A stretch of DNA of 64,000 nt from Pseudanabaena mucicola FACHB-723 (GTDB taxonomy: Bacteria > Cyanobacteriota > Cyanobacteriia > Pseudanabaenales > Pseudanabaenaceae), in contig NZ_JACJQB010000002.1 of assembly GCF_014696385.1 (NCBI RefSeq), forward strand, positions 1 through 64,000. Reading direction: 5' to 3'. Made by a program: the position numbers and the translations under genes. The notes below the pieces were generated by a model, which was not told the origin of the DNA, did no database searches, and saw nothing but the letters and a program-made list of their open reading frames with translations. Numbering within the stretch: the stretch's first letter is position 1; each line of letters opens with the position of its first letter. Shown piece after piece: positions 1-64,000 of the stretch.

Positions 1-1
1 T

Positions 2-319
2 CCCAAAATAACTGTCATGGTTGATCATGGTTATCATCCTGATAAACTGATCCCTGCTTTAGAAGAGATTTATCCACAGATTATGACCAAGATTAGGTTT
101 AAGGTTGCACCGAAAATGTCTGGTCAGGAAAAGAAGGCTTTGGGCATATCTGGTTTTGTCGTCATTCCTATGCGTTGGATTGTCGAACGTTCCAATGCTT
201 GGATGGATCGTTGCAAAAGTCTGGTCAAAAACTTTGACAGAACTTTAGACAACGCTAATGCGAGAATTCATCTTTGCTTTATTAGGCTTATGCTTAAGCG
301 CCTTGCCAAAGCTTCCTAA
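2..319 (+). CDS. IS5-like transposase, C-terminal part (cut by window edge)
   Basis: C-terminal part of a DDE transposase. The reading frame is open to the left edge of the window (residues PKITV precede the first Met at 17), so the real start lies outside. The end of the catalytic domain is recognisable: the RWIVERSNAW segment, with the catalytic Glu followed by W-x-x-RC, and a final I-x-L-x-x-I-R-x-M-x-x-RL helix match the IS5 family (IS1031/IS427-like groups). The stop codon overlaps the 3' end of the minus-strand gene that follows by 26 bases, so the right end of the element probably lies just past 319 and has clipped that gene. Family level is fairly sure; the IS subgroup is inference. 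Confidence 0.72.
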   Translation, partial: PKITVMVDHGYHPDKLIPALEEIYPQIMTKIRFKVAPKMSGQEKKALGISGFVVIPMRWIVERSNAWMDRCKSLVKNFDRTLDNANARIHLCFIRLMLKRLAKAS

Positions 320-659
320 GATACCAAATGGGTTCTATAGGTAGACCATCGATTAAGTATTGATATTTTTTCCCAAATAAATATTTAGGCTTTCCAAAAA
401 AATCTTGGGAATCAACAATATCATTTGGTTTTGCTACTAATTTTTGTGTTTGAGCTTTAGCAAAATTAATTTGCTCAGGGAATATAAAGGGAGTCGGTTG
501 ACCTATATTGCCATCGACTAGCGATCTCACCCAAATTAATAAACTACTACTGACTAAGACCGCAAGTAATCCGAATCGCAATTTATCCTTTTTAGGATCA
601 GTGGGTTTAGTCTGAGTAGATGTAGGATCAGCAGAACTTATTTCCGATTCATTTTCCAT
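294..659 (-). CDS. Small single-pass membrane protein, unknown function
   Basis: 121-residue protein. Residues 1-26 are polar and rich in Ser, Thr, Pro and Lys. One transmembrane segment follows at about 29-46 (FGLLAVLVSSSLLIWV), then a mostly hydrophilic C-terminal part that would face the other side. I do not recognise a family. It is divergent from the permease-like gene starting at 692 with only 32 bases between the two starts, so the promoters must overlap. Its last residues (IWYLRKLWQGA) lie inside the end of the neighbouring transposase ORF, so the native C-terminus may have been replaced when the insertion sequence landed. Confidence 0.55.
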   Translation of the reverse strand: MENESEISSADPTSTQTKPTDPKKDKLRFGLLAVLVSSSLLIWVRSLVDGNIGQPTPFIFPEQINFAKAQTQKLVAKPNDIVDSQDFFGKPKYLFGKKYQYLIDGLPIEPIWYLRKLWQGA

Positions 660-691
660 GCTAAGTTTATGATTTTTTAATAGAATACCCT

Positions 692-2296
692 ATGCCTAAA
701 TTTTCACCAAATTCGCCACAAACAATATCTTGGCTGGATCATGTTGGCAACTGGAATCCTCAACTATTGCGGGAAATTCGCGGCAGATTAAGACTGCGTA
801 ACCTCATCGTTGCGATCGCAATATCTATATTATTTCAAATCTTACTGCTGTTGTTTTATAGTCAGCGCGTTCCTGATCCTGAATGTTATACCCAAATACG
901 CGGAATTGGCTGCGCTGGTTCTTGGCAAGACTGGTGGCTAGAGCAGTTTCGATTTATCACTTGGACTGAGCCATTTATTTTGTTCTTGACAGGTGTCTAT
1001 AGCCTAATTGCCGATCTATCGCTAGAAGACTACAAAGGTACGCTTAACTTTATTCGCATCAGTCCTCGCTCAAGCATCAATATTCTGATGGGCAAGATTA
1101 TGGGCGTGCCACTACTTGCCTATATCAGCATCGGACTAACGATCCCCTATCAACTGGTAGCGGCAATTGGAGCGAATGTCCCAATTGCCTTTTTAGTCAG
1201 CTTTTACACATTGCTACTAGGAACAGCTTTTCTGCTTTTTAGTGCTGCCCTGCTGATTGCATTACTAAGTGGTTGGCAAGCAAAATTTGGTGGGCAGATT
1301 GCCACTAGTGCCTTGGTGTTTTCCTTTATTACATTTATTTGGATCGCCCCAGCTTTTGTTTGGTGGAATATTTTTACAACATGGAGTTCCTTTAGCCAAA
1401 TTCTAGTAGGTGGTCAACTTAACCCAATTCAGGCGGAATGGTGGTATTTGTCGATTACTTCAAATATTGTGACTTCACATATTTTTACGATCGCAAATTT
1501 AGCAATTTTTAGTGTTGCGATCTGGCGGGTACTAGAACGACGCTTTCATAATCCCAACACCACCCTCGTCAGTAAAGGACAAAGCTATGGGATCACCAGC
1601 TATTTACAAATTCTCATGCTCGGATTTTGTATGCAATCAGGCTTCATTAGCTCAGCGACTAGAGCCAACGACATCCAATTGCTGCTCTTACTAATCATCT
1701 ACATCGCTAACTTATTCTTACTTTTATCCACGATCTCTGCTCTAACTCCACAGCGACAAGCACTTTTAGACTGGGTAAGGTTTGGAGCCTTATCTACCAC
1801 CGAAGAACATCCCTCAGGACTGAGTTATATTATTCGAGATTTAATTTGGTCAGACAAAAGCCCAGCCCCCCTTGCGATCGCCCTCAATCTTGTATTTACT
1901 CAAGCCCCAATCTTGATTTGGATTAACTCATGGAATCAGCCAGAACTGCGCGGTAAAGCGATGGTTGTCGTCGCATCCCTAAGTCTCACAATTATTTTAC
2001 TGGCGCTCATTGCCCAACTTGTTTTATTGCTCAAAACCCGCAACCCCTCCGCTTGGGTGACAGGGATTATTGCCGCACTCATTTTCCTCCCTGTTTTAAT
2101 CATGCTCAATCTATCCCTCAGCCCTGATCGCTATGCTGGACTATGGCTATTTTTTGGATTTCCTTGGCTAGTGATCTCCAACATCACCATCAACGAGATT
2201 GTTTTCGCATTTACAGGACAAATTTCCATCATAATTGCCTTGACATTACAACTCATTTATCAGCTACAACGCGGTAGAATGCGAAGAACTCAGTGA
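692..2296 (+). CDS. ABC-2-like multi-pass membrane protein
   Basis: 534-residue integral membrane protein with about twelve hydrophobic segments. The N-terminal part (WNPQLLREIRGRLRLRNL followed by a membrane segment) and the motif DYKGTLNFIRISPRSS before the next membrane segments resemble permease subunits of cyanobacterial ABC-2 type exporters, in which a cytosolic helix couples to the ATPase. No ATP-binding domain is present in the protein. The potA ATPase downstream belongs to the polyamine importer class and is not an obvious partner. The start ATG at 692 is 32 bases from the divergent start at 659. Substrate unknown. Confidence 0.6.
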   Translation: MPKFSPNSPQTISWLDHVGNWNPQLLREIRGRLRLRNLIVAIAISILFQILLLLFYSQRVPDPECYTQIRGIGCAGSWQDWWLEQFRFITWTEPFILFLTGVYSLIADLSLEDYKGTLNFIRISPRSSINILMGKIMGVPLLAYISIGLTIPYQLVAAIGANVPIAFLVSFYTLLLGTAFLLFSAALLIALLSGWQAKFGGQIATSALVFSFITFIWIAPAFVWWNIFTTWSSFSQILVGGQLNPIQAEWWYLSITSNIVTSHIFTIANLAIFSVAIWRVLERRFHNPNTTLVSKGQSYGITSYLQILMLGFCMQSGFISSATRANDIQLLLLLIIYIANLFLLLSTISALTPQRQALLDWVRFGALSTTEEHPSGLSYIIRDLIWSDKSPAPLAIALNLVFTQAPILIWINSWNQPELRGKAMVVVASLSLTIILLALIAQLVLLLKTRNPSAWVTGIIAALIFLPVLIMLNLSLSPDRYAGLWLFFGFPWLVISNITINEIVFAFTGQISIIIALTLQLIYQLQRGRMRRTQ

Positions 2297-2300
2297 CCCG

Positions 2301-2332
2301 AATTTTAGCTTGGAATTTTAGCTTGGAATTTT
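2301..2332. repeat. 13-bp tandem repeat before potA
   Basis: Two exact copies of AATTTTAGCTTGG (2301-2313 and 2314-2326) plus AATTTT of a third, in the 97-base gap between the permease-like gene and potA. It may affect potA promoter spacing; no function can be shown from sequence. Confidence 0.7.
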
Positions 2333-2393
2333 CCTAGGCACTCTAGAGCTAAAGTTTATGATTAAGGATTAGTAGACGTGGAAATATCACAAC

Positions 2394-3548
2394 ATGGCAC
2401 AGTCAACCACTGCTAAACAGTTCGCCACCGCAACGGGTACTGTCCCCGATGTGGAGCTTCAGAAAGTCTTTAAAATGTTTGGGGCAAATACTGTTGTCCA
2501 AGGTGTCGATCTGCAAGTCCAGCGAGGTGAGTTATTCAGCATCTTGGGCCCATCAGGATGTGGCAAGACAACCCTATTGCGCCTAATTGCAGGTTTTGAG
2601 CAGCCATCAGCAGGGGAAGTGTTGATCCAAGGCAATCCGATGACCTATATTCCCGCCTATCAGCGCCCTGTCAATACAGTTTTCCAAAGCTATGCCCTCT
2701 TTGGACATATGACGATTTTCGATAATGTTGCCTTTGGTCCTTCGGTCAAGGGAGTCGCAAAAGCTGAAGTTCAACAAAGAGTAAAGGATGCCCTCAAGCA
2801 AGTTCGTCTCGATCATTTAAGCGATCGTTATCCCAGTCAAATATCAGGTGGTCAGCAGCAACGGGTTGCCCTCGCCCGCGCACTCGTCAATCGACCGAAG
2901 GTGATTTTGCTAGATGAACCATTGGCAGCGCTAGATTTCAAACTCCGTAAAGAGATGCAGGTGGAGTTATCTAACTTGCAATACGATCTGGGGATTTCCT
3001 TCATTATGGTGACCCATGATCAGGGGGAAGCCTTGGCAATCTCCTCACGTATTGCCGTGATGAATCAAGGCAAAATTGAGCAGATTGGCACACCTTCAGA
3101 TGTATACGATCGCCCTGCCTCAGCATTTGTTGCCGATTTTGTTGGCGAAACCAATTTGTTTGAATGTCGGGTGATTGAGCAGGATGGCGCATTTGTGGAA
3201 TTGCGCTCATCAACAGGATTAGCGGTCGTGGCGGCGAAACCAAGACATTGGCGACCAATTCCTGAAGCTGTAGTTAGTGTGCGGCCTGAAAAAATCAAAC
3301 TCTCGACCGAATATCCAAACCAGCCCTACAACACCTATCGGGGCATTCTCAATAATGTTTTGTATTTGGGCGATCACTCTAAATTTGTAGTGGATTTACA
3401 TGCCAGTGAAAATGTCCCACCTGTCAGAGTCAATCTAGTGCGCTCAAATCATCAGGGTGACAAAATTCCACCATTCAATAGTCAGGTCTATGTTTCATGG
3501 ATGCCTGAAGATTGTGTAGCGCTTCCCAAAACTACAGTCGCAACGTGA
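2394..3548 (+). CDS. potA: Polyamine ABC transporter ATP-binding protein PotA
   Basis: 384-residue ATPase of a spermidine/putrescine importer. It hydrolyses ATP on the cytosolic face to drive uptake by membrane partners PotB and PotC. Visible motifs: Walker A GPSGCGKTT (about 52-60), Q-loop VFQSYALF, signature SGGQQQR, Walker B VILLDEPLAALD and switch His in VTHDQGEA. Residues from about 260 form the C-terminal TOBE regulatory region typical of the MalK/PotA group (SVRPEKIKLS). It is followed 16 bases later by the substrate-binding protein gene, so the two form an operon. No permease genes follow, which is unusual because pot genes are often grouped. Confidence 0.9.
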   Translation: MAQSTTAKQFATATGTVPDVELQKVFKMFGANTVVQGVDLQVQRGELFSILGPSGCGKTTLLRLIAGFEQPSAGEVLIQGNPMTYIPAYQRPVNTVFQSYALFGHMTIFDNVAFGPSVKGVAKAEVQQRVKDALKQVRLDHLSDRYPSQISGGQQQRVALARALVNRPKVILLDEPLAALDFKLRKEMQVELSNLQYDLGISFIMVTHDQGEALAISSRIAVMNQGKIEQIGTPSDVYDRPASAFVADFVGETNLFECRVIEQDGAFVELRSSTGLAVVAAKPRHWRPIPEAVVSVRPEKIKLSTEYPNQPYNTYRGILNNVLYLGDHSKFVVDLHASENVPPVRVNLVRSNHQGDKIPPFNSQVYVSWMPEDCVALPKTTVAT

Positions 3549-3564
3549 TTCTATTCCTAATCCT

Positions 3565-4716
3565 ATGATCAGTATTTCTCGGCGAAAATTCCTCAAGCAA
3601 ACTGCCTATGCCACATCTGCCTTTGCGAGTGCGGCGGCATTGGCTAGCTGCGGCATTTTTGATAATAGTCCACAGGCAGAAGGCGAAGGTGGTGAAGATG
3701 TAGAGCGCCCTGTCACTCAGGATAAGCAAACCCTATATATCTATGGTTGGGCGACCTATATTGATAATCAAGATGTGATTGATGAATTCACCAAGGAAAC
3801 AGGAATCAAGGTTGTGGGCGACTCCTACGACTCCAATGAAGTGATGTTAGCGAAACTTGAGGCTTCAGGTGGGCGATCGGGCTATAGCATCATTTATCCT
3901 AGCGACTACATGGTGACCCAGATGCGCGATCTGAAGTTGCTTTATCCGCTTAATAAAAAGTTATTACCCAATCTTAAAAATATTGCGCCCCAATATTTAA
4001 ATCTACCCCATGATCGTGGAGCAGTTTTTAGCGTGCCTGTGAGTTTGGGAACGACGGGGCTTGCCTATAATGTTGAGGCGATCAAGGCGATTATTGGGGA
4101 AGAGCCGACGGATTGGAATTATCTATGGCGACACAAGGATGAACTACGAATTACCCTTGTCAATGACCCGCGTGAGGTGATGGGGATGGCGCTGCATGTA
4201 CTGGGACATTCCTATAACACCACGGAGCCTGACAAAATTGAGGCGGCTTTCCAAAAGTTGCGAGAACTTATGCCTGCGATCGCAAATTTTACGACAGACG
4301 CATGGCGAGATCCTCTTGCTTCGGGAGACTTAATGATGTGCATGGTCTTTTCAGGTGATGGGATTAGTCTAGCCAGACAAGATCCGAACATCAAATATGT
4401 GTTGCCCAATGATGGCACGTCGATCTGGACGGATACCCTTGCCATCCCTAGAGGTGCGTCGAATATTGCTGGCGCTCATGCTTGGATCAATTATGTAATG
4501 CGCCCTGAAGTTGCCGCTAAAATTAGTGATGCCAATAGCTTCGGGACAACAAATCAATTGGCAAAAACGATGATTCCTGATGATCTCAAGGCAATTGAAG
4601 CGCTCGAGCCATCGGCAGCGATTACGGCTAAAAGCGATCGCATTGCCAAGCTAGAACCAGAAGTCCTCCAAACCTATGAAGGTTTCTGGACTCGTTTAAC
4701 CACAGGTTTAGGATAG
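3565..4716 (+). CDS. potD: Polyamine ABC transporter substrate-binding lipoprotein PotD
   Basis: 383-residue extracytoplasmic binding protein that delivers spermidine/putrescine to the importer. The N-terminus carries a twin-arginine signal (ISRRKFLKQ, Arg 6-7), a hydrophobic stretch and a lipobox ALASC with Cys 29, so it is predicted to be a Tat-exported lipoprotein. The mature part begins with LYIYGWATYIDNQDVIDEF, the usual start of the PotD/PotF fold. It follows potA by 16 bases. After its stop the next gene is not a permease but the acidic-tail membrane protein at 4737. Polyamine specificity is inferred from family and from potA. Confidence 0.85.
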   Translation: MISISRRKFLKQTAYATSAFASAAALASCGIFDNSPQAEGEGGEDVERPVTQDKQTLYIYGWATYIDNQDVIDEFTKETGIKVVGDSYDSNEVMLAKLEASGGRSGYSIIYPSDYMVTQMRDLKLLYPLNKKLLPNLKNIAPQYLNLPHDRGAVFSVPVSLGTTGLAYNVEAIKAIIGEEPTDWNYLWRHKDELRITLVNDPREVMGMALHVLGHSYNTTEPDKIEAAFQKLRELMPAIANFTTDAWRDPLASGDLMMCMVFSGDGISLARQDPNIKYVLPNDGTSIWTDTLAIPRGASNIAGAHAWINYVMRPEVAAKISDANSFGTTNQLAKTMIPDDLKAIEALEPSAAITAKSDRIAKLEPEVLQTYEGFWTRLTTGLG

Positions 4717-4736
4717 TTTTTTTTAGGCTAACTGTT

Positions 4737-7172
4737 ATGACATCACCCAATTCCACGGAACCCAACAGCAAAATCTCCCTAGATTCGCCAGATTCACGAA
4801 ACAATCCATTTATCTGGAGCAATATTGCATTGCTTGCGGCTGTGCCCTGGCTATTGGCGTTAAGCATGGCTGGTTTAGCGGTGGGTGATCCTGTATTTCC
4901 TGCATGGTTTGAGATTTTATTACTAGGCGCTCCTGCGATCGCAGTTGTGACTTGGCTCCAGTGGCAGCAACCCTTTTTCCCATTTAGTTTGTGGTTTTTA
5001 GCAAAGCCCGCCGACAGTTTGAGTGAGCGTGAGCGGCAAGTATTGTCTTTAGTCAAGCAAAGTCGCAATGGTTGGTACACCACAGGCTGGATTGCGGCAT
5101 CGGTGGCTTTTGTGACTGGCGTAATTTTTTGCCGTATTTATTTGTCTGCACCCCTTGCCCAGACAATTGCCCCATTTCCGATGGGCTTGCGCCTGTTTGG
5201 TATTGTTTGGGCAGAAATTTTCTTTTTTCTGAGTAATGTGTTGCTGCAAGCAGGTATTTCCGCATTGAGAGTCAAGCTTACCCCTGAGTCAGAGTTAGCG
5301 AATTTGTCGCCTTTTGCCGTGGAAAAGGTAAAAAACAGCTTTACAAGTATCGGCTGGCAATCACCGCAGCTATTGAAGTTTCTTGAGAATGATCAAGTTG
5401 AAGAGCAAGTAGTTAGCAATGATTTACCTAAAGTTGAGGATTCGGCTCAACCTGAAGTAATGCAACCTGAAGTAATTGATGAGCAACAGGATGCTCAAGA
5501 TGCTGGTGAGTCAGAAGAAACATTACCAGATTCTAGTGAGCCTGCTGAAGTGATTGCTGAGAGTGAGAGTTCAGATTTAGAGGTAAGTGCAGAAGTATAT
5601 GAAGAGGTAAGTGAAATTGCGATCGCAAATCTTCATACTGAAGAATCGAATGAAGAGGTAAGTGAAATTGCGATCGCAGAATTTGCTGAGGTTGATCAGG
5701 TTGCGGAAGAGACTGAACAAATTATAGAAGTAAGTTATGATTTGGCAGATCAGACGGATGCAAGCGAGGAAATCTTAGTGTCAGAACTTGCAGAAGTTGA
5801 ACCTGAGCAATTAGTCACAGCATCCGATTCTGAAGAATTAGAGCCTATTACTGAAGTAGAATTATCTCCTGAGTCGAATGAGATAATTACCGATGTCATA
5901 AGTGATCAGCCAGAAATTGAGGAAATTCAAGATCTAGATACTACTCAAGTATTTACAGAAGCTGAACATCTTGCGACTGTGGTAGATCACCCTGAAGTCG
6001 AAGCTGAGCCAATTGAGACAGCCGCAGAAATTACTGAGGAAGTTGTCACAGAGACTCAAGAGCTAGAGATAAATCAAGAGTCTGAAAGCTTAACCGATGA
6101 AGAGCCTGAAGTAGTTGCCACAATAGAAGAAGAATTTATTGAAACTACACAAGCTATTAATGAATCTAATGAAGAAGTAATTGTCGCTCTCGAAGATACT
6201 GAAGAACCTATTGCTAAATTTGAAGAAGAAGTTATAGTTGCTATTGAAGATTCTGAGCCAATTGCTGAGAATGTTGATCAAGAATTAGAAGTAATTTTCA
6301 CTGCCGAAGATACTGAATCTATTAATGAATCTGAAGAGGAAGTGATTGTTGCCATTGAAACTTCGGAAGAGGAAATAATTGAAGAGAAAGTTATAGCTGC
6401 CATTGCAGATGCTGAAACTACTACTAAATCTGAAGAGGAATTAATAGTTTCTATTGAAGATGCTAAACCGATTGCTGAGAATATTGAGGATGTCCTAGAA
6501 ACTGCAACTGAAGCAGAGCAAGAACAAGAGCAAACAGAGACTACTCCTGAGAATCTTGTCGATGAGCCTATAGTTGATTCATCAGAACCATTGGAAATTG
6601 CTGAAACTATGGAGGAAAATATAGCTGATGAACAACCTCAAATTGATACTGCGGTAGAAAATGCTTTGATGGAGTTTGATATCAATACAGTTGCTAAAGA
6701 GAATAAAAAAACTCTTGGCTTTGCAAAAAAGACTCGTAAAGCAGGAAGCCCTCAGAAAAAGAAAGGATTTGGTAAATCCATTAAATCAAGTGATGATGAA
6801 ATTTTGAATGCGCCAGAAGCGATCGCGATTGCTGAAGAAACTGCTGCGATCGCAGAACCAGTCATCAATGAGGTTGAGCAGTCTAACGACTCCGATAATG
6901 CCGATAATTTAGCCACACCCACTGAAACACCTGTCGAAGAAATTGCTGAAGCTCAGAAAAAATCCCCTAAGTATTTGGTGGAGGAGTTTTTAGTGGATAA
7001 ATTTCTGGCTCGGCTCGAAGAACTCAACAACCCTGACAAGGACAACAAAAATACACAAGTAGGCAATTCTGAGCCAGTAAATACATCCGAGCCACCAACC
7101 CAAAATAATGATGAATTTGCTGACCTTGAAGCATTAATCGATCGCAAATCATCTCTTGAAGATTCTGAATAA
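4737..7172 (+). CDS. Low-complexity (Glu-rich) tail membrane protein
   Basis: 811-residue protein in three parts. Residues 25-175 hold about four membrane segments (for example NIALLAAVPWLLALSMAGLA and SWFEIL-like helices) and form the conserved head. Residues from about 215 to 670 are an extreme Glu/Ile/Val/Ser-rich region built from drifting repeats such as EEVSEIAIA, EEVIVAIED and EPIAEN. Near the end there is a basic patch (KKTRKAGSPQKKKGFGKS) and a conserved-looking helix PKYLVEEFLVDKFLARLEEL. This architecture matches a cyanobacterial family annotated as low-complexity tail membrane protein; function unknown. It lies 20 bases after potD, so it is probably cotranscribed. A DNA repeat of about 50 bases near 5600-5680 shows recent internal duplication. 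Confidence 0.75.
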   Translation: MTSPNSTEPNSKISLDSPDSRNNPFIWSNIALLAAVPWLLALSMAGLAVGDPVFPAWFEILLLGAPAIAVVTWLQWQQPFFPFSLWFLAKPADSLSERERQVLSLVKQSRNGWYTTGWIAASVAFVTGVIFCRIYLSAPLAQTIAPFPMGLRLFGIVWAEIFFFLSNVLLQAGISALRVKLTPESELANLSPFAVEKVKNSFTSIGWQSPQLLKFLENDQVEEQVVSNDLPKVEDSAQPEVMQPEVIDEQQDAQDAGESEETLPDSSEPAEVIAESESSDLEVSAEVYEEVSEIAIANLHTEESNEEVSEIAIAEFAEVDQVAEETEQIIEVSYDLADQTDASEEILVSELAEVEPEQLVTASDSEELEPITEVELSPESNEIITDVISDQPEIEEIQDLDTTQVFTEAEHLATVVDHPEVEAEPIETAAEITEEVVTETQELEINQESESLTDEEPEVVATIEEEFIETTQAINESNEEVIVALEDTEEPIAKFEEEVIVAIEDSEPIAENVDQELEVIFTAEDTESINESEEEVIVAIETSEEEIIEEKVIAAIADAETTTKSEEELIVSIEDAKPIAENIEDVLETATEAEQEQEQTETTPENLVDEPIVDSSEPLEIAETMEENIADEQPQIDTAVENALMEFDINTVAKENKKTLGFAKKTRKAGSPQKKKGFGKSIKSSDDEILNAPEAIAIAEETAAIAEPVINEVEQSNDSDNADNLATPTETPVEEIAEAQKKSPKYLVEEFLVDKFLARLEELNNPDKDNKNTQVGNSEPVNTSEPPTQNNDEFADLEALIDRKSSLEDSE

Positions 7173-7206
7173 AAAAGAGCCAGTGCTAAGCACTGGCTCT
7201 TTTTTA
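7173..7206. terminator. Bidirectional terminator
   Basis: Stem AGAGCCAGTGC / GCACTGGCTCT (7176-7186 and 7190-7200) with a TAA loop, preceded by A6 and followed by T5. It lies between the convergent acidic-tail gene and pgeF. Confidence 0.85.
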
Positions 7207-7217
7207 TTTTTTTGTGA

Positions 7218-7979
7218 TTAGGCGATCGCAATACCTGACCATTGCACCTGTGGCGCTTTGGGATGGGGATTAGGATTATTCAAGAAATAACGACGATAGG
7301 AAAAGAAAATCTCTTCATTTTGCAAAGTGCAGTAAGGTGCGATCGCAATATTTTCGAGAGGCATTCCTAATTCCTGAAGCTGCTGTGCTTGCACTTGGCG
7401 CAAATCTAGCTTCACCCGTTCAGGGTGATCATCGGGATGTAAACCCACCGACTGCTTAATTGTTGCCGTCACCTGATGCGCCACATCCTGAGTCACCTGA
7501 TAGGAACTACCTGAAATTGCGGGGCCAAGAGCCACCCGTAAATCCTTGAGATCACTACCGCGATCGCACAGGGTGGTAATTGCCTTAGTCACAATGCCCG
7601 CCGCCGTACCACGCCAACCCGCATGGACAGCCGCAACTGAGCCTGATTTGCAATCGCCAATTAGGACAGGCACACAGTCTGCCGTACAAACCCATACCGA
7701 ATGATTGCCTTGCTTGGCATCTTTAGTTGTCCACACACCATCAGCTTCTGGTAGTGGTGACTCAGAATCAATCTCATCGGCATGAACCAAGCGATTGCCA
7801 TGTACTTGTTTTGCTCGATAGGCGCGACCCGATGCTACAAGGTGATTATGCAGATCGTTGGGTAATTTTGGCGCGTGCGATCGTGTAAAAAATCCATGTT
7901 GCCATTCAGACAATAAATGGCAAGTGAGTCTGCCATCCTGCCATTGCCACTGATTTGCACTCATTAACTTTTGGGTCAC
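7218..7979 (-). CDS. pgeF: PgeF/YfiH family protein (laccase-like purine nucleoside phosphorylase fold)
   Basis: 253-residue member of the YfiH/YlmD family. Members have been described as peptidoglycan editing factor (removing mis-incorporated L-Ser from muropeptide precursors) and as purine nucleoside-acting enzymes; the old name is polyphenol oxidase. The diagnostic signatures are present: KQVHGNRLV, VCTADCVPVLIGD (metal-binding Cys) and AAVHAGWRGTAAGIV (metal-binding His), then LGPAISGSSYQV and FFSYRR near the C-terminus. Cytosolic. It is convergent with the preceding gene and probably monocistronic. Family is sure; which reaction dominates here cannot be read from sequence. Confidence 0.88.
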   Translation of the reverse strand: MTQKLMSANQWQWQDGRLTCHLLSEWQHGFFTRSHAPKLPNDLHNHLVASGRAYRAKQVHGNRLVHADEIDSESPLPEADGVWTTKDAKQGNHSVWVCTADCVPVLIGDCKSGSVAAVHAGWRGTAAGIVTKAITTLCDRGSDLKDLRVALGPAISGSSYQVTQDVAHQVTATIKQSVGLHPDDHPERVKLDLRQVQAQQLQELGMPLENIAIAPYCTLQNEEIFFSYRRYFLNNPNPHPKAPQVQWSGIAIA

Positions 7980-8019
7980 AATACTTTCAAAAACTTGATT
8001 GCGGTAAATTGATTGCGGT

Positions 8020-8122
8020 TAAGTAGCTAGGGGCAATAAATATACAACCCTAAAACCTGTGGCGCACGCTGCGCGTGCGCCACAGGTTTTAGATATGGTT
8101 TTTAATTATGCCTAGCTACTTA
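8020..8122. repeat. R1 palindromic MITE-like element, copy 1
   Basis: 103-bp element. Terminal inverted repeats TAAGTAGCTAGG (8020-8031) and CCTAGCTACTTA (8111-8122) flank a long central palindrome made of CTAAAACCTGTGGCGCACGC and its complement. The same design recurs at 9651, 13882, 24004 and about 53691. There is no ORF inside. Located between pgeF and the carbonic anhydrase gene. Confidence 0.85.
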
Positions 8123-8143
8123 GTTAGATCGTAACATCAATCA

Positions 8144-8932
8144 TTAACGATGTAGTTGTACAGTTCTGCCATTGAGTGACTGGAGGGGACGCGCATCAAC
8201 CTGATAAATATTGGCAAAGGTTTCAATCTGCTCTGCGGAAACTGTAATTGGTGCTTGCAGAATATTCCAACTTACACCTTCACTACAGGGCGGCGTAGTC
8301 AATGAGCCATTGTAACTAAAATAGGCTTTACTTTTAGGCAATAAATCTGCCACATTAATTTTGCGATCGCTAACGGTATTCGTCTCACCAACCTTGGGAA
8401 TTTGATTCCAGATTTCGGCAATCATAGGATTAGCAGCACCTTGATTAATTAACACACCGACTACGGCAAGTTGTCCCAAATTATTGCGATGCACTAAATG
8501 TAATTCCATGGCAGCCGCGCGATCGTTAATTTCATGTTCACTAGGGGTATGGAAATGAAATTGCAGTAAATCGTATTTTTTACCATCAATAGTAACGCTA
8601 CTACCTTGAGCATAGTTGATCTGAATCGTATGCCCATTATTCACAATCTCCAACGGAGAATCCTTGTAATCAAAGCTAATATTTGCCGTACTAGATGTCA
8701 CCGCATTTTTGATGTTGATCGGTGACTGATCCTTGCCCTGTTCGCACATAGCAAAATCCTTGCTGAGATGTCCCCATTGCGTAGGGTTATCTGCGCCTCC
8801 ATAGCTCCAATGCACTGCGCCCACTCCAGCTAACACTGGCGAAGCAACGAGTACAAAAGATAGACTGACCAAAATTGCGATCGCAAATAGTGAATATTTG
8901 ACTAAATGCTTGACATGATTTTGATTGTTCAT
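8144..8932 (-). CDS. ecaA: Alpha-type carbonic anhydrase, periplasmic
   Basis: Alpha-class zinc carbonic anhydrase, interconverting CO2 and bicarbonate outside the cytoplasmic membrane. I place the start at ATG 8932 (262 residues); the longer frame begins with TTG at 8947. The N-terminus is a signal peptide (about residues 12-38, hydrophobic and ending near VLAGVGA). The family fold follows: WSYGG..NPTQWGHLS, QSPINI, the zinc ligands in LQFHFHTPSEH and ELHLVHR, and the substrate-pocket segment SLTTPPCSEGVSW. A Cys near the N-terminus (AMCEQ) and the one in TPPCSEG could form the conserved disulfide. Cyanobacterial EcaA is the closest named relative. Confidence 0.88.
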   Translation of the reverse strand: MNNQNHVKHLVKYSLFAIAILVSLSFVLVASPVLAGVGAVHWSYGGADNPTQWGHLSKDFAMCEQGKDQSPINIKNAVTSSTANISFDYKDSPLEIVNNGHTIQINYAQGSSVTIDGKKYDLLQFHFHTPSEHEINDRAAAMELHLVHRNNLGQLAVVGVLINQGAANPMIAEIWNQIPKVGETNTVSDRKINVADLLPKSKAYFSYNGSLTTPPCSEGVSWNILQAPITVSAEQIETFANIYQVDARPLQSLNGRTVQLHR

Positions 8933-8998
8933 GTTGAGATCTCTCAATTTAAATTTCTTAAATTTAAGCGAACAGGGTTTATATTACATTTAACTATG

Positions 8999-9059
8999 AA
9001 ACCCAGATAAATTTTAAAAAAGCTTGCAACACAAGCTTTTTTAAAATTTATCTGGGTTT
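8999..9059. repeat. Perfect 28-bp inverted repeat between divergent genes
   Basis: Arms 8999-9026 and 9032-9059 are exact complements over 28 bases around the loop CAACA. It is AT-rich apart from AAACCCAG at the ends. It lies in the roughly 200-base gap between the divergent carbonic anhydrase and ycf51 genes, so it is not at a gene end. Confidence 0.9.
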
Positions 9060-9128
9060 GCGGTTTGCTGTGCAAGCCACTATAAAATGAACTCAGTAGT
9101 TATTAAAAAATTCACAATAAATTAATTT

Positions 9129-9653
9129 ATGTCGCTAACGCCTGCTTTATTTGGTCAACTCGCACAAGTCATGGGCGTATTTGTTTTAGTCTGTGCCTTA
9201 ATTACGGGACTAGCAGTAGCATTTAAGTGGAGTTGGCGCTATCGAATGGTGGGTGCAACTCTGTTTTCCGTAGTTTTAGTAGTTGGATTGTTCTCCCTTA
9301 GTTTTGAGCCAATTACTCGCTCATCCATCGAAGGCTCTGTTCCCTTCAAGTTGGTATACGATCGCTTTGGACCACAGGCAACGATCGCCGTCGCACCCAC
9401 AATTACACCACAAGAGCTAGAGTCAACCTTAAAACAAGCCAGCAGCAACCTATTTTCATCGGGTCGCAATAGCCAAGGCAGTGATCAGATGAAAATCTAT
9501 GCGCGTACAATCATTCACCCCCGCGAAGGTGTCTCCAAACCACTATATCTGGGCTTTGTAAAACGATCCCTCAGCTTACGAAACGACCCCAATATTGAAG
9601 TTCAAGTCTTTACTGACAAATTCGCTGAGCTACCACAAGCCTCAAATTCTTAA
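9129..9653 (+). CDS. ycf51: Ycf51 family protein (DUF2518)
   Basis: 174-residue membrane-anchored protein of the cyanobacterial/plastid Ycf51 family, function unknown. Two hydrophobic segments lie at about 12-33 and 40-60 (MVGATLFSVVLVVGLFSLSF). A soluble domain follows with the family blocks VPFKLVYDRFGPQATIAV, TLKQASSNLFSSGR and YARTIIHP. The stop codon TAA (9651-9653) is the first three bases of an R1 repeat element, so the natural C-terminus may have been trimmed or extended when the element inserted. The upstream region holds the perfect 28-bp palindrome. Confidence 0.8.
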   Translation: MSLTPALFGQLAQVMGVFVLVCALITGLAVAFKWSWRYRMVGATLFSVVLVVGLFSLSFEPITRSSIEGSVPFKLVYDRFGPQATIAVAPTITPQELESTLKQASSNLFSSGRNSQGSDQMKIYARTIIHPREGVSKPLYLGFVKRSLSLRNDPNIEVQVFTDKFAELPQASNS

Positions 9654-9742
9654 GTAGCTAGGTGCAAAACCCTAAAACCTGTGGCGCGCGCAGCGTGCGC
9701 CACAGGTTTTAGCTCTAGGTTTTAATTATGCCCAGCTACTTA
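9651..9742. repeat. R1 palindromic MITE-like element, copy 2
   Basis: 92-bp copy with ends TAAGTAGCTAGG (9651-9662) and CCCAGCTACTTA (9731-9742) around a GTGGCGC-centred palindrome. Its first three bases are the stop codon of ycf51. Confidence 0.85.
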
Positions 9743-9766
9743 GTTACGTTAGGACAAACCTAAAAG

Positions 9767-9809
9767 CCAAAAAAGAGTGGCGGCGCGAAACGCCGCCACT
9801 CTTTTTTGG
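9767..9809. terminator. Intrinsic terminator after ycf51
   Basis: Stem CCAAAAAAGAGTGGCGGCG (9767-9785) pairs with the complementary arm ending at 9809, with an A-rich left side and T6 in the right arm. The GAGTGGCGGCG type of stem recurs at several gene ends in this window. Confidence 0.8.
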
Positions 9810-9928
9810 ATACTTACTAAAAAATAAGGAGTAGATAGTTATTTCCCCTATTTTTAGTTAAATTTATACTGATTTTTATGCAAATATATGTTTTGATTTA
9901 AATATCATCAGTCAAAGCTTTTACAATT

Positions 9929-12028
9929 ATGCAAGACAACATTTCTGACATGTTATTGACATTAATTGACTGTGTTGATCGTATTACCAATTCTGAACAG
10001 TTAAGCCAACAACAGCAGAATGACTTAATAACTATTAAATCAATTGGTGAATCTCTCGGCAACTGCTTTGATAACCTTGACAAAGAAATAGGTAATCTCA
10101 AACAAAGAATTAGACAACTAAATCAGTCTCAGCTAAATGTCGCAGAGCAAAATGAAGACAAAATCTATGTTTTATTAGCATTAATGTTCGCACGTCTCAA
10201 ACAAGCGATCAATGTTAATGATCTACTAGAAACTGTCGTCATAGAGACATATCAATTACTACAAAAAGATCATGTAATTGTCTATCAATTTACTGAGCAA
10301 GATTCCCAACCTATTGAGTATGAAGCAGTTTGCGCTCCCCATCGCTCTTTATTAGGACAACTCCTACCATCAATTTATACTGATCGCCAATGGTTAGATA
10401 ATTACCGAACCTGCATTAGTCAGGTTATTCATGATCTTAATGCTCCCGATGTTGATTCCAAAATCACGGATTCGCTCATTCCCTTAGGTGTACACTCTAG
10501 CATCGCTGTTGCGATTCCCAGCGATAAAAAATTGTGGGGATTACTGATTATTCATCAATATGATGATATGCAGGCTTGGCAACCATGGGAAATAGAGCTA
10601 CTAGAAAATTTGGGAACTCAGCTTGCGATCGCAATTCATCAAATGCAATTACTAATGAAATCCGATGACATTAGAATTGAGCGCGATAAAATTATTGCCA
10701 AACTGCATCATAGTCAACTCCATGACTCTTTAACAGGTTTACCAAATCGAGACTCATTTATGAAGTCTCTAGATTTAGCATTTGCAAAATTAAAATCTGA
10801 GTCTAGTCATAATTTTGGGGTGTTATTTATAGACTGCGATCGCTTCAAATTGATTAATGATAACTTTGGCATTTCTATTGGTGATCAACTTTTAAAGGAT
10901 ATTAGTAAGCGTCTATCTGTACATCAAAAAATTAATACAACGATAGCAAGAATCGATAGTGATGAATTTGCAATTCTAGTTGAGAGTAATGATCAAGACT
11001 ATCCAGAACTAGAAAGCCTAATCACAGAATTAGCAAATCAAATTATAGAAGATATTAAGCAAGAGTTTTTGATTGAAGAATATCAAATCTTCACCTCTGT
11101 TAGTATTGGCATTGCCATCAGTGATCTTGAATATATATGTGCCAATGAAATTCTACGGGATGCTCATATTGCCATGCACTATTCCCGTAGTTTTGGTCGA
11201 GGTAAACAGGCTGTATTTAAAACTGATATGAATCAAGGTGCGAGGGCACGTTGGCAACTCGAAAATGATTTACGTCAAGCTATTGCCAAACAAGAATTTC
11301 ACTTGGTTTATCAGCCCATCGTTTCGCTACATCAACACAGACTAACAGGTTTTGAAGTTTTACTGCGCTGGATGCATCCTTTACAAGGGCTAATTTCTCC
11401 ACAAGAATTTCTACCAATTCTAGAAGAGACTGAAGAGATTATTGATGTAGGCTATTGGGTTTTAGTATCTGCTTGTAAACAGCTCCGAAAATGGCAACAA
11501 GACTTTCCCAAAATTCCACCGCTGACCCTAAGTATTAATGTTTCCACCGTTCAAGTAATGCAACTAGATTTTGTGGAACGGATTCAATCAATTATTGAAG
11601 AACAACAGATTTTACCTAGCTCTATCAAGTTAGAGTTGACTGAAACTATCTTAATGAATAACATTACCGTCTCTTCGCAAAAGCTGGAACAATTGCGCGA
11701 GTTAGGAGTACAGGTATACATCGATGATTTCGGCACTGGCTACTCATCGTTTAGCTATCTGCAACGACTCCCCATCGATGTACTAAAGATTGATCGCAGT
11801 TTTACCAGCAAGGTTTCTACCGATATCAAAAGCCAAAGAATTATTCAGTCTATTTTGCGCCTCGCTAACACTCTAGGCATGGGCATTGTCATTGAGGGTG
11901 TGGAGACAGCGCAAGAACTAGGTTATTTTGAAGAACTAGGGGGTAGCTGCATTGATATACAGGGATTCTTTATTTCTCATCCTCTCGATAGCCACAAAGC
12001 TACTCAATGGATTGAATCTACAACTTAA
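9929..12028 (+). CDS. GAF-GGDEF-EAL protein, probable c-di-GMP phosphodiesterase
   Basis: 699-residue cytosolic signalling protein. Order: N-terminal helical region with coiled coil (about 20-65), GAF domain (about 80-240), GGDEF domain (about 260-430), EAL domain (about 440-690). The GAF lacks the Cys-His pair of bilin-binding cyanobacteriochromes, so its ligand is unknown. The GGDEF site reads RIDSDEFAIL, that is DSDEF instead of GGDEF, so cyclase activity is doubtful. The EAL site reads EVLLRW, with later motifs KLELTETILM, YIDDFGTGYSS, LKIDRSF and IEGVETAQE intact, so hydrolysis of c-di-GMP is likely. Monocistronic, ended by the hairpin at 12081. Confidence 0.85.
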   Translation: MQDNISDMLLTLIDCVDRITNSEQLSQQQQNDLITIKSIGESLGNCFDNLDKEIGNLKQRIRQLNQSQLNVAEQNEDKIYVLLALMFARLKQAINVNDLLETVVIETYQLLQKDHVIVYQFTEQDSQPIEYEAVCAPHRSLLGQLLPSIYTDRQWLDNYRTCISQVIHDLNAPDVDSKITDSLIPLGVHSSIAVAIPSDKKLWGLLIIHQYDDMQAWQPWEIELLENLGTQLAIAIHQMQLLMKSDDIRIERDKIIAKLHHSQLHDSLTGLPNRDSFMKSLDLAFAKLKSESSHNFGVLFIDCDRFKLINDNFGISIGDQLLKDISKRLSVHQKINTTIARIDSDEFAILVESNDQDYPELESLITELANQIIEDIKQEFLIEEYQIFTSVSIGIAISDLEYICANEILRDAHIAMHYSRSFGRGKQAVFKTDMNQGARARWQLENDLRQAIAKQEFHLVYQPIVSLHQHRLTGFEVLLRWMHPLQGLISPQEFLPILEETEEIIDVGYWVLVSACKQLRKWQQDFPKIPPLTLSINVSTVQVMQLDFVERIQSIIEEQQILPSSIKLELTETILMNNITVSSQKLEQLRELGVQVYIDDFGTGYSSFSYLQRLPIDVLKIDRSFTSKVSTDIKSQRIIQSILRLANTLGMGIVIEGVETAQELGYFEELGGSCIDIQGFFISHPLDSHKATQWIESTT

Positions 12029-12080
12029 GAACACAATTAGGGGCAGCGCAGTTGTCCCTAATTATGTTTTAAGTCGCTAA

Positions 12081-12119
12081 AAAAAAGAGACTTGGCATTA
12101 CTGCCAAGTCTCTTTTTTT
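12081..12119. terminator. Terminator between EAL gene and tRNA-Asn
   Basis: Stem AAAAAAGAGACTTGGCA (12081-12097) pairs with TGCCAAGTCTCTTTTTTT (12102-12119). A-run and T-run on both sides make it usable from either strand: for the EAL gene (+) and the tRNA (-). Confidence 0.85.
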
Positions 12120-12125
12120 AATTAA

Positions 12126-12197
12126 CTCCCCAGGCGGGATTCGAACCTGCGACCGATCGGTTAACAGCCGATTGCTCTACCACTGAGCTACTGAGGA
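12126..12197 (-). tRNA. tRNA-Asn (GTT)
   Basis: 72-nt cloverleaf on the minus strand. Acceptor TCCTCAG pairs with CTGGGGA and the discriminator is G. The D-arm is AGCTCAGTGGTAGAGC, the anticodon loop is CTGTTAA with anticodon GTT, and the T-arm contains GGTTCGAATCC. No CCA is encoded. Confidence 0.96.
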
Positions 12198-12304
12198 ATG
12201 TAGCGCGTTTGCTGTGTCATTGACTTCAGCGTTAATAACTATAGCGTATAAATGTGGCAATCGTGCAACCTTTTTTAAATTTTTTTTCAAAAAAAACAAC
12301 TTTC

Positions 12305-12341
12305 AATCCTGTAACCTTTGCCAAGCAAGGGTTACAGGATT
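12305..12341. terminator. Hairpin after the DMT transporter gene
   Basis: AATCCTGTAACC and GGTTACAGGATT form a stem (12305-12341) 11 bases beyond the stop of the minus-strand transporter. The T-run on the minus side is displaced, so terminator strength is uncertain. Confidence 0.55.
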
Positions 12342-12351
12342 TTAGATTGCA

Positions 12352-13281
12352 TTAGTTTTTTGACTTGGTGCTGAGAGAAGTTGCCATGGAACCAGCCACA
12401 ACTGCGATCGCACCAATCCAACCCAATAAACTAAGGGGTGAATGCGCTAATAATTGCGGTACAAAGTTTGGCAAGATTGCTGATGCCGAAAGGGTAATTA
12501 GGGGTGTGAGCGTCAAAACTACGCTCACCCGTGACGCTTCCCAATGCTCAAGGGCTGCTGCAAATGCTCCATAGCCCAGCAAGGTATTAAACGCACAAAA
12601 TATTAAAATCGCTAGATGCGAACCAGATAGGTTGAGCAAGCTTGCGGGTTGTGCCATCGGTGCAAATAAAGCAGCGGCACTCAAATATAGAGCCAACATC
12701 ACCGATGGTGATGGTAAATGCAGTAGCAATTGTTTTTGCGCTAGACCATAGAATGCCCAGACAATTGCTCCTAGTATTAGTAAAACATTGCCCCACAGGT
12801 AGCTGTCAAAGGTGGTGACTAGCGATCGCAATTGATCATGGGAAAATAGCACCAGTCCAAACACCAGTAAGGTAATGCCGCCCCACTGCCAATAGTTATA
12901 TTTCTCTTTGAAAATTACTAATGAAGCTAGTCCCATCATTACAGGCGCTAGCTGGGTTAAAACTTGAGCATTATTTGCAGAGGTCTTGCCCAAGCCAATT
13001 AAAAACAAAATGTAGTTTAGCGATAGTCCTGCCACCGCAATTAAAAATATTGGCAAAGATAGTTTGCGTAACTGTTGCCATGTGGGGAACTGTCGCCGCA
13101 TCGCCAGATAGCCCCCCAACACAACTCCTGCCACCGTAAACCGAAACCACGTCACGGTAAAGGGATCTAATTCTTGGAGGACGATCTTGAGTGCGATCGC
13201 TAAAAATCCCCAAAGTAAAACCGTAAGTAAGGACAGCGCTAGACCTAAACGCGCTCGCCCCGAAGCTTGATGTAAAGGCAT
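12352..13281 (-). CDS. DMT superfamily transporter (EamA family)
   Basis: 309-residue inner-membrane protein with ten predicted helices arranged as two EamA repeats (about 10-140 and 160-295). The first helix carries the family signature LLWGFLAIALK and TWFRFTVAGVVLG; the second repeat begins at LGAIVWAFYGLAQKQLL. EamA proteins usually export metabolites or amino acids; the substrate cannot be inferred here. It is separated from the upstream 87-residue gene by a terminator-like hairpin at 13304, so it has its own promoter. Confidence 0.88.
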   Translation of the reverse strand: MPLHQASGRARLGLALSLLTVLLWGFLAIALKIVLQELDPFTVTWFRFTVAGVVLGGYLAMRRQFPTWQQLRKLSLPIFLIAVAGLSLNYILFLIGLGKTSANNAQVLTQLAPVMMGLASLVIFKEKYNYWQWGGITLLVFGLVLFSHDQLRSLVTTFDSYLWGNVLLILGAIVWAFYGLAQKQLLLHLPSPSVMLALYLSAAALFAPMAQPASLLNLSGSHLAILIFCAFNTLLGYGAFAAALEHWEASRVSVVLTLTPLITLSASAILPNFVPQLLAHSPLSLLGWIGAIAVVAGSMATSLSTKSKN

Positions 13282-13303
13282 TGAGATGTTGGATTGATAA
13301 CGT

Positions 13304-13338
13304 AATCAAAGAGGGACACATTGTGTCCCCTTTTGATT
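13304..13338 (-). terminator. Terminator of the 87-residue gene
   Basis: AATCAAAGAGGGACACA and TGTGTCCCCTTTTGATT form a nearly complete stem (13304-13320, 13322-13338), starting one base past the minus-strand stop at 13339. Confidence 0.75.
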
Positions 13339-13602
13339 TTAGGCAAACATCTCGACGCTGGAGGAATAAACTGGCTCAACATGAATTGCAATGACACGCT
13401 TGGGGCGGACTAACAAAATCTCATTTAACTCAGCCTTGATGGGAATAGGCATGAGGTCATCTTCATTAGACTTTGCCTTAAATTGTGATGCGTACCAAGT
13501 TTTTACTTCTTCGATGGTCGTAAATTTTGTGGTTACCTCTTGTCCACCTTCTAGCTTTAAATGCACGATGTATTCATTAGGCTTTCTTGGTTCTCTTGGC
13601 AT
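13339..13602 (-). CDS. Conserved small protein, unknown function
   Basis: 87-residue soluble protein without membrane segment or signal peptide. The middle reads EYIVHLKLEGGQEVTTKFTT, a short beta-rich pattern, then a helix (EEVKTWYASQF) and an LLVRPKRVIAIHVEPV strand. I do not recognise a named domain; similar small proteins are seen in cyanobacteria but no role is known to me. The start ATG at 13602 is preceded by a normal spacer. It has its own terminator, so it is probably a single-gene unit. Confidence 0.65.
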   Translation of the reverse strand: MPREPRKPNEYIVHLKLEGGQEVTTKFTTIEEVKTWYASQFKAKSNEDDLMPIPIKAELNEILLVRPKRVIAIHVEPVYSSSVEMFA

Positions 13603-13682
13603 GGCGATCCACTCTGTCTAAATTTCATGTAATCATGCCGAATTATATAGCAATTGACAGTTAGCTCGTACAAACCAAAAAA

Positions 13683-13727
13683 CCGAAGAGAGAGTGGCGG
13701 CGCTTTGTGCCACAACTCTCTCTTCGG
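13683..13727. terminator. Terminator-like hairpin
   Basis: CCGAAGAGAGAGT (13683-13695) pairs with ACTCTCTCTTCGG (13715-13727). The inner part GGCGGCGC..GTGCC pairs imperfectly. It is upstream of two divergent genes, so it does not end either of them. Confidence 0.55.
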
Positions 13728-13849
13728 GTGTCACGTCCTACACAAAAATTGCTTGGCTATATAGCAAATGCCAGAGTGATTCATGGAAAGACAATCGGCT
13801 TGAGCCAACTGTTAGCGAAGATTTCCGCTCCATAAAATGATTTAGGATT

Positions 13850-13957
13850 GCTATATAGATCTTGCAATTAAATATAAAAACCCAAAACCTGTGGCGCACG
13901 CGCAGCGTGTGCCACAGGTTTTGGTTCTGGGTTTTAGCTATATCTGGCTATTTAGCT
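13850..13957. repeat. R1 palindromic element, copy 3 (diverged ends)
   Basis: The central palindrome CCAAAACCTGTGGCGCACGC and its complement (13882-13924) is well conserved. The outer repeats are degenerate (CTATATAGATC left, CTGGCTATTTAGCT right), so the limits are approximate. Confidence 0.65.
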
Positions 13958-14010
13958 GGACGCAATTAAATTAAATAAATTAAATAAATTAAATCTAAAA
14001 GGAATCTAGT

Positions 14011-15660
14011 GTGAAAATTCATAAGTGGGCGATCGCCATATTATTGTGGGGTTTCCTGTTTAGGGCTGTATGTGCCATCTATCTCAATATTGGTTTTGAT
14101 GAGTCTTACTATTACCTCTATACCCAAAATCTCCATCTCAGCTATTTTGATCATCCGCCACTGGTTGCATTTACGGCAGGGTTTGGTATCTGGTTAACAG
14201 GAGCAGTGACACCTTTTACCCTGCGGATTGGTGGAGTTCTGCTCTATACAGGCACATTAATTTTTTCCTATTTAGCCAGTAAAAGGCTATTTGGCGATCG
14301 CACTGCTACCTTAACTCTGGCAATTCTGACTACGATTCCTGTTTTTCAGATTGCCTTTGGGATTCTCACCCTGCCCGACAATGCTTTGATGTTCTTTTGG
14401 GCAGCTTGTTTATGGGTGGCTGCGGCAGAATTTTTCCCGAATGGTCACAATATTCAAAATCAACCCCAAAATCAACTCAAATATCAGCCCACCTATCGCC
14501 TCGCAATCATTGGTTTATGTGTTGGGCTTGCCTTTTTAGGTAAGTACCATGGCGCATTACTTGGTGGTGGACTATTACTGTTTTGTTTGCTGAGTCCACC
14601 CCATCGCCGCGCCCTATTTTCACCATGGACTGTGGCATCTTTTTTACTATTTGCGATCGCAATTTCTCCAGTTTTGATCTGGAATGCCCAACATGAATTT
14701 GCCTCATTTCGCTTTCAGAGTGGTCGTGCTGTACCTTCAGAGGGCTATAACCTAGAGCGCTTGTTGGTGACTATTTTATTGGCTCTGGGCTATCTTTTCC
14801 CGACTTTTGGTATTCCCTTGTGGTGGACTGGTTTTCGGACGTTGGGAGAGTTGCTGCAAGGGGCAAAACAAATTCCAAAAAAAGTAGATGCAGGTGATGA
14901 TGAAACTGCGATCGCAAATAATTTGTTGCAAAGCAAACGACTGCTAATCCTCTGTGTGTCGATGCCGATTTTCTTTGGGTTTACCTTTTTGGGTGGTTTT
15001 ATCCAAATTTTGCCGTCATGGCATATGCCCGGATTTTTTGGGGCAACCCTGTTACTCGGCGAAAGAGCGGCGCAAGTGCAATTACAACGACCCAAATTTA
15101 TTCGCAATTGGCTCTGGGGTTCGGGAGTAGTTATTTTGCCACTGTTGCTGATTGGCTTGCTGCATGTGCATTGGGGCATTGCGCAAAAGGGTGGAGATAA
15201 TGCGATCTCAGGTGGTTTCTTGGAAGCCAAAGACGATGCTTCTACCCAAATGATTGATATTGAACAGTTACGCCAAGCCTTTATCGATTCACCAATACTG
15301 AAGGAAGAACTCCAAAAAGCCGATTTTGTGTTTAGTAATAACTTCTTTATGGCAGGACAAGTGGGCATGGCAATCGAGCCACTGGGTAAAAAAATCACTT
15401 GCTTCGATGAGGATTTACGCGGTTTTGCCTATTGGAGTAAGGCTCAGGATTTTGTCGGCAAGACTTCGCTTTATATCACCTCCGAGCAGTTTCTCAAGGA
15501 TGAGCGCTTTCCCCAACCTTTAGATAAATACAAGGATTACTTTCAATCCTTAGAAAAAATTGCCGATGTGCCGATTAAGCGTGGTGGTCAAGCCGTCCAA
15601 ATTTTTCCTGTCTATCGCGCTTCACCGATGCTCAAACCCTATCCAAGACCCTACGGCTAA
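14011..15660 (+). CDS. GT39-type membrane glycosyltransferase (ArnT-like)
   Basis: 549-residue multi-pass membrane protein of the GT-C fold. It would transfer a sugar from a lipid-linked donor on the periplasmic side. The start is GTG at 14011, with an AAAAGGA Shine-Dalgarno 8 bases upstream. Diagnostic residues: Asp30-Glu31 in GFDESYYYLY in the first loop, YFDHPPLVA (about 46-54), and TLPDNALMFFWA in the next. About ten further membrane segments follow up to residue 390, then a soluble C-terminal domain of about 150 residues. Closest families are dolichyl-phosphate-mannose-type and ArnT transferases; donor and acceptor are unknown. Confidence 0.8.
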   Translation: MKIHKWAIAILLWGFLFRAVCAIYLNIGFDESYYYLYTQNLHLSYFDHPPLVAFTAGFGIWLTGAVTPFTLRIGGVLLYTGTLIFSYLASKRLFGDRTATLTLAILTTIPVFQIAFGILTLPDNALMFFWAACLWVAAAEFFPNGHNIQNQPQNQLKYQPTYRLAIIGLCVGLAFLGKYHGALLGGGLLLFCLLSPPHRRALFSPWTVASFLLFAIAISPVLIWNAQHEFASFRFQSGRAVPSEGYNLERLLVTILLALGYLFPTFGIPLWWTGFRTLGELLQGAKQIPKKVDAGDDETAIANNLLQSKRLLILCVSMPIFFGFTFLGGFIQILPSWHMPGFFGATLLLGERAAQVQLQRPKFIRNWLWGSGVVILPLLLIGLLHVHWGIAQKGGDNAISGGFLEAKDDASTQMIDIEQLRQAFIDSPILKEELQKADFVFSNNFFMAGQVGMAIEPLGKKITCFDEDLRGFAYWSKAQDFVGKTSLYITSEQFLKDERFPQPLDKYKDYFQSLEKIADVPIKRGGQAVQIFPVYRASPMLKPYPRPYG

Positions 15661-15708
15661 TATCCAAGTAAATGGCGGCGCAGAGCGCCGCCATTTACTT
15701 GGATATTA
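15658..15708. terminator. Perfect 24-bp palindromic terminator
   Basis: Arms 15658-15681 and 15685-15708 are exact complements with loop AGA. The left arm starts with the stop codon TAA of the glycosyltransferase gene, and the right arm ends 4 bases before the stop of the convergent RibD_C gene. No long T-run, so strength is uncertain. Confidence 0.7.
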
Positions 15709-15712
15709 CACT

Positions 15713-16537
15713 TCAAAATTGATAGCGTAAAAACAACTCAGAATCAGCTTCATAGATTGATCGCAATTTTAGTTTTGGCAAATCACCACCGCCTAACCCG
15801 TAGCCTGTGCCACCAACGACCGTCATATTCTCTGCACCGCCAACTATATGGGGCGAAAGGCTAAGAAACATCTCATCGGCAAAGCCTTGGGATATGAACG
15901 CATAGTTTAAAGCGGCACCACCTTCTACTAAAAGCCGCTTGACTCCAAGCTTCTCAAATAGCCAAGTTAAAACTTGTTTGAGGTCAATTTGCTGATTTTG
16001 GGTGGGGAATCGGAAAATTTGCGATCGCGATTCTACCCAAGGCTCAATCACGGTCTTTTCACCGATTAAAACGACTCGATAATCTCTTTCGGCTTCCCAA
16101 AAGCGATGCTCTTGTGGGAAACCACCTGAATTACTGATCACAATGCCCAAAGGTTGGGGCTTCTCAAAATTTTTCTGACGCTCAGCTAATAGCTCAGGTG
16201 GCACGGTTGGAACAAACACATCACGGCGCAAGGTTTCGCCGCCAACTAAAACGGCATCAAATTGCGATCGTAATCTTTTCATTAACCAGCGATCGGGACG
16301 TGAACCTAAACCTGTTAGTTTCCCCTCATGGGTTGTGGCTTTGCCATCAACACTAGAAACCATATTAAAAGCAATGTAGGGGCGTTTCGCAGTGCGATGA
16401 TCTGAGCCGTCCAGTTCAAAATTTACACCTGTAACGGGAAGTGCTAATTCCTCAAAGCTATAAATGCAATCATGAGATGAGAACAGATTTTTAGAATCTT
16501 GAATCAAATTACGACTAAATTCAATCTTCCAATCCAT
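15713..16537 (-). CDS. RibD C-terminal domain reductase (DHFR-like fold)
   Basis: 274-residue protein with the RibD_C/DHFR-like Rossmann domain. Motifs: RPYIAFNMVSSVDGKAT (substrate loop), FDAVLVGGETLRRD, and KRLLVEGGAALNYAFI near the NADPH site. RibD_C proteins reduce the ribosyl-pyrimidine intermediate of riboflavin synthesis, but stand-alone homologues are often only annotated as dihydrofolate reductase family proteins. The N-terminal 45 residues are extra relative to a minimal domain. There is no deaminase domain, so it is not a full bifunctional RibD. Role in riboflavin synthesis is possible but not shown. Confidence 0.75.
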   Translation of the reverse strand: MDWKIEFSRNLIQDSKNLFSSHDCIYSFEELALPVTGVNFELDGSDHRTAKRPYIAFNMVSSVDGKATTHEGKLTGLGSRPDRWLMKRLRSQFDAVLVGGETLRRDVFVPTVPPELLAERQKNFEKPQPLGIVISNSGGFPQEHRFWEAERDYRVVLIGEKTVIEPWVESRSQIFRFPTQNQQIDLKQVLTWLFEKLGVKRLLVEGGAALNYAFISQGFADEMFLSLSPHIVGGAENMTVVGGTGYGLGGGDLPKLKLRSIYEADSELFLRYQF

Positions 16538-16718
16538 GTAATACTCCTAGAAATTCATCGTTTTATTTTGTTCTCTTCCTTAATGTCCATTTTATATAGA
16601 GTTTCTCAATCTGGTGAGGTATATATGTTTTTGTCCAAGCTATTTGAACAAATGGCTTAAGTCCCTTACCTGTACTTCAATAGCATGAGAATTGCTATAA
16701 ATAAGTAGCTAAACATAT

Positions 16719-18083
16719 CTAACCAAAACGTCCAATCTCAACACCATTTTGACGGATGACTAGCTCTAGACTCATAGAACTAGCAGGGAAGATGGCTTCC
16801 TTAGTAACGGCTTTAATCTCGTAAGGAGATTTGAGATCGATCATCACTCTAAACATATCGGACAAAGCCTCTGGTGGGAAATTACCGACCTTGCCTGTAA
16901 TCGGATTGGCAAGTACACCTTCACGCTGAGCGCGGAAACTAACTAACAGAAATAATTGTTCAACCCTTGATGCGAGGGCTTGTGGCGATAGGTCAGGGGT
17001 AAATTGTAGGGTTGCAATCTCAGCTCCCGCCGCAAAAATCTGGCGATTGAGCGTAACATCGGCTGCGATCGCAATTCTTGTTTCCCGCTTGAGAAAGTTA
17101 CCCGCAGAAAGAATCCTAATCACATAGCTTTGTCCATCTTTTATCCGATCTAGCAAGCCCTGAATTTGGGCTTCAGTAATTCTAATTACGGGTTCTTCGG
17201 GCGCTTGATTGGGCAAGAAATCGAGAAGTTCGCGGGCATTCAGTTCTGCTTGCTGTAGTAGTTGGGTACTTGCCTGACGCAACTCAGAGGGGGTCAAGTT
17301 AGGACGAACAACACCAATCGATAAAATTTGATCAGAAAAAATAGCCACATTGCCTTTGCGTAGAGCCTCAAGACTAATTAGCAATTGTTCGCGAGCAGCT
17401 TCCAAGGATGTCACTTCTGCACCAAGTGCTACCCGTTGTTTTTCAATCTCGACTAGACGTTGTTCTGACTCATCAACCCTTTGCTTAAGCGTTTCGCGAT
17501 CACGAGAAATACTCGCTAACTCAGTAGAAATTCTTTCTTTTTCATCCCGAAGCTGACTACTTTCAGCTTGGAGACTTTCTTGCTCGGCGCTCAAACTTTG
17601 AATGCGATCGCGTAAATCTGCTTCCTGTTGCGAAGCTTTTTGCAACTGCTCATCTGCTTCTTTAAATTTACTTTCGACCGATTGTAATAACTTTTGGGTT
17701 TCTAACTGTTTTTTCAGAGATTGCTCTAAGGACTGATTAATACTAGTCAGATTTTGTTGTGCTTTTTCCTGTTCTTGTTTTGCAGACTGTAGGGCAGTTT
17801 CAATTTTTTGCTTTTCCTGTTGACTGCTGGATAATTCGGCACGAATACTTTCTAAACGAAATAAGCCATCCCTGAGTTGTCCACTCAGGAGTAACAAAAT
17901 TCCTAATGTCGAAGCCGAAATCATTCCCCCAGTTGCGATCGTCACAACTGTAGCAGTGTCACGCGGTCTGAGGTTAAACATACTAAGACGCGCTTTTCCA
18001 ACCTTAGTGCCGATGCGATCGCCCAACGTCGCGATCATGCCACCTAAGATCAAAATCGCTAAAATCAGCGTATATCCAGCCAT
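16719..18083 (-). CDS. DUF3084 domain protein (membrane-anchored coiled coil)
   Basis: 454-residue protein. Two hydrophobic segments near the N-terminus (residues 2-17 and about 45-68) are joined by a basic loop (GTKVGKARLSMFNLRPRD). A long coiled coil follows from about 75 to 240, very rich in Gln, Glu, Ser and Leu (QQEKQKIETALQSAKQEQ). The C-terminal globular half contains VRPNLTPSELRQAS and PYEIKAVTKEAIF. This matches the cyanobacterial DUF3084 family, function unknown. The stop at 16719 is followed by about 180 bases without features before the RibD_C start. Probably a single-gene unit. Confidence 0.8.
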   Translation of the reverse strand: MAGYTLILAILILGGMIATLGDRIGTKVGKARLSMFNLRPRDTATVVTIATGGMISASTLGILLLLSGQLRDGLFRLESIRAELSSSQQEKQKIETALQSAKQEQEKAQQNLTSINQSLEQSLKKQLETQKLLQSVESKFKEADEQLQKASQQEADLRDRIQSLSAEQESLQAESSQLRDEKERISTELASISRDRETLKQRVDESEQRLVEIEKQRVALGAEVTSLEAAREQLLISLEALRKGNVAIFSDQILSIGVVRPNLTPSELRQASTQLLQQAELNARELLDFLPNQAPEEPVIRITEAQIQGLLDRIKDGQSYVIRILSAGNFLKRETRIAIAADVTLNRQIFAAGAEIATLQFTPDLSPQALASRVEQLFLLVSFRAQREGVLANPITGKVGNFPPEALSDMFRVMIDLKSPYEIKAVTKEAIFPASSMSLELVIRQNGVEIGRFG

Positions 18084-18279
18084 GTAACTCCTACATCCTC
18101 ACGCTGTTGATTTTAGCAGACAATCTAGATCTCCCTTCACCCAACCCGTCTACGGTTGGCGTGGATATAGACTGAATAATGAAGATAATGAACATGATAA
18201 CCAACCAACTAGTTTAGATAAAGCTAAACTAATTGGCTTAGTCTTAACTAACGCAAGATAGAACCAAGTAACGCCAAAT

Positions 18280-19218
18280 ATGGAAAAGCAATTTAAAGTC
18301 CAGCAATTAGTTGACAACCTATCCAAAGCAATTGTTGGCAAAGATGAAGCCATTCAACTGGTTTTAGTCGCCTTATTCTCAGGTGGTCATGCGTTGCTGG
18401 AAGATGTGCCGGGGGTGGGCAAGACTTTACTCGCAAAATCCTTAGCCGCTTCGATTTCTGGAAAGTTTCAACGGGTGCAATGTACTCCCGATCTACTGCC
18501 CACAGATATTACGGGAACAAATATCTGGAATCCGCAAAAAGCCGAATTTCAGTTTTTACCAGGGCCAGTATTTGCGAATGTGTTACTTGCCGATGAAATC
18601 AATCGAGCCACACCACGCACTCAATCGGCGCTTTTGGAAGTGATGGAGGAAGGGCAGGTAACTGTTGATGGCATATCCCGCAAAGTACCATCACCATTTT
18701 TTGCGATCGCAACTCAAAACCCAATTGAATATCAAGGGACTTTTCCATTGCCCGAAGCCCAACTCGATCGCTTTGCGCTTTCCTTTAGCATTGGCTATCC
18801 CAATGAAGTGGAAGAACTAGAAATGTTGAAGCGGATGCAAACTGGACAAATTGGTTCTGCTCAATTGGAAGCCTGTATAACACCTGAAGAGGTTCTAGAA
18901 CTTCGGAATTTCTGTTCTCAAGTGCCTGTTAGTGATGCAACTAGTCAATACATTGTCAATGTTGTTCGCGCCACCCGTGAAGATGAAGAAATCACCCTCG
19001 GCGTGAGTCCTAGAGGCACTACAGCATTATTGCGATCAGCGCAAAGCTATGCCTTTATTCGGCAAATGCTCGATCGCGATCGCCAGTCTAACTATGTGCT
19101 GCCCGATGATGTGAAATTTCTTGCCCCCTATGTACTGGGACATCGGATTATGACCGCAGGTAGACGCTCACCCAAAAAAATTATCCAGCGTTTACTGGAT
19201 GCGGTGGCTGTGCCATAA
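18280..19218 (+). CDS. MoxR family AAA+ ATPase
   Basis: 312-residue AAA+ ATPase, probably a chaperone that helps assemble or activate a partner, often one with a von Willebrand A domain. Walker A is EDVPGVGKTLLAKSLA (about 41-56), Walker B is VLLADEINRATPRTQSALLE, sensor 1 is FAIATQNPIEYQGTFPLPEAQLDRF, and the arginine-finger region follows. The C-terminal lid contains GVSPRGTTALLRSAQ, typical of MoxR. Start ATG 18280. No DUF58 or VWA gene follows directly, and the gene ends in a terminator. A VIT-VWA protein is encoded at 60152, but a link between them is only a guess. Confidence 0.88.
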   Translation: MEKQFKVQQLVDNLSKAIVGKDEAIQLVLVALFSGGHALLEDVPGVGKTLLAKSLAASISGKFQRVQCTPDLLPTDITGTNIWNPQKAEFQFLPGPVFANVLLADEINRATPRTQSALLEVMEEGQVTVDGISRKVPSPFFAIATQNPIEYQGTFPLPEAQLDRFALSFSIGYPNEVEELEMLKRMQTGQIGSAQLEACITPEEVLELRNFCSQVPVSDATSQYIVNVVRATREDEEITLGVSPRGTTALLRSAQSYAFIRQMLDRDRQSNYVLPDDVKFLAPYVLGHRIMTAGRRSPKKIIQRLLDAVAVP

Positions 19219-19228
19219 AAACTAGATT

Positions 19229-19259
19229 GCAGTGCCGTCCGCGTAGCGGACGGCACTGC
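19229..19259. terminator. Terminator between moxR-like gene and cruA-like gene
   Basis: Perfect 14-bp stem GCAGTGCCGTCCGC / GCGGACGGCACTGC with loop GTA, then CGCTTATTTATT. It lies between convergent genes. Confidence 0.7.
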
Positions 19260-19277
19260 GCTTATTTATTGAATCAC

Positions 19278-21275
19278 CTATTTGGATTTACCAACGGAAT
19301 AGTTAAGGGCATAGCTCCAACTGAGCAAACGCAACCACAAACGAGGGTTAGATGGCTCTAACCAAGATTGGGAACTCCGCAATAGTTGCGGTAGCCATGC
19401 CCCTAAAACGGCATTGGTTAAAGAATTGCGCGTAAAAGCGCCGTAACTAGATAACCATTTCAACATGTCACCAATGCCTGCCATTTCCAGAATCCAAAGT
19501 ACCAATTTAGGATTTTTGAAAGCGGCAATGAGGGCAAGACGGTTGAACATTAGCCAATTGAGGCGATCCTTGATGAAGCGATCGCTAACGGGTTGTGGCT
19601 CATCGGCAAGCAATCCAAAAAACGTATTCAGCATCGAGTTAATCCGCTCTGGAGGTAAGTGCATCCCTGTGGGAACCATCATCCCTTTAGAGAATAACCA
19701 AGTCACGGCAATATTACTTTGATAAGCATTGATCTGACTAAGATCATCCGCTCTCAGCAAATCGTGTTTTAGAGCTGTATCGAGTAAAGTTGCAAGGCGT
19801 GGCAAGTTCCGGACGAGCGATCCAAAGCCTGTAAACACAAGCGGCGATTGCAAAGAGGCAGCATCACCGATCGCCAAAATCCGATCAAAAGAACATTTTT
19901 TAGAGTTCTCATTGAGGCTGTAATGTCCAGTGATATAGCCAAAGGTCGCCTTTTTCCAAGTCAGCTTTTCCATATCACAACGGCGATATTCTGGCAAAAT
20001 TGTGAAGAAGTCCTCATACATTTCCAGTAATGAGCCTGCATTCTCTGGATGGACTTGATGGTAATGGAATAGATAAATTGTCAGTTCATTTTTTTCGGCA
20101 GGAAACAGTTCCCAAATTAATTGTCGTCCTCGCGAGATATCACCATGACTGAACAGCACATCACCATATTGGGAATCCCATACATGTGGCTCAATTCCCT
20201 CTAAAACTGCACCCACGGTGGGACAAACACTATCAAAGGCTTGCCCTGCATTGAGCTGCTGGGCGATCGCTGAAGCTGACCCCATAGCATCAATTACCAA
20301 TTTGGAAGTAATGATTACAGGTGTATTTGTTTCCAGATTCTTCGCAAAGATTGTCGCGCCATGCTCACTAATCACGACTTTCTCAAACTCGGTGCGATCG
20401 CAAATTACCGCGCCATACTGATGTAACTTCTTGCTGCAAATTTCTAGCAAGCGATGGGTATCAATCGCAATATTTAGAACTGTCGGCGTATGCAAGACCT
20501 TGGCTTTAAGGTGCGGTGGATTGTTACTATCAAAAAACTTGTTAAATCCATCGACATATTCTGCCGTGATCATCGCTTCAAATTCTTCTTTGCTAAACAG
20601 TCCAAAGTCAATGAGATTTTGAAACTCGGCACGCGATATGTTCCATTCCCGATTCATGCGTCCAAAGGGAATCCGCTCCACCAAACAAACCCGATAGCCC
20701 AGTTTTGCCATCATCGCCGCATGGATTGCACCTAATGCGCCCCCCAAATAAACAATATCGTATTGCAAATCTTGCTTTGCCGAATTTGTTTCCCTGAAGA
20801 TCACATCCTTAGGGGTTTCAGGAGATTTCACACTTTCACGCCAGCGCTTTTCCCACCAGTAAACGCGATTGAGGTCATATTCACCATTGGGAATACGCTG
20901 AAAAAATTTGGCGGTGAGGGGATATTCGACAGCCAAGGCTTCAAAAATATTTTGGTTAGTTGCAATCGCAGGTAACCGTTTAAATTCGTAGGGAAAAGCT
21001 TGACGCGAGGCTTTAGTTAAATGATCGAGAAATTCCCGTTCACCATCCATTACCTCCTCTGACCAACGGAAAACTTTGAGATAGGTGGTGCGCTGCAATG
21101 TCCATAGAAATACCGATAAATTTGCGATCGCACCTGAGCGATTTTGATGATCAAGGATGAAGCCATGCTTTGCAACGGATTTTTTGCCAAAGGGCGGCTG
21201 GTAATCAGACTGAAGCCATGTTTTCACGGCTTCAATTTGTGGTGTCGGAATCTCGATGTAAAGTAACTGCTGCAT
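19278..21275 (-). CDS. cruA: CruA-like lycopene cyclase / FAD-dependent protein
   Basis: 665-residue FAD-dependent protein. An N-terminal extension of about 170 residues precedes the dinucleotide-binding segment YDIVYLGGALGAIHAAMMAK (172-191). Later flavoprotein motifs are VIDAMGSASAIAQQL and FDRILAIGDAASLQSPLVFTGFGS, the latter being the classic FAD ribityl-binding GD motif. Length and N-terminal extension fit CruA, which cyclises lycopene ends into beta rings in cyanobacteria lacking CrtL. The related CruP-type gene is at 40664. Membrane-associated, carotenoid pathway. Assignment to CruA rather than another paralogue is by overall design, not by a decisive residue. Confidence 0.75.
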   Translation of the reverse strand: MQQLLYIEIPTPQIEAVKTWLQSDYQPPFGKKSVAKHGFILDHQNRSGAIANLSVFLWTLQRTTYLKVFRWSEEVMDGEREFLDHLTKASRQAFPYEFKRLPAIATNQNIFEALAVEYPLTAKFFQRIPNGEYDLNRVYWWEKRWRESVKSPETPKDVIFRETNSAKQDLQYDIVYLGGALGAIHAAMMAKLGYRVCLVERIPFGRMNREWNISRAEFQNLIDFGLFSKEEFEAMITAEYVDGFNKFFDSNNPPHLKAKVLHTPTVLNIAIDTHRLLEICSKKLHQYGAVICDRTEFEKVVISEHGATIFAKNLETNTPVIITSKLVIDAMGSASAIAQQLNAGQAFDSVCPTVGAVLEGIEPHVWDSQYGDVLFSHGDISRGRQLIWELFPAEKNELTIYLFHYHQVHPENAGSLLEMYEDFFTILPEYRRCDMEKLTWKKATFGYITGHYSLNENSKKCSFDRILAIGDAASLQSPLVFTGFGSLVRNLPRLATLLDTALKHDLLRADDLSQINAYQSNIAVTWLFSKGMMVPTGMHLPPERINSMLNTFFGLLADEPQPVSDRFIKDRLNWLMFNRLALIAAFKNPKLVLWILEMAGIGDMLKWLSSYGAFTRNSLTNAVLGAWLPQLLRSSQSWLEPSNPRLWLRLLSWSYALNYSVGKSK

Positions 21276-21411
21276 GGCTAAATCAATATCTTCAATGTTC
21301 TAATTTTGGCACATAGGCGATATCTAGTGGATGAATGGAAATTCACATTTCACATTAGGGACAATTCATATTGCCCCTACTACTTATGATTTGCTCTAAT
21401 TCCTATTTGTT

Positions 21412-22728
21412 TTAAGGTTTGACAATCAAGATTCCGTAGGCATCGGGATTGAGATATTTGCGAACGGCGGCTTGAATATCTTCCTTGGTAATTGATTTAA
21501 TGCGATCAGGATAGTTAAGCGCATGAGCTAGCGAACCAACAATGCGATCGTAGTAACCGTAAATGCCTGCGCGTTCCCTTGGTGACTCATTGCCAAAAAT
21601 GAAGCGGTTACTCACTTGGGTACGAATTTTGGCTAATTCTTCATCAGTAACTAAATGATCGTGTAAATGTTGGATATGTTCGCGGATCGCCTGCTCCACA
21701 ACCTCCACATCTTCCACATTTAACTTAGCGAATACTTGGAAAGTCCCTTGCCAACGCATTGCAGAATTGCTCACAGAAATGCGATCACAAATGCGACGAT
21801 TTTCGCGTAAATCCTGCACCATGCGCGATGTCCGACCACTGCCCAGAATATTTGCCAGAATACTCAAAGGATAGGTTGCTTCTAGTTCGTTAATTCCTGC
21901 AACACGCCATGTCATGCTCAGTCTCGCCTGTTTGAGGCTACTATCTACCACCTCACGCCGCACAATTTCTGTAAAGGGCTTTTCAGGCATAAAAGTTTTA
22001 GCTTGAGGCTTAACTGCGATCGCATCCTCTGCAAAATAATCAGCAATTACGCCAATCATCTCAGCAACAGGTAGATTACCAACAACAGCAATCGTCATGT
22101 TTTGTGGTGCATACCATTGCCGATGAAAAGATCGCATTTGCTCAGCAGTAACCTTCTCAATTACTTCTACTGGCCCCAGCACAGCGCGGCGATAGGGCAA
22201 CTGCTCATACACCAATTCAGAAATATGCCGATAAATTCTGCGATCGGGATTGTCTTCACTGCGGCGAATTTCTTCGAGTACCACATGCCTTTCCCTCTGA
22301 AACTCTTCATCAGGAATGCTTGCTTTCAAAACGATATCTAACTGCAAAGGTGCAAGCTTCGCAAAATCCTGTGGCGCAACATTGATATAAAAATGGGTGT
22401 AATCTTGGCTAGTCGCCGCATTGGTGTTGCCGCCATGGGACTCAATTGCCTGTTCAAACTCTCCCAAGCCAAGCCGCTCACTGCCCTTAAACACCATGTG
22501 TTCCAAGAAATGTGCCATACCATTGATGTCATCACTCTCAACGGCAGAACCAACATCAACCCAAATACTAAGATTGACGGCATCGACAGGAACCTGTTCG
22601 GCAATGATCTTGATTCCGTTGGGGAGAATATGCTGCGTGGGTGCAGTGGAGTTATCGGTAGCTAGATCATGGAGAGCATGATCGGAAGCAGCTACATCTA
22701 ACCGACGCGGAACGACGATCGCTGGCAT
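21412..22728 (-). CDS. M16 family zinc peptidase
   Basis: 438-residue metallopeptidase of the pitrilysin/processing-peptidase family. The inverted zinc motif HFLEH is at residues 73-77, and the third ligand Glu lies in the helix ending LEEIRRSEDNPDRR about 75 residues later. The C-terminal half is the second, inactive-type M16 domain. It starts with MPAIVVPRRL and has no clear signal peptide, so it is probably cytosolic or associated with a paired subunit. No second M16 gene is adjacent, whereas these genes often come in pairs. Peptide substrate unknown. Confidence 0.85.
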   Translation of the reverse strand: MPAIVVPRRLDVAASDHALHDLATDNSTAPTQHILPNGIKIIAEQVPVDAVNLSIWVDVGSAVESDDINGMAHFLEHMVFKGSERLGLGEFEQAIESHGGNTNAATSQDYTHFYINVAPQDFAKLAPLQLDIVLKASIPDEEFQRERHVVLEEIRRSEDNPDRRIYRHISELVYEQLPYRRAVLGPVEVIEKVTAEQMRSFHRQWYAPQNMTIAVVGNLPVAEMIGVIADYFAEDAIAVKPQAKTFMPEKPFTEIVRREVVDSSLKQARLSMTWRVAGINELEATYPLSILANILGSGRTSRMVQDLRENRRICDRISVSNSAMRWQGTFQVFAKLNVEDVEVVEQAIREHIQHLHDHLVTDEELAKIRTQVSNRFIFGNESPRERAGIYGYYDRIVGSLAHALNYPDRIKSITKEDIQAAVRKYLNPDAYGILIVKP

Positions 22729-22846
22729 GGCAAAATTAGGGTTTTACTAAATTTTTGAATCAAAAGCGCTTTTTAATCAACGGGAAGTGACGCATTGCAC
22801 CACTTCGTTAAATCCGTATTGAATTTATGTTAAATCTACATTTAAT

Positions 22847-23875
22847 TTACATTTTCTCTAAGGCTTGCAATTTGAAGTAAGCTTCTCGCAATGGCAAGCT
22901 AGATGTATCTTCTAGCATAGCAGCAAAATCATAGGACAATTGGTAAGCAGCGCGTGCTTTAGGCAGATTTCCAAAAGATAAGTACAAATCACCGAGATAT
23001 CGCTGGACGATCGCCGCCGTTTCTCGATCGTCCATCACTAGCGCCAAGCTAGAGCGATTTTGCAATAGTTCTTCGATGCGATAAAAGTTAGGCACTTCGA
23101 GATAGGCTGCTATCAGGCGATCGCTAGCAATTGCCATAAGTTTGTAGTTACGGTACTGTCTGGCGATTGTTAGCGCCATGCCGTAGTCTTTGATGGCAGA
23201 TTTGTAATTGTCTAAAGCCATGAGACTATCACCACTATTAACATAGGTGTAGCCATTGCCAAGGGCATCTCGCAACGGACGCTCTTTTATCGCCGCATAA
23301 TAAAGCTTCAGAGATTGCAAATAATCTCCATAGCGTCCAGCAATTAGACCTTGGTTATTCAAAGCGTTGGCTTTGCCAAGGGGTTGCTCATATTGTTCCG
23401 AGAGTTTGAGCGCATTACGGCTTAAGGTACTTGCGTCTTCAAGATTTCCCTTTGCGATCGCAATACTCGCAAGATTATTCGTTGATTGAATTACGGCATC
23501 TTGATCTTTCAAGGTGTTGCCATAGCCGATCCGCTTCTGCATAGTTTCCTCTGCCGCTTTGGTTGCCCCCATCATCTTATATGCATCACTTACCCGCGCT
23601 AGAGTGTAGGAAATTGCAGGCTGATCGTTGACCCGACGGTAATAACCGATTGCATAAAGCCAAGTCTTAATTGCTTCGCGGGGTTTACCATCCTTGAGTT
23701 GGTCGTAGCCAAGATCGAGTAAGCGATCGGCTTCATCTCGCACTGCCCGATTTTCTAGTTTGACGATGGTTTGTTGAGCCTGCGTTGACATCGGCACAAC
23801 GATTACCCCCGCAAACGCCGCCAACATAGTTGCACTCAGGGTTGCAACCGACATTCTCTGACGCTTTGTACGCAT
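22847..23875 (-). CDS. Exported TPR-repeat protein
   Basis: 342-residue protein with an N-terminal signal peptide (basic start RTKRQRM, hydrophobic stretch to about residue 30, likely cleavage near STQAQQT). The rest is a run of tetratricopeptide-like helix pairs: for example KTWLYAIGYYRRVND, NNLASIAIAKGNLEDASTLS, NNQGLIAGRYGDYLQSLKLY, GYTYVNSGDSLMALDNYKSA and RYLGDLYLSFGNLPKARAAY. These mediate protein-protein contacts in the periplasm; the partner is unknown. It is the first gene of its unit, preceded by an R1 repeat. Confidence 0.78.
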   Translation of the reverse strand: MRTKRQRMSVATLSATMLAAFAGVIVVPMSTQAQQTIVKLENRAVRDEADRLLDLGYDQLKDGKPREAIKTWLYAIGYYRRVNDQPAISYTLARVSDAYKMMGATKAAEETMQKRIGYGNTLKDQDAVIQSTNNLASIAIAKGNLEDASTLSRNALKLSEQYEQPLGKANALNNQGLIAGRYGDYLQSLKLYYAAIKERPLRDALGNGYTYVNSGDSLMALDNYKSAIKDYGMALTIARQYRNYKLMAIASDRLIAAYLEVPNFYRIEELLQNRSSLALVMDDRETAAIVQRYLGDLYLSFGNLPKARAAYQLSYDFAAMLEDTSSLPLREAYFKLQALEKM

Positions 23876-24003
23876 ATTCCTATATCCTCACCAAAAAGGT
23901 GAACACATTGTAGCGACATCAAAGCAATTTTTTCTAGAATTTTTCTGACATTTAACGACATTAACTTGTTTTATTTCTTAGACATGGCAATATAAGTTCT
24001 GAG

Positions 24004-24107
24004 TAAGTAGCTAGGCATAATTAAAACCCAGAGCTAAAACCTGTGGCGCACGCGCAGCGTGCGCCACAGGTTTTAGAGTTTTATATTTAATTGCGCCCAG
24101 TTACTTA
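24004..24107. repeat. R1 palindromic MITE-like element, copy 4
   Basis: 104-bp copy with ends TAAGTAGCTAGG (24004-24015) and CCCAGTTACTTA (24096-24107), with a central palindrome around GTGGCGCACGCGCAGCGTGC. It lies between the TPR gene start and the mazEF terminator. Confidence 0.85.
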
Positions 24108-24114
24108 AAACATA

Positions 24115-24145
24115 AAAGAAGGCGGCACTTTGTGCCGTCTTCTTT
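24115..24145 (-). terminator. Terminator of mazEF
   Basis: AAAGAAGGCGGCAC (24115-24128) pairs with GTGCCGTCTTCTTT (24132-24145), with loop TTT and one G.T pair. It is 18 bases past the mazF stop. Confidence 0.72.
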
Positions 24146-24163
24146 ATTTAGTTTCATGTTCAG

Positions 24164-24502
24164 CTAGCAAATAATTACACTCAAGGTTTGCGTAATTAGG
24201 TTCACAAATTCCTCATCTAAAATGTCTTCCGTGGTCTTCCACCAACGCTTACTCAAATCAATGGTGCGTACTTGTTCAACAATTACCGATCCCTTAGTTT
24301 TACATCCTGTAGGTATAGGAATCATCATCTTAATCTCAGGCTTAATCGTGCTAGTTATCGGTGTGACAATTACCATTCCCTGACGGCTTTCATTATATTT
24401 AGTGTGACTAATTACCAAACAGGGACGCGCATCTCCTGATTGTTCTCTACCTTGAGTAGGGTTGAGGTTGATTCTGATAATCTCTCCACGCTGAACATTC
24501 AT
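24164..24502 (-). CDS. mazF: MazF/PemK family toxin endoribonuclease
   Basis: 112-residue toxin that cleaves mRNA in the cytosol when the antitoxin is degraded. Family signatures: RGEIIRINLNPTQGREQSGDARPCLVIS at the start (split here from 5 to 32), the VTPITSTIK strand, and GSVIVEQVRTIDLSKRW, which carries the conserved Asp. It overlaps the upstream antitoxin gene by 4 bases (ATGA), so translation is coupled. The pair sits between an R1 repeat and a perfect 24-bp palindrome, consistent with an acquired module. Confidence 0.9.
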   Translation of the reverse strand: MNVQRGEIIRINLNPTQGREQSGDARPCLVISHTKYNESRQGMVIVTPITSTIKPEIKMMIPIPTGCKTKGSVIVEQVRTIDLSKRWWKTTEDILDEEFVNLITQTLSVIIC

Positions 24503-24750
24503 AGCAGCTCTTGTCCAATGAGTGAGCTATCAACGAAGTCGATGACATCATGGGGATATTGAAAATCTGTGGGTATAGAATCTAGCAACTCGTCAAGACT
24601 GGGGGCTTCTAGTTTTTTAGTGATGATGAGATAGCCTTTGGATTCTGTGAGTTCAATTGTTGAGTTTTCCCTAAAACCAAAACTTTCAACAATCTTATGG
24701 GGAATCAAAAATCCGAGACTATTACCCCACTTTTTTATTTTGATATTCAT
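24499..24750 (-). CDS. mazE: MazE-like AbrB-type antitoxin
   Basis: 83-residue antitoxin. Residues 3-45 form an AbrB/MazE swapped-hairpin DNA-binding domain (IKKWGNSLGFLIPHKIVES, then ENSTIELTESKGYLIITK). The acidic C-terminal tail (DELLDSIPTDF.. DVIDFVDSS) is the part expected to bind and neutralise MazF. It is the first gene of the pair and probably represses its own promoter, as is usual for this family. The 4-base overlap with mazF sets the ratio of the two products. Confidence 0.85.
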   Translation of the reverse strand: MNIKIKKWGNSLGFLIPHKIVESFGFRENSTIELTESKGYLIITKKLEAPSLDELLDSIPTDFQYPHDVIDFVDSSLIGQELL

Positions 24751-24792
24751 GGTGATGGGCTAAAAAACACTGATTATACATTGTATAACAAA

Positions 24793-24843
24793 AGCCCAAA
24801 TAAATTGGAGAGGCGCAAAGCGCCTCTCCAATTTATTTGGGCT
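24793..24843. terminator. Perfect 24-bp palindrome after rlmI-like gene
   Basis: Arms 24793-24816 and 24820-24843 are exact complements with loop AAA. It lies upstream of mazE and 25 bases past the stop of the minus-strand methyltransferase gene. It probably acts as that gene's terminator and insulates mazEF. Confidence 0.7.
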
Positions 24844-24868
24844 AAGCAAAACTTATATCGCTATAGGT

Positions 24869-26068
24869 TCACACTACACTCAAAACCAAGCCCTTGAGGT
24901 ATGCACCTTCAGGATGAAAAATGCTCGTAGGATGATCGGCGGGATGGGTTAAATGATGTAAAACCTTGATATTGCGACCAGATTCAATTGCTGCTGCTGT
25001 TACCGCACCTGTGAAGTTCTCCACGTTTACCACCTGCGAACAGGAGAAAGTAAATAGCAATCCACCACTTTTTAATTTAGACATTGCTTGCAAGTTCAAG
25101 CGCCGATAAGCTTGCATTGCTGAATGTCTTGCCGATAAACTTTTGGCAAAAGCAGGGGGATCAAGGACGATCGCATCATAATCGCGATCGCATTGTTTTA
25201 GAAAGTCAAACACGTCCCCAGTAAAAGAAGTATGTATCGCCTGACGCGCCTGATCAAAATTAGCGGCAATATTGCGATCTGTCCATTCCATTGCCTTAGC
25301 AGAACTATCGATCGAATGAACTTCCTTTGCTCCCGATGCAACGGCATAAACTGAGAAACCACCTGAATAACAAAAAGTATTTAGTACCTTTTTGCCTGCT
25401 GCATACTTGCCAAACAATTGCCGATTTTCGCGTTGATCTAAGAAAAAACCTGTTTTTTGTCCCTTTTCCCAATCGACAATAAAACGATGTCCATATTCTA
25501 AAACTTCAGCATAATCATCAGACTTTTCACCTAACAACAAGCCATCTTGAGATTGGGCTTGGGACTTACGTGAAAGTGTGGCTGAGCTTTTGTCATAAAC
25601 GGCAAGTAGACGATCGCCATAGACATCTTTGAGAGTCGCAGCGATGTCTTGACGATAGCGATATGTCCCTAGTGAGTGACATTGCAGAACCGCAGTGTCA
25701 CCATAGACATCAATAATTAATCCTGCTAATCCATCTCCTTCAGAATTAATTAATCGATAGCAATTGGTTTCAGCGTTATCCATCAAGCCCAATTGTTGCC
25801 TGAGCATAAATGCTTGCAAAATGCGATCGCGAATTAAGCTTTGCATCGATTCTATAGGTTGAAACGATAGCACCTTAATCGCGATGCTACCCATACCCCA
25901 GAGTCCAATCGCTAAAAACTTGCCGTCCTCGCTATAGGCTTCAACCAAATCACCATCTTGGACTTCGCCCTGCATTTTTGCGATCGCACCTGAAAAAATC
26001 CAAGGATGAAAACGCTGAACCGCATCAACTTTTTTACGATGAATAATTGCGCGGGGCAACGTTGACAT
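24869..26068 (-). CDS. rlmI: RlmI-like 23S rRNA methyltransferase
   Basis: 399-residue SAM-dependent methyltransferase. The N-terminal PUA domain (about 1-85, RAIIHRKKVDAVQRFHPWIF) is joined to an EEHEE-like linker and a Rossmann methyltransferase domain. Motifs: FLDQRENRQL, the SAM site VLNTFCYSGGFSVYA, acidic ribose-binding HSIDSSAKAM, motif IV IVLDPPAFAKS and catalytic Cys in FSCSQVV. RlmI makes m5C1962 in 23S rRNA; the orthologous role is inferred from the whole arrangement. Cytosolic. Probably its own unit. Confidence 0.82.
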   Translation of the reverse strand: MSTLPRAIIHRKKVDAVQRFHPWIFSGAIAKMQGEVQDGDLVEAYSEDGKFLAIGLWGMGSIAIKVLSFQPIESMQSLIRDRILQAFMLRQQLGLMDNAETNCYRLINSEGDGLAGLIIDVYGDTAVLQCHSLGTYRYRQDIAATLKDVYGDRLLAVYDKSSATLSRKSQAQSQDGLLLGEKSDDYAEVLEYGHRFIVDWEKGQKTGFFLDQRENRQLFGKYAAGKKVLNTFCYSGGFSVYAVASGAKEVHSIDSSAKAMEWTDRNIAANFDQARQAIHTSFTGDVFDFLKQCDRDYDAIVLDPPAFAKSLSARHSAMQAYRRLNLQAMSKLKSGGLLFTFSCSQVVNVENFTGAVTAAAIESGRNIKVLHHLTHPADHPTSIFHPEGAYLKGLVLSVV

Positions 26069-26187
26069 AGCTGATAACTTCGCTAATAAACTCTAGGTGG
26101 ACAAAGCAGATAGGCTGACAAACATATCATGATTTAAGGGCATAAAAACAAGAGCAAATTAGTGCGCCTGCCTTTTATGTTATTCTC

Positions 26188-26213
26188 AAGAAGCCATCGT
26201 TATTGATAATGCC
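26188..26213. promoter_or_regulatory. Possible Fur box before fur
   Basis: The stretch CGTTATTGATAATGCC immediately before the fur start contains the core TTATTGATAAT, which resembles half to two thirds of a Fur box. Autoregulation is common for cyanobacterial fur. Weak evidence. Confidence 0.35.
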
Positions 26214-26675
26214 ATGACTGTTGCGGAGACTACCTACTCACCTGAATCCCTCAAGGCTGAACTCAACTCAAAGGGTTGCCGCATGACACCGCAGCGCGAG
26301 GTAATCTTAAATACCTTTCAAACCCTGCCTGAAGGTCAGCACCTTAGTGCCGAAGATTTATATGAACGACTCAAAGCCCAAGGGGAAAATATCAGTCTTT
26401 CGACAATTTACCGTACTGTGAAAATGATGGCGCGAATGGGGATTTTGCGTGAGTTAGAGCTAACAGAAGATCATAAACATTACGAAATTAATCAGCCAAA
26501 ACCGCACCATCACCATCACTTAGTTTGTGTGAAAACTAATCGGGTCATAGAGTTTAAAAATGATCAAATTCTCACGATTAGTAAAAAAGTTGCTGATAAG
26601 TACGGTTTTTCGGTGCTAGATTGCCAACTCACGATTATTGGTGTCAGTCCTGAAGGACAGCGATCAATTTTTTAA
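26214..26675 (+). CDS. fur: Fur family regulator (FurA-type), cysteine-poor
   Basis: 153-residue regulator of iron homeostasis. The N-terminal winged helix (KAELNSKGCRMTPQREVIL, SAEDLYERLKAQG, ISLSTIYRTVKMMARMGILREL) and the metal-binding HYEINQPKPHHHHHLVC closely follow cyanobacterial FurA. Unusually, the usual C-x-x-C pairs are broken: CVKT instead of C-x-x-C after the His cluster, and GVSPEGQ instead of GV-C-P-x-C near the end. Cys 22 and the Cys in LLD/VLDCQLTI remain. Structural zinc binding by CxxC pairs is therefore unlikely. Convergent with, and overlapping by 4 bases, the SRPBCC gene. Confidence 0.88.
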   Translation: MTVAETTYSPESLKAELNSKGCRMTPQREVILNTFQTLPEGQHLSAEDLYERLKAQGENISLSTIYRTVKMMARMGILRELELTEDHKHYEINQPKPHHHHHLVCVKTNRVIEFKNDQILTISKKVADKYGFSVLDCQLTIIGVSPEGQRSIF

Positions 26676-27118
26676 TTGGACTTAGTAAAGTCTGCTTGGG
26701 CATAGACCTTAAATCTGTCTAAATCTGCTTGTAAAGTCGATTCAACAACTTGCCCTAAAAATAAATTATCCATCAGTTGACCGATCGCAGGAATCGCATA
26801 GGCAATACTGAGTTTGACTATAGTTGCATTGTTAGGGCGGCCATAAAACCTAACTGCGCCACGATTTGGCAGTCCTCCTATTGACTCCCACTGAATAATC
26901 TGATTAGGAATTTGCTTTAAAATTCGCGATTTCCAAGTAAAGGTCAGACCGTTTGTACCTAGTTTCCAAGCAGAAATTTCAGGGTCATCGGTGACGATTA
27001 CCGAGTCAATCCACTTCATCCAACGGGGCATGGCCTGTAAATCTGACCACAACGACCATGCATATTCCACAGGAATCGCGACTTCAGTCTGGACGGTATG
27101 TTCTAGCCAATCACTCAT
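26672..27118 (-). CDS. SRPBCC (START/polyketide cyclase-like) protein
   Basis: 148-residue helix-grip fold protein. The N-terminal strand HTVQTEVAIPVEYAWSLWSDLQAMPRWMKWI is the hallmark of the cyclase/dehydrase branch, and the sheet continues to a long C-terminal helix (VESTLQADLDRFKVYA). Such proteins bind hydrophobic ligands in a central cavity; the ligand is unknown. Cyanobacterial homologues are common and uncharacterised. Stop codons of this gene and fur overlap on opposite strands, so transcription of each runs into the other. Confidence 0.8.
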   Translation of the reverse strand: MSDWLEHTVQTEVAIPVEYAWSLWSDLQAMPRWMKWIDSVIVTDDPEISAWKLGTNGLTFTWKSRILKQIPNQIIQWESIGGLPNRGAVRFYGRPNNATIVKLSIAYAIPAIGQLMDNLFLGQVVESTLQADLDRFKVYAQADFTKSN

Positions 27119-27315
27119 TGGATAATTGTCAATTGTTACAAAGTTTTACTTAACCAATCATATAACAAACTCAAATATCAAGGTTTGCTTGCGATCTCCC
27201 TTAGCGAGATTACACTTAAGACTTTTATGATCATTAAGAAGACTAGACTAAATGACAACAATCGTAATAAAGTGAGGGAGAGATATAGCTAGTTTGACCA
27301 CTGGAAGAGTTGACT

Positions 27316-28341
27316 GTGGGTTTATTACGCCATTTTACAAAAGACATCGGCATTGACCTCGGTACTGCCAACACATTGATATATGTGTCTGGTGAAGGTA
27401 TTGTCCTCCAAGAGCCATCAGTCGTTGCGATCGATCAACGCGATAAGACTGCCTACGCAGTCGGAAATGAAGCCAATAAAATGATTGGTCGTACTCCTAG
27501 CGACATCATTGCTGTCCGTCCTTTAAAAGATGGTGTGATTGCAGATTTTGATTCCGCAGAATTGATGCTGCGCTCCTTCATTCAGAAAGTCAAAAAAGGC
27601 GTTTTTAATCCACGCATTGCGATCGGCATTCCCAGTGGTGTGACAGGCGTAGAATGGCGAGCTGTCATGGATGCAGCCCGTCGCGCTGGAGCAAGTGAAG
27701 TTTACCCAATTGATGAGCCAGTAGCCGCCGCAATCGGAGCTGGACTCCCTGTAACTGAAGCAACTGGCAACATGATTATTGATATCGGTGGTGGTACTAC
27801 CGAAGTCGCAGTCTTGAGCTTGCAGGGAATTGTTTTGAGCGAGTCTGTGCGTGTAGCAGGAGACGAACTCAACGAGTCAATCATGAAGTACATGAAGACA
27901 GTCCACAACCTCGTTGTTGGAGAACGGACTTCTGAAGAAATCAAAATTAAAATTGGTTCTGCTTACCCCATCAAAGAGGAAACATCTATGGAAGTGAGAG
28001 GCTTGCACCTGCTATCAGGTCTGCCTCGCACCGTCACGGTTAAGTCTTCAGAGATCCGCGAAAGTATGAGTGAGCCACTATCAGTAATCATTGAAGCGGT
28101 AAAACGCACCTTAGAGCGTACGCCGCCTGAATTGTCCGCCGATATCATCGATCGCGGCATCATGCTAGCTGGTGGTGGAGCAATGCTCAACGGCATTGAC
28201 ACTCTGATCAGTCATGAAACTGGGATTGTCACCCATATCGCTCCTGCCCCACTTGACTGTGTGGTAATTGGTGCTGGTCGTGTTTTAGAAGATTACAAAA
28301 ATCTGGGTCGTGTGTTGACAAGTCGCTTGAAAAGTTTATAG
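27316..28341 (+). CDS. mreB: Rod shape-determining protein MreB
   Basis: Bacterial actin that forms membrane-bound filaments guiding lateral wall synthesis. I prefer the GTG start at 27316 (protein MGLLRHFTKDIG, 341 residues): the GGAAG Shine-Dalgarno at 27303-27307 is 8 bases away, whereas the TTG at 27310 is only 2 bases away. Actin-type motifs: phosphate 1 GIDLGTANTLIYV, connect 1 DEPVAAAIGAG, phosphate 2 NMIIDIGGGTTEVAVLS, and adenosine site MLAGGGAML. First gene of mreBCD, with mreC 11 bases downstream. Confidence 0.95.
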   Translation: MGLLRHFTKDIGIDLGTANTLIYVSGEGIVLQEPSVVAIDQRDKTAYAVGNEANKMIGRTPSDIIAVRPLKDGVIADFDSAELMLRSFIQKVKKGVFNPRIAIGIPSGVTGVEWRAVMDAARRAGASEVYPIDEPVAAAIGAGLPVTEATGNMIIDIGGGTTEVAVLSLQGIVLSESVRVAGDELNESIMKYMKTVHNLVVGERTSEEIKIKIGSAYPIKEETSMEVRGLHLLSGLPRTVTVKSSEIRESMSEPLSVIIEAVKRTLERTPPELSADIIDRGIMLAGGGAMLNGIDTLISHETGIVTHIAPAPLDCVVIGAGRVLEDYKNLGRVLTSRLKSL

Positions 28342-28352
28342 GTAACTTTTTC

Positions 28353-29099
28353 ATGGATTCAATCCGTAGTTGGTGGGAGCGCTACAGCTTTCAGACTGCC
28401 ATTGTTACTGCTGGTATAGGTTTGGCTTGGATCATCCGCCAAACCCAAGGTGTGGCAATTATGGAAACTTATCAGTTTCTGAGCCGCCCATTCCAAGCTG
28501 CTATTCCTAAGCAAGAGCTATTACAAGATGCTCAAGTACGTGAGTTACGCTATCGTCTGACAGAGCTAGAGTCTCAAAATCAACGCCTCAAAAATTTATT
28601 GAAGGTCAAGCCCGCGCCAAATGATGCGGGAATTTGGGCAACAGTTATTGGTCGAGGCGCTGATTCTTGGTGGAATCAAGTTTTAATTGCTAAAGGTAGT
28701 AATGATGGCATTAAGGCTGGCTCTGTGGTAGTTGCTCCGGGAGGGTTGGTCGGTAGAGTTACCCATGTTTCACCGAATAGTAGTCAAGTTTTACTGGTTA
28801 GTGATCCAAATAGTCAAGTTGGTGTAGTTGTCAGCCGCAGTCGCTTTAGTGGCATGTTGAAGGGGCAAAGCCAAAATACAGCTACCTTAGAGTTTTTTGA
28901 GCGAGATCCCGATGCTAAAGTCGGTGACATTGTGCATACATCGCAGTTTAGTACACTATTTCCTGAGAGTATTCCCATAGGAAGAATCAAGTCAATTAAT
29001 CTTGATAAACAGCCCTCTCCCGAAGCAATCGTTGAGTTTTCTACACCCCTTGGTTTAATCGACTATGTCAAGATTTACCCCTTTACTGAGCGTTTTTAA
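28353..29099 (+). CDS. mreC: Rod shape-determining protein MreC
   Basis: 248-residue bitopic membrane protein linking MreB to periplasmic wall synthases. One N-terminal membrane segment (about 13-33, QTAIVTAGIGLAWII) is followed by a coiled-coil stretch (VRELRYRLTELESQNQRLKNLLKV). The periplasmic beta domain has the family blocks ATVIGRGADSWWNQVLIAKG, VVAPGGLVGRVTHVS and VLLVSDPNSQVGVVV. Second gene of mreBCD. Confidence 0.93.
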   Translation: MDSIRSWWERYSFQTAIVTAGIGLAWIIRQTQGVAIMETYQFLSRPFQAAIPKQELLQDAQVRELRYRLTELESQNQRLKNLLKVKPAPNDAGIWATVIGRGADSWWNQVLIAKGSNDGIKAGSVVVAPGGLVGRVTHVSPNSSQVLLVSDPNSQVGVVVSRSRFSGMLKGQSQNTATLEFFERDPDAKVGDIVHTSQFSTLFPESIPIGRIKSINLDKQPSPEAIVEFSTPLGLIDYVKIYPFTERF

Positions 29100-29153
29100 A
29101 CCCATATTCCCAGCCACAGCTCCTAATTAACTCATCAGATCCATACCCTGTAG

Positions 29154-29699
29154 ATGCTCGATCGCAAAATTCCGCTATCCAAGAAATTTCTAAACTGGGC
29201 TGTAACAATTGGCTCAATGTTGGCTTGTATTTTGGCGATGTATACACGATTTCCGGGGATGACCTTGATGGGGATTGCCCCTAACTGGTTACTGATTTGG
29301 TTAGTGGCTTGGAGTGTGAACCGTCCCGTATTTTTATCAGTAATGGCAGGCATTGCGCTGGGACTGATACAGGATGGCATGACATTTACAGATGTTGCTG
29401 TTGCCCCCACCCACGCGATCGGGCTGGCGATTGCAGGCGGAATTACCTCCCTGCTCCAAAAACAGCGCTATGTTCAAGAGGACTTTGTTTCGATTGCCTT
29501 AATTGTCTTTGGCATGGCAGTAATTGTGGAGACTGCCCATGCCTTACAACTAACTTGGATGGGTACACCGATGGATAATGTCTGGGTGTTGCAACAACGG
29601 ATTGCACTGAGTTCGGCAATTTTGAGTAGTTTATGGTCTCCTGCGATTTATTTTCCCCTCAGTCGTTGGTGGCGGAACTTCGATAGAAAAGAAGATTAA
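29154..29699 (+). CDS. mreD: Rod shape-determining protein MreD
   Basis: 181-residue integral membrane protein with five or six helices, third member of the elongasome operon. Recognised by position after mreC and by the topology: helix LNWAVTIGSMLACILAMY, the conserved loop FPGMTLMGIAPNWLLIWLVAWS, and VMAGIALGLIQDGMTFTDV. The start ATG at 29154 leaves a 54-base gap after mreC. A 24-bp hairpin follows at 29735. Confidence 0.88.
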   Translation: MLDRKIPLSKKFLNWAVTIGSMLACILAMYTRFPGMTLMGIAPNWLLIWLVAWSVNRPVFLSVMAGIALGLIQDGMTFTDVAVAPTHAIGLAIAGGITSLLQKQRYVQEDFVSIALIVFGMAVIVETAHALQLTWMGTPMDNVWVLQQRIALSSAILSSLWSPAIYFPLSRWWRNFDRKED

Positions 29700-29734
29700 T
29701 TTAGAACCTGTAGCCATCTGCATTAGAAAAAATA

Positions 29735-29789
29735 AAAAACCAAGAAGTGAGTGGCGGTGCGAAGAACCGCCACTCACTTCTTGGTTTTT
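29735..29789 (+). terminator. Terminator of mreBCD
   Basis: AAAAACCAAGAAGTGAGTGG(CGGT) at 29735-29758 pairs with its exact complement 29766-29789, which ends in T5. Loop GCGAAGA. Confidence 0.88.
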
Positions 29790-29817
29790 GTGTATTGACA
29801 AGACTGAATACAGCCAT

Positions 29818-29843
29818 AAACCCTGAAGCAAGCTTCAGGGTTT
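29818..29843. promoter_or_regulatory. Inverted repeat in the pit leader
   Basis: AAACCCTGAAGC (29818-29829) and GCTTCAGGGTTT (29832-29843) are complementary with a 2-base centre. It lies 11 bases before the pit start, so as RNA it would block the ribosome site. It could equally be an operator. Confidence 0.5.
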
Positions 29844-29854
29844 AAATTAAAAAT

Positions 29855-31348
29855 ATGGAATATTTCTTTTTAATTTTTGCGATCGCACTGATCATCGGTT
29901 TTGAGTTTGTGAATGGATTTCACGACACCGCCAATGCTGTCGCCACCGTAATCTATACCAATACCCTCAAGCCAACCTATGCCGTAATTTGGTCTGGCAT
30001 TTGTAACTTATTAGGGGTTTTGACATCCAGTGGCACAGTTGCCTTTGCAATTATTTCTCTGTTGCCTATTGATTTACTGATCAACGGCTCGACAAACCAG
30101 AGCTTACTCATGGTTTTATCGATCCTCATTTCCGCAATTATTTGGAACTTAGGAACTTGGTATATGGGCTTACCTGTATCGAGTACCCATAGTTTGATTG
30201 GAGCAATCACAGGAATTGCGATCGCACATTCTCTCTGGTCTACTCATCAATCTTGGTGGCATGAAATTAATTGGCTAGCCATGAAGGAAGTGCTAATTTC
30301 TCTGGTGATATCACCACTATTAGGATTTGGTGGAGCAGTGCTTTTGTTTTTAACGGCAAAAGTGATCTTTACAAAGCCAGAGCTATATAGTCCACCCGAC
30401 GAAAATGTGCCATCTATGGGGGTGAGATCTTTATTGATTTTGACCTGTACAGGGGTAAGCTTTGCCCATGGTTCTAATGATGGGCAAAAGGGAATTGGCT
30501 TAATGATGTTAATTTTGATAGGCTTCTTGCCAAGTCTTTTTGCCATAAATCTCGATACTAGCCCCCAAGCGATTGCCCAAATGTTCGCAACTTCTCATTT
30601 AGTCACACCCGTTTTGGAAACCCAAATAAATCGTAATTCCCCCTATCAATCAACTTTACCACCCACCTTTATAAATCAATTAGAGAATGCGTCTCAAGAC
30701 CTAACTAACTTTTTGAAACCACAGGGACAGCCTACTGCAAATACTTGGCAATCTCTATTAACCGAAAGTCAGGCAATTAATGAACACCTAGAGAAAATTC
30801 AGAACTTCACAGATATATCTGCTAGCGATCGCCGTCATCTTAGAAATGATATTTATCTTGTATCTAGCACAATTACTAAACTAGAAAAACAAAAACAATT
30901 AACCAACTTCCAAGATCCACAATTATTAATTAGCTATAGAAATCAGTTAGAACAAATCATTAAATTCATTCCGTTTTGGGTAAAGCTAACAATTGCCCTT
31001 GCGCTCGGACTAGGAACTATGATTGGCTGGAAACGGGTTGTCATTACCGTCGGTGAAAAAATTGGTACAGAGCATCTGAACTATGCCCAAGGTGCAACCG
31101 CCGAGCTAGTAACCATGACAACAATCGGTGCAGCTAATTATTTGGGTTTACCCGTTAGTACCACACATATTCTTTCTTCTGGTATCGCGGGTACAATGCT
31201 AGCAAATCAGGCGGGATTGCAAATTGCTACTCTCAAGAATTTGTTGCTAGCTTGGATTTTCACTCTTCCCAGTTGCATTTTGCTAGGATTTATCACCTAT
31301 GCGATCGCAATTTTTATGATTGAACATCAATTTTTCGGATTGTCCTAA
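29855..31348 (+). CDS. pit: Inorganic phosphate transporter, Pit family
   Basis: 497-residue phosphate:cation symporter. The two family repeats are clear: GFEFVNGFHDTANAVATVIYTN near the N-terminus with LPVSSTHSLIGAITGIAIA, and the second AQGATAELVTMTTIGAANYLGLPVSTTHILSSGI in the C-terminal half. About ten membrane helices. Between them (about residues 230-370) lies a large hydrophilic insert predicted to be helical (SLLTESQAINEHLEKIQNF, LVSSTITKLEKQKQ), as in the long form of Pit. Leader inverted repeat at 29818. Expected to be constitutive low-affinity uptake. Confidence 0.9.
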   Translation: MEYFFLIFAIALIIGFEFVNGFHDTANAVATVIYTNTLKPTYAVIWSGICNLLGVLTSSGTVAFAIISLLPIDLLINGSTNQSLLMVLSILISAIIWNLGTWYMGLPVSSTHSLIGAITGIAIAHSLWSTHQSWWHEINWLAMKEVLISLVISPLLGFGGAVLLFLTAKVIFTKPELYSPPDENVPSMGVRSLLILTCTGVSFAHGSNDGQKGIGLMMLILIGFLPSLFAINLDTSPQAIAQMFATSHLVTPVLETQINRNSPYQSTLPPTFINQLENASQDLTNFLKPQGQPTANTWQSLLTESQAINEHLEKIQNFTDISASDRRHLRNDIYLVSSTITKLEKQKQLTNFQDPQLLISYRNQLEQIIKFIPFWVKLTIALALGLGTMIGWKRVVITVGEKIGTEHLNYAQGATAELVTMTTIGAANYLGLPVSTTHILSSGIAGTMLANQAGLQIATLKNLLLAWIFTLPSCILLGFITYAIAIFMIEHQFFGLS

Positions 31349-31513
31349 AATGTAGCAAAGAGACAATTTACTTACTCTCCTCAGCATTTTCTGTTCAAGT
31401 GTAATTCCAACCATAAAAACTGCTAAATTTAACTAATAATTAAGACTGTAGCTAAAACTACCTTTATCTGCGGTTTTTCAAATCTTTGTTAAGCTAAGCC
31501 CCCCGTAAATCAT

Positions 31514-32203
31514 ATGCCTAAAAAGTCCACAGTTATTTCCCCCTCAATCCTGTCTGCTGACTTTAGCCGTCTCGGTGACGACATTCGTGCAGTTGATGCG
31601 GCGGGTGCAGATTGGATTCACGTTGATGTGATGGATGGTCGCTTTGTACCTAATATCACTATCGGTCCATTGGTGGTTTCCGCAATCCGTCCCGTTACTA
31701 CCAAAACTTTAGACGTGCATTTGATGATTGCTGAGCCAGAAAGATATGTACCTGACTTTGCCAAAGCTGGTGCAGATATCATCACCGTTCATGCTGAGCA
31801 TACCGCTTGTCCTCACTTACATCGCAATCTTTGCCAAATCAAAGAACTTGGTAAACTCGCTGGAGTCTCCCTCAACCCTTCTACCCCCCTCAGCTTTATT
31901 GAATATGTACTTGATCTTTGTGATCTAGTTTTGATCATGAGTGTCAACCCTGGTTTTGGTGGTCAGAGCTTTATTCCTAATGTGATCCCCAAAATCGCTA
32001 AGCTCCGTCAAATGTGTGATGACCGTGGCCTCGATCCTTGGATTCAAGTTGATGGCGGTCTCAAAGCAAATAATACTTGGCAAGTTCTCGAAGCTGGAGC
32101 CAATTCCATCGTCGCAGGCTCGGCAGTATTTAATGCTCCTGACTATGCTGAAGCCATTAAAGGCATTCGCAACAGTAAGCGTCCAGACTTAGTCAACGCC
32201 TAG
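31514..32203 (+). CDS. rpe: Ribulose-phosphate 3-epimerase
   Basis: 229-residue TIM-barrel enzyme interconverting ribulose 5-phosphate and xylulose 5-phosphate in the Calvin cycle and pentose phosphate pathway. Motifs: [35 protein letters not shown] (metal site), [22 protein letters not shown] and DGGLKANN with GSAVF for phosphate binding. Length is normal. It is followed by a small stem-loop at 32211, so probably monocistronic. Confidence 0.96.
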
Positions 32204-32210
32204 ACTCAAT

Positions 32211-32238
32211 AATCAACCCCGCGATGGCGGGGTTGATT
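32211..32238 (+). terminator. Terminator of rpe
   Basis: AATCAACCCCGC (32211-32222) pairs with GCGGGGTTGATT (32227-32238), loop GATG, then GTTAG. T-run is weak. Confidence 0.65.
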
Positions 32239-32330
32239 GTTAGTGAGGAAATCATCGGGATCGTCATACTTTTTGTCGCAAACGTTACATCACTACGCTA
32301 GAATTGTGGATGGCTATTACTTAATCTCCA

Positions 32331-32891
32331 ATGATCTCTAGTAACGATTTTCGACCCGGCGTAACAATTGAACTTGATGGCGAAGTCTGGCGTGTAGTGG
32401 AATTTTTACACGTAAAGCCAGGTAAAGGCTCGGCATTTGTCCGTACCACCCTCAAAAGTGCCATGACAGGTAAAAACCTAGAAAGAACTTTTAGAGCAGG
32501 GGAAATGGTTCCTCAAGCAGTTCTAGAAAAGAGTTCGATGCAACATACCTATAAAGACGGTGAAGATTATGTCTTTATGGATATGCAAAGCTATGAAGAG
32601 GCAAACTTAACCTCCTCTCAAATTGGTAGCCGTGTCAAATACATCAAAGAAGGCATGGAAGTCAATGTTGTACGCTGGGGTGACAAGGTTATCGATGTAG
32701 AATTACCCAACACCGTTGTTCTTGAAGTAATCGAGACTGATCCTGGATTGAAAGGTGATACGGCAACTGGCGGTACTAAATCGGCTAAGGTCGAAACTGG
32801 TGCATCGATTAACGTACCTTTATTTGTCAATATTGGCGATCGCATTAAGATTGATACTCGTGAAGACACGTATTTGGGGCGTGAAAATTAG
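32331..32891 (+). CDS. efp: Translation elongation factor P
   Basis: 186-residue factor that relieves ribosome stalling at polyproline. Three beta-barrel domains; the loop [10 protein letters not shown] carries Lys 32, the position modified in other bacteria. C-terminal signature [26 protein letters not shown] is complete. The next gene (accB) starts with GTG immediately after the stop, with no gap, an arrangement found in many cyanobacteria, so the two are translated from one mRNA. Confidence 0.96.
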
Positions 32892-33383
32892 GTGGAATTT
32901 AGCTTAGAGCAAGTACGTGAATTAGTCACGATTCTAAATAAGACGGATATTACCGAACTGACTCTAGAATCAGGTGATGTCCGCCTGAGTATCCGCAAGA
33001 GCGAAAACAGTCGAGCTGTAGCGGCAACTTTACCAGCGCCTGCCGCTGCATCAGCTTTATCAGCAACAACTACTGCTCCTATTGATACTTCAGCTTCGGC
33101 TACTCCGACAACAACGATTGCGGACTCTCTTCCTGCTAAAAAGATTATTGAGATTACATCGCCAATGGTGGGTACTTTTTACCGCTCCCCTGGTCCTGAT
33201 GAGTCACCGTTTGTAGAGATCGGTGATTCGGTCAAGAAAGGTAGCACAGTCTGTATCATTGAGGCGATGAAGCTAATGAACGAGATTGAGGCAGAAGCAG
33301 GTGGCAAAATCGTGGAAATTTTGGTAGATAATAGCCAGCCCGTTGAATACGGTCAGGTGTTAATGCGCGTTGAAGCAAATTAA
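32892..33383 (+). CDS. accB: Biotin carboxyl carrier protein of acetyl-CoA carboxylase
   Basis: 163-residue carrier for CO2 between biotin carboxylase and carboxyltransferase in fatty acid synthesis. GTG start directly after the efp stop. N-terminal helix region ([20 protein letters not shown]), an Ala/Pro/Ser/Thr-rich flexible linker (about 45-80), then the biotinyl domain with the biotin-accepting Lys 127 in [13 protein letters not shown]. Terminated by the 25-bp hairpin at 33398. Confidence 0.95.
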
Positions 33384-33397
33384 ATTAAATTAAATAA

Positions 33398-33450
33398 TCA
33401 AAAGAAATAGAAAAGTCAGCACTATGTGCTGACTTTTCTATTTCTTTTGA
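33398..33450 (+). terminator. Perfect 25-bp terminator after accB
   Basis: Arms 33398-33422 and 33426-33450 are exact complements with loop TAT. Preceded by ATTAA tandem units (33377-33395). Confidence 0.8.
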
Positions 33451-33560
33451 TATTGAATAGTCTCTCCTTGGGATATTGTGATCAATTATAAACAATTGTT
33501 AAGATGAACACATTAAAAGTTAGACAACTTACCAAAAGTTGTACATCTTGAAGGAGAAAT

Positions 33561-33797
33561 ATGGAAACTAAATTTGAATTTAGCGGTAAGAATTTATTTA
33601 CACCCATCGCATTCCGCGAAGATTTCAACAACTTTGCCAAGATCAGTGAGACTCAAGCTTGGTCAATGTTTTTTACTGCTAGCCGTGAAGATAATGCATT
33701 GGGATTTAGCAGATCGGCGGGGAGATTTTGGACTGGGTTGGTAATTGCAACAGTTGTTGAAGCAATTCTTGGTGTTACTATCTTTCAGATTTTCTAA
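33561..33797 (+). CDS. Small single-helix protein, possibly a diverged HLIP
   Basis: 78-residue protein: a polar N-terminal half with the block AWSMFFTASREDNALGF and one membrane helix (about 54-76, FWTGLVIATVVEAILGVTIF). The segment RSAGRFWTG..VVEAILG can be laid over the chlorophyll-binding motif of high-light-inducible proteins (NGR...E..TG), keeping Arg and Glu but with Ala for Asn. This is weak support. A good Shine-Dalgarno (AAGGAGAAAT) precedes the ATG. If it is an HLIP it would sit in thylakoids and protect photosystem assembly. Otherwise unknown. Confidence 0.5.
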   Translation: METKFEFSGKNLFTPIAFREDFNNFAKISETQAWSMFFTASREDNALGFSRSAGRFWTGLVIATVVEAILGVTIFQIF

Positions 33798-33829
33798 CAT
33801 TCAATCTAAGATTAAACTGGATTTATTAT

Positions 33830-34378
33830 TTATGCTTCCTTAGCATTTTTGATAAGCCAGTTTAGCTTTGCTTCAGCTAGCTCCAGATTACTGATCATCG
33901 TTTGTCCAAACTCTCCTAAATGAGCATCTACATCGTCAACATCATATCCATACCCAAGACGACTAACAGTGCCTCGCAGGCGATCGGAAAGACATAGACA
34001 AATTGCACGATAGAATCGTGACGCAAAATCAGTATCTTGTTTTAGTTTTGATAATAACTGCACTCTTGGTAATGATAAAACCACGCTTTCTTCGATTGCA
34101 CGTACACTAGCGAGAGGGGGACGGGTGTCTATAAATGATACTTCACCAATAATTTCGCCTCCAGAGATTCTGGCAAGCTCTTTACGATCCTGTGACTCGA
34201 TATTGACGCTAAATAAACCACTGACAACAATATACATGGCTTCGCTTCTCTGACCTTCACGAATCAGGACTCGTCCAGGGTCAATAGTTTCGAGTTTGCC
34301 CTTCTGCACGAACCAATCAAGATCGCTATTATTGAGTTCACTAAAGAAAAGTAAGATTTTCTTCACACCTAACCTCAT
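33830..34378 (-). CDS. Cyclic nucleotide-binding domain protein
   Basis: 182-residue protein made of a single cNMP-binding beta-barrel (about 10-125): LETIDPGRVLIREGQRSEAMYIVVSGLFSV and the phosphate-binding cassette GGEIIGEVSFIDTRPPLASVRA, which has Glu but Pro-Leu-Ala-Ser where Arg-Ser/Thr-Ala is classical. The C-terminal part is helical and has no HTH domain, so it is not a CRP-type transcription factor. Partner unknown. Confidence 0.8.
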   Translation of the reverse strand: MRLGVKKILLFFSELNNSDLDWFVQKGKLETIDPGRVLIREGQRSEAMYIVVSGLFSVNIESQDRKELARISGGEIIGEVSFIDTRPPLASVRAIEESVVLSLPRVQLLSKLKQDTDFASRFYRAICLCLSDRLRGTVSRLGYGYDVDDVDAHLGEFGQTMISNLELAEAKLNWLIKNAKEA

Positions 34379-34576
34379 AAATGGAATAAATCGTAAGAAA
34401 TCATATTCTTGCAGATTCTACTGAACAAATATTAATGTCAATTAAAAATTTAAGGAATGAAATTCACCATATTTCTCGAATAAGCTACTGCAATTATTTA
34501 TGTACACAAAACAGCAAGAGGATTAAGTCCCTTGTTATCTTGTGTACGGCAATATTTATTCAAAAAATATTAATGT

Positions 34577-36166
34577 CTATACAATGAGCATCATTTTCAG
34601 GGTCGCAGGTTTAGATAAATCGCCTTCAAGCAGGATTTTAGAATTCGCATGAAGATGGCGGGCAATGTGATATAGCGATTCAATGTCTTCTAAAGCATCT
34701 AATTTAGTCGCAATTTCTTCGAGGGAAAGAGATACGTTGGAGGATTTGAGGAGCGAAACTAATTTTTGTTGTAAGTTCAGCACCTTTGCACCAGCTTTTT
34801 TGCCAGCTTCAACGCCCGGTTGATGGTAGGCGTTGATATTGACTAGGGATGCATAAAAACTGACGGCTCTTTCGTATAGAGCTATTAATGCACCAACTGT
34901 GAGTTCTGATACGAATGGAATCGTGACGGTGATGGAGTCTCTACCATTTTCATAGAGAGCGTTGCGTGTACCTTGGAGGAATCCGAGTAAGTAGTCGCCC
35001 GTCACAACTCCAGCTTCGACTTCTGGGTGTGGGGTGATAGAATCCTGTAAAACTTCGATGAAGGTGGCGAAGAAGTTGGGAACACCCTCACGTAATTGTT
35101 GGACATAGGCATGTTGATCGGTGGAGCCTTTGTTGCCATAGACGGCTAGTCCTTGATAGACAGTATTGCCATCGAGATCCTGTTCTTTGCCGAGGGATTC
35201 CATGACTAGCTGTTGTAGATAGCGGCTAAATAGTAACAGACGATCTTTGTAGGGTAAGACCACCATGTCTTTTTCGCCTTTACCGTTGCTGGCAAAGTAC
35301 CATGACATCGCAAGCATGGCGGCAGGATTTTGGCGGATATCTTCAATACGGGTGGCGGCATCCATAAGATTTGCGCCGCGTAACATTTCACGAATGTCGA
35401 TGCCTTGTAATGCCGCAGGGACTAGCCCAACTGCCGATAGTTCTGAGGTGCGCCCACCAATCCAGTCATACATAGGGAATTGATCGAGCCAGCCCTGTGC
35501 GATCGCATATTTTTCTAAGGCACTGCCCACGCCTGTAATTGCGATCGCATGTTTGGTAAAGTTTAGCCCTGCTTTCTCAAAGGCAAACTCAACTTCTTTC
35601 ATGCCATTCGCTGCTTCAGGCGTACCCCCAGATTTGGAAATAACTAATACTAAAGTGGTGCTGAGACGATCGCCTAACAGATCAAGCACTAAATCAATCC
35701 CATCAGGATCACAGTTATCAATAAAGCTGATTTTGAGGGGTACATCAGCTTTATTAAAACACTGGGCAACAAATTGTGGGCCTAGAGCCGAGCCACCAAT
35801 ACCAATCGAAAGGATATCGGTAAACTTTGGCGCACTAGGTGGATGAATGACACCCGTATGTACTTTTTTTGTGAAGTCTTCAATGCGGTCAATGGTCTCA
35901 GTAATATCCCTCCGTAATTCCTCGGTGGGGGCAATTTCAGGGGTTCGCAACCAATAATGCCCAACCATGCGTTGTTCATCAGGATTTGCGATCGCACCTG
36001 CCTCAAGAGCTTTCATATCGGCGAAAGCTTTGACAAACTTAGGTTGCATCTGTGTCACAAAGTCTGGCGTAAACCTGATCCGACTGATATCCACGTACAG
36101 CCCCAACTCTGAGTGGTAGTACAGCCAGTCTTGATAACGTTGCCACAGTTCCACAGCCGAACTCAT
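34577..36166 (-). CDS. pgi: Glucose-6-phosphate isomerase
   Basis: 529-residue enzyme interconverting glucose 6-phosphate and fructose 6-phosphate. Signature blocks: [60 protein letters not shown], and the late [15 protein letters not shown] and [14 protein letters not shown] with the catalytic His. Length is normal for the cyanobacterial form. It is separated by about 200 bases from the cNMP gene, probably a single-gene unit. Confidence 0.95.
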
Positions 36167-36538
36167 ACGAACCTCACTTTGCTTTTGCTGAATAGCTTAA
36201 ATGTGAATAGCTTAGATGTACATTGCTTTGAGCTATGCACAATCCCAATCGTAAGTTATAAACAGTAACCTTTTTTGCTCTTATTCCTACAGAATTGCAT
36301 CAAATTATGATCATCTCTGCTTGGGGATTTGCTATTTTTAGCCCTACAGGCTCTAAAAATAGCAAAATTACGGCTAAGGCTACGTTAAGAAGTGCATCAA
36401 AGTTAGCTTACTGTCACCAGCTAAGTGCTATGGTGATCTCATAGCCAAATCAGGCATCCAGCGCAATGGGGTATAAAAAACAAGATTGCGCCTTTCCATT
36501 TTTTAGCTGATTTGGAACTCAGAAGCGAGGTTATAGAG
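36167..36538. other. 372-bp divergent intergenic region with one hairpin
   Basis: Separates pgi (-) from hpf (+). It holds the inverted repeat TTTGCTATTTTTAGCC / GGCTCTAAAAATAGCAAA (36329-36366). It is otherwise AT-rich with no ORF I can support. Confidence 0.6.
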
Positions 36539-37114
36539 ATGAAACTTGTAATTCAAGGCAAGAATATTGAAGTCACGGAAGCCATCCGCGAGTATGTCGA
36601 ACAAAAGATCGACAAAGCGGTGAGTCATTTCCAATCGTTGACCACAGAGGTAGATGTACATCTGTCTGTGGCGCGTAACCCTCGCATTGCTTCTAGCCAA
36701 TCGGCAGAGGTGACGGTGTATGCAAACGGATCTGTGATCCGTGCCGAGGAAAAGAGCGAAAATTTGTATGCAAGTATCGATCTAGTTGCTGACAAGATTG
36801 CTCGTAAGTTGCGGAAATTCAAAGAGCGCAAGAACGATCGAGCTGCTGCGAAGACTAGTGTTGCAGTAGTGGGACAACCTCCTCTTCCCTTGCCCAATGA
36901 CAATCGAGTCGTTGAGTTGCCAACTCAGGTGGTGCGGAATAAATATTTTGCAATGCCTGCAATGTCGGTGGATGAAGCCCTTGAGCATCTAGAATTGGTT
37001 GACCATGACTTCTATGTTTTCCGCAATGCTGAAACAGGGGATATCAACGTTGTCTACGAACGTAATCATGGTGGCTATGGTGTTATTCAACCCCATGATG
37101 TCAAAAAACATTAA
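36539..37114 (+). CDS. hpf: Long ribosome hibernation-promoting factor (HPF/LrtA)
   Basis: Protein of 191 residues that binds 30S subunits and promotes 100S dimers under stress or darkness; LrtA is the cyanobacterial name. I use ATG 36539, with GAGGT at 36527-36531 as Shine-Dalgarno, rather than the TTG at 36512. The N-terminal domain is [27 protein letters not shown] with VDVHLSVAR and [15 protein letters not shown]. The C-terminal dimerisation domain is [35 protein letters not shown]. Terminator at 37166. Confidence 0.93.
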
Positions 37115-37165
37115 GTTTGCAATTTGAATTGATGAGATTTTCTCATAGCTAAACAAAGTTTAGTC

Positions 37166-37198
37166 AAGAAGGGGGCTCAATGCGTCCCCTTCTTTTTT
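37166..37198 (+). terminator. Intrinsic terminator of hpf
   Basis: AAGAAGGGG (37166-37174) pairs with CCCCTTCTT (37186-37194), followed by TTTT. Confidence 0.85.
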
Positions 37199-37297
37199 AA
37201 TTGAGTGGCAGAGCTCCGTGCTGCTACTCAGTTCTGTGGTGATGCCTAGTTACTTAGCGCGATAGTGCTAAGTAAAGCGTTGTAAATTTGCTACCCT

Positions 37298-37341
37298 AGG
37301 GTAAGAGTAGAAATAAATTTTTTTATATACTCTTTCACCCT
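37298..37341. promoter_or_regulatory. Imperfect inverted repeat in the queF leader
   Basis: AGGGTAAGAGTA (37298-37309) and TACTCTTTCACCCT (37328-37341) can pair with a 2-base bulge, 28 bases before the queF ATG. It does not match the preQ1-I aptamer pattern I know. Possible operator or RNA hairpin. Confidence 0.35.
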
Positions 37342-37369
37342 TTATCGAAGATTTTATCTAAGAGCAGAC

Positions 37370-37756
37370 ATGACTGTTAAGTACGGCGAACAAGCGATCG
37401 CAGAAGCAACCCTCACCACTTTCCCCAATCCTAGAATTGGCAGAGATTATAGTGTGCAAATCACATTGCCAGAATATACCTGTAAATGTCCATTTTCAGG
37501 CTATCCCGACTTTGCCACCATTTATATTACCTATACTCCTAATCAAGTTTTGGTAGAACTCAAAGCGATTAAACTCTATATCAATAGTTATCGCGATCGC
37601 TCTATTTCCCATGAAGAAGCCGTCAATCAAATTATGGACGATTTTGTAAAAGCAGGTGACCCACTCCGCATTAATGTGAAAGGAGATTTTAGCCCTCGCG
37701 GTAATGTGCATACAGTGGTGGAAGTCAATTATGTAAAGCCACAGGAAACAAACTAA
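37370..37756 (+). CDS. queF: NADPH-dependent 7-cyano-7-deazaguanine reductase
   Basis: 128-residue single-domain QueF (type I). It reduces preQ0 to preQ1 in queuosine synthesis. The tunnelling-fold motif with the catalytic Cys 40 is in TCKCPFSGYPDFAT, and the substrate Glu in VLVELKAIKLYINSYRDR. The C-terminal FSPRGNVHTVVEV completes the fold. Cytosolic. The next gene (ExbD-like) starts 38 bases downstream and is functionally unrelated. Confidence 0.94.
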   Translation: MTVKYGEQAIAEATLTTFPNPRIGRDYSVQITLPEYTCKCPFSGYPDFATIYITYTPNQVLVELKAIKLYINSYRDRSISHEEAVNQIMDDFVKAGDPLRINVKGDFSPRGNVHTVVEVNYVKPQETN

Positions 37757-37794
37757 ATTTAGATTCGTCACAGTGATACGAATGCAGTTGATCT

Positions 37795-38229
37795 ATGAAA
37801 GTTCGCAAGAAATACCAAGCATCGGCTAATGCTGAAATCAATCTAACTGCCTTGTTGGATGTTGTTTTTTCGATTCTGGCTTTTTTTGTTTTGTTGTCAT
37901 CTGCACTCACTGTGCCTAGCCGCATTGGTGTTGACTTACCACTTAGCGATCGCAAAACTCAGAGCAATGACAGTGCCGATGGGCTTCAAGACAAGGATAT
38001 ATTTCTGATCACCCTTGATCCTTCAGGGCAAATGTTAAGAGATGGGAAATTGATTCCTACTCAGCAATTAACCAATGATATTGGTAAATTTTTAGAGGCT
38101 TCCTCTGAAGGAATGGTTTTGCTGAGTGCTGATGACTCTACTGTTTCCTATCAAATTGTCATTAACCGTCTAGCAGAATTAAGAGCAATTGCAGGTAATC
38201 GTGTTGCGATCGCCACATCACGTTCTTAG
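37795..38229 (+). CDS. exbD: ExbD/TolR family biopolymer transporter
   Basis: 144-residue bitopic membrane protein. Cytosolic start, one membrane helix (about 19-39) with the conserved Asp in INLTALLDVVFSILAFFVLL, and a periplasmic domain (LITLDPSGQMLRDGKLIP.. VLLSADDSTVSYQIVINRLAELR). With ExbB it forms the proton-driven motor that powers TonB. The TonB-like gene follows 74 bases later, but no ExbB gene is next to them. Confidence 0.88.
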   Translation: MKVRKKYQASANAEINLTALLDVVFSILAFFVLLSSALTVPSRIGVDLPLSDRKTQSNDSADGLQDKDIFLITLDPSGQMLRDGKLIPTQQLTNDIGKFLEASSEGMVLLSADDSTVSYQIVINRLAELRAIAGNRVAIATSRS

Positions 38230-38303
38230 CACAGGGATTGTAATCAAGGATTTTGTCAGGATGCTTCACCTATTGAATTTTACTTAATTTAAAGTAATCA
38301 AAA

Positions 38304-39440
38304 ATGTTGCCAACTAAAAACAAAAGTCTTGTGAATATCGATAAAAGTGTTGATCAAAATCTTGATCGCAATGCTAAATCTATGGGGCGGCAATCAATGG
38401 AGCAATTTATGCTCCAAGCCCGTAAGCTTGTTATCCAGAATCCATTTTGGGTATTGCTAATTGGTTCTGTCGGTATTCATGCTGTATTTGCAATTTTTAC
38501 GCCAAATCCAGTCAAGAAGGCAGAACCTCGTGAAGTGGTAGTCTCAACTTTGCCTGTAGTCAAGCTGCCGCCTAAGCCATTGGCAGCTAAGCCAAAATCT
38601 AATAAATCCCTATTTTCTAATTTATTCGTCAACCCTACCGAAAAGTTAGAAAATAACACCCCATCAAATCTATCGGTACCATCTTTGAATCTTTTAGAGT
38701 TAGAGCCTGTAGATGTCGATGGTTTAGCAAATCTGCCACCAATTTATAATGATTCTACGCAAATCTCTGATGTAGAGAGCCAATCTCCTCAGTTTGTGCA
38801 ATCTCAACCACGCTCATCGAAACCGACTGAGCCACCTCGATCACAAGACTCTGGCAAGGTAATTGATAATAGTCAGCCGCCAAAAGTTACACCTGACAAG
38901 AAACCTAGTAATCTCAAACCAGAATTTCAGACCAGTGGTATTAAAGATGATGTCGTGACTCCTACTGACGATCAGAAAAGTGCTGAAGCTAAAGATAGGA
39001 CAGGTGAGGATAAGGGAAAAACTAGTACCAGAACTGCTGGCGCGATTGGGGCGGAGAGCAACGAAAAAGAAATCAGTAATATTTCTTCTCTCTACACAAC
39101 GGACAAACAAATCCTTGATCTGCTGGCACAAAATCTGATTAAAAATACGCAAATTGCGCCTGTAGATGCATTAATTCCCGATCCTGATATCAATAGAGAA
39201 AAAGGCGTGCAGTGGATTCCACCCAAGGTCTCTAGCATTGCAGGTAAGAAAGGCTCAGTAACTTTAATGTGGCTGGTTGATCCGCAGGGTAATGTAGAAA
39301 CGCGCTTTGTGAAATCGAGTGGGGTGAAGGAATTGGATGATATTGCCAGAGAAACAGCTAAGGAATATAAATTTCAACCCTTAAAAGGTGATGAAAGTGG
39401 TAAATATCGCTTGGTTACAGCTAAGTACGATTTTCCATAA
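38304..39440 (+). CDS. tonB: TonB-family energy transducer
   Basis: 378-residue protein. A cytosolic start of about 45 residues precedes one membrane helix (about 50-66, FWVLLIGSVGIHAVFAIF). A long Pro/Ser/Lys-rich periplasmic spacer follows (to about 290). The C-terminal domain has the TonB pattern GSVTLMWLVDPQGNVETRFVKSSGVKELDDIA and AKEYKFQPL. It would transmit force to outer-membrane receptors, paired with ExbD upstream. The cytosolic extension is longer than in classical TonB. The last codon and stop lie in the arm of the palindrome at 39435. Confidence 0.82.
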   Translation: MLPTKNKSLVNIDKSVDQNLDRNAKSMGRQSMEQFMLQARKLVIQNPFWVLLIGSVGIHAVFAIFTPNPVKKAEPREVVVSTLPVVKLPPKPLAAKPKSNKSLFSNLFVNPTEKLENNTPSNLSVPSLNLLELEPVDVDGLANLPPIYNDSTQISDVESQSPQFVQSQPRSSKPTEPPRSQDSGKVIDNSQPPKVTPDKKPSNLKPEFQTSGIKDDVVTPTDDQKSAEAKDRTGEDKGKTSTRTAGAIGAESNEKEISNISSLYTTDKQILDLLAQNLIKNTQIAPVDALIPDPDINREKGVQWIPPKVSSIAGKKGSVTLMWLVDPQGNVETRFVKSSGVKELDDIARETAKEYKFQPLKGDESGKYRLVTAKYDFP

Positions 39441-39489
39441 TCAGAAGCTGTCTCTCCCACTACGCGGGAGAGACAGCTTCTGATTATGG
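39435..39489. terminator. Perfect 24-bp palindrome spanning both convergent stop codons
   Basis: Arms 39435-39458 and 39466-39489 are exact complements; loop ACTACGC. The left arm begins with the last codon and stop of tonB (CCA TAA), and the right arm holds the same (CCA TAA) of the minus-strand lipoprotein gene. Confidence 0.75.
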
Positions 39490-40551
39490 ATATATAACTG
39501 GAAAGTCTTGAATATATTCACCATCACATTCATATTTAGCGCGATATTCTTGCAGAACCATGCGTTCGCCTTCTAGTTTGTATAAAGCCGATGAGCCGCA
39601 ATCACCTAAACCACGAAATTTAGTGAAATTGGTGAGGATTTGCGATCGCGGATTGAATCGAGGAATTCCTGCAATTGCACGGCTACTGATGCGGGTTGGA
39701 GTCTCTCCTGCCTTTGCTTCTTGGAAACTATCGAATTCAAGGGGAACTACTCGTGGCTGAGGCGAATCATTAATCCAAAGTACATATTCAAATGCACCTT
39801 GATAGGCGGCGAGGAAGCATTGAATCTGAACTAAGTATTTCTGATCAGTGATTTTAAAGGCTCTAGACCCTAAACCTGTCTGCCCATCTTGATCACGAAA
39901 CTCATCTTTGCAAACACCTAAACTTTCACGATTTTGGAGTACATACAAAAGTGCAGGTGTATTCGAGGATTGAGGAGATTGACTCGAAATATCGGTGCGG
40001 GAAAAGTAACGCAATAATCTCTCTTCACTGAGTTTGCCATTGGGAAAGGTAATCCGCAGGACTGGCTCAGGGTTTTGAGTGGTTGGTGCTTCGAGGGTAT
40101 ATAAATAAGCATCATTTTTAAACTCAATGACATCGGTGCGTTGGGGATTGTAATTTGTGGCGGTGATATTTAATCCTCCACTCCCATCCTTGTTGCGGCT
40201 GATGTAGTATCGCGGACGTTCAGGCTCTTTGGCATCGGCACAAATATAAATGTGGTAATTCGGGGTTTCTCCATAGGCATACATGACTTTGTTGCGATCG
40301 CAGATTTTGTCATCCTTGAGTTCTTTAATGTCGCCGATAGATACCGTATTGCTGGGGCTTGATTGGGCAGTTGGGGTTGGCGATGCCGTAACCGTCGATG
40401 AAGTAGATGTAGTTGTGGTGGAAGTAGTCGTTGTCGTTGCCGTCGGCAAAGCACTTGGTGACGCGCTTGAGGTGGTCACAGATGGATTGCTACATCCCAA
40501 AAATGTAAAACTTACCAAGGCTGTCAGTAAGCTACGACGGATTGGCGACAT
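39484..40551 (-). CDS. Lipoprotein with Ser/Thr-rich linker, unknown function
   Basis: I start at ATG 40551 (355 residues), where AGGAG lies 9 bases upstream, instead of the longer frame from 40710, because it gives a lipoprotein signal: MSPIRRSLLTALVSFTFLGC with the lipobox ending at Cys 20. A stretch almost purely of Ser, Thr, Ala and Pro follows (about 25-75). The globular part includes KVMYAYGETPNYHIYICAD, DVIEFKNDAYLYTLEAP and several paired Cys. No family recognised. Similar exported proteins occur in cyanobacteria. It probably faces the periplasm. Confidence 0.65.
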   Translation of the reverse strand: MSPIRRSLLTALVSFTFLGCSNPSVTTSSASPSALPTATTTTTSTTTTSTSSTVTASPTPTAQSSPSNTVSIGDIKELKDDKICDRNKVMYAYGETPNYHIYICADAKEPERPRYYISRNKDGSGGLNITATNYNPQRTDVIEFKNDAYLYTLEAPTTQNPEPVLRITFPNGKLSEERLLRYFSRTDISSQSPQSSNTPALLYVLQNRESLGVCKDEFRDQDGQTGLGSRAFKITDQKYLVQIQCFLAAYQGAFEYVLWINDSPQPRVVPLEFDSFQEAKAGETPTRISSRAIAGIPRFNPRSQILTNFTKFRGLGDCGSSALYKLEGERMVLQEYRAKYECDGEYIQDFPVIYP

Positions 40552-40627
40552 GATTTCTGCTCCTAATACTTGCCCTAGTATAAATTTCCCCTTGACCCAA
40601 TTTATACCGATTTGCGTAATTTCATCT

Positions 40628-40658
40628 AAGAGTAGTGGCGCTCCGCGCCACCACTCTT
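40628..40658 (-). terminator. Terminator of cruP
   Basis: AAGAGTAGTGGCGC and GCGCCACCACTCTT form a stem with one mismatch, loop TCC (40628-40658), just beyond the cruP stop. Confidence 0.7.
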
Positions 40659-40663
40659 TTCCC

Positions 40664-42274
40664 TTATAGACCTTTGCCCTCGTCAAAAGTTCCTTTTGGG
40701 TGATAGTCACCGCCTGAACCGTAGTACCATGCGTCGATCTGGCGTTGCCATTGATATTGTTGTTCAGGGAGAAGATTTGCGATCGCAGGTTCTATGCCTT
40801 TACTAATTTGATTACAAAAACTGTAAACCCCTAAACCAAGGTAATGTTTGAGCCAGTCTAGGAGGGTGGGGATGCCAACCTGTTGCATGATTTTGAGAAC
40901 TAAAACGGGGTCGGCGATGGACATCGCGAGCATTGTCTGGGCAAGGGGGCCGAACTGCACAACATCTTGCAAAAATGGATAGAGTACCCGATCACCTAAT
41001 TTCTCCATGGCTACAAACGTGACTCCTAGCAAGTAGTTAATGCGATCGCTATCAATTTGCTGATTCACCGATACACTCATCGATTTTTGGAAGAGCCATG
41101 TTACCGAAAGATTGGGTTGATATGGCTGTAGCGATCGCAAATTGGCTTTGGTTAACAAATCATTGCTCAGCGCATTATTAATCCCCTTACTTAATCGAGG
41201 CAGGTGTCGCACCATCGCCCCAAAACCACCGAAACTGAGAGGAGACTGCATTCCTGAACTATCACCCACCTGTAAAATCCGATCCCAAGGTGTTTGCAAA
41301 GGATTTTGTTTGTAGGAAGGAAAGAAGCCAAATAATACTCGTTTAAATTCTATTTTCTCAAGTTCTACGCCTTGATATTGGGGCAACCACACTAAGTAGT
41401 CTTCCATGAGTTCCGCAAAACTAGGGCGTTGTGGATCGGCATCAACATAGGTAAACATGTAAGTGGTTCGGCCATCTTTGGCGGGAAAGGCTTCCCAAAA
41501 ATATTGACATTGCTTTTGAATGGGCGTGAAGCTATAAATCAAATCGCCATAGTCATGATTGGGTAAACCTGTGGCACAACTACCCACCACCATGCAGACC
41601 CCATCGGGTTTGATGTTGCCCTGTGTTTGCGATCGCGCTTGTTTAGCGATGGGCGAGAAATGCCCCATCACATCGAGCAATAGTCTTCCTGTCAGGGTTT
41701 TACAGGCTTGATCAGATTTATCAACTGCTTCGATAGTCACTCCATTACTATGGGTAATGGCTTGTTTAAAGGCAGTTTGCTCGAATAATTTGCCACCCGC
41801 AGCCAGAAATTTTTGTTTGAGAACTTCCAATAGATAGATAGGATCAACACCAATATTTAAGACATCGCGCACCCATAGATCTTTACCGCCCTTAAAGCCA
41901 ACTCTGGCGGGATTATAGGTAGTTGCGATCGCAGTTTCCAGTTCGGATACCGATAATAAATCTAGTTCTAAAAAAGTATTTAATTCCTGCCGTGAAATAT
42001 TCCATTCCTGCGCCCTACCCCGTAAACTGCCCTGCTCAATAATGGCAACTCGCCAACCTAATCTTTGCAATGCACAGGCGATGAAAATCCCCAATGTGCC
42101 ACCACAAACGACGACATCAAACTCAATCTGCTCTAGTTGTGCGGTGCTAGTTTGAACAATCTTGGCAATGTCTGACTCGCCTTGGCGATACTTTGTCCAA
42201 AAATTATCGATGCGCTCTAATTGCGAAGGAATATCCGCAGGCATTTGCGATCGCACATTTTCAAACAAAGACAT
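40664..42274 (-). CDS. cruP: CruP-like lycopene cyclase paralogue
   Basis: 536-residue FAD protein related to the one at 19278 but without its 120-residue N-terminal extension. FAD motif at 52-74 (FDVVVCGGTLGIFIACALQR), then LDVMGHFSPIAKQA and WDRILQVGDSSGMQSPLSFGGFGA. The same phrase order (EWNISRQELN, TWLFQKSM) is shared with the CruA-like protein, so they are paralogues. CruP is conserved in plants and cyanobacteria and has been linked to limiting carotenoid epoxide or oxidised products rather than to bulk cyclisation. Probably single-gene. Confidence 0.8.
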   Translation of the reverse strand: MSLFENVRSQMPADIPSQLERIDNFWTKYRQGESDIAKIVQTSTAQLEQIEFDVVVCGGTLGIFIACALQRLGWRVAIIEQGSLRGRAQEWNISRQELNTFLELDLLSVSELETAIATTYNPARVGFKGGKDLWVRDVLNIGVDPIYLLEVLKQKFLAAGGKLFEQTAFKQAITHSNGVTIEAVDKSDQACKTLTGRLLLDVMGHFSPIAKQARSQTQGNIKPDGVCMVVGSCATGLPNHDYGDLIYSFTPIQKQCQYFWEAFPAKDGRTTYMFTYVDADPQRPSFAELMEDYLVWLPQYQGVELEKIEFKRVLFGFFPSYKQNPLQTPWDRILQVGDSSGMQSPLSFGGFGAMVRHLPRLSKGINNALSNDLLTKANLRSLQPYQPNLSVTWLFQKSMSVSVNQQIDSDRINYLLGVTFVAMEKLGDRVLYPFLQDVVQFGPLAQTMLAMSIADPVLVLKIMQQVGIPTLLDWLKHYLGLGVYSFCNQISKGIEPAIANLLPEQQYQWQRQIDAWYYGSGGDYHPKGTFDEGKGL

Positions 42275-42316
42275 AGGGGTTAAGGCAGAATTTAGGACAA
42301 GCTGACTTTCTCTATC

Positions 42317-42847
42317 CTAGCGCTGATATCGCGGATCACAGTGGTCACGTAGCCATGTGTTAGTTGCCGTGGCAATGGCAGCATCACTAACATCGACGGG
42401 AGGAGCTTGCCCGATCCGCATAAATGCCATGGCTAGCCTCCAGCCCTTAGTCGTAGGGACAAGAAATAACCAATAAGCCCGTTGCGAAGTTGCAATCTTG
42501 CCCGTTTCCCGTTCTAACATCGACAAAAATACTTGTTGCGGCAGACGATCACGATCTTGGTCGGCAGCGATCGGCAATGGCTCTAGCTCTGGCTGACTGA
42601 AGGTAATGATCTCCCGTTTGATGCGGAGACGTGCGTAGGTACGATTGAGATAGTCGGGTAAATCTTTAGCAAGGGTGGCACTCAAGCTCAGAAAATCCGC
42701 AGGACAACTCCGTTGATTGATAAAACTTTGGTTATTCGCTTGAGCGGAATCAATAACAGCCAAGCCGCTCAACATTGCGATCGCAATTCCCTGTAGCAAT
42801 ATCTGTGGTCGTAAACTCGGTTGCCGTAAACTTAGACGATAATTCAT
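42317..42847 (-). CDS. Exported conserved protein, unknown function
   Basis: 176-residue protein with a signal peptide (basic start, hydrophobic about 17-35, likely cleavage after SAQA). The rest has two Cys (RSCPADF and RDHCDPRYQ) that may form a disulfide, and a QRAYWLFLVPTTKGWRLAMAF strand pair. I do not recognise the family. The start lies 42 bases upstream of cruP's transcription unit end in gene order: this gene precedes cruP? No: its stop at 42317 is 42 bases before the cruP start at 42274, so both may share one minus-strand transcript with this gene first. Confidence 0.62.
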   Translation of the reverse strand: MNYRLSLRQPSLRPQILLQGIAIAMLSGLAVIDSAQANNQSFINQRSCPADFLSLSATLAKDLPDYLNRTYARLRIKREIITFSQPELEPLPIAADQDRDRLPQQVFLSMLERETGKIATSQRAYWLFLVPTTKGWRLAMAFMRIGQAPPVDVSDAAIATATNTWLRDHCDPRYQR

Positions 42848-42961
42848 GAATATTTTGGGGTAATCAAGTTACATTTTCTGTAACCGCGACTTGCGATCGC
42901 AATTTATAACCTAGGCTAAAAATATAGCAATATATCGTGAATCTCAAGATTCAATATCGTC

Positions 42962-44236
42962 ATGCTCAAGTATTATCGCATCACGTTGATTGGACTATTT
43001 GCCCTAGCTTTGATGGGCTGTGCATCACCTGAAAGCTCTAACTCTCAAGCCACACCGACAGTACCCAACAATCCGAAACCTAGCCTCACTCCCACCATGG
43101 CAAACAGTAACAGTCCTCAGCCTGATGCCAAGTTAGTAGCCACCAGTAACAAATTTGGTTTCAACCTATTTGAGCGAGTAGCAAAGCAAGATGAAAATAT
43201 CTTTATCTCACCATCGAGTGTGGCGATCGCTCTATCCATGGTGTACAACGGCGCAAAAGGCGATACTCAAACCGAGATTGCCAAAACCTTAGAGTTGCAA
43301 GGCATTAGCGTTGAAGACGTAAATAAATTTAATCGAGCCTTTCAGCAAATGCTTACTGAGGGGGACAAAGGAGTTGAACTAAATATTGCCAACTCTGTGT
43401 GGGTGCGAAACGATGTTCCTCTCAAACAGGATTTTTTAAATCAAGTCCAAAAATTCTATCAATCAGAAGTTACAAATCTAGACTTTCGTGATCCCAATGC
43501 TGTCAACATCATCAATAACTGGGTAAAGCAAAGCACCAAGGATAAGATCGACACAATTGTTGATCGGATTGATCGAGATAGCCTGATGTTTTTGATTAAT
43601 GCGGTGTATTTCAATGGCAAATGGGAAGCCCCCTTTGATAAATCGCGTACCCAGCCCAAGCCCTTTACCCTCGCCAATGGCAAAAAAATCCAACATCCTG
43701 CCATGTCACGCTCTGGGGAATATCGCTATTATGATGCCCCCACCTTCCAAGCAATTAACCTTCCCTATGGCTCTGGACGCTTTGGAATGCAGGTGTTTTT
43801 GCCAAAGCCAAATTCTAACCTAGCGGAATTTCAGAAGCAGTTAACGACTAGTAACTGGCAAGAATGGTCAACCAAATTTGTGGAGAGGGAAGGTTTGATT
43901 CAACTGCCCCGTTTCAAAATGGAGTACGAGATTACCCTCAAGAGCATCTTAAAAGATATGGGCATGGTATTACCCTTCAGTAACCAAGCCGATTTTAGCA
44001 ACCTTTCTGACGCATCCTCCACCATCCATGAGGTACGCCATAAAACCTTTGTCGATGTGACTGAAGAAGGCACAGAGGCAGCAGCAGTCACTTCGATTGA
44101 AATGCGGGTGACATCGGCAATGCCATCGGAAGAACCGCCATTTCAAATGATTGTCGATCGTCCATTTTTCTTTGCAATTAGCGATCGCAAAACTGGCGCA
44201 ATCATCTTCATGGGTTCGATTAAAAATCCTTCTTGA
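42962..44236 (+). CDS. Serpin family protease inhibitor, lipoprotein
   Basis: 424-residue serpin. The N-terminus is a lipoprotein signal (LFALALMGC, Cys 20), followed by a Ser/Pro linker to about 58. Serpin hallmarks: NIFISPSSVAIALSMVYNGAKGDTQTEI, NAVYFNGKWEAPFD, hinge VDVTEEGTEAAAVTS and C-terminal VDRPFFFAISDRKTGAIIFMG. The small-residue hinge (GTEAAAVTS) is the pattern of inhibitory serpins. The loop after it is longer than in antitrypsin, so P1 cannot be assigned safely. It should act in the periplasm or at the outer surface. Terminated at 44238. Confidence 0.92.
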   Translation: MLKYYRITLIGLFALALMGCASPESSNSQATPTVPNNPKPSLTPTMANSNSPQPDAKLVATSNKFGFNLFERVAKQDENIFISPSSVAIALSMVYNGAKGDTQTEIAKTLELQGISVEDVNKFNRAFQQMLTEGDKGVELNIANSVWVRNDVPLKQDFLNQVQKFYQSEVTNLDFRDPNAVNIINNWVKQSTKDKIDTIVDRIDRDSLMFLINAVYFNGKWEAPFDKSRTQPKPFTLANGKKIQHPAMSRSGEYRYYDAPTFQAINLPYGSGRFGMQVFLPKPNSNLAEFQKQLTTSNWQEWSTKFVEREGLIQLPRFKMEYEITLKSILKDMGMVLPFSNQADFSNLSDASSTIHEVRHKTFVDVTEEGTEAAAVTSIEMRVTSAMPSEEPPFQMIVDRPFFFAISDRKTGAIIFMGSIKNPS

Positions 44237-44237
44237 A

Positions 44238-44292
44238 CCTTACTAAAAAGAGAGTGGCGGCGCTTCGCGCCGCCACTCTCTTTTTAGTAAGG
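44238..44292. terminator. Perfect 26-bp terminator between serpin and cysE
   Basis: Arms 44238-44263 and 44267-44292 are exact complements, loop TTC. Contains AAAAAGAGAG left and CTCTCTTTTT right. Bidirectional. Confidence 0.88.
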
Positions 44293-44297
44293 GTGTC

Positions 44298-45071
44298 TTA
44301 AATACCACCACCCTCAGAAAATCCTTCATATTCCTGTGGTTCAAAATGACCGAAATGCTCAGTAGGCGTTAGGTGGCGGGGACGCACATGTTTGAGGAGT
44401 TCAGAATCAATTAGGTAGCTATTAACTGGATGCAGAGTATGCGCTTCGGCATTCTTCTCCAACTGTTCGACACGATTGATTAATGAACGGATGACATCGC
44501 CTTCAGGATCGGGGACTTGGAAGTGATCAAGCGCGGAAACCTTGACTCCGTGGCGATGCACAATACGACCGGGGATACCAACTACAGTGCAGTCTGGTGG
44601 TACGGGCTTAACGACAACTGAGCCAGCACCAATTCGAGAATTGCTGCCGATTTCGATATTGCCTAACACCTTGGCTCCTGCACCGATGACCACGTTATCG
44701 CCCAGCGTGGGGTGACGTTTTCCTGATTGTTTACCTGTGCCACCAAGGGTTACACCTTGATAAATCAAAACATACTCACCAATGATCGTGGTTTCCCCGA
44801 TGACCACGCCCATACCATGGTCAATGAATGCACCCATGCCAATTTTTGCACCTGGGTGAATCTCAATGCCTGTCAACAATCGCGCAAATTGAGAGACCAT
44901 ACGCGGTACGACAGGCAACTTCATCTGATTTAGCCAATGGGCAAAGCGGTATAGCCAGATAGCATGAAGTCCGGGATAGCATAGCAGCACCTCTAGCCAG
45001 TTACGCGCAGCAGGGTCACGCTCAAAGATGATTGCGAAGTCGGCTCGCAGTGTTTTGATAATATTTTTCAA
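44298..45071 (-). CDS. cysE: Serine O-acetyltransferase
   Basis: 257-residue enzyme making O-acetylserine for cysteine synthesis. The N-terminal helical domain ([25 protein letters not shown]) is followed by a left-handed beta helix of hexapeptide repeats: [23 protein letters not shown] with the active His, [32 protein letters not shown], and VVGIPGRIV. An extra C-terminal tail of about 65 residues after the feedback region is typical of the long form. Cytosolic. Confidence 0.95.
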
Positions 45072-45280
45072 TGGTTTTAAAACCCTTTTTTATATGTAAC
45101 TGCTAATTTAAGATCCTAGCGGATATTTTGTATCAAAAGAAACTACCTTTTGGAATGAGTCTTATTTAATACAGATGCCCTAACCCATAAAAAACGTGGT
45201 CAAAAATCTGGCAATCAGGATAAATTCTAAGATATAAGCCTCCAGTTTGCACAGATTTGCGCCCGTTGAACTAACACTAA

Positions 45281-45910
45281 TCAAAACAAAAATTTACAGA
45301 TTTCCTCCCAAGAATGATCTAAATCTTTGCCAAGCGCATGATCATCATCTAGTAATTTCAGGGTAATCTGCGATCGCAATTTAGCAAAATCTTCACTCAG
45401 GTAGGCTGGTACAACGTCATCATGGACACCATGGAAGATCAATATGGGCAATGATCGTTTGAGCAGATCTTCAGAATATTGTTGAGCATCATCAAAAAAT
45501 TGAAAATGTAAATTTACGTTACGCTTCAGCCCGTAATGATAAAACTCACGACTACCTTCTTGTTTCCATTTATCAACATTTTGCTCACCCAAGGCTTTGG
45601 CAATGCGCTGACTAAATCCAAAGGCAGGGGCAAATAATACTAATTTTTCGACCAATGGATTTTGCGCCGCCAGTAATACTGCCAAAAATCCCCCAAGGCT
45701 AGAGCCAAATACGGTGATTGGTTCATGGGTTTGCAAAAAATTGCGATCGAGATAAGCTAATTGCTCTGAAAGGGTCACCCTTGAAAAGTCAGTAAGATTA
45801 AGATCGGGAACAGGCAAAGTTAGCCCCAATTGCTCAAACTTTTGCTGCATATATTGAGCTTTATAGGACTTGGGACTAGAAGCAAAGCCATGTAAGTAAA
45901 GATAGTTCAT
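45281..45910 (-). CDS. YqiA-type alpha/beta hydrolase
   Basis: 209-residue hydrolase. Starts directly with the oxyanion strand MNYLYLHGFASSPKSYKAQ, then nucleophile elbow GSSLGGFLA (Ser about 71), acid residue after LPILIFHGVHDDVVP and His in DDDHALGKDL. The pattern matches the YqiA/YcfP esterase group. Substrate unknown. Its start lies 50 bases downstream of the stop of the dipeptidase gene, so both may be in one transcript. Confidence 0.85.
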   Translation of the reverse strand: MNYLYLHGFASSPKSYKAQYMQQKFEQLGLTLPVPDLNLTDFSRVTLSEQLAYLDRNFLQTHEPITVFGSSLGGFLAVLLAAQNPLVEKLVLFAPAFGFSQRIAKALGEQNVDKWKQEGSREFYHYGLKRNVNLHFQFFDDAQQYSEDLLKRSLPILIFHGVHDDVVPAYLSEDFAKLRSQITLKLLDDDHALGKDLDHSWEEICKFLF

Positions 45911-45959
45911 TAGTAATGAATTTATATTTCGCAGTATTTTGCCGTTTTAACTATGGTAG

Positions 45960-46649
45960 CTATCCAATTCCTCCATAAATTGCCATTTTCTGATTACTAA
46001 TCCATGCCCAAAGTTGATCGCCATGGGAAAAATGCCACCATTCATTAGGATGTCGCACAAATCCGCTATAGGTCATTACCTGATTTAATAATTCGCGATC
46101 GCGATGAAACTCCACCGCTTGAGCATTACGGAAACTTGCAAAATAATCTGGCAAAGAGCGATCGCTAATTTCATCAATGGGCGAACCCATATTAATTTCT
46201 TTGCCTTGGGCATCAAATAAAGTCACATCGATCGCTGCACCCGTACTGTGAGGCGGAGGCGTTTGCAGATCATGACTCGGAATTGCCCAAAACTTTATCA
46301 CTTCCACCATCAGTGAATCTTTTTGTTCTTCAGAAAGAGTCTTTACTTCTAAGCCCTTACTTTCGGCTAACTGCTTGAAACTATAATCCACCATAAATTG
46401 CTGCACTGCGATCGGGCGATAGGCATCAAAAATTGCAATTTGCCAATCGGGGCGAAGCGTTTGTAAATAGGCTTGCGATTTTTGTAATTTTTCTAAAATG
46501 CCTTGACGCACAAAAAAAGGTGAGCGCTCACCATAGGGCGCACCCAAAGCTATATATGGATGTGGATCAATCCTGCGAATGTGGTCAGAAATTGCCACCA
46601 GTTGCTCACCACATTCTGCGATCGCAATAGTTTGATAGGGCTTAGACAT
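45960..46649 (-). CDS. D-Ala-D-Ala dipeptidase (VanX/DdpX family, M15D)
   Basis: 229-residue zinc peptidase. Motifs: IFDAYRPIAVQQ (catalytic Arg), the zinc-binding HSTGAAIDVTLFD (S/T-G-x-A-x-D form), and EWWHFSHGD with the catalytic Glu and zinc His. No signal peptide, so cytosolic. It would recycle D-Ala-D-Ala from wall turnover; no vancomycin resistance genes are nearby, so a recycling or nutritional role is more likely than resistance. Upstream murA (divergent, 220 bases away) is also wall-related. Confidence 0.85.
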   Translation of the reverse strand: MSKPYQTIAIAECGEQLVAISDHIRRIDPHPYIALGAPYGERSPFFVRQGILEKLQKSQAYLQTLRPDWQIAIFDAYRPIAVQQFMVDYSFKQLAESKGLEVKTLSEEQKDSLMVEVIKFWAIPSHDLQTPPPHSTGAAIDVTLFDAQGKEINMGSPIDEISDRSLPDYFASFRNAQAVEFHRDRELLNQVMTYSGFVRHPNEWWHFSHGDQLWAWISNQKMAIYGGIG

Positions 46650-46868
46650 GATGTGTTGATGCTGAATTTAACTAAATTGCTATATACGACCGAATCGCTA
46701 ATAATGAGTAAATACACTTACTGTACAAAAGTTAACAGTTTTTCGGATATACTCCGCTAAACTCTTAGCCAAGTTAATCTCTGATGTGAGGAGGATAAGG
46801 CGATAATTTCTACTACCCGTTCAACCAGTGCAGGTACAAGCAGCACCCTACAGCCAACAATACAAACT

Positions 46869-48248
46869 ATGCAATCGACGATCGATCTCGGCACTGCTTC
46901 TCAAACTACTGAGCCAATCGAATTAACCACGCTCGCATCTTCAGAAATGCCTCAACTCGAAACCAACGCCCCAGTCCTCCGCATCATCGGCAAAGCCCCT
47001 CTATCGGGTCATGTACCCATCAGTGGTGCTAAAAATTCAATCCTTGCCCTCATGGCAGGTACACTTTTATCCTCCGAAGGTTGCCGTATTCGCAATGTTC
47101 CTAACCTCGCTGATGTGCAGCGCATGAGTGACATTCTCGAAACCCTCGGTGTCAAAATTTCCCGTAACGGCGAAGTGCTAGATCTGGATACTAGCAACCT
47201 GACCACTAACTCCGCTCCCTATGAACTAGTTAGCAAAATGAGAGCGAGCTTTTTCGCCCTTGGTTCGATCTTAGCAAGACTAGGCTCTGCCAAAATGCCT
47301 CTTCCGGGTGGTTGTGCGATTGGTGCGCGTCCTGTCGATCTTCATGTCCGTGGTTTACAAGCTCTCGGAGCCTATGTCCAGATTGAGCATGGCATTGTAC
47401 ATGCCCATGCCACCAGCCGTAACGGTCGCTTACAAGGCGCAAAAATTTATCTCGACTGCCCTAGTGTGGGCGCAACCGAAACTTTGATGATGGCAGCCAC
47501 CCTTGCGGAAGGCGAAACGATCATCGAAAACGCAGCACAAGAGCCTGAAGTCATTGATCTTGCGGATCTTTGCATCGCCATGGGGGCAAAAATCAAGGGG
47601 GCTGGCACCAACACAATCACCATTGAAGGTGTTGAGAAGTTACACTTTGCAGACTTTACGGCAATTCCCGATCGCATTGAAGCCGCAACATTTATGGTCG
47701 CCGCCGCGATTACTCGCTCGACCCTATCGATGTCGCCCGTAGTTCCTGCTCACCTCACCGCCGCAATTTCTAAATTGCAAGACATCGGCGTAACTGTGCG
47801 TCAAGATTCTGAAGATACGATTACGGTCATTGGTGGCGACAACTATCGCGCCGTTGATATTGAAACCTTGCCCTATCCTGGATTCCCTACCGATATGCAG
47901 GCGCAATTTATGGCATTGCTCACTATCTGTGAAGGTAGTGGGGTGGTCAATGAAACCGTATATGAAAATCGCCTCCAACATGTTGCCGAACTAAATCGCA
48001 TGGGCGCAAATATTCGTCTCAAAAATAGTGTTGCTGTGGTTTCGGGCGTACCACAATTGTCGGGTGCTCCTGTGATGGCAACCGATTTACGCGCTTCCGC
48101 CGCACTGGTGATTGCAGGACTAGCTGCCGATGGTGAAACCACGGTCATGGGCTTACATCACCTCGATCGCGGTTACGATCGCATTGAAGAAAAATTACGC
48201 AATGTTGGTGCAAAGCTCTATCGCACCAATGAAGTCGTTCCCGTATAG
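46869..48248 (+). CDS. murA: UDP-N-acetylglucosamine 1-carboxyvinyltransferase
   Basis: First committed enzyme of peptidoglycan synthesis, 459 residues from ATG 46869. Motifs: [15 protein letters not shown], the catalytic Cys 149 in [13 protein letters not shown] (so fosfomycin-sensitive type), [13 protein letters not shown] and [15 protein letters not shown]. The start is uncertain: no Shine-Dalgarno precedes this ATG, while a perfect GAGGAGG at 46788-46794 lies 8 bases before an in-frame ATA (46803), with ATT next (46806). Use of a rare start would add 22 residues. N-terminal 35 residues before VLRIIGK are non-conserved either way. Confidence 0.94.
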
Positions 48249-48252
48249 CTAT

Positions 48253-48316
48253 AAAACCAAACCCAGTAAGGGTTTTAAAACACAAAATGGCTACGCCATT
48301 TTGTGTTTTGGTATAA
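48253..48316. repeat. R2 repeat, copy A
   Basis: 64-bp element: AAAACCAAACCCA, a short variable part, then a 15-bp stem AAAACACAAAATGGC / GCCATTTTGTGTTTT and GGTATAA. Near-identical to 59397-59461. Located 5 bases after the murA stop, so it may also act as its terminator. Confidence 0.85.
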
Positions 48317-48370
48317 TCTAGTAAAGGCGCTGCTATGCAGCGTCTTTATTTTTATCTATACAGAATTTTA

Positions 48371-48901
48371 ATGACAGAGCTTTGTGCGATCGCCTTGGGG
48401 AGTAATTTGAGCAGTGAAGTGGGCGATTCTGAAAAAATTGTCCAATCTGCGATCGCAAAACTCGCGAATATTCCAGAGATTGAGGTGCTTAAGGTTTCTC
48501 GGTGGTATCGCACTAAGGCGATTACATTACCTAACTCTGCACCGCAGCCTGACTATATTAATGGTTGTGCGACTTTACAAACTAGTTTGCCACCCATGCA
48601 GCTTTTGCAAGTGCTATTAACTATTGAGCAAATGTTTGGGCGCGAGCGTCGTGAGCGCTGGGGTGCGAGAACCTTAGATCTAGATTTATTACTCTATGGC
48701 GAGCATCGGATTGATACGCCAGAGCTAGTTTTGCCACATCCGCATATGGGCGATCGCGCTTTTGTGTTACTACCCCTAGCCGAGATTGCTGCTGAGTGGA
48801 TTCATCCTGTAACTGGATTTGCGATCGCAACGCTTGCCCAAAATCCTCCCGATCTAGCTCTGAGTCATCCCATGGCGCTTGAACCACAAGGAAAGCCTTA
48901 A
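48371..48901 (+). CDS. folK: HPPK, 6-hydroxymethyl-7,8-dihydropterin pyrophosphokinase
   Basis: 176-residue kinase of folate synthesis. I use ATG 48371 (MTELCAIALGSNLSSEVGDSE), which gives the typical family start; an upstream ATG at 48335 would add 12 residues with a hairpin (48324-48350) in the way. Motifs: IALGSNL, ERRERWGARTLDLDLLLYG with the two Asp that bind Mg-ATP, and LVLPHPHMGDRAFVLLPLAE. The stop codon is inside the palindrome at 48888. Confidence 0.93.
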   Translation: MTELCAIALGSNLSSEVGDSEKIVQSAIAKLANIPEIEVLKVSRWYRTKAITLPNSAPQPDYINGCATLQTSLPPMQLLQVLLTIEQMFGRERRERWGARTLDLDLLLYGEHRIDTPELVLPHPHMGDRAFVLLPLAEIAAEWIHPVTGFAIATLAQNPPDLALSHPMALEPQGKP

Positions 48902-48923
48902 CAACGTTGTTAAGGCTTTCCTT
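48888..48923. terminator. Perfect 36-nt palindrome over the folK stop
   Basis: AAGGAAAGCCTTAACAAC and its exact complement directly abut (48888-48905, 48906-48923). The left arm includes the folK stop TAA (48899-48901). Followed by GATTTGG. Confidence 0.75.
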
Positions 48924-48952
48924 GATTTGGTTTTGAGCGCAAAGCGCTATAA

Positions 48953-49282
48953 CTAAACGCTAGAACCAAAGCGGATATTGTATACGTCCTGCTCTTTGTC
49001 GGTGTAAATCTCCACATCAGATTTGGGATGGGAAACACAGAGGAGAATGTAACCTTTGGCATCTAGCTCTTCACCCATGCCGCCAATACCCATGCCTTGG
49101 CTTTGATCAACTTCACCCTTGACAATTTGTGCCGCGCAGGTTGTACATACCCCTGCATAACAGGAACAGGGCAAATCTAAGCCTTGTTCAATCGCAGCAT
49201 CAAGAATCGATTGATTTTCGGGTACAGCGACCGTAAAAGTCTGCCCTTGGTGGTGAAGTGTAGCTGTAAAGGTTTGAGTCAT
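48953..49282 (-). CDS. Plant-type [2Fe-2S] ferredoxin
   Basis: 109-residue electron carrier. Cluster Cys at 41, 46, 49 (SCYAGVCTTCAAQI) and 82 (ILLCVSHP). It is a little longer than PetF and has a GMGIGGMGEE loop in the middle, so it is not the main photosynthetic ferredoxin but one of the divergent cyanobacterial types. It could serve a specific reductase. Partner unknown. Convergent with folK. Confidence 0.9.
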   Translation of the reverse strand: MTQTFTATLHHQGQTFTVAVPENQSILDAAIEQGLDLPCSCYAGVCTTCAAQIVKGEVDQSQGMGIGGMGEELDAKGYILLCVSHPKSDVEIYTDKEQDVYNIRFGSSV

Positions 49283-49404
49283 CTTAGTTTGGAAAATTGA
49301 ATAAAGTTAAGAGTCAGTCTGAATGAGGTGCTTTGCCCATCACCCAAAAAATAAACGTCTAGAAAATGATACGATGTGCAATTGGCTTAATTTTATCTCT
49401 TCCT

Positions 49405-50046
49405 ATGCAACCCCGCCACATCGCCCGCGAACTCGCCCTCTTTAGTATTAATCAACTACCTAGCCAACCAAACAAGCTAGAGGCTAAAACCCTAGATGAC
49501 ATCGTGACCGCCGTTGTGCGCTCCCTGCACGATGAAACCAAAGAACTATTGCAAACCGCCAGTGCTGAGTTACAACGTGGTCAAGAGCGCGTCAACTCCA
49601 GCGAAACCCGCACTGGTGATATTCGTCAAGACATTCAGGCTGTCGAAGGGATGGTGCGTGAAGCCATCGAACTAACTAAAAACGCAATTAATAATATCGG
49701 TGCAGCCCTAGACTTTCCCGTGACCCTAGTGCTGGCGCAGCGTACTGAAGTCCGTAATTATGCGATCGACATTCTCAAAACTGTAAATAGTAAGCGATCG
49801 CAAATTGATCAAACCATTAGTGATGCCCTCGTTAATTGGCAGATTGATCGCCTTGCTCAAGTTGATAAGGATATTTTACGGATTGCTACGGCAGAAATGT
49901 TGTTTATGAGTGTGGCAAGCAAAGTTGCGATCGATGAGGCTGTCGAGCTGGCTAAACGCTATAGCAGTGAGGATGGCTATCGCTTTATCAATGGTGTTTT
50001 ACGTCGCATTGATGATCAACTTAAACAGGCGCGTAACTCCAAATAA
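49405..50046 (+). CDS. nusB: Transcription antitermination factor NusB
   Basis: 213-residue protein from ATG 49405 (MQPRHIARELALFSINQLP), the family start; the longer frame from 49366 has extra non-conserved residues. NusB binds boxA RNA with NusE for rRNA antitermination. C-terminal signature DKDILRIATAEMLFMSVASKVAIDEAVELAKRYSSEDGYRFINGVLRRI is clear, and the middle is longer and helical as in other cyanobacteria. Its stop lies in the shared terminator palindrome. Confidence 0.9.
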   Translation: MQPRHIARELALFSINQLPSQPNKLEAKTLDDIVTAVVRSLHDETKELLQTASAELQRGQERVNSSETRTGDIRQDIQAVEGMVREAIELTKNAINNIGAALDFPVTLVLAQRTEVRNYAIDILKTVNSKRSQIDQTISDALVNWQIDRLAQVDKDILRIATAEMLFMSVASKVAIDEAVELAKRYSSEDGYRFINGVLRRIDDQLKQARNSK

Positions 50047-50081
50047 AAAAGGGAGAGCGCTAAGCGCTCTCCCTTTTTTAT
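50043..50081. terminator. Perfect bidirectional terminator nusB / gvpJ
   Basis: Arms 50043-50060 and 50064-50081 are exact complements (loop TAA), A6 left and T6 right. Both stop codons (nusB 50044-50046, gvpJ 50078-50080) lie in the arms. Confidence 0.9.
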
Positions 50082-50404
50082 GATTCTAGTTGCTTGGTTG
50101 CGGCGAGTTCTCTTTCCAACAGATTGACTCTCTCTAGTAACTGTTGATTAGAAGCAAGTAACTCTTGAGTTCTTGATGACAAATAGGGGTCAGACTCCCA
50201 CCAGTTAATCCCGATTTCTTTAGCTTTATCGACAGAGGCAACTAGCAAGCGAATCCGAATACTCAGTAATTCCACACTGCCCACCGACACTGTGATATCA
50301 CCAGCAATGACAATTCCCTTGTCCAATACTCTTTCGAGAATATCGGCAAGGGAAGAGCCAGTGGTACTGGTTTTGATTGCTTGAGGTCTAAGCGCTTGAG
50401 ACAT
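50078..50404 (-). CDS. gvpJ: Gas vesicle protein GvpJ
   Basis: 108-residue GvpA-related minor structural protein of the gas vesicle. The shared core is SLADILERVLDKGIVIAGDITVSVGSVELLSIRIRLLVASVDKAKEIGINWW. It differs from GvpA by the longer polar C-terminal tail with a predicted coiled coil (NQQLLERVNLLERELAATKQ). Start abuts the gvpN stop with no gap. Last gene of the gvpA-C-N-J unit. GvpJ is required for nucleation or tips in other species. Confidence 0.92.
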   Translation of the reverse strand: MSQALRPQAIKTSTTGSSLADILERVLDKGIVIAGDITVSVGSVELLSIRIRLLVASVDKAKEIGINWWESDPYLSSRTQELLASNQQLLERVNLLERELAATKQLES

Positions 50405-51286
50405 TTAAGTTATTTGATCCAATAGTTTAGCGAGACCGAGTTCTGACTCAGGCTTACCATCACCATAGCGAGAAATCAACACATCGAAGCAAAGATCCCG
50501 AAAATCCTCATCTTTACCAGAGACCGTAATCTCATGTTCATGGCAAATCTTACCAATCAACAGACAGGCACGTAAGCTCGAAGCTTTGCTACATTCCACC
50601 TGACGACGAAATCCTCTAATTAAATTAATTAATTTCAGGGCTTGATTACGATCGAGTCCCACCCGATTGACCAAGATTTGCTTCTCAGTTTCGACATCAG
50701 CTTCACCGATATTGATTGTGATCATTCGGTCAAGTAATGCATCTTGAGTAGGATGCACACCCGCATATTCCTCAGGATTAGAGGTAAAGATCGCCCTAAA
50801 CATGGGATGGACGCGCACATATTCTGTTTGCGAACTATCGGGAGGCAATACAATCAGTTTTTCTTCTAGCGCACTGAGGAGGACGTTATTTACTTCTGGT
50901 CGTGAGCGATTGAACTCATCGTAAATCAGTGTGAACCCTTCCTTAGCTGCTAAGGTGAGGCGCGAATCAGTCCAGCTTTGACGCAGATCATCTTCGACCT
51001 TGAGAACTGAGTGGATGTAGTTATCAACTACTTTCTTGCGGGTATAGCCTGAATTAGAGCCGACTAGTTGCGACGAGCGTAAGTCCTCATCTCCATAGAT
51101 TAAGACCATTGGTCTACCCACTAGCCCTGCAAGATGCATTGCTAACGTAGTTTTGCCAGTACCCGCAGGCCCACGCAAATGAATGGCAAAGCCTGATTGA
51201 AGATAGCGTAGGGCGCGACGGACTATTTGCTTGGTGAAGTCAGTGCTAATAAACTGACGCGCATTGGCATGGAGAACAGTGGTCAT
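50405..51286 (-). CDS. gvpN: Gas vesicle ATPase GvpN
   Basis: 293-residue AAA+ ATPase of the MoxR/NorQ type needed for vesicle enlargement. Walker A is LRGPAGTGKTTLAMHLAG, Walker B is LIYDEFNRSRPEVNNVLLSALEE, sensor 1 is RAIFTSNPEEYAGVHPTQDALLDRM. Its start overlaps the stop of gvpC by 4 bases (ATGA), indicating coupled translation, and its stop is immediately followed by the gvpJ start. Confidence 0.95.
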   Translation of the reverse strand: MTTVLHANARQFISTDFTKQIVRRALRYLQSGFAIHLRGPAGTGKTTLAMHLAGLVGRPMVLIYGDEDLRSSQLVGSNSGYTRKKVVDNYIHSVLKVEDDLRQSWTDSRLTLAAKEGFTLIYDEFNRSRPEVNNVLLSALEEKLIVLPPDSSQTEYVRVHPMFRAIFTSNPEEYAGVHPTQDALLDRMITINIGEADVETEKQILVNRVGLDRNQALKLINLIRGFRRQVECSKASSLRACLLIGKICHEHEITVSGKDEDFRDLCFDVLISRYGDGKPESELGLAKLLDQIT

Positions 51287-52425
51287 GTTGATGAGCCTTC
51301 TGCCATTTGTAGCAGAGTGTTAAGAATATCAGAGGGATCAACTTTGAGCGTATTGGCTCCCTGTGCTAGCAGGTCTCTGACGGTATCCCGATCATTGACG
51401 ACTTCTAACAGACTAGAGTTTGTTGATAATTGAGCAACATAGTCAACCACAAACTGCTCGATTTTGCCAGAGGTTTTAGGTGCTTCTTTGACAACTTCAA
51501 TGGGCTTGACGATTTCAGGCTCAGGGACTACAGCAACAGTCTCAGATTTATTGTTTTTCTTTTTTGACTTGGCGGAGCTAGCAGCACTGGTCGTTACTTC
51601 TGCCATGGGTTTGCTGATTACCTTCGGCTCTCTGGGCTGAGGTATAGGACTAACGGCAGTTGTGCGGTCGCCCCCCCATACTGATTCCTGTAATTGGGTG
51701 CGGAAGTTTTGTAATTTTTGAGCTTGAGATGCTGCTAGAGCAAGGCGATTGGCTTCTAGTTGCTCTAACGATGATTTGACATCAGCGGCGCGATCGCAAA
51801 ATTCCTGCGCTCTAGAACTAGCATCTTGCTCCGCTTGGGTGAGGCGTTGTTCATTAATTGCTTGAATTTGTTCAGCAACCTCGGCAGCTCTGGATTGTGC
51901 TTCCTGCGATCTTTGGGCGGCGGCAGCAGCAGCATTGGCAAGGCGAGTTTTGTTGAGTTCTTCAATCTGCATTAGGGTTAGGGCGGCGCGATCATGCACC
52001 AGTTGTTGACGTTGGGCAAGGTCGGCTTTACCTGCACGAATGCGGGCTTTGTGAATGTGTTTTAGCTGCGATCGCATTTTAAAGGTGCGACTTCTTACCT
52101 CTTGAGCGCGTTGCTCACTATCAGCAGCAGCTTGCTCAGTACGATTAGTATTTAAATCCCCCAAATATTCTGCGACTTGTTCTGCGCGTTGTTGCATCTC
52201 GACTCGACGTGATTCGAGTGCGTTTTCGGCAATCGCCTGTCTGCCCTGTTCCCAAGCAAGACGAGTTTGCTCTGCATGAGCTAAATATTTAGCAGTTGCT
52301 TCTGCTTGAGCCTGTAGATCTCTTTCCCTCTGTTCCCGTGCTAGCTGCTGTTCAGACAGAAAATCTGCTCTATCCTGTAGTCGTCTCTGCCTTGCTTCTG
52401 CAAATCCTTGCATCAAAGAAGCCAT
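51283..52425 (-). CDS. gvpC: Gas vesicle outer-surface protein GvpC, long form
   Basis: 380-residue protein that binds the outside of the vesicle and strengthens it. After an N-terminal segment with Met-Ala-Ser-Leu-Met-Gln-Gly-Phe, five well-aligned 33-residue repeats run at about 71-103, 104-136, 137-169, 170-202 and 203-235, plus a weaker one before, of the pattern (A/S)xRxxExxxRAAEVxxxIxxLNxxRLxxAxxxA. Unlike short GvpC (about 190 residues), it continues with a Pro/Lys-rich linker (about 265-315) and a predicted helical end domain (KIEQFVVDYVAQL to the C-terminus). The role of this tail is unknown. Confidence 0.92.
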   Translation of the reverse strand: MASLMQGFAEARQRRLQDRADFLSEQQLAREQRERDLQAQAEATAKYLAHAEQTRLAWEQGRQAIAENALESRRVEMQQRAEQVAEYLGDLNTNRTEQAAADSEQRAQEVRSRTFKMRSQLKHIHKARIRAGKADLAQRQQLVHDRAALTLMQIEELNKTRLANAAAAAAQRSQEAQSRAAEVAEQIQAINEQRLTQAEQDASSRAQEFCDRAADVKSSLEQLEANRLALAASQAQKLQNFRTQLQESVWGGDRTTAVSPIPQPREPKVISKPMAEVTTSAASSAKSKKKNNKSETVAVVPEPEIVKPIEVVKEAPKTSGKIEQFVVDYVAQLSTNSSLLEVVNDRDTVRDLLAQGANTLKVDPSDILNTLLQMAEGSST

Positions 52426-52684
52426 AACATTAACCTCTAATTCACTACTCTAAAAATCAAAACAAATCACAACAAATCAAAATAAACCAAATTTCCCAAG
52501 CGCCGCAAGTTTCATAAAATGATCCCCCTTCCCACCGTGTAACTACCCTGCCAAAAATACACTGCTTTGTCAGCAATAATCTAACAAGAGAGTTTTTGGT
52601 GAGAAAGGGGTAGAAAAGAAAATCGGTAGGCTAATAATCTATTGTTTAGCGACTTACTGCTAGCGATGCTAGTAGTAAATGTGA
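52426..52684 (-). other. 259-bp gvpA-gvpC gap with attenuator-like hairpin
   Basis: No ORF. Contains TTACTGCTAGC / GCTAGTAGTAA (52654-52677), 8 bases beyond the gvpA stop. Such a hairpin could release most transcripts after gvpA, giving an excess of the main shell protein. Confidence 0.55.
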
Positions 52685-52903
52685 CTAAGCCGCAGGTACT
52701 GCCGCCGATGCTGTGAGACCAACTGCTTCAGCATACTTGAGGTATGTTTCCACAGATGCGATAACGACACGAGCTTCAATTGACAATAGTTCGATTCCCA
52801 CTAGAGAGACTCTTACCCATGCATCAATAACAATGCCCTTATCTAAGATCCGATCGATGACTTCCGCTAGACTAGAGGAAGAGTTGACTTTTTCGACTGC
52901 CAT
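52685..52903 (-). CDS. gvpA: Major gas vesicle shell protein GvpA
   Basis: 72-residue protein that builds the vesicle ribs. Almost the full canonical sequence is visible: [64 protein letters not shown], ending in an Ala-rich tail. Only one gvpA copy is present in this window. It is the first gene of the unit, with a promoter expected in the 389-base region upstream. Confidence 0.97.
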
Positions 52904-53292
52904 AGTAATGTTCTCCTTGAGCTAACTATGTTTGGCATTTAAATTCTGCCTATGCAAACCTTACTACACAACAGCAAAATTACTTATACTTGTTTTAGCG
53001 CTTTGCACATATCATCCTAATTAAAGATGACATGATTCATTCTATAGGCTATGTCAAGTGTTGACAGTAAATTTTCTTTAAGAGAAACCACAAACAATAA
53101 TTTTTTGTTGCGCCTACATAACTTAGCTTTTAAGTCAATAGGCTAATCATGTATTTTCCATCAAAGGCTTTGGCAATCTATTGTTTTTTAAGGCATGATT
53201 GTTAAATCTATTTCTAAATAATAACTATAGTTCGAGTCAGCTTACTGCAAATTTATTTGCAAACTATTTTTTTGATTACCGACACAAAAAGC
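52904..53292. other. 389-bp intergenic region, divergent promoters, no gene seen
   Basis: Lies between gvpA (-) and the DUF3285-like gene (+). It is AT-rich. A TTGACA hexamer occurs at 53061-53066 on the plus strand but I see no good -10 partner. I cannot assign the gvpA promoter. Confidence 0.5.
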
Positions 53293-53517
53293 ATGAATAC
53301 TAATTCAAACAATCAACCCAGTTCAACTACTCAAGGGGATCTTGACAAAGCTACTAGGTCATCGCAAGATGGGCTTCAAGGCAAAGAGGATGCTAGTTTC
53401 GTGAAACTTGCGATGCGGAATATGGTCAAAAAAGGTGGTACATCTCTTTTTCATTTTTTTCTGACAATTGTCGGAGTGTTTGGAGCTTTATTAGGTTTGG
53501 CAATTGTTTTTCATTAA
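53293..53517 (+). CDS. Small membrane protein, DUF3285-like
   Basis: 74 residues from ATG 53293 (MNTNSNNQPSS), preferred to a TTG 36 bases upstream. Polar, Gln/Ser/Asp-rich first half. The second half has SFVKLAMRNMVKKGGTSLFHFFLT followed by a membrane helix to the C-terminus (IVGVFGALLGLAIVFH). I associate the block VKLAMRNMVKKGGTSLFHF with a small cyanobacterial family (DUF3285), function unknown. It is divergent from gvpA but no functional link is known. Confidence 0.65.
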   Translation: MNTNSNNQPSSTTQGDLDKATRSSQDGLQGKEDASFVKLAMRNMVKKGGTSLFHFFLTIVGVFGALLGLAIVFH

Positions 53518-53825
53518 ATCTATTTTTTTACAGAATAATTTTCTGACAAAAATACTGTGGATAATGATATTTCTGAAATTTGATTAATGTCTTTTCTTGT
53601 TTTTTCCTGATTTAAATTGGATCTAAACTGCTGCGAATTATGTTAAGCATTTTGATCGTGATAATTCTTCAGAAAAACAGTTTTAAGCTTAAATAATTAA
53701 CTGAATACAATTAAACATAAAAGCCAAAAATCTATGGCGAATGTGCAGTGTACACCACAGTTTTTTGCTCTAATTTTTAATTATGCCCGACTACTTATTT
53801 ATATGATTAACGAGGTGATAAAAAC
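53518..53825. other. 308-bp intergenic region containing decayed R1 copy 5
   Basis: No ORF. Except for R1 copy 5 (about 53691-53798) it is plain AT-rich sequence. The Shine-Dalgarno GAGGTGA for ybeY is at its right end. Confidence 0.6.
53691..53798. repeat. R1 palindromic element, copy 5 (decayed)
   Basis: The right end TTTAATTATGCCCGACTACTTA (split from 53777) is close to other copies; the centre (CTATGGCGAATGTGCAGTGT) is mutated and only weakly palindromic. Limits approximate. Confidence 0.6.
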
Positions 53826-54320
53826 TTGAGTATTGAATTGTATTGTGAAATTTATCCCGAAATTGCAGATTGCCATCCGATCGCAGTGGAACAGTGGCAG
53901 TCATGGTTTGCTAGTTGGGAGATGTATCTGCGATCGCAAAATGTGATCACAGAGGATGAGTACGAGTTGGCATTGGCGATCACCGATGACCCAACTATTC
54001 AAAAAATGAATTGGCAATATCGGCAAAAGGATTGCCCAACCGATGTTTTATCCTTTGCAGCACTCGAATCAGATATGCCAGACATCCCTAGTGATGAGGA
54101 GGATGACTATGTAGAGCCAACCTATTTAGGAGATATTATCATCTCCCAAACTACGGCTATGCGTCAGGCTGAGGAGCGAGAACACTCGCTCACCTATGAA
54201 TTAGCATGGTTGGCTGCCCATGGTTTATTACATCTATTGGGTTGGGATCATCCTGACGACGAAAGCCTAGAGGCAATGCTACAACAGCAAGACCGAATGT
54301 TACAGAGTATTTCTTTTTAA
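53826..54320 (+). CDS. ybeY: Endoribonuclease YbeY
   Basis: 164-residue metal-dependent RNase for 16S rRNA maturation and ribosome quality control. The zinc motif H-x3-H-x5-H is in HGLLHLLGWDH, with upstream MNWQYRQKDCPTDVLSFA and LGDIIIS. An acidic insertion (PSDEEDDYVEP) lies before it. The start is TTG at 53826 with GAGGTGA 9 bases upstream; no ATG is available near. Length is normal. Confidence 0.94.
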   Translation: MSIELYCEIYPEIADCHPIAVEQWQSWFASWEMYLRSQNVITEDEYELALAITDDPTIQKMNWQYRQKDCPTDVLSFAALESDMPDIPSDEEDDYVEPTYLGDIIISQTTAMRQAEEREHSLTYELAWLAAHGLLHLLGWDHPDDESLEAMLQQQDRMLQSISF

Positions 54321-54438
54321 TTAATATTGGAAGAGTGGCGATTTTCTACAATTTAGGAATCTATCCTTTACTCGATCATAGACAATGCTCAGTAAATTAG
54401 TGATATGAGAAAATAGAGGCAGAGCCAAGGAGAAGGCT

Positions 54439-54873
54439 ATGGAATGCCCCCACTGCCAAAGCCAAAAGATAATTAAAAATGGGAAACATCATCACTAAGA
54501 TGGCAAAGCGCTCCAGAATTATTTCTGCAAAGGATACAGCAAGAGATTTAGCGAAGGAACGCCAATATCAAGGCTGAGAACACTCGCAGAGGAGGTTTCT
54601 TTTGCACTGAAGATGAGAAGTGAAGGAATGGGAATCAGAGGTAGTGGAAGAGTGCTAGAAAAGTCCCATGTCAGAATCATGAGATGGGAGCAAAAATTGG
54701 CAAACCATTCACAAAACTTACACGAACAGCGATCGCCCCTACTATCTCAATCTGAATCAAAAAACGATCGCCTCAAACATCGACACTTTCATTACACAAA
54801 CGATCTCATCAAAATTCTAACTACTTTGAGAAATATTCAAATCAATCATCAAATTGCGTACAATTATGACTAA
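54439..54873 (+). pseudogene. IS1-type transposase (InsA-like) remnant
   Basis: From ATG 54439 the frame reads MECPHCQSQKIIKNGKHHH, then TAA (stop, 54496-54498), then DGKALQNYFCKGYSKRFSEG and ..RSEGMGIRGSGRVLEKSHVRIMRWEQKLA. This is the InsA zinc-finger (C-x2-C ... C) and helix of IS1-type elements with one in-frame stop and the second C-x2-C damaged (FCKGYS). After about 54715 the frame leaves the IS1 pattern and runs into HIP1-containing intergenic DNA. No catalytic part remains. A dead fragment. Confidence 0.75.
54763..54806. repeat. Imperfect HIP1-centred repeat, unit 1
   Basis: AACGATCGCCTCAAACATCG..ACACAAACGATC. A related unit is at 55110-55156 and a shorter one (ATCGCCTCAAACATC) at 55185-55200. 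Alignment by eye about three quarters identical. Confidence 0.5.
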
Positions 54874-54883
54874 TTTTTAAATT

Positions 54884-55072
54884 ATGCAAGATACTGTCGA
54901 ATATAACTGTGCTTTTTGTGGGGAACCCAATATGACATTCGTTGACTTCAGTGCTGGAATGCAACAGTCCTATGTGGAAGATTGTCAGGTATGTTGCCAA
55001 CCAAATGTGTTGTATATCCAAATTGATGAAGATACTCTAGATATTGAAATTAGCAGCGAACCAGAAAGTTAG
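54884..55072 (+). CDS. CPxCG-motif small cysteine-rich protein
   Basis: 62-residue soluble protein with C-x2-C at YNCAFCGEPN and DCQVCCQPN, forming a small zinc knuckle, and an acidic C-terminal end (IDEDTLDIEIS). This matches a family of short bacterial proteins named for the CPxCG-related motif; the motif here is CAFCG. Role unknown. Start ATG 54884. Confidence 0.8.
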   Translation: MQDTVEYNCAFCGEPNMTFVDFSAGMQQSYVEDCQVCCQPNVLYIQIDEDTLDIEISSEPES

Positions 55073-55109
55073 TTTTTGATCTTCATAGCATCACTTAAAC
55101 TAAATCACA

Positions 55110-55200
55110 AAGCGATCGCCTAAAGTATCCACAACCTCGCCACACAAACGATCGCACTCAACAAACCAACAACATCAAAGCTGCAATCGCCTCAAACATC
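55110..55200. repeat. Imperfect HIP1-centred repeats, units 2 and 3
   Basis: AAGCGATCGCCTAAAGTATCC..CACACAAACGATCGC (55110-55156) and AATCGCCTCAAACATC (55185-55200), related to 54763-54806. Non-coding. Confidence 0.5.
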
Positions 55201-55204
55201 TATA

Positions 55205-55233
55205 AATAAGGTTCGCTGGCAGCGAACCTTATT
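55205..55233 (+). terminator. Hairpin separating Cys-rich gene and retron-like locus
   Basis: AATAAGGTTCGCT / AGCGAACCTTATT, perfect 13-bp stem with loop GGC. Likely a terminator; no T-run directly after. Confidence 0.65.
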
Positions 55234-55246
55234 AGCGAAATTATGT

Positions 55247-55252
55247 TATATT
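55247..55252 (+). promoter_or_regulatory. Possible -10 of the retron-like RNA
   Basis: TATATT at 55247-55252, with no convincing -35. Transcription from about 55259 would place the a1-like segment near the 5' end of the RNA. Confidence 0.3.
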
Positions 55253-55264
55253 AAAAAAGTCGGA

Positions 55265-55529
55265 TTAAAAGAGATATGCCACTTACTAGATTGCTTCGGT
55301 AATCTGAGGAAAATGCAAGCTCATTTTCTGCTGTGTTCCTTGATTAACGCAAAAATAGTGTTACTTTATGTACCTACAATGTGTTACTACAACGCACACT
55401 AGCGCATCCTAGGCACTGGATGCGCTCTGTATAGGAAGGGTTAAAACGGGTGTTCTCTAGGTTTATTTAAGGCACGCTCATTTCTCGCAAGAGATTGAGT
55501 GTAAATAAACAATACAGGAGACATCTCTT
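55265..55529 (+). ncRNA. Candidate retron msr-msd RNA
   Basis: About 265 bases without ORF, upstream of the RT operon, that fold into successive hairpins. They are a 7-bp stem with a UUCG tetraloop (55288-55305), a 7-bp GAAAATG/CATTTTC stem (55309-55328), a 9-bp AGCGCATCC/GGATGCGCT stem (55401-55426), and a long 3' hairpin at 55461-55510. The long hairpin has a GTTTATTT/AAATAAAC base, an ACGCTCA/TGAGTGT middle and a TCTC-GCAA-GAGA tip. Ends can pair: AAGAGAT (55269-55275) with ATCTCTT (55523-55529), as retron a1/a2 regions do. Short 5' hairpins fit an msr and the long one an msd. The branching G and cDNA are not determined. Confidence 0.6.
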
Positions 55530-55742
55530 ATGAAAAAGTCTAAAAAGACAATTTCTCAATCCGATAAACATCTGAATAAGTCCAAAAAACCAAAATCAAG
55601 ACAATCTAGCAAGCGTCAGTGGCTGGAGAAGCTACGCAAACCAGAGACACTGCGTTCACTAATTAAACTTGGTAGTCAAATCTATAGTGCTTACAAACTA
55701 TTGAAATGTCTAGTAGAAAAATTCCTTGAATTCTTCTCTTAA
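55530..55742 (+). CDS. Small strongly basic protein of the retron-like locus
   Basis: 70-residue protein, 20 Lys/Arg against 5 Asp/Glu. Residues 1-40 are polar and basic (KKSKKTISQSDKHLNKSKK), residues 41-70 form a likely amphipathic helix LRSLIKLGSQIYSAYKLLKC ending LEFFS. A good Shine-Dalgarno (AGGAG at 55516-55520) supports translation. The ATG directly follows the a2-like segment. I do not recognise a family. Candidate effector or nucleic-acid-binding partner of the retron; membrane-active toxin is also possible. Confidence 0.6.
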   Translation: MKKSKKTISQSDKHLNKSKKPKSRQSSKRQWLEKLRKPETLRSLIKLGSQIYSAYKLLKCLVEKFLEFFS

Positions 55743-55805
55743 GTTTTGTAAGCTTATTACCCTTCTATACAACTTCTATAAACCTCTAATCCAAGGAAGC
55801 TAGAT

Positions 55806-56117
55806 ATGTTAAATAAAGCTCTAAGGTTGATGAGAGTATTTCATGATTTATCACAAAAAGATCTTGCAGAAAAGCTAGGTATATCTAAATCCTATTTGTC
55901 AGAGATTGAATCTGGTAAAAAACAGCCGACGCTTGATTTGCTGAATCGATATTCAAATATTTTTGATATTCCTTTGTCATCAATTCTATTTTTCTCGGAA
56001 AATATAGAATCTGATGTTAAGACTGATAAGTTGAAGACTTTTATATCATCTAAAGTCATTGCTATTCTTAACTTTATCGCTGAAAGATCAGCTTATGATG
56101 CCACAGTTAAAGAATAA
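55806..56117 (+). CDS. XRE-family HTH regulator in the retron-like operon
   Basis: 103-residue protein. A Cro/C1-type helix-turn-helix covers about residues 5-60 (RVFHDLSQKDLAEKLGISKS, YLSEIESGKKQPTLDLL, RYSNIFDIPLSSILFF). The remaining 40 residues are helical, with no known domain. The gene overlaps the RT start by about 20 bases, so translation is coupled. Retrons with HTH accessory proteins are known; here the HTH protein may be repressor, antitoxin or DNA-binding partner of the RT. Confidence 0.9.
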   Translation: MLNKALRLMRVFHDLSQKDLAEKLGISKSYLSEIESGKKQPTLDLLNRYSNIFDIPLSSILFFSENIESDVKTDKLKTFISSKVIAILNFIAERSAYDATVKE

Positions 56118-56994
56118 GTATTCTAGATACGATCTCAATCAGTCTCCATTTTTTCGTTTAACATCTCAAACTAAACTTGCTAAAGTCTTATGGATTAGTA
56201 AGCGTAAGCTTGAGATTCTTATAGATTCAGAGAATTTATACATAGAAGACGTATTCATAAAATCTGGTAAAAGTAGGTTGTTGGCAAAGCCAAGATATGA
56301 CTTAAAAAAAGTTCAAAAACAAATTGAGGATATTCTCAAAAGAATAAAATGTCCTGATTACTTACATAGCCCTAAAAAAGATTGTTCCTATATTAGCAAT
56401 GCAAAGGTTCACACGAATGCGAATGTAGTCGTAACTCTTGATATACAAAATTATTTTTCTTCTACTCCATCAAGACGAGTGTACTGGTTTTTTCATAAGA
56501 AAATGCAATGCTCTCCAGATGTAGCTAGTATTTTAGCGAAATTATTGACTTTTAAAGATCATTTACCCACAGGTAGTCCTTCAAGTCCTTTAATTGCATA
56601 TTTTGCATATATCGATATGTGGAATGAAATTAATGAACTCGTTGAAAATGCAAATTGCAAGTTAAGTCTTTACATAGATGATGTAACTATCTCAGGACAG
56701 AATGTTTCAGAAAAACTAATTTGGGAAGTCAAAAAGAAGATTTATAGTAACGATTTATCTGTCAATAAATCTAAGGAGAAGCGTTACTCTGGCAAACAAC
56801 CTCGTCAAATAACTGGAGTTATACTAACGCCACAAGGTGAGATGAAGCTCCCTAATCGACAACATTTAAAAATGTATAAAGTTCGTAAATTAATCAAAAA
56901 AACTGACGATCCAGAAGCTAAAGATAATTTAACTCAAAAACTGAAGGGTTTGGAATCACAAGCTAAACAAATCATGTCATCATCAAAGACATAA
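56095..56994 (+). CDS. Retron-type reverse transcriptase
   Basis: 299 residues from ATG 56095 (ATG 56098 also possible). Retron signatures in order: NAKVH (102-106) fitting the NAxxH motif, catalytic Asp in TLDIQNYFSS (115-123), LPTGSPSSP (157-165) in place of LPQGAPTSP, active site YIDD (193-196), and RQITGVILTPQG (238-248) for the VTG motif that binds the RNA. No fused domain. It would use the upstream RNA as primer and template to make msDNA. Lower GC than the neighbouring housekeeping genes suggests transfer. Confidence 0.92.
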   Translation: MMPQLKNKYSRYDLNQSPFFRLTSQTKLAKVLWISKRKLEILIDSENLYIEDVFIKSGKSRLLAKPRYDLKKVQKQIEDILKRIKCPDYLHSPKKDCSYISNAKVHTNANVVVTLDIQNYFSSTPSRRVYWFFHKKMQCSPDVASILAKLLTFKDHLPTGSPSSPLIAYFAYIDMWNEINELVENANCKLSLYIDDVTISGQNVSEKLIWEVKKKIYSNDLSVNKSKEKRYSGKQPRQITGVILTPQGEMKLPNRQHLKMYKVRKLIKKTDDPEAKDNLTQKLKGLESQAKQIMSSSKT

Positions 56995-57126
56995 CAGATG
57001 AGATTGCTTTTAAATTCTCTTTGGTTGACTAGCAAATGGGACACTCAACTTAACCAAAGACTTTTGCAACATACTTGGCTTAACACTTAAGCAAACTTGA
57101 TTGCGATCTTTTACTGGGATGATTAT

Positions 57127-57429
57127 CTAATGTAACGCTGCAATCGGGACTATTTGACACAATATATCGCCTAAATTCCTTTTTGCTTCCATCAACTCAT
57201 AGGCATAATGCAACCTCAAAAAATAACCATCCGACAACCCAAAATAGCGACATAAACGTAAATCAACATCCGCAGTCATCGGAGCCTTACCTTGAATAAT
57301 TTGCTGAATACTCAAATAAGGTAAACGTAAACTCTCAGCCAAACTATTTGTACTAATATTTAATTCTTCTAAAAACTCATATTGCAAGATTTCGCCAACA
57401 TGAGGATTACGCAGTAAAATATTTTCCAT
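57127..57429 (-). CDS. higA: HigA-type antitoxin
   Basis: 100-residue HTH protein of the HigA/VapI family: NPHVGEILQYEFLEELNIST, then SLAESLRLPYLSIQQIIQGK and TADVDLRLCRYFGLSDGYFLRLHYAYEL. It binds and neutralises the toxin encoded just upstream and represses the operon. The stop is 132 bases from the end of the RT gene, on the opposite strand. Confidence 0.92.
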   Translation of the reverse strand: MENILLRNPHVGEILQYEFLEELNISTNSLAESLRLPYLSIQQIIQGKAPMTADVDLRLCRYFGLSDGYFLRLHYAYELMEAKRNLGDILCQIVPIAALH

Positions 57430-57440
57430 TGCCTTTCCTC

Positions 57441-57722
57441 CTAATGATAATCAACAATCTCAACATCATAAGCATTTCCATTTTGCCAAACAAAACAGAG
57501 TCGCCATTGCTTAGTGATGCGAATACTGTATTGTCTGAAGCGATCACCAACCAGTGCTTCTAAATGATTGGCAGGTGGTACACGCAGATCTTCCAGATTA
57601 GCAGATACATCAAGTTGACGTAGTTTGCGTAAAGCTCTTTCCTGTATATCTGATGGTAGCTTACGCGATCGCAAGCCTTGCCAAATCTTTTCGGTTTCTT
57701 TACAAGCAAATGAAACAATCAT
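57441..57722 (-). CDS. higB: HigB-type toxin (RelE superfamily)
   Basis: 93 residues from ATG 57722 (MIVSFACKETEKIWQG), the usual family start; the longer frame from 57764 adds an unlikely Val/Tyr-rich piece. Motifs: LPSDIQERALRKLRQLDVSANLEDLRVPPANHLEALVGDRFRQYSIRITKQWRLCFVW (in parts), ending in DVEIVDYH. It cleaves ribosome-bound mRNA. First gene of the higBA pair, toxin first as is typical. Confidence 0.92.
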   Translation of the reverse strand: MIVSFACKETEKIWQGLRSRKLPSDIQERALRKLRQLDVSANLEDLRVPPANHLEALVGDRFRQYSIRITKQWRLCFVWQNGNAYDVEIVDYH

Positions 57723-57869
57723 TAAAGCCCAACCATCTGAAATATAACAAACCACACTCACCATGCAACAGGTTTAAAATTATCATTTGCGAGCGCCCCA
57801 AAACTTAAACTTGATTAGCAACTACCTCTCTCAAATTGACCAAATACTTTCGTAATAAGTATTGCCAAA

Positions 57870-58064
57870 ATGGTGACAGTGCAATGTTTTAATGCCAGAA
57901 TCAATAACAGCTTGCCTATTTATGGGGTCGTGACAACAGGAATAATTTGGAAATTTTTACGTCTTGAAGCGAAAACACTTTGGACTAGTCAAGAAGATTA
58001 TTTCATCAAGGAAATTGGCAAATTAATTGGTATTGTATCTAGTCCCTTTCAATCCTATTTTTAG
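57870..58064 (+). pseudogene. C-terminal fragment of a cyanobacterial nuclease-like or unknown protein
   Basis: 64-residue ORF. The phrase PIYGVVTTGIIWKFLRLEA followed by KEIGKLIGIV resembles the C-terminal end of longer cyanobacterial proteins of unknown function (possibly restriction-endonuclease-like). Nothing of the N-terminal part is in frame upstream, so it is probably a remnant. Confidence 0.4.
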
Positions 58065-58141
58065 AATAAATCCATAATTTTTTATGCGTTAGCGATTGGC
58101 ATCACTTAGTGTCGCCAATCGCTTTTGAGTTTGGGACAGTT

Positions 58142-58405
58142 TTACATCACTTGTACCTGCATACTTTCCCATTGAGACTTGCTATAGGTCTTGAGTTGCA
58201 ACGCATGGACAGCACCACTATCGAGATGATGTTGGATTGCACCATAGACTAATTTATGTTGCTTAATCATGGATAAACCTTCAAACTGCTCCGCGACCAC
58301 GATCGCAGTGAAATGTTGTCCATCATTGTTAGGATCATCAACCTGAACCTTGGCATCAGGGAGGGCAGTACGAATTAACTCAGCAATATTATTGTGGGTA
58401 ACCAT
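58142..58405 (-). CDS. BolA family protein
   Basis: 87 residues from ATG 58405 (MVTHNNIAELIRTALPDA). The BolA fold is clear: VQVDDPNNDGQHFTAIVVAEQFEGLSMIKQHKLVYGAIQ with the conserved His of the Fe-S site and the C-terminal ALQLKTYS strand. Such proteins pair with monothiol glutaredoxins in iron-sulfur regulation. No Cys in the loop, more like the BolA/IbaG His type. Confidence 0.9.
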   Translation of the reverse strand: MVTHNNIAELIRTALPDAKVQVDDPNNDGQHFTAIVVAEQFEGLSMIKQHKLVYGAIQHHLDSGAVHALQLKTYSKSQWESMQVQVM

Positions 58406-58557
58406 TGTAGACAAGCTCAAATAATTCAAAATAAACAGCTGTCCACATTGTGCCATATTGCGATAGGCGAAGGCTTGGTGATACAGCGTCCTTAAAAAGA
58501 ATTAAAACGCTAGGATATCAATCGAGTTTTGCTGAGAAATACAAATACAAATAATTT

Positions 58558-59349
58558 ATGAAAATCGCCACTTGGAACGTTAACTCAGTCCGCACCAGAA
58601 TTACGCATATCTGTGATTGGTTACAGGCAAACCCTGATGTGGATGTCCTCTGTTTACAAGAAACTAAGGTGATTGATGCCGACTTTCCCCATACTCCATT
58701 TACAGATTTGGGCTATCAAACCTATATCTATGGTCAAAAGTCCTATAACGGTGTTGCCCTAATTTCGCGATCGCAATTGCAAAATATCCAAACTGGATTT
58801 GCATCGGTGTTAGGCGATCTTGAAGACCCTAGTCTCGATGAGCAAAAACGGCTAATTACCGCTAAATTTAGCGACATTCAAATTGTGAATATGTACGTTC
58901 CCAATGGCTCAGAAGTTGGCAGTGAGAAATATGAATATAAATTGCGTTGGCTGAAGCTTTTAAAAAACTACTTAAAAACCCTGCTATCCCAAAATAACGA
59001 TGTCCTGATTTGCGGAGACTTTAATGTTGCGATCGCAGATCTTGATATTTATGACCCCAAGGGTCGCGAAAACAAGGTCATGGCTACCGACATTGAACGA
59101 GAAACCCTAGCGCAAGTCTTAAATCTTGGCTTTAAAGATGTATTTCGCAAATTTGAAACCGCAGGTGGCTACTATAGCTGGTGGGACTATCGATCTGGCG
59201 GCTTTAGCCGTAATCGTGGCTGGCGGATTGATTATCATTTCCTTACGCAGTCTCTTTGCGATCGCGCCACCGCCTGCGTGATCGATGTCGAACCCCGTAA
59301 ACTCACCCAACCCAGTGATCATACCCCTGTCATTGTCACCATTGATTAG
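58558..59349 (+). CDS. xth: Exodeoxyribonuclease III
   Basis: 263-residue AP endonuclease/3'-5' exonuclease of base excision repair. Motifs: MKIATWNVNSVRTR, LCLQETKV with the metal Glu, MYVPNGSEVGSEKYEYKLRW, ICGDFNVAIADLDIYDP, WWDYRSGGFSRNRGWRIDY and SDHTPV with catalytic Asp-His. Length typical. Followed by a hairpin at 59363 and R2 copy B. Confidence 0.95.
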   Translation: MKIATWNVNSVRTRITHICDWLQANPDVDVLCLQETKVIDADFPHTPFTDLGYQTYIYGQKSYNGVALISRSQLQNIQTGFASVLGDLEDPSLDEQKRLITAKFSDIQIVNMYVPNGSEVGSEKYEYKLRWLKLLKNYLKTLLSQNNDVLICGDFNVAIADLDIYDPKGRENKVMATDIERETLAQVLNLGFKDVFRKFETAGGYYSWWDYRSGGFSRNRGWRIDYHFLTQSLCDRATACVIDVEPRKLTQPSDHTPVIVTID

Positions 59350-59362
59350 ATAGAGTAAAACC

Positions 59363-59396
59363 AATTCACGGAAGTGTGGTCACACTTCCATGAATT
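59363..59396 (+). terminator. Hairpin after xth
   Basis: AATTCACGGAAGTGTG and CACACTTCCATGAATT form a stem with one mismatch, loop GT. Directly abuts R2 copy B. Confidence 0.65.
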
Positions 59397-59461
59397 AAAA
59401 CCAAACCCATTCAGGATTTTCAAAACACAAAATGGCGTAGCCATTTTGTGTTTTGGTATAA
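59397..59461. repeat. R2 repeat, copy B
   Basis: 65-bp element, near-identical to 48253-48316: AAAACCAAACCCA, a short variable part, stem AAAACACAAAATGGC / GCCATTTTGTGTTTT, GGTATAA. Confidence 0.85.
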
Positions 59462-59502
59462 GTTGTGCAGTTCTTAAAATCGAAATTAGGAGAGATTTGA
59501 CT

Positions 59503-59949
59503 ATGAAATATCGCCTATTTTTTGCGATCGCAATCCTTATATTGCTACTGTTTCCCCTCCCTGCGTGGGCAGCCAATCAGGGGCAAATTTTAGCACTCCA
59601 AACTACTAGAAGTTGTCAATCCTGCGATCTGACGGGCGCATATTTACCAGTTAGTAAATTGGACTATACCTACTTGCTGGCGGCAGATCTCAGCAATGCC
59701 AATTTAGTCGGCGCGAGTCTTACCTTCTCTAACCTCAGCCGTGCCGATTTGAGCAATGCCAATCTTAGCTATGCCAACCTACGCCGTACCAAAATGCTGT
59801 TGACCAACTTTAGTAATGCCATCTTTGACAAAACTGACCTCACAGAAGCCGATCTCACCAGTGCCAATGTGTCGGAGGCTCAGTTAGCAACGGCAAAGTT
59901 ATGTAAAACGACTTTACCAAGCGGAATCATTTCTAACCGTGATTGTTAA
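59503..59949 (+). CDS. Exported pentapeptide-repeat protein
   Basis: 148 residues from ATG 59503, with AGGAG 10 bases upstream; the longer frame from 59374 runs through R2 copy B. A signal peptide (hydrophobic 6-20, AWA|ANQ cleavage) precedes a C-x2-C pair (SCQSCDL) and about 14 pentapeptide repeats A(D/N)LSN (for example ADLSNANLVGASLTFSNLSRADLSNANL). These form a right-handed beta helix. Likely in the periplasm or thylakoid lumen. Role unknown. Confidence 0.85.
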   Translation: MKYRLFFAIAILILLLFPLPAWAANQGQILALQTTRSCQSCDLTGAYLPVSKLDYTYLLAADLSNANLVGASLTFSNLSRADLSNANLSYANLRRTKMLLTNFSNAIFDKTDLTEADLTSANVSEAQLATAKLCKTTLPSGIISNRDC

Positions 59950-59984
59950 TCCCTTCCTTGAATAATTAGTGGAAACGGATTAAG

Positions 59985-60027
59985 ACAATAAAAAAGAGAG
60001 TTGCTTCGCAACTCTCTTTTTTATTGT
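59985..60027 (+). terminator. Perfect 20-bp terminator
   Basis: Arms 59985-60004 and 60008-60027, loop TTC, with A6 left and T6 right. Confidence 0.88.
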
Positions 60028-60151
60028 TACAAAAATTGCAACTGCAAAGCTAACACTAAAAATTAGTGACAAACTCAAATTAGATAAATAATTAATAACT
60101 TGCAGCATCCAGTTCTTGAGCGGTATCGCAAGTTATGAGGAGTAAATTGTC

Positions 60152-62671
60152 ATGAAACTACTTAAGCCTGTTTTGATTGCCGTACCCGCCGCGATTGTTC
60201 TTACCGTGGCGATCGCCTGTCGCACCCCAGCGCAATCTAATCCCCTTTCCAATTCCTCACGAAATAATGTTGCCATGATTAAATCAGGAATTATCGAACC
60301 CGTTAGCGATTCCCGTGTTTCCCCCGCAAAAGAGCGCCCCACGGGTGGGCTGTATGTCCAAACTAGCGATCGCAAGCAACAGGCTTTTACCCTCACCAAC
60401 ACCGATGTCAAAGGACAAATATCGGGAAATATCTCCCGAATAGAAGTTACCCAAACCTTCCAAAATCCCTACGACAAGCCCCTAGAGGCAATCTATGTCT
60501 TCCCATTGCCCGACCAAGCCGCCGTCGATGATATGGAAATTCAGATTGGCGATCGCATCATTAAGGGTGACATTAAAAGGCGGGAAGAAGCTAAGGAAAT
60601 TTATGAACGCGCCCGTCAAGAGGGACGTACCGCAGGTTTATTAGAGCAGGAACGAGACAATATCTTCACGCAGTCCCTCGCTAATATTAAGCCGGGGGAA
60701 CAAATCAAGGTCACGATTCGCTACACCGAAAGCCTGAAATTTGAAGAAGGCGACTATGAATTTGTGTTCCCGATGGTAGTTGGTCCCCGCTATATTCCCG
60801 GAACTGCGATCGATCCACAGGGCAACACGCTCCAAGTTCCTGATGCATCCCGCATCACACCACCTGTCCTGCGTCCTGAAACACGATCGGGCAACGACAT
60901 TACTGTGAGCTTACAAATCGATGCAGGCGTACCCATTCGTAATCTTTATTCCACATCCCATCGCCTTGATGTACAAAATCGTGGCGAAACCGTCCAACTC
61001 AAGCTAGCGAATGGCGACAATATTCCCAACAAAGACTTGGTTGTGCGTTACAAAGTGAGTGGCGATCGCACCGAGCCAACTGTGCTGACCACTACTACCG
61101 AGCAGGGCGCACACTTTGCGACTTATCTTATCCCTGCGATCGACTATCGACCTGAGCAAATTGTGTCAAAGGATGTCGTGTTCTTGATGGATACATCAGG
61201 CTCGCAGTCGGGCGATCCGATTATCAAATCACGGGAATTAATGCGTCGCTTCATCAATGGCTTAAATCCCAACGATACATTTACAATCATTGATTTCTCG
61301 AATACGACCCGCCAGCTTTCTAGTTATCCCCTCGCCAACAATGCCGTCAACCGTCGTAGAGCAATGGCATATATCGATCAAGTTGATGCGAATGGTGGCA
61401 CTGAGCTGATGAATGGGATTAATGCCGTGATGAAATTTCCTGCGGCAAAGGATGGCAGACTTCGCAGCGTGGTGCTAATCACCGATGGCTATATCGGTAA
61501 TGACAATGAAGTAATCGCCGCCGTCCAAAAAAATCTCAAATCAGGAAATCGTCTCTACAGCTTTGGCGTAGGCAGTTCCACCAATCGTTACTTGCTAGAG
61601 CGCATCGCCGAAATTGGTCGCGGTACATCCCAAGTAGTCCGTCAAGATGAGCCAACTCAAGCAGTGGCTGAGAAATTCTTCCGCCAAATCAACAATCCTG
61701 TCCTTACCAATATTCAGGTCAAGTGGGAAGGTGATGGCGCAGCTCCCGAAATTTACCCCAGCAATGCTCCCGATCTATTTGCCGAGCAACCCCTCGTGCT
61801 ATTTGGCAAAAAAGGCGATCGCAGCAATGGCAAACTCAAAATTACAGGTATCGCCGCAGGTGGTGAACGCTATGAGCAAATCCTCAATGTCAACTTTGAC
61901 AATAACAATAGCAATCTCGGTATTGCCCAATTGTGGGGACGCGCCCGCATCAAAGACTTGATGAATCAAATGTTTGGTGGCGAAGTTAAATCCCTCGTCG
62001 ATGCTGTCACCCAGACTGCACTAAATTATCGCCTACTATCGCAATACACCGCTTTTGTCGCGGTTAGTGATGAAGTGCGCGTCAATCCTGATGGCAGCAA
62101 AATTACTGTCCAAGTACCTGTAGAACTGCCCCAAGGGGTTAGCTATGAAGGTGTCTTTGGTGGCATTACCGCCGATCAAGCGGTTAATGCTCCAAGATCA
62201 AGGGCAATGATGCCTGCTGCGCCAATGCCATCGCAATCCTTCAGCACCTCCAGTAAGTTGCAAGGCTCTGTGCTTTATGAAAAACCTTCAATCACAGGAG
62301 CCGATCAACTGCAAACCAGACTTAAACCCAATAGCTCGAACACCGTGCGAGCAGAGGATAAAACAGTTACTCAAAGTCCAATTCAAGTTGTCCAGCTCAC
62401 AGGTTTGACGGGTACGGATGTGGCGACTGCCCAAGCTGCGATCGCAAAACAATTGCAATCAGTCAAAGTTCCTGCTGGACTCAACGGCAATGTGATCTTA
62501 GAAATCACAGTTCAAAATGGCAGACTGACCAGAATCATTCTCGACGATGTAAATTCCACCCTCAAGGATCAAAATCTTGTGGAATCAATCAAGCGCTCGC
62601 TACAAGGCGTAGTCTTGCCTACTACCGCTAAAAGTGCAATCACCCTAACCCTCAGCGTGAAAGCCAATTAA
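60152..62671 (+). CDS. VIT and VWA domain protein with TonB-like C-terminus
   Basis: 839-residue exported protein. N-terminal hydrophobic signal (residues 5-22) ends at AIAC, possibly a lipobox (Cys 23). VIT domain at about 70-200 (VEVTQTFQNPYDKPLEAIYVFPLP, DRIIKGDIKRREEAKEIYERA). VWA domain from about 338 with the MIDAS start VFLMDTSGSQSG, and later VVLITDGYIGND. A C-terminal 100 residues (LNGNVILEITVQNGRLTRI) resemble the TonB/AgmX-type beta domain. Inter-alpha-trypsin inhibitor heavy chain-like proteins of this kind bind surface proteins; the partner is unknown. Ends in a 21-bp hairpin. Confidence 0.85.
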   Translation: MKLLKPVLIAVPAAIVLTVAIACRTPAQSNPLSNSSRNNVAMIKSGIIEPVSDSRVSPAKERPTGGLYVQTSDRKQQAFTLTNTDVKGQISGNISRIEVTQTFQNPYDKPLEAIYVFPLPDQAAVDDMEIQIGDRIIKGDIKRREEAKEIYERARQEGRTAGLLEQERDNIFTQSLANIKPGEQIKVTIRYTESLKFEEGDYEFVFPMVVGPRYIPGTAIDPQGNTLQVPDASRITPPVLRPETRSGNDITVSLQIDAGVPIRNLYSTSHRLDVQNRGETVQLKLANGDNIPNKDLVVRYKVSGDRTEPTVLTTTTEQGAHFATYLIPAIDYRPEQIVSKDVVFLMDTSGSQSGDPIIKSRELMRRFINGLNPNDTFTIIDFSNTTRQLSSYPLANNAVNRRRAMAYIDQVDANGGTELMNGINAVMKFPAAKDGRLRSVVLITDGYIGNDNEVIAAVQKNLKSGNRLYSFGVGSSTNRYLLERIAEIGRGTSQVVRQDEPTQAVAEKFFRQINNPVLTNIQVKWEGDGAAPEIYPSNAPDLFAEQPLVLFGKKGDRSNGKLKITGIAAGGERYEQILNVNFDNNNSNLGIAQLWGRARIKDLMNQMFGGEVKSLVDAVTQTALNYRLLSQYTAFVAVSDEVRVNPDGSKITVQVPVELPQGVSYEGVFGGITADQAVNAPRSRAMMPAAPMPSQSFSTSSKLQGSVLYEKPSITGADQLQTRLKPNSSNTVRAEDKTVTQSPIQVVQLTGLTGTDVATAQAAIAKQLQSVKVPAGLNGNVILEITVQNGRLTRIILDDVNSTLKDQNLVESIKRSLQGVVLPTTAKSAITLTLSVKAN

Positions 62672-62692
62672 ATTGTTTTGTAGGTACTACAA

Positions 62693-62746
62693 AAGAAATT
62701 TTAAAAGCGCGGCGAAGCCGCGCTTTTAAAATTTCTTCTGTTTTTT
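62693..62746 (+). terminator. Terminator of the VIT-VWA gene
   Basis: AAGAAATTTTAAAAGCGCGG(C) at 62693-62713 pairs exactly with 62717-62737, loop GAA, followed by CTGTTTTTT. Confidence 0.88.
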
Positions 62747-63357
62747 AAGTAAGCGCAAAGTGCTATATGGGTATACCTAACACCTGATTTATGAGCAACT
62801 TTGATAGAAAAAAATTTCAGATATCAGAGTTTGTAAAAAATATTAATATCTATCCAATTACGAAAGCCTTGTAAAGATTTGTATGGGTTAATTTGCGAAT
62901 ATTGATCTTTAAGTATTTTTTAAGCATTAATCAATCGCTTGCAATCAAGGAAGTTCTAGCTACTAACTTAAGTTGGTTTGAGACGGGGATCGCTTTTCTG
63001 GCAATGATCCCCATTTTTTTGACGATATAATCGCTACATACTCAAAACTAATTTTAAAAGTTTAAATCCTACATTTTTAACTTATACATTAATCGCTCAG
63101 TTACTTAACTCTTTGTAAATATTCTTTTAGAAAGATTTTTAAGTATGTTTGTTAGACATCAATATTAACAAATATAAAAACTGATATTGTGATAGTTCCA
63201 TCACAAGCGTTATTAATCAAGCCATAGTATGCACTAACTTCTAGTTCATTAAATGAAATGTATTGATTAAACAACGAAACAACTTAAATAGATCAGTTCC
63301 TATTTTCTTTATCAACAACAATTTAAATTTACCTATAATTTTAGGGAGATATCTAAC
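62747..63357. other. 611-bp intergenic region with an orphan terminator
   Basis: AT-rich, no ORF I can support. Its only clear structure is the terminator at 62985-63020. The 5' leader of the zinc-ribbon gene fills the right side. Confidence 0.6.
62985..63020 (+). terminator. Orphan intrinsic terminator
   Basis: GGGGATC (62985-62991) pairs with GATCCCC (63006-63012), followed by A and T7. The nearest upstream gene already has its own terminator at 62746, so this may end a small RNA that starts between them. Confidence 0.7.
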
Positions 63358-63636
63358 ATGATTGAGTCTATACGTTGCCCCAACTGTGGATCACCTGCCG
63401 AACGCCACCACCTTTCCTATCTCGGTCACGTCAAAACCCAATGCGAAGAGTGTGATTATCTATTAGTAACCAGTAGCCGCAGTGGTCATGTCTTAGAGTT
63501 CTATGCCCCCGGATTGCCTTCCCAGCCACGCTCTATCCAGCCGATCGCTGTGCAATTGAGTGCAATCACACAGCCTCATTCCCAAAATCCGCATATTAGA
63601 AATATTACTGGTTTAACTAATTTAAAACGGGCTTAA
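63358..63636 (+). CDS. Small zinc-ribbon protein
   Basis: 92-residue protein. N-terminal zinc ribbon with C-x2-C at RCPNCGSPAE and QCEECDYLL. Then SSRSGHVLEFYAPGL and a Gln/Pro/Ser-rich flexible end. Cyanobacterial homologues are often annotated as PriA-like or zinc-ribbon proteins with no known function; I would not call it PriA. A Shine-Dalgarno (GGGAGA) precedes the ATG. Confidence 0.72.
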   Translation: MIESIRCPNCGSPAERHHLSYLGHVKTQCEECDYLLVTSSRSGHVLEFYAPGLPSQPRSIQPIAVQLSAITQPHSQNPHIRNITGLTNLKRA

Positions 63637-63700
63637 ATTTTGAAAATGTGCTGAAGTAGGAAAAATCATATTTAGATGCAAACAATTACAATAAACAAAC

Positions 63701-63746
63701 GGCTCTCCTAGATCTGATTGATTCACTAATCACCTCTGGGAGAGCC
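63701..63746. terminator. Hairpin after zinc-ribbon gene
   Basis: GGCTCTCC(T) (63701-63709) pairs with (G)GGAGAGCC (63738-63746), with a long 28-base loop. Orientation unclear. Confidence 0.4.
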
Positions 63747-63796
63747 AAAAATTTGCGTAATCAACTATCTATTATCTCAAATATGAAATCTAAAGT

Positions 63797-64000
63797 ATGA
63801 AACTTAAACGATTAGGACATGTAGCGATCGCAGTCCAAGATATTCCCAAAGCGATCGAATTTTATCAAAATCTTGGTTTAGAACTAGCTTGGCAAGACAC
63901 TGACTGGGCTTATCTCAAGGCGGGGCAAGATGGCTTAGCATTGCTAAGTCCCGAATATAAAAGCGCGGGGCCACACTTTGGTTTTTTGTTTTGCGATCGC
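63797..64000 (+). CDS. VOC (glyoxalase-like) family protein, 5' part
   Basis: 68 codons from ATG 63797, running off the window edge in frame. The start MKLKRLGHVAIAVQDIPKAI, then FYQNLGLEL, is the typical first beta-alpha-beta unit of the vicinal oxygen chelate fold, with His 8 as a likely metal ligand. The domain needs a second half, which lies outside. Function unknown. Confidence 0.82.
   Translation, partial: MKLKRLGHVAIAVQDIPKAIEFYQNLGLELAWQDTDWAYLKAGQDGLALLSPEYKSAGPHFGFLFCDR

Follow-up and report, generated by a model that had tools for sequence, protein, structure and literature searches.

REP elements (GTAG/CGTC-tagged) are recognised by a tag tetranucleotide and a RAYT-type transposase. 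Bacterial MITEs are small, non-autonomous intergenic elements with inverted ends; their truncated copies resemble REPs, and a terminator role has been suggested for MITEs and REP-like remnants (PMC10969869). Most bacterial phyla have an excess of palindromes (PMC4060949), and in the terminators of B. cereus most single changes give G-U pairs (PMC5381666). Either selection acting through compensatory mutations or template switching could keep long hairpins perfect, and it is this question that is at stake here. Chloroplasts descend from cyanobacteria. Small inversions in chloroplasts are carried by hairpins in non-coding DNA (Kelchner & Wendel, Kim & Lee and Catalano, cited in PMC12371153). A template switch is expected to make several compensatory changes at once, to lengthen the stem and to invert the loop; loop inversions have been shown in bacterial rRNA and are rare, and the strongest evidence for hairpin maintenance is called circumstantial in that PNAS paper (PMC8794818). 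Loop inversion together with the copying of patches is thus a prediction of template switching (PMC8794818), and compensatory selection alone inverts no loops.

The window analysed here is a 64,000-nucleotide stretch of the Pseudanabaena mucicola FACHB-723 genome. Within it, a TonB C-terminal-domain gene (TonB_C, PF03544; 38304–39440, + strand) runs head-on towards a DUF1176 gene (PF06674; 39484–40710, − strand), and a perfect palindrome lies across their junction at 39434–39490. The left (39434–39458) and right (39466–39490) arms are 25 bp long, with 25 of 25 pairs complementary, and enclose the 7-nt loop ACTACGC (39459–39465). The left arm carries the CCA TAA that ends the + strand gene and the right arm carries, on the − strand, the CCA TAA that ends the other. 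The initial annotation had described a perfect palindrome with 24-bp arms at 39435–39489 containing the stop codons of two convergent genes, tonB and what it took to be a lipoprotein gene. Its perfection is confirmed, as is the placing of both proline codons and both stops within the arms; the arms themselves are each one base longer. The predicted RNA fold has a free energy of −47.8 or −50.8 kcal/mol on the two strands, compared with means of −12.0 and −13.7 for shuffled sequences.

The same annotation had attributed the proline at the end of both proteins to this one repeat. Here the description is correct, with CCA TAA in each arm, but the repeat is not the general cause of the prolines. 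The C-terminal residue is proline in 9 of the 12 other genus genomes in which the end of the TonB protein was read, and in 21 of 24 for the DUF1176 protein, and the site between the two genes in relatives holds other palindromes or none. The repeat was therefore rejected as a general supplier of proline codons. The last codon itself is CCA in 0/12 of the other TonB genes and in 7/24 of the other DUF1176 genes; if one end was copied from the other, copying from DUF1176 to TonB is thus the likelier direction, though weakly so, because the site is a synonymous one and arms that match necessarily carry matching codons. We propose, tentatively and as something we would not bet on, that frequent arm-to-arm copying lets convergent genes swap their last and stop codons, and that the CCA-TAA of TonB was written from that of DUF1176. 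The ends of unrelated genes would in that case be rewritten from one another by templated mutation. A different palindrome lies between the TonB and DUF1176 genes of another genome (G024, locus L005), where 13-bp outer arms hold both stops with CCG TAA on each strand; the same design has thus arisen with another sequence.

The locus was compared by BLAST with 26 genus genomes, its own included. The palindrome, unaccompanied by the genes, was found repeated in G005 and G013, with a few copies in G018 and G010; one match covered 47 nt at 87% in G005, and further matches of about 41 nt were seen in G005, G013, G018 and G010. Among 20 copies that were fetched and inspected by eye, 12 had both ends of an element, six had one and two had neither. 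This element, which we call family 2 and defined from sister genomes, is about 103 bp long, with ends of about AAGTAGCT...AGCTACTTA and a core of AGAAGCTGTC...GACAGCTTCT, and a profile built from five copies found 37 places in 1.26 Mb. The palindrome at 39434–39490 contains the AGAAGCTGTC...GACAGCTTCT core, and the profile matched it at 39444–39491 (− strand; E 2.3e-7, 30.8 bits). Each letter of a palindrome enters the score twice, and palindromes with scrambled arms were therefore used as the control: the best of 3,000 scored 17.1 bits, with none reaching 30.8, and the match ranked first among the 135 palindromes of the sample described below. The terminal inverted repeats of family 2, AAGTAGCT...AGCTACTT, are absent at 39434–39490, where the match spans only model positions 22–69 of 103 and the flanks are coding, so we call the palindrome a core relic rather than a family-2 member. 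Its match to the core of a dispersed miniature element speaks against the suggestion in the initial annotation that it was created at the gene ends. No second close copy was found in its own genome, in which the best other match had an E value of 0.0017.

Family-2 elements occur elsewhere in the window at 8020–8121 (full length, with a perfect 20-bp inner palindrome), 24005–24107 (full length) and 9651–9741. The inner core of these copies is CTAAAACCTGTGGCGCACGC, unlike the core at 39434–39490. A BLAST search for family 2 in the window's own genome gave 77 matches, both strands counted, from 40 scored of 105 candidates. A second family, family 1, has the ends TATAGC...GCTATA and was found in 124 places, 43 of them at least 80% complete; in the window it is represented at 29708–29818, with a perfect 24-bp inner palindrome, and at 13646–13753. 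Two miniature elements adjoin at each of 9651–9810 and 13646–13942, as if inserting near or into one another. Of the 135 hairpins with arms of at least 14 bp in the window's genome, 36 match family 1 or 2 and the other 99 were assigned to neither. Both families differ by presence or absence between the sister genomes G022/G015 and G018/G005. There are 40 indels of 41–400 bp between sisters, unpolarised as to gain or loss; 27 carry a hairpin with an arm of at least 14 bp and 17 match family 1 or 2, and an automatic search found TA target duplications at 4 of 17 junctions. Compared with MITEs (PMC10969869), the inner palindrome here is near-perfect yet copy-specific, and 39434–39490 is an end-less core with two stops.

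The two sister pairs diverge by 7–8% in intergenic sequence and by 15% at third positions, and a palindrome that they share had to have a perfect arm of at least 14 bp in one genome or both to be included, a choice biased towards symmetry. Among 811 gapless stem pairs the left base had changed in 54, the right in 68 and both in 19 (17 of these being Watson-Crick in both genomes), against 4.5 expected; when the partner was displaced by one, two or three columns, both had changed in 7, 3 and 3. For all 947 stem pairs the count was 47 against 11.6 expected, and 22, 15 and 13 on sliding. One-sided changes in the gapless set outnumber paired ones by 84 to 19, so arm copying is not immediate. An earlier pass along BLAST columns, superseded by this centre-aligned comparison, gave 13, 17, 11 and 9 paired against 23, 41, 26 and 23 one-sided changes in four directed comparisons.

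Agreement over the inner 18 positions, measured in 33 family-2 copies, was 0.847 between the arms within a copy and about 0.50 for the same arm between copies, in gapless alignments with the centre set to maximise pairing, which somewhat favours the within-copy figure. At positions 24–36 of the same copies agreement within a copy was 0.472, no higher than between copies (0.475 and 0.541). Arm patches had clearly been replaced in four of the 20 copies inspected by eye (L093, L098, L101 and L103), and two of these, L103 and L101, have perfect arms of 37 and 29 bp with copy-specific variants on both sides, the arms being distinguishable in other copies. Arm-to-arm copying in sister-genome palindromes and element copies is well supported. 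The initial annotation had expected concerted change of the arms between strains, brought about by gene conversion. The arms are indeed not independent in this material; we retain the copying and prefer template switching to gene conversion as its name, because the loops are inverted. Where the locus can be aligned with its nearest relatives the DNA is only about 67–77% identical, so the evidence for concerted change comes from sister-genome palindromes and element copies rather than from the history of 39434–39490 itself.

Inversion of the loops was scored in the 52 palindromes shared by the sister genomes. Two were left out for differing core parity and two for more than eight core mismatches, and comparison of the remaining 48 over a core of 25–26 nt gave 25 direct, 20 inverted and 3 tied. 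Where the two orientations differed by a margin of at least two mismatches the core was reverse-complemented in 14 of 31 cases, and with a margin of at least three in 9 of 20; among exact cores, six were the same and four inverted. No inverted core was found among 9,585 random aligned 25-mers, a control drawn from any aligned position and not from palindromes. Inverted loops were present in tandem (8/19) and divergent (3/7) gaps also. A tally of exact loops (11 same, 5 inverted and 36 ‘other’ out of 52) is too coarse a measure, since the ends of a hairpin can move by one base. Two signs of a template switch at a quasipalindrome, matched changes in both arms and inverted loops with intact stems, are thus both found in the sister-genome palindromes.

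On a two-state model, an inverted share near one half corresponds to roughly one flip per palindrome over 7–8% divergence, with a wide error. Orientation is near-randomised between sister genomes, an indication that loops flip faster than point substitutions accumulate in the genus; the data come from two sister pairs in one genus, and assembly or amplification artefacts at hairpins could also give rise to loop inversions. What distinguishes the present case from the quasipalindrome correction described previously (PMC8794818) is the frequency of inverted loops, 14/31 at 7–8% intergenic divergence, in intergenic stems that reach some 30 bp. The inversions resemble those of chloroplast hairpin loops (PMC12371153) in being minute and non-coding, and differ in occurring in cyanobacterial genomes, with arm homogenisation and miniature elements in addition.

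The abundance of palindromes was determined in 462,317 bases, 11.7% of the 3.96-Mb assembly, with genes called by a simple script. There were 158 perfect hairpins with an arm of at least 12 bp and a loop of at most 20 nt, whereas three dinucleotide-shuffled versions of these bases together gave only one; by extrapolation each genome would hold more than 1,000 perfect palindromes. Of 135 hairpins with arms of at least 14 bp, 50 lie over the 72 convergent gaps, 69 over the 238 tandem gaps and 13 over the 79 divergent gaps, the rest being two inside genes and one at the edge. This is equivalent to 8.4, 2.2 and 0.6 hairpins per kb of convergent, tandem and divergent gap, respectively. Hairpins with arms of at least 16 bp number 24–48 per 100 kb in five genus genomes. 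In 400 kb taken from 20 further genomes of the class, which on average have a higher G+C content than the genus, their density is 0.8 per 100 kb. The three class genomes of lowest G+C sampled (36–45%) have one each per 20 kb, or 5 per 100 kb. Convergent gaps hold 15 of 52 shared and 5 of 27 polymorphic palindromes, a difference too small for a claim.

Several other palindromes in the window lie at gene ends. That at 50043–50081 (19-bp arms, loop of 1) has the same design as 39434–39490, the stop codons of a NusB gene and of a gas vesicle protein gene (gvpJ) both lying inside it. Two more, at 15658–15708 (24-bp arms, loop of 3; a weak match to the family-1 core, E 4e-4) and 48887–48924 (19-bp arms, loop of 0), include one stop each; all three had been reported as such, the last as 48888–48923. 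A further palindrome with 26-bp arms lies in a convergent gap at 44238–44292, with a partial match to a family-1 element at 44243–44300. The suggestion that palindromes are created at gene ends, with a special role for stops, is not borne out on the scale of the 462-kb sample. A stop fell within the arms in 32 of 169 palindrome/gene-end pairs, no more often than the 40.0 (sd 4.1) given by random placement in the same gaps, and such overlap arises mainly because palindromes of about 40–50 bp lie in short gaps. Both stops were within the arms five times, a weak excess over the 2.0 expected. Tandem gaps, too, commonly hold palindromes, and the loops flip there as well. With stop overlap at or below random placement, we rejected the idea that palindromes are made at or for stop codons.

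A stable hairpin at a gene 3′ end, one mark of an intrinsic terminator, is found at 39434–39490. There is no U-tract after the stem, and a simple consensus scan of 39300–39600 found no terminator-like sites. Rho did not score above the cut-off in any of 25 genus genomes; the sub-threshold matches, from their length, are presumably ATP synthase subunits or similar ATPases. One-sided breaks on the sense strand in tandem gaps left G-U in 19 cases, A-C in 17 and other combinations in 17, showing no preference for G-U and pointing to a process that acts on DNA rather than on RNA. The corresponding numbers for all gap types were 31, 22 and 31, and some constraint at the RNA level is thus possible. 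Paired changes in gene-end hairpins are a feature shared with the terminators of B. cereus, of which the bidirectional ones are more constrained (PMC5381666); there single changes are mostly to G-U, whereas here loops invert and G-U is not preferred in tandem gaps. Transcription of either strand would give a hairpin RNA that is likely to form a shared 3′ end, as a terminator or as a protector of the mRNA.

Loss of a hairpin nuclease was considered as a cause and rejected, SbcD and XseA both being over the cut-off in 25/25 genus genomes. The C-terminal domain of exonuclease I was found in 0/25 genus genomes; its absence is not diagnostic, because only E. coli matched among 14 control genomes. 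Two SbcD-type matches over the cut-off are present in 24/25 genus genomes and may matter for palindrome tolerance.

The reading that we favour, with reasonable confidence, is that 39434–39490 is the relic core of a miniature element, that template switching keeps its arms perfect and that it probably acts as a two-way 3′-end hairpin. An inverted-repeat element of about 103 bp at a head-on gene junction would have left its core there. Template switching, most probably in the course of replication, would copy one arm from the other at a hairpin or cruciform; this process, which may have made the present arm pair, would also flip the loop and could carry the matching outwards into the genes' final codons. 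The hairpin would probably end transcripts arriving from either side, and we propose that this shared role makes palindromes pile up between convergent genes.

One alternative is a bidirectional intrinsic terminator that selection alone keeps perfect: each of the two genes would need the hairpin, and since wherever one strand forms G-U its complement has an A-C mismatch, compensation would be selected. The enrichment of hairpins between convergent genes, the stable fold on both strands, the failure of Rho to pass the cut-off in the genus genomes and the greater constraint on bidirectional terminators in B. cereus (PMC5381666) all agree with such an explanation. Selection does not invert loops, yet 14/31 are inverted, and the inversions extend to tandem (8/19) and divergent (3/7) gaps. 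Perfect hairpins are moreover found in elements present in one of two sister genomes (27/40 indels), and the palindrome at 39434–39490 has no U-tract. The loop inversions and the lack of a G-U preference in tandem gaps in particular demote selection on RNA as the sole cause, and we regard it as unlikely.

Two further explanations concern the origin of the stops and of the matching arms. An inserted element with CCATAA or CCTAAA in its arms could have brought both stop codons, and the arms of family 2 do contain CACCATAATTAAAACC and CCTAAAA, near CCATAATC of the palindrome at 39434–39490. Such an origin is very improbable given that 9/12 TonB and 21/24 DUF1176 proteins end in proline in genomes whose site has a different palindrome or lacks one. 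The palindrome might otherwise be due to chance, or to two Pro-stop ends converging on one codon; a Pro-stop end is conserved in each protein, and the match of six bases in each arm could thus have other causes. There are 25 perfect pairs here and a single hairpin with an arm of at least 12 bp in 1.39 Mb of shuffled sequence, a count that refutes this explanation.

The ingredients of the core relic kept perfect by template switching are known, namely template switching itself, chloroplast inversions, MITEs and REP-like remnants, and palindrome excess; it is their intensity that is unusual. A search of the open-licence literature did not find near-randomised loop orientation combined with convergent stops in matched arms; PMC4060949 does not mention the genus and PMC13155455 mentions neither the genus nor loop inversion. 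Since there are many palindromes per genome and loop orientation can be read, the flip rate is measurable between sister strains. If template switching does act in this way, the ends of convergent genes cannot be treated as independently evolving, and accounts of spacer variation (PMC13155455) must allow for whole-loop inversions. An excess of spacer SNVs near terminators and in terminator inverted repeats has been reported (PMC13155455), and the part of it in inverted repeats could to some extent consist of such inversions.

Palindromes may also lie within one another. A 329-bp insert at about 32193–32521 of contig C34 in G018 appears, by eye, to consist of nested hairpin elements, with a palindrome within a palindrome.

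Follow-up and report, generated by a model that had tools for sequence, protein, structure and literature searches.

A type VI retron of Pseudanabaena mucicola and a covarying RNA fold predicted to reach into its small open reading frame

The window, that is, the whole stretch of DNA analysed here, comprises 64,000 nucleotides of Pseudanabaena mucicola FACHB-723, and all coordinates given without a locus name refer to it. A structured RNA is followed, on the same strand, by an open reading frame (ORF) of 70 aa, then by an XRE-type HTH gene and then by a reverse transcriptase (RT) gene:

55530..55742, forward strand: small ORF, 70 aa, with a basic N-terminus and an amphipathic C-terminal helix; candidate effector peptide
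55806..56117, forward strand: XRE-family HTH protein, 103 aa (PADLOC HTH_VI, 3.3e-38; Pfam HTH_3, 4.8e-15)
56095..56994, forward strand: retron RT (PADLOC RT_VI, 1.5e-93; RVT_1, 1.8e-14)

The longest frame of the RT runs from TTG 56059, with ATG codons at 56095 and 56098, and overlaps the end of the HTH gene. The second-best PADLOC model for the RT was RT_III-A (1.2e-46 versus 1.5e-93 for RT_VI), and the solved chains nearest to it are retron RTs, the RT of Ec86 ranking first (7v9u, 2.3e-16). It carries the motifs NAKVH (NAxxH), YIDD (YxDD) and ITG (for VTG), in which N, A, H, Y, DD and TG are invariant across 13 aligned RTs; the motif definitions are those of PMC6868368, where ITG is a V-to-I variant of VTG known also in Vc81. 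Because of the RT_VI and HTH_VI matches, the retron RT motifs and the nearest solved relatives, the assignment of the locus to retron type VI is secure at the gene level. Retrons in general are RT elements with kinship to the anti-phage systems of bacteria; they make msDNA with a 2'-5' branch and act against phages through a toxic effector. It shares with this type the family models of RT and XRE-type HTH protein and the upstream small ORF, and is a plain member of it: the RT clade, the adjoining HTH DNA-binding protein and the gene for a small auxiliary protein were all found, an upstream position of the small auxiliary ORF being part of the type description that PMC8541194 gives at second hand.

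To compare the locus with its relatives, type VI loci were gathered from plasmids, phages, viral contigs and genomes, and 30 were kept whose ncRNA-ORF regions were <80% identical; this set spans Cyanobacteria, Proteobacteria, Firmicutes and phages. The small ORF lies directly before the HTH gene in all 30 (47-70 aa, often unannotated), and one RNA plan is common to nearly all of them. Searches of the viral contigs with the window RT or the Scytonema RT singly gave no matches, and an alignment query was needed. Only 3 of 388 additional cyanobacterial genomes matched at 1e-30, so the type VI family is rare in cyanobacteria, and among the RT matches from the cyanobacterial phylum (L005-L031) a recognisable type VI HTH stood beside the RT in four (L006, L007, L009 and L010). 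Type VI retrons also occur on P2-like and Mu-like phages (L039, L040, L041, L042 and L050), in some cases between structural genes.

Upstream of the small ORF, an earlier note made from the window alone had placed four hairpins within 55265-55529 and had read them as a retron ncRNA. The retron itself is borne out by the RT and HTH families, the RT motifs and the conserved structured RNA upstream, and the four hairpins are present at essentially the positions given for them:

55287..55306, forward strand: SL1, with a TTCG loop, from the fold and comparison with relatives
55308..55329, forward strand: SL2, from the fold and comparison with relatives
55401..55426, forward strand: SL3, with motif M' (GGCA, 55412-55415) in its loop; its stem reached z 10.6 in a bin scan
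55461..55510, forward strand: SL4, a compound hairpin with a GCAA tip; motif M'' (GGCA, 55471-55474) lies on the 5' side of its internal loop
55516..55520, forward strand: AGGAG, the Shine-Dalgarno of the small ORF, by sequence

The stretch 55265-55529 folds at -76.9 kcal/mol compared with -59.8 kcal/mol in 200 dinucleotide shuffles (z -3.98), and SL1-SL4 are found again in three cyanobacterial relatives (L003, L004 and L032), with compensatory changes. When the hairpins and the long-range pairings described below were scored together in the alignment of these four loci, 92.1% of cells were paired, against 36-46% after partners had been slid by 1-3 columns, and 16 cells showed two-sided changes versus 7.9 in shuffled alignments (0/500). 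The GCAA tip of SL4, which the earlier note had also described, is present in the window but is not general, as the inner-loop sequences vary between loci.

The hairpins had been thought to be enclosed by a 7-bp a1/a2 pairing of AAGAGAT (55269-55275) with ATCTCTT (55523-55529), and a covariance check on related loci had been suggested. Both strings are present as written; the check that confirmed the hairpins gave no signal for this helix: the relatives had it 50% paired, inside the 33-55% span of the slid controls, and none of its pairs had changed on both sides. We further used a partner-swap test, in which the complementarity of two segments within a locus is set against that of segments swapped between loci, so that composition and local motifs are kept. 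Over 30 loci the helix scored 11.28 in native and 11.10 in permuted combinations (z 0.5), and its z was -0.1 in the anchor-free version of the test described below. A conventional msr-msd that stops just before the small ORF and is closed by these 7 bp, of which 5 are retained in L003, is hardly credible to us, since the helix occurs in the window but is lost in L004 and L032 and gave these two z values, and since the 5' end of the RNA has stronger conserved partners, which are situated within the ORF. Rather than 55265-55529, the element covers ~55259-55574, or reaches to 55771 if Y' is counted; the element order seen earlier is broadly correct, whereas the conserved a1 lies at 55259-55266 and its partner at 55558-55565, inside the small ORF. 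The segments concerned are the following:

55259..55266, forward strand: a1, GTCGGATT, predicted 5' end of the transcript; partner 55558-55565
55428..55441, forward strand: Y, TGTATAGGAAGGGT, just 3' of SL3; partner 55759-55771
55447..55454, forward strand: X, CGGGTGTT, just after SL3 and Y; partner 55567-55574 in the ORF
55558..55565, forward strand: a2, AATCCGAT, inside the small ORF; partner a1
55567..55574, forward strand: X', AACATCTG, inside the small ORF, 1 nt after a2
55759..55771, forward strand: Y', ACCCTTCTATACA, after the stop codon of the small ORF; partner Y

The a1:a2 pairing covaries over the 30 loci (z 9.4, 0/20000). It surfaced when 25 windows were compared in all their 300 pairings, a scan that was not aimed at it, that also returned the known stems and that located the partner of a1 at ORF nucleotides ~8-35; it closes the unconstrained MFE structure of 55259-55580, and is weak or displaced in L048, L051, L068, L086 and L095. 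The a1/a2-type pairing of a structured ncRNA, a general feature of retrons, is present here at other coordinates than first noted. X:X' reached z 10.4 (0/20000) over the 30 loci, and in the four cyanobacterial loci all counted cells were paired, three pairs having changed on both sides; it was first seen as a consistent location in most loci in a blind search, in which a chance stretch outscored it in the window. Y:Y' reached z 7.0 (0/20000). Both Y:Y' and the M:M' pairing covary little in the four cyanobacteria alone because the sequences hardly vary there, and it is the wider set that supports them. Topologically, a1:a2 and X:X' cross (pseudoknot) and may therefore form at different times. 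As X' follows a2 so closely in the ORF, a near-continuous duplex of ~16 bp with both a1 and X could cover codons 10-15 of the window ORF. As read from these pairings, the retron RNA does not end before the small gene, but includes its Shine-Dalgarno, its start and its early codons, and Y' extends the predicted fold past the stop. There is support for the idea of the earlier note that translation of the small ORF might be under the control of folding, as conserved pairings enclose the Shine-Dalgarno, the start codon and the early codons, and the overlap of fold and ORF suggests a direct coupling of DNA synthesis and peptide production.

A further short motif takes part in this arrangement:

55277..55280, forward strand: motif M, TGCC, before SL1; complementary to M' and M''

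Over the 30 loci, M:M' and M:M'' reached z 5.4 and 5.5 (0/20000 each), and M' and M'' are copies of one another, with a longest common word of 6.2 versus 4.1 (z 10.6, 0/20000). The three motifs change together, e.g., CCTCGCC/GGCGAGG in L046, CCCCT/AGGGG in L043, ACCAG/CTGGT in L084 and GTCTT/AAGAC in L047. The distance from M' to M'' is 55-74 nt in 30/30 loci, and mostly 57-60, while that from SL1 to SL3 ranges over 73-188 nt. Such a duplication resembles a two-state device, and the leader might act in cis to control translation of the small ORF, the alternation of M between M' and M'' being the switch, while the RT uses a different RNA template or acts otherwise. This would fit the convergence of every conserved long-range pairing on the start, early codons and stop of the small ORF; we nevertheless think it rather unlikely, considering the retron-like layout (a1 begins the predicted transcript and pairs with a distant segment, short hairpins come next, and a retron RT lies downstream) and the single-copy state of the element, no extra copies of the structured RNA having been found in the genome. 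Alternatively, the direct repeat M'...M'' could delimit a template that is copied repeatedly into concatemeric cDNA, as in some defence RTs. The word shared by M' and M'' in nearly every locus and their spacing would be in keeping with this, but the RT falls in the retron clade, outside the DRT2/DRT10 groups, and we consider repeated copying quite improbable.

The anchor strings for SL1, SL3 and SL4 were hand-picked from predicted hairpins after the motif had been noticed by eye (for at least one locus, L046, with the motif in view), and the anchored tests would for this reason be weak if relied on alone. We therefore repeated the tests of X:X', Y:Y', a1:a2 and the direct repeat in windows set by the start and stop of the ORF only. 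These anchor-free tests gave z 10.3 for X:X', 6.7 for Y:Y', 6.9 for a1:a2 and 5.3 for the direct repeat (0/10000 each), and when each broad clade was represented by a single locus of our choice, the values were 8.8, 6.4, 5.6 and 4.3, respectively (0/10000 each). Three type VI-like loci of Melainabacteria from outside the 30-locus set (L006, L007 and L009), with hairpin strings that we chose after reading the sequence, showed M:M', M:M'' and Y:Y' in 3/3; X:X' was clear in L006 and, on inspection by eye, had a single mismatch in each of L007 and L009, and a1:a2 was plausible only in L007 and unconvincing in L006 and L009. The ORF is very short in these three loci (26-32 aa), which retain the M/M'/M'' and Y:Y' pairings.

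The region at and before a1 contains three further features:

55205..55233, forward strand: operator-like palindrome, AATAAGGTTCGCTGGCAGCGAACCTTATT, just 5' of the promoter; putative site of the HTH protein
55247..55252, forward strand: -10-like box, TATATT, from its position and the same arrangement in relatives
55271..55276, forward strand: GAGATA, a conserved purine-rich run 3' of a1 and 5' of M, where the priming guanosine may lie

TTCGCT-N3..5-AGCGAA was found at >=10/12 positions (i.e., at least 10) in 24/30 loci, with a mean of 10.5 versus 7.5 in shuffled sequences, and the HTH protein probably binds this palindrome and represses its own promoter (autoregulation). A scan for the sigma-70 consensus gave no full match at the expected promoter. 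The transcript is predicted to start at ~55258-55260, and because a1 begins ~7 nt after TATATT, it is the expected beginning of the RNA. In Retron-Eco1 the priming G immediately follows a1 (PMC11754653); the window has no G directly after a1, the first one being 4 nt away, where the conserved GAGATA-like run begins; by eye, this run follows a1 in most loci. By analogy, GAGATA is a candidate for the site of the priming guanosine.

The small ORF has a Shine-Dalgarno-like run before its ATG in 30/30 loci, by eye, and is under selection as a peptide: in the five close pairs of equal length for which dN/dS was computed it was <1 throughout, with 0.39 for the window versus L003, 0.21-0.51 in the four other pairs, and 0.18-0.60 when only the part after nucleotide 48 was considered. 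The small-ORF peptide had no PADLOC match and no significant Pfam match. Across the 30 loci the peptides are basic towards the N-terminus and amphipathic in their C-terminal helix, with a mean net charge of +8 and a mean maximal helical moment of ~0.6, and it is this composition alone that makes the peptide a candidate toxin-like effector. The same basicity would suit a helper, for instance a basic RNA- or RT-binding peptide, with the HTH protein or a gene elsewhere as the effector, a reading that is compatible with the overlap of RNA and ORF and to which the DNA-binding partner proteins of other retron types (type IX, PMC13405049) and the TIR genes downstream in some type VI loci lend some weight. 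It is less easily reconciled with the operator-like palindrome at the promoter of the HTH protein itself, which is what an autoregulator would have. Tight structural control of an ORF start is typical of toxins, and such control at the start of this ORF also speaks against a helper, so that we regard the helper as doubtful.

In three alphaproteobacterial loci, a gene with a TIR domain lies directly after the RT (L035:3462-4421, L048:3387-4352 and L049:3405-4370), and its protein is a possible second effector, or an effector in place of the peptide, in these loci.

The model that we regard as best, and favour with modest confidence, is a type VI retron in which the ncRNA and the mRNA of the small peptide are one molecule. 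Transcription would begin at a1 and the RNA would fold into SL1-SL4, with a1 and X pairing with a2 and X' in the small ORF, Y pairing just past the stop, and M pairing with M' or M''. Because this fold encloses the Shine-Dalgarno and the start codon, little of the peptide should be translated. In the manner of other retrons, the RT might prime at a G shortly after a1 using the a1/a2 duplex, so that the first template nucleotide would be ~55557, and copy back from inside the ORF over the start codon and the Shine-Dalgarno; host RNase H would then remove the copied template stretch, as happens to the msd template in known retrons (PMC6868368), and reverse transcription would thereby both yield msDNA and consume the peptide mRNA. 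If phage infection blocked the copying or melted the fold, the peptide, membrane-active by its looks, would be translated and would halt the cell, and the HTH protein would repress the promoter via the TTCGCT palindrome. The stronger claim, that in type VI the template is the toxin mRNA, with reverse transcription itself as the antitoxin and a phage-imposed block releasing the toxin, is a possibility that we put forward only tentatively.

Retron type VI is reportedly contained in the classification of Mestre et al. 2020. No experiments on any type VI retron were found in the literature searched, the defining 2020 paper lying outside it. An RNA fold overlapping the small ORF is undescribed in the literature found, and an Rfam search of the window returned a tRNA, at the gathering threshold, and no other family. 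What can be called new is confined to the overlap and to the pairings, which are absent from Rfam and the literature found; a type VI ncRNA may already have been published. The locus shares with Retron-Eco1 (Ec86) and other characterised retrons the RT sequence, the NAxxH and YxDD motifs and an a1/a2 duplex around short hairpins. In those retrons the ncRNA is separate from the effector coding sequence, whereas here a2 lies inside a conserved ORF and the X:X', Y:Y' and M:M'/M'' pairings are additional. In the mRNAs of type I toxin-antitoxin systems (hok, tisB), the start of a small hydrophobic or amphipathic peptide is under the control of RNA structure; the present locus is like them in the structure-controlled peptide start, but encodes an RT and a repressor-like protein instead. 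DRT2, as described in PMC12039810, has an RT beside a pseudoknotted non-coding RNA template and couples reverse transcription to a toxic product, both of which the proposed model would share; it differs in that its RT belongs to another group and its toxic gene is assembled by reverse transcription, while here the ORF pre-exists in the RNA.

Type VI has been a type without an obvious effector, and the pairing map supplies an RNA with predicted ends and a candidate effector peptide that occurs in every analysed locus, as well as defining exact compensatory mutations. If template and toxin message were one RNA, reverse transcription would be tied to cell suicide in a distinct manner, and the scarcity of other genes in many type VI loci, which hold little more than an RT and a repressor-like protein, would find an explanation. 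In that case, genome editing with type VI RTs would also have to use a natural RNA that includes part of the coding sequence.

As to the surroundings of the retron, 50078-52903 holds what we take, by their look, to be gas vesicle genes (GvpN-like 50405-51286, GvpC-like 51283-52425 and GvpA-like 52685-52903), and 54439-54710 is presumably what is left of an IS1-type transposase whose frames are broken. The RT is followed immediately, on the opposite strand, by 57127-57764, which encodes an antitoxin-like HTH protein and a HigB-like toxin (Pfam HigB-like, 9e-19). The host genome is near that of Pseudanabaena sp. lw0831, whose RT (93% identity) was the sole match, a near copy, in a search of genome contigs. 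In this relative, 55194-57469, i.e., the retron and most of the toxin-antitoxin pair, is 90% identical, and the upstream flank differs, with the break just 5' of the operator; the retron and the toxin-antitoxin pair may be mobile together.
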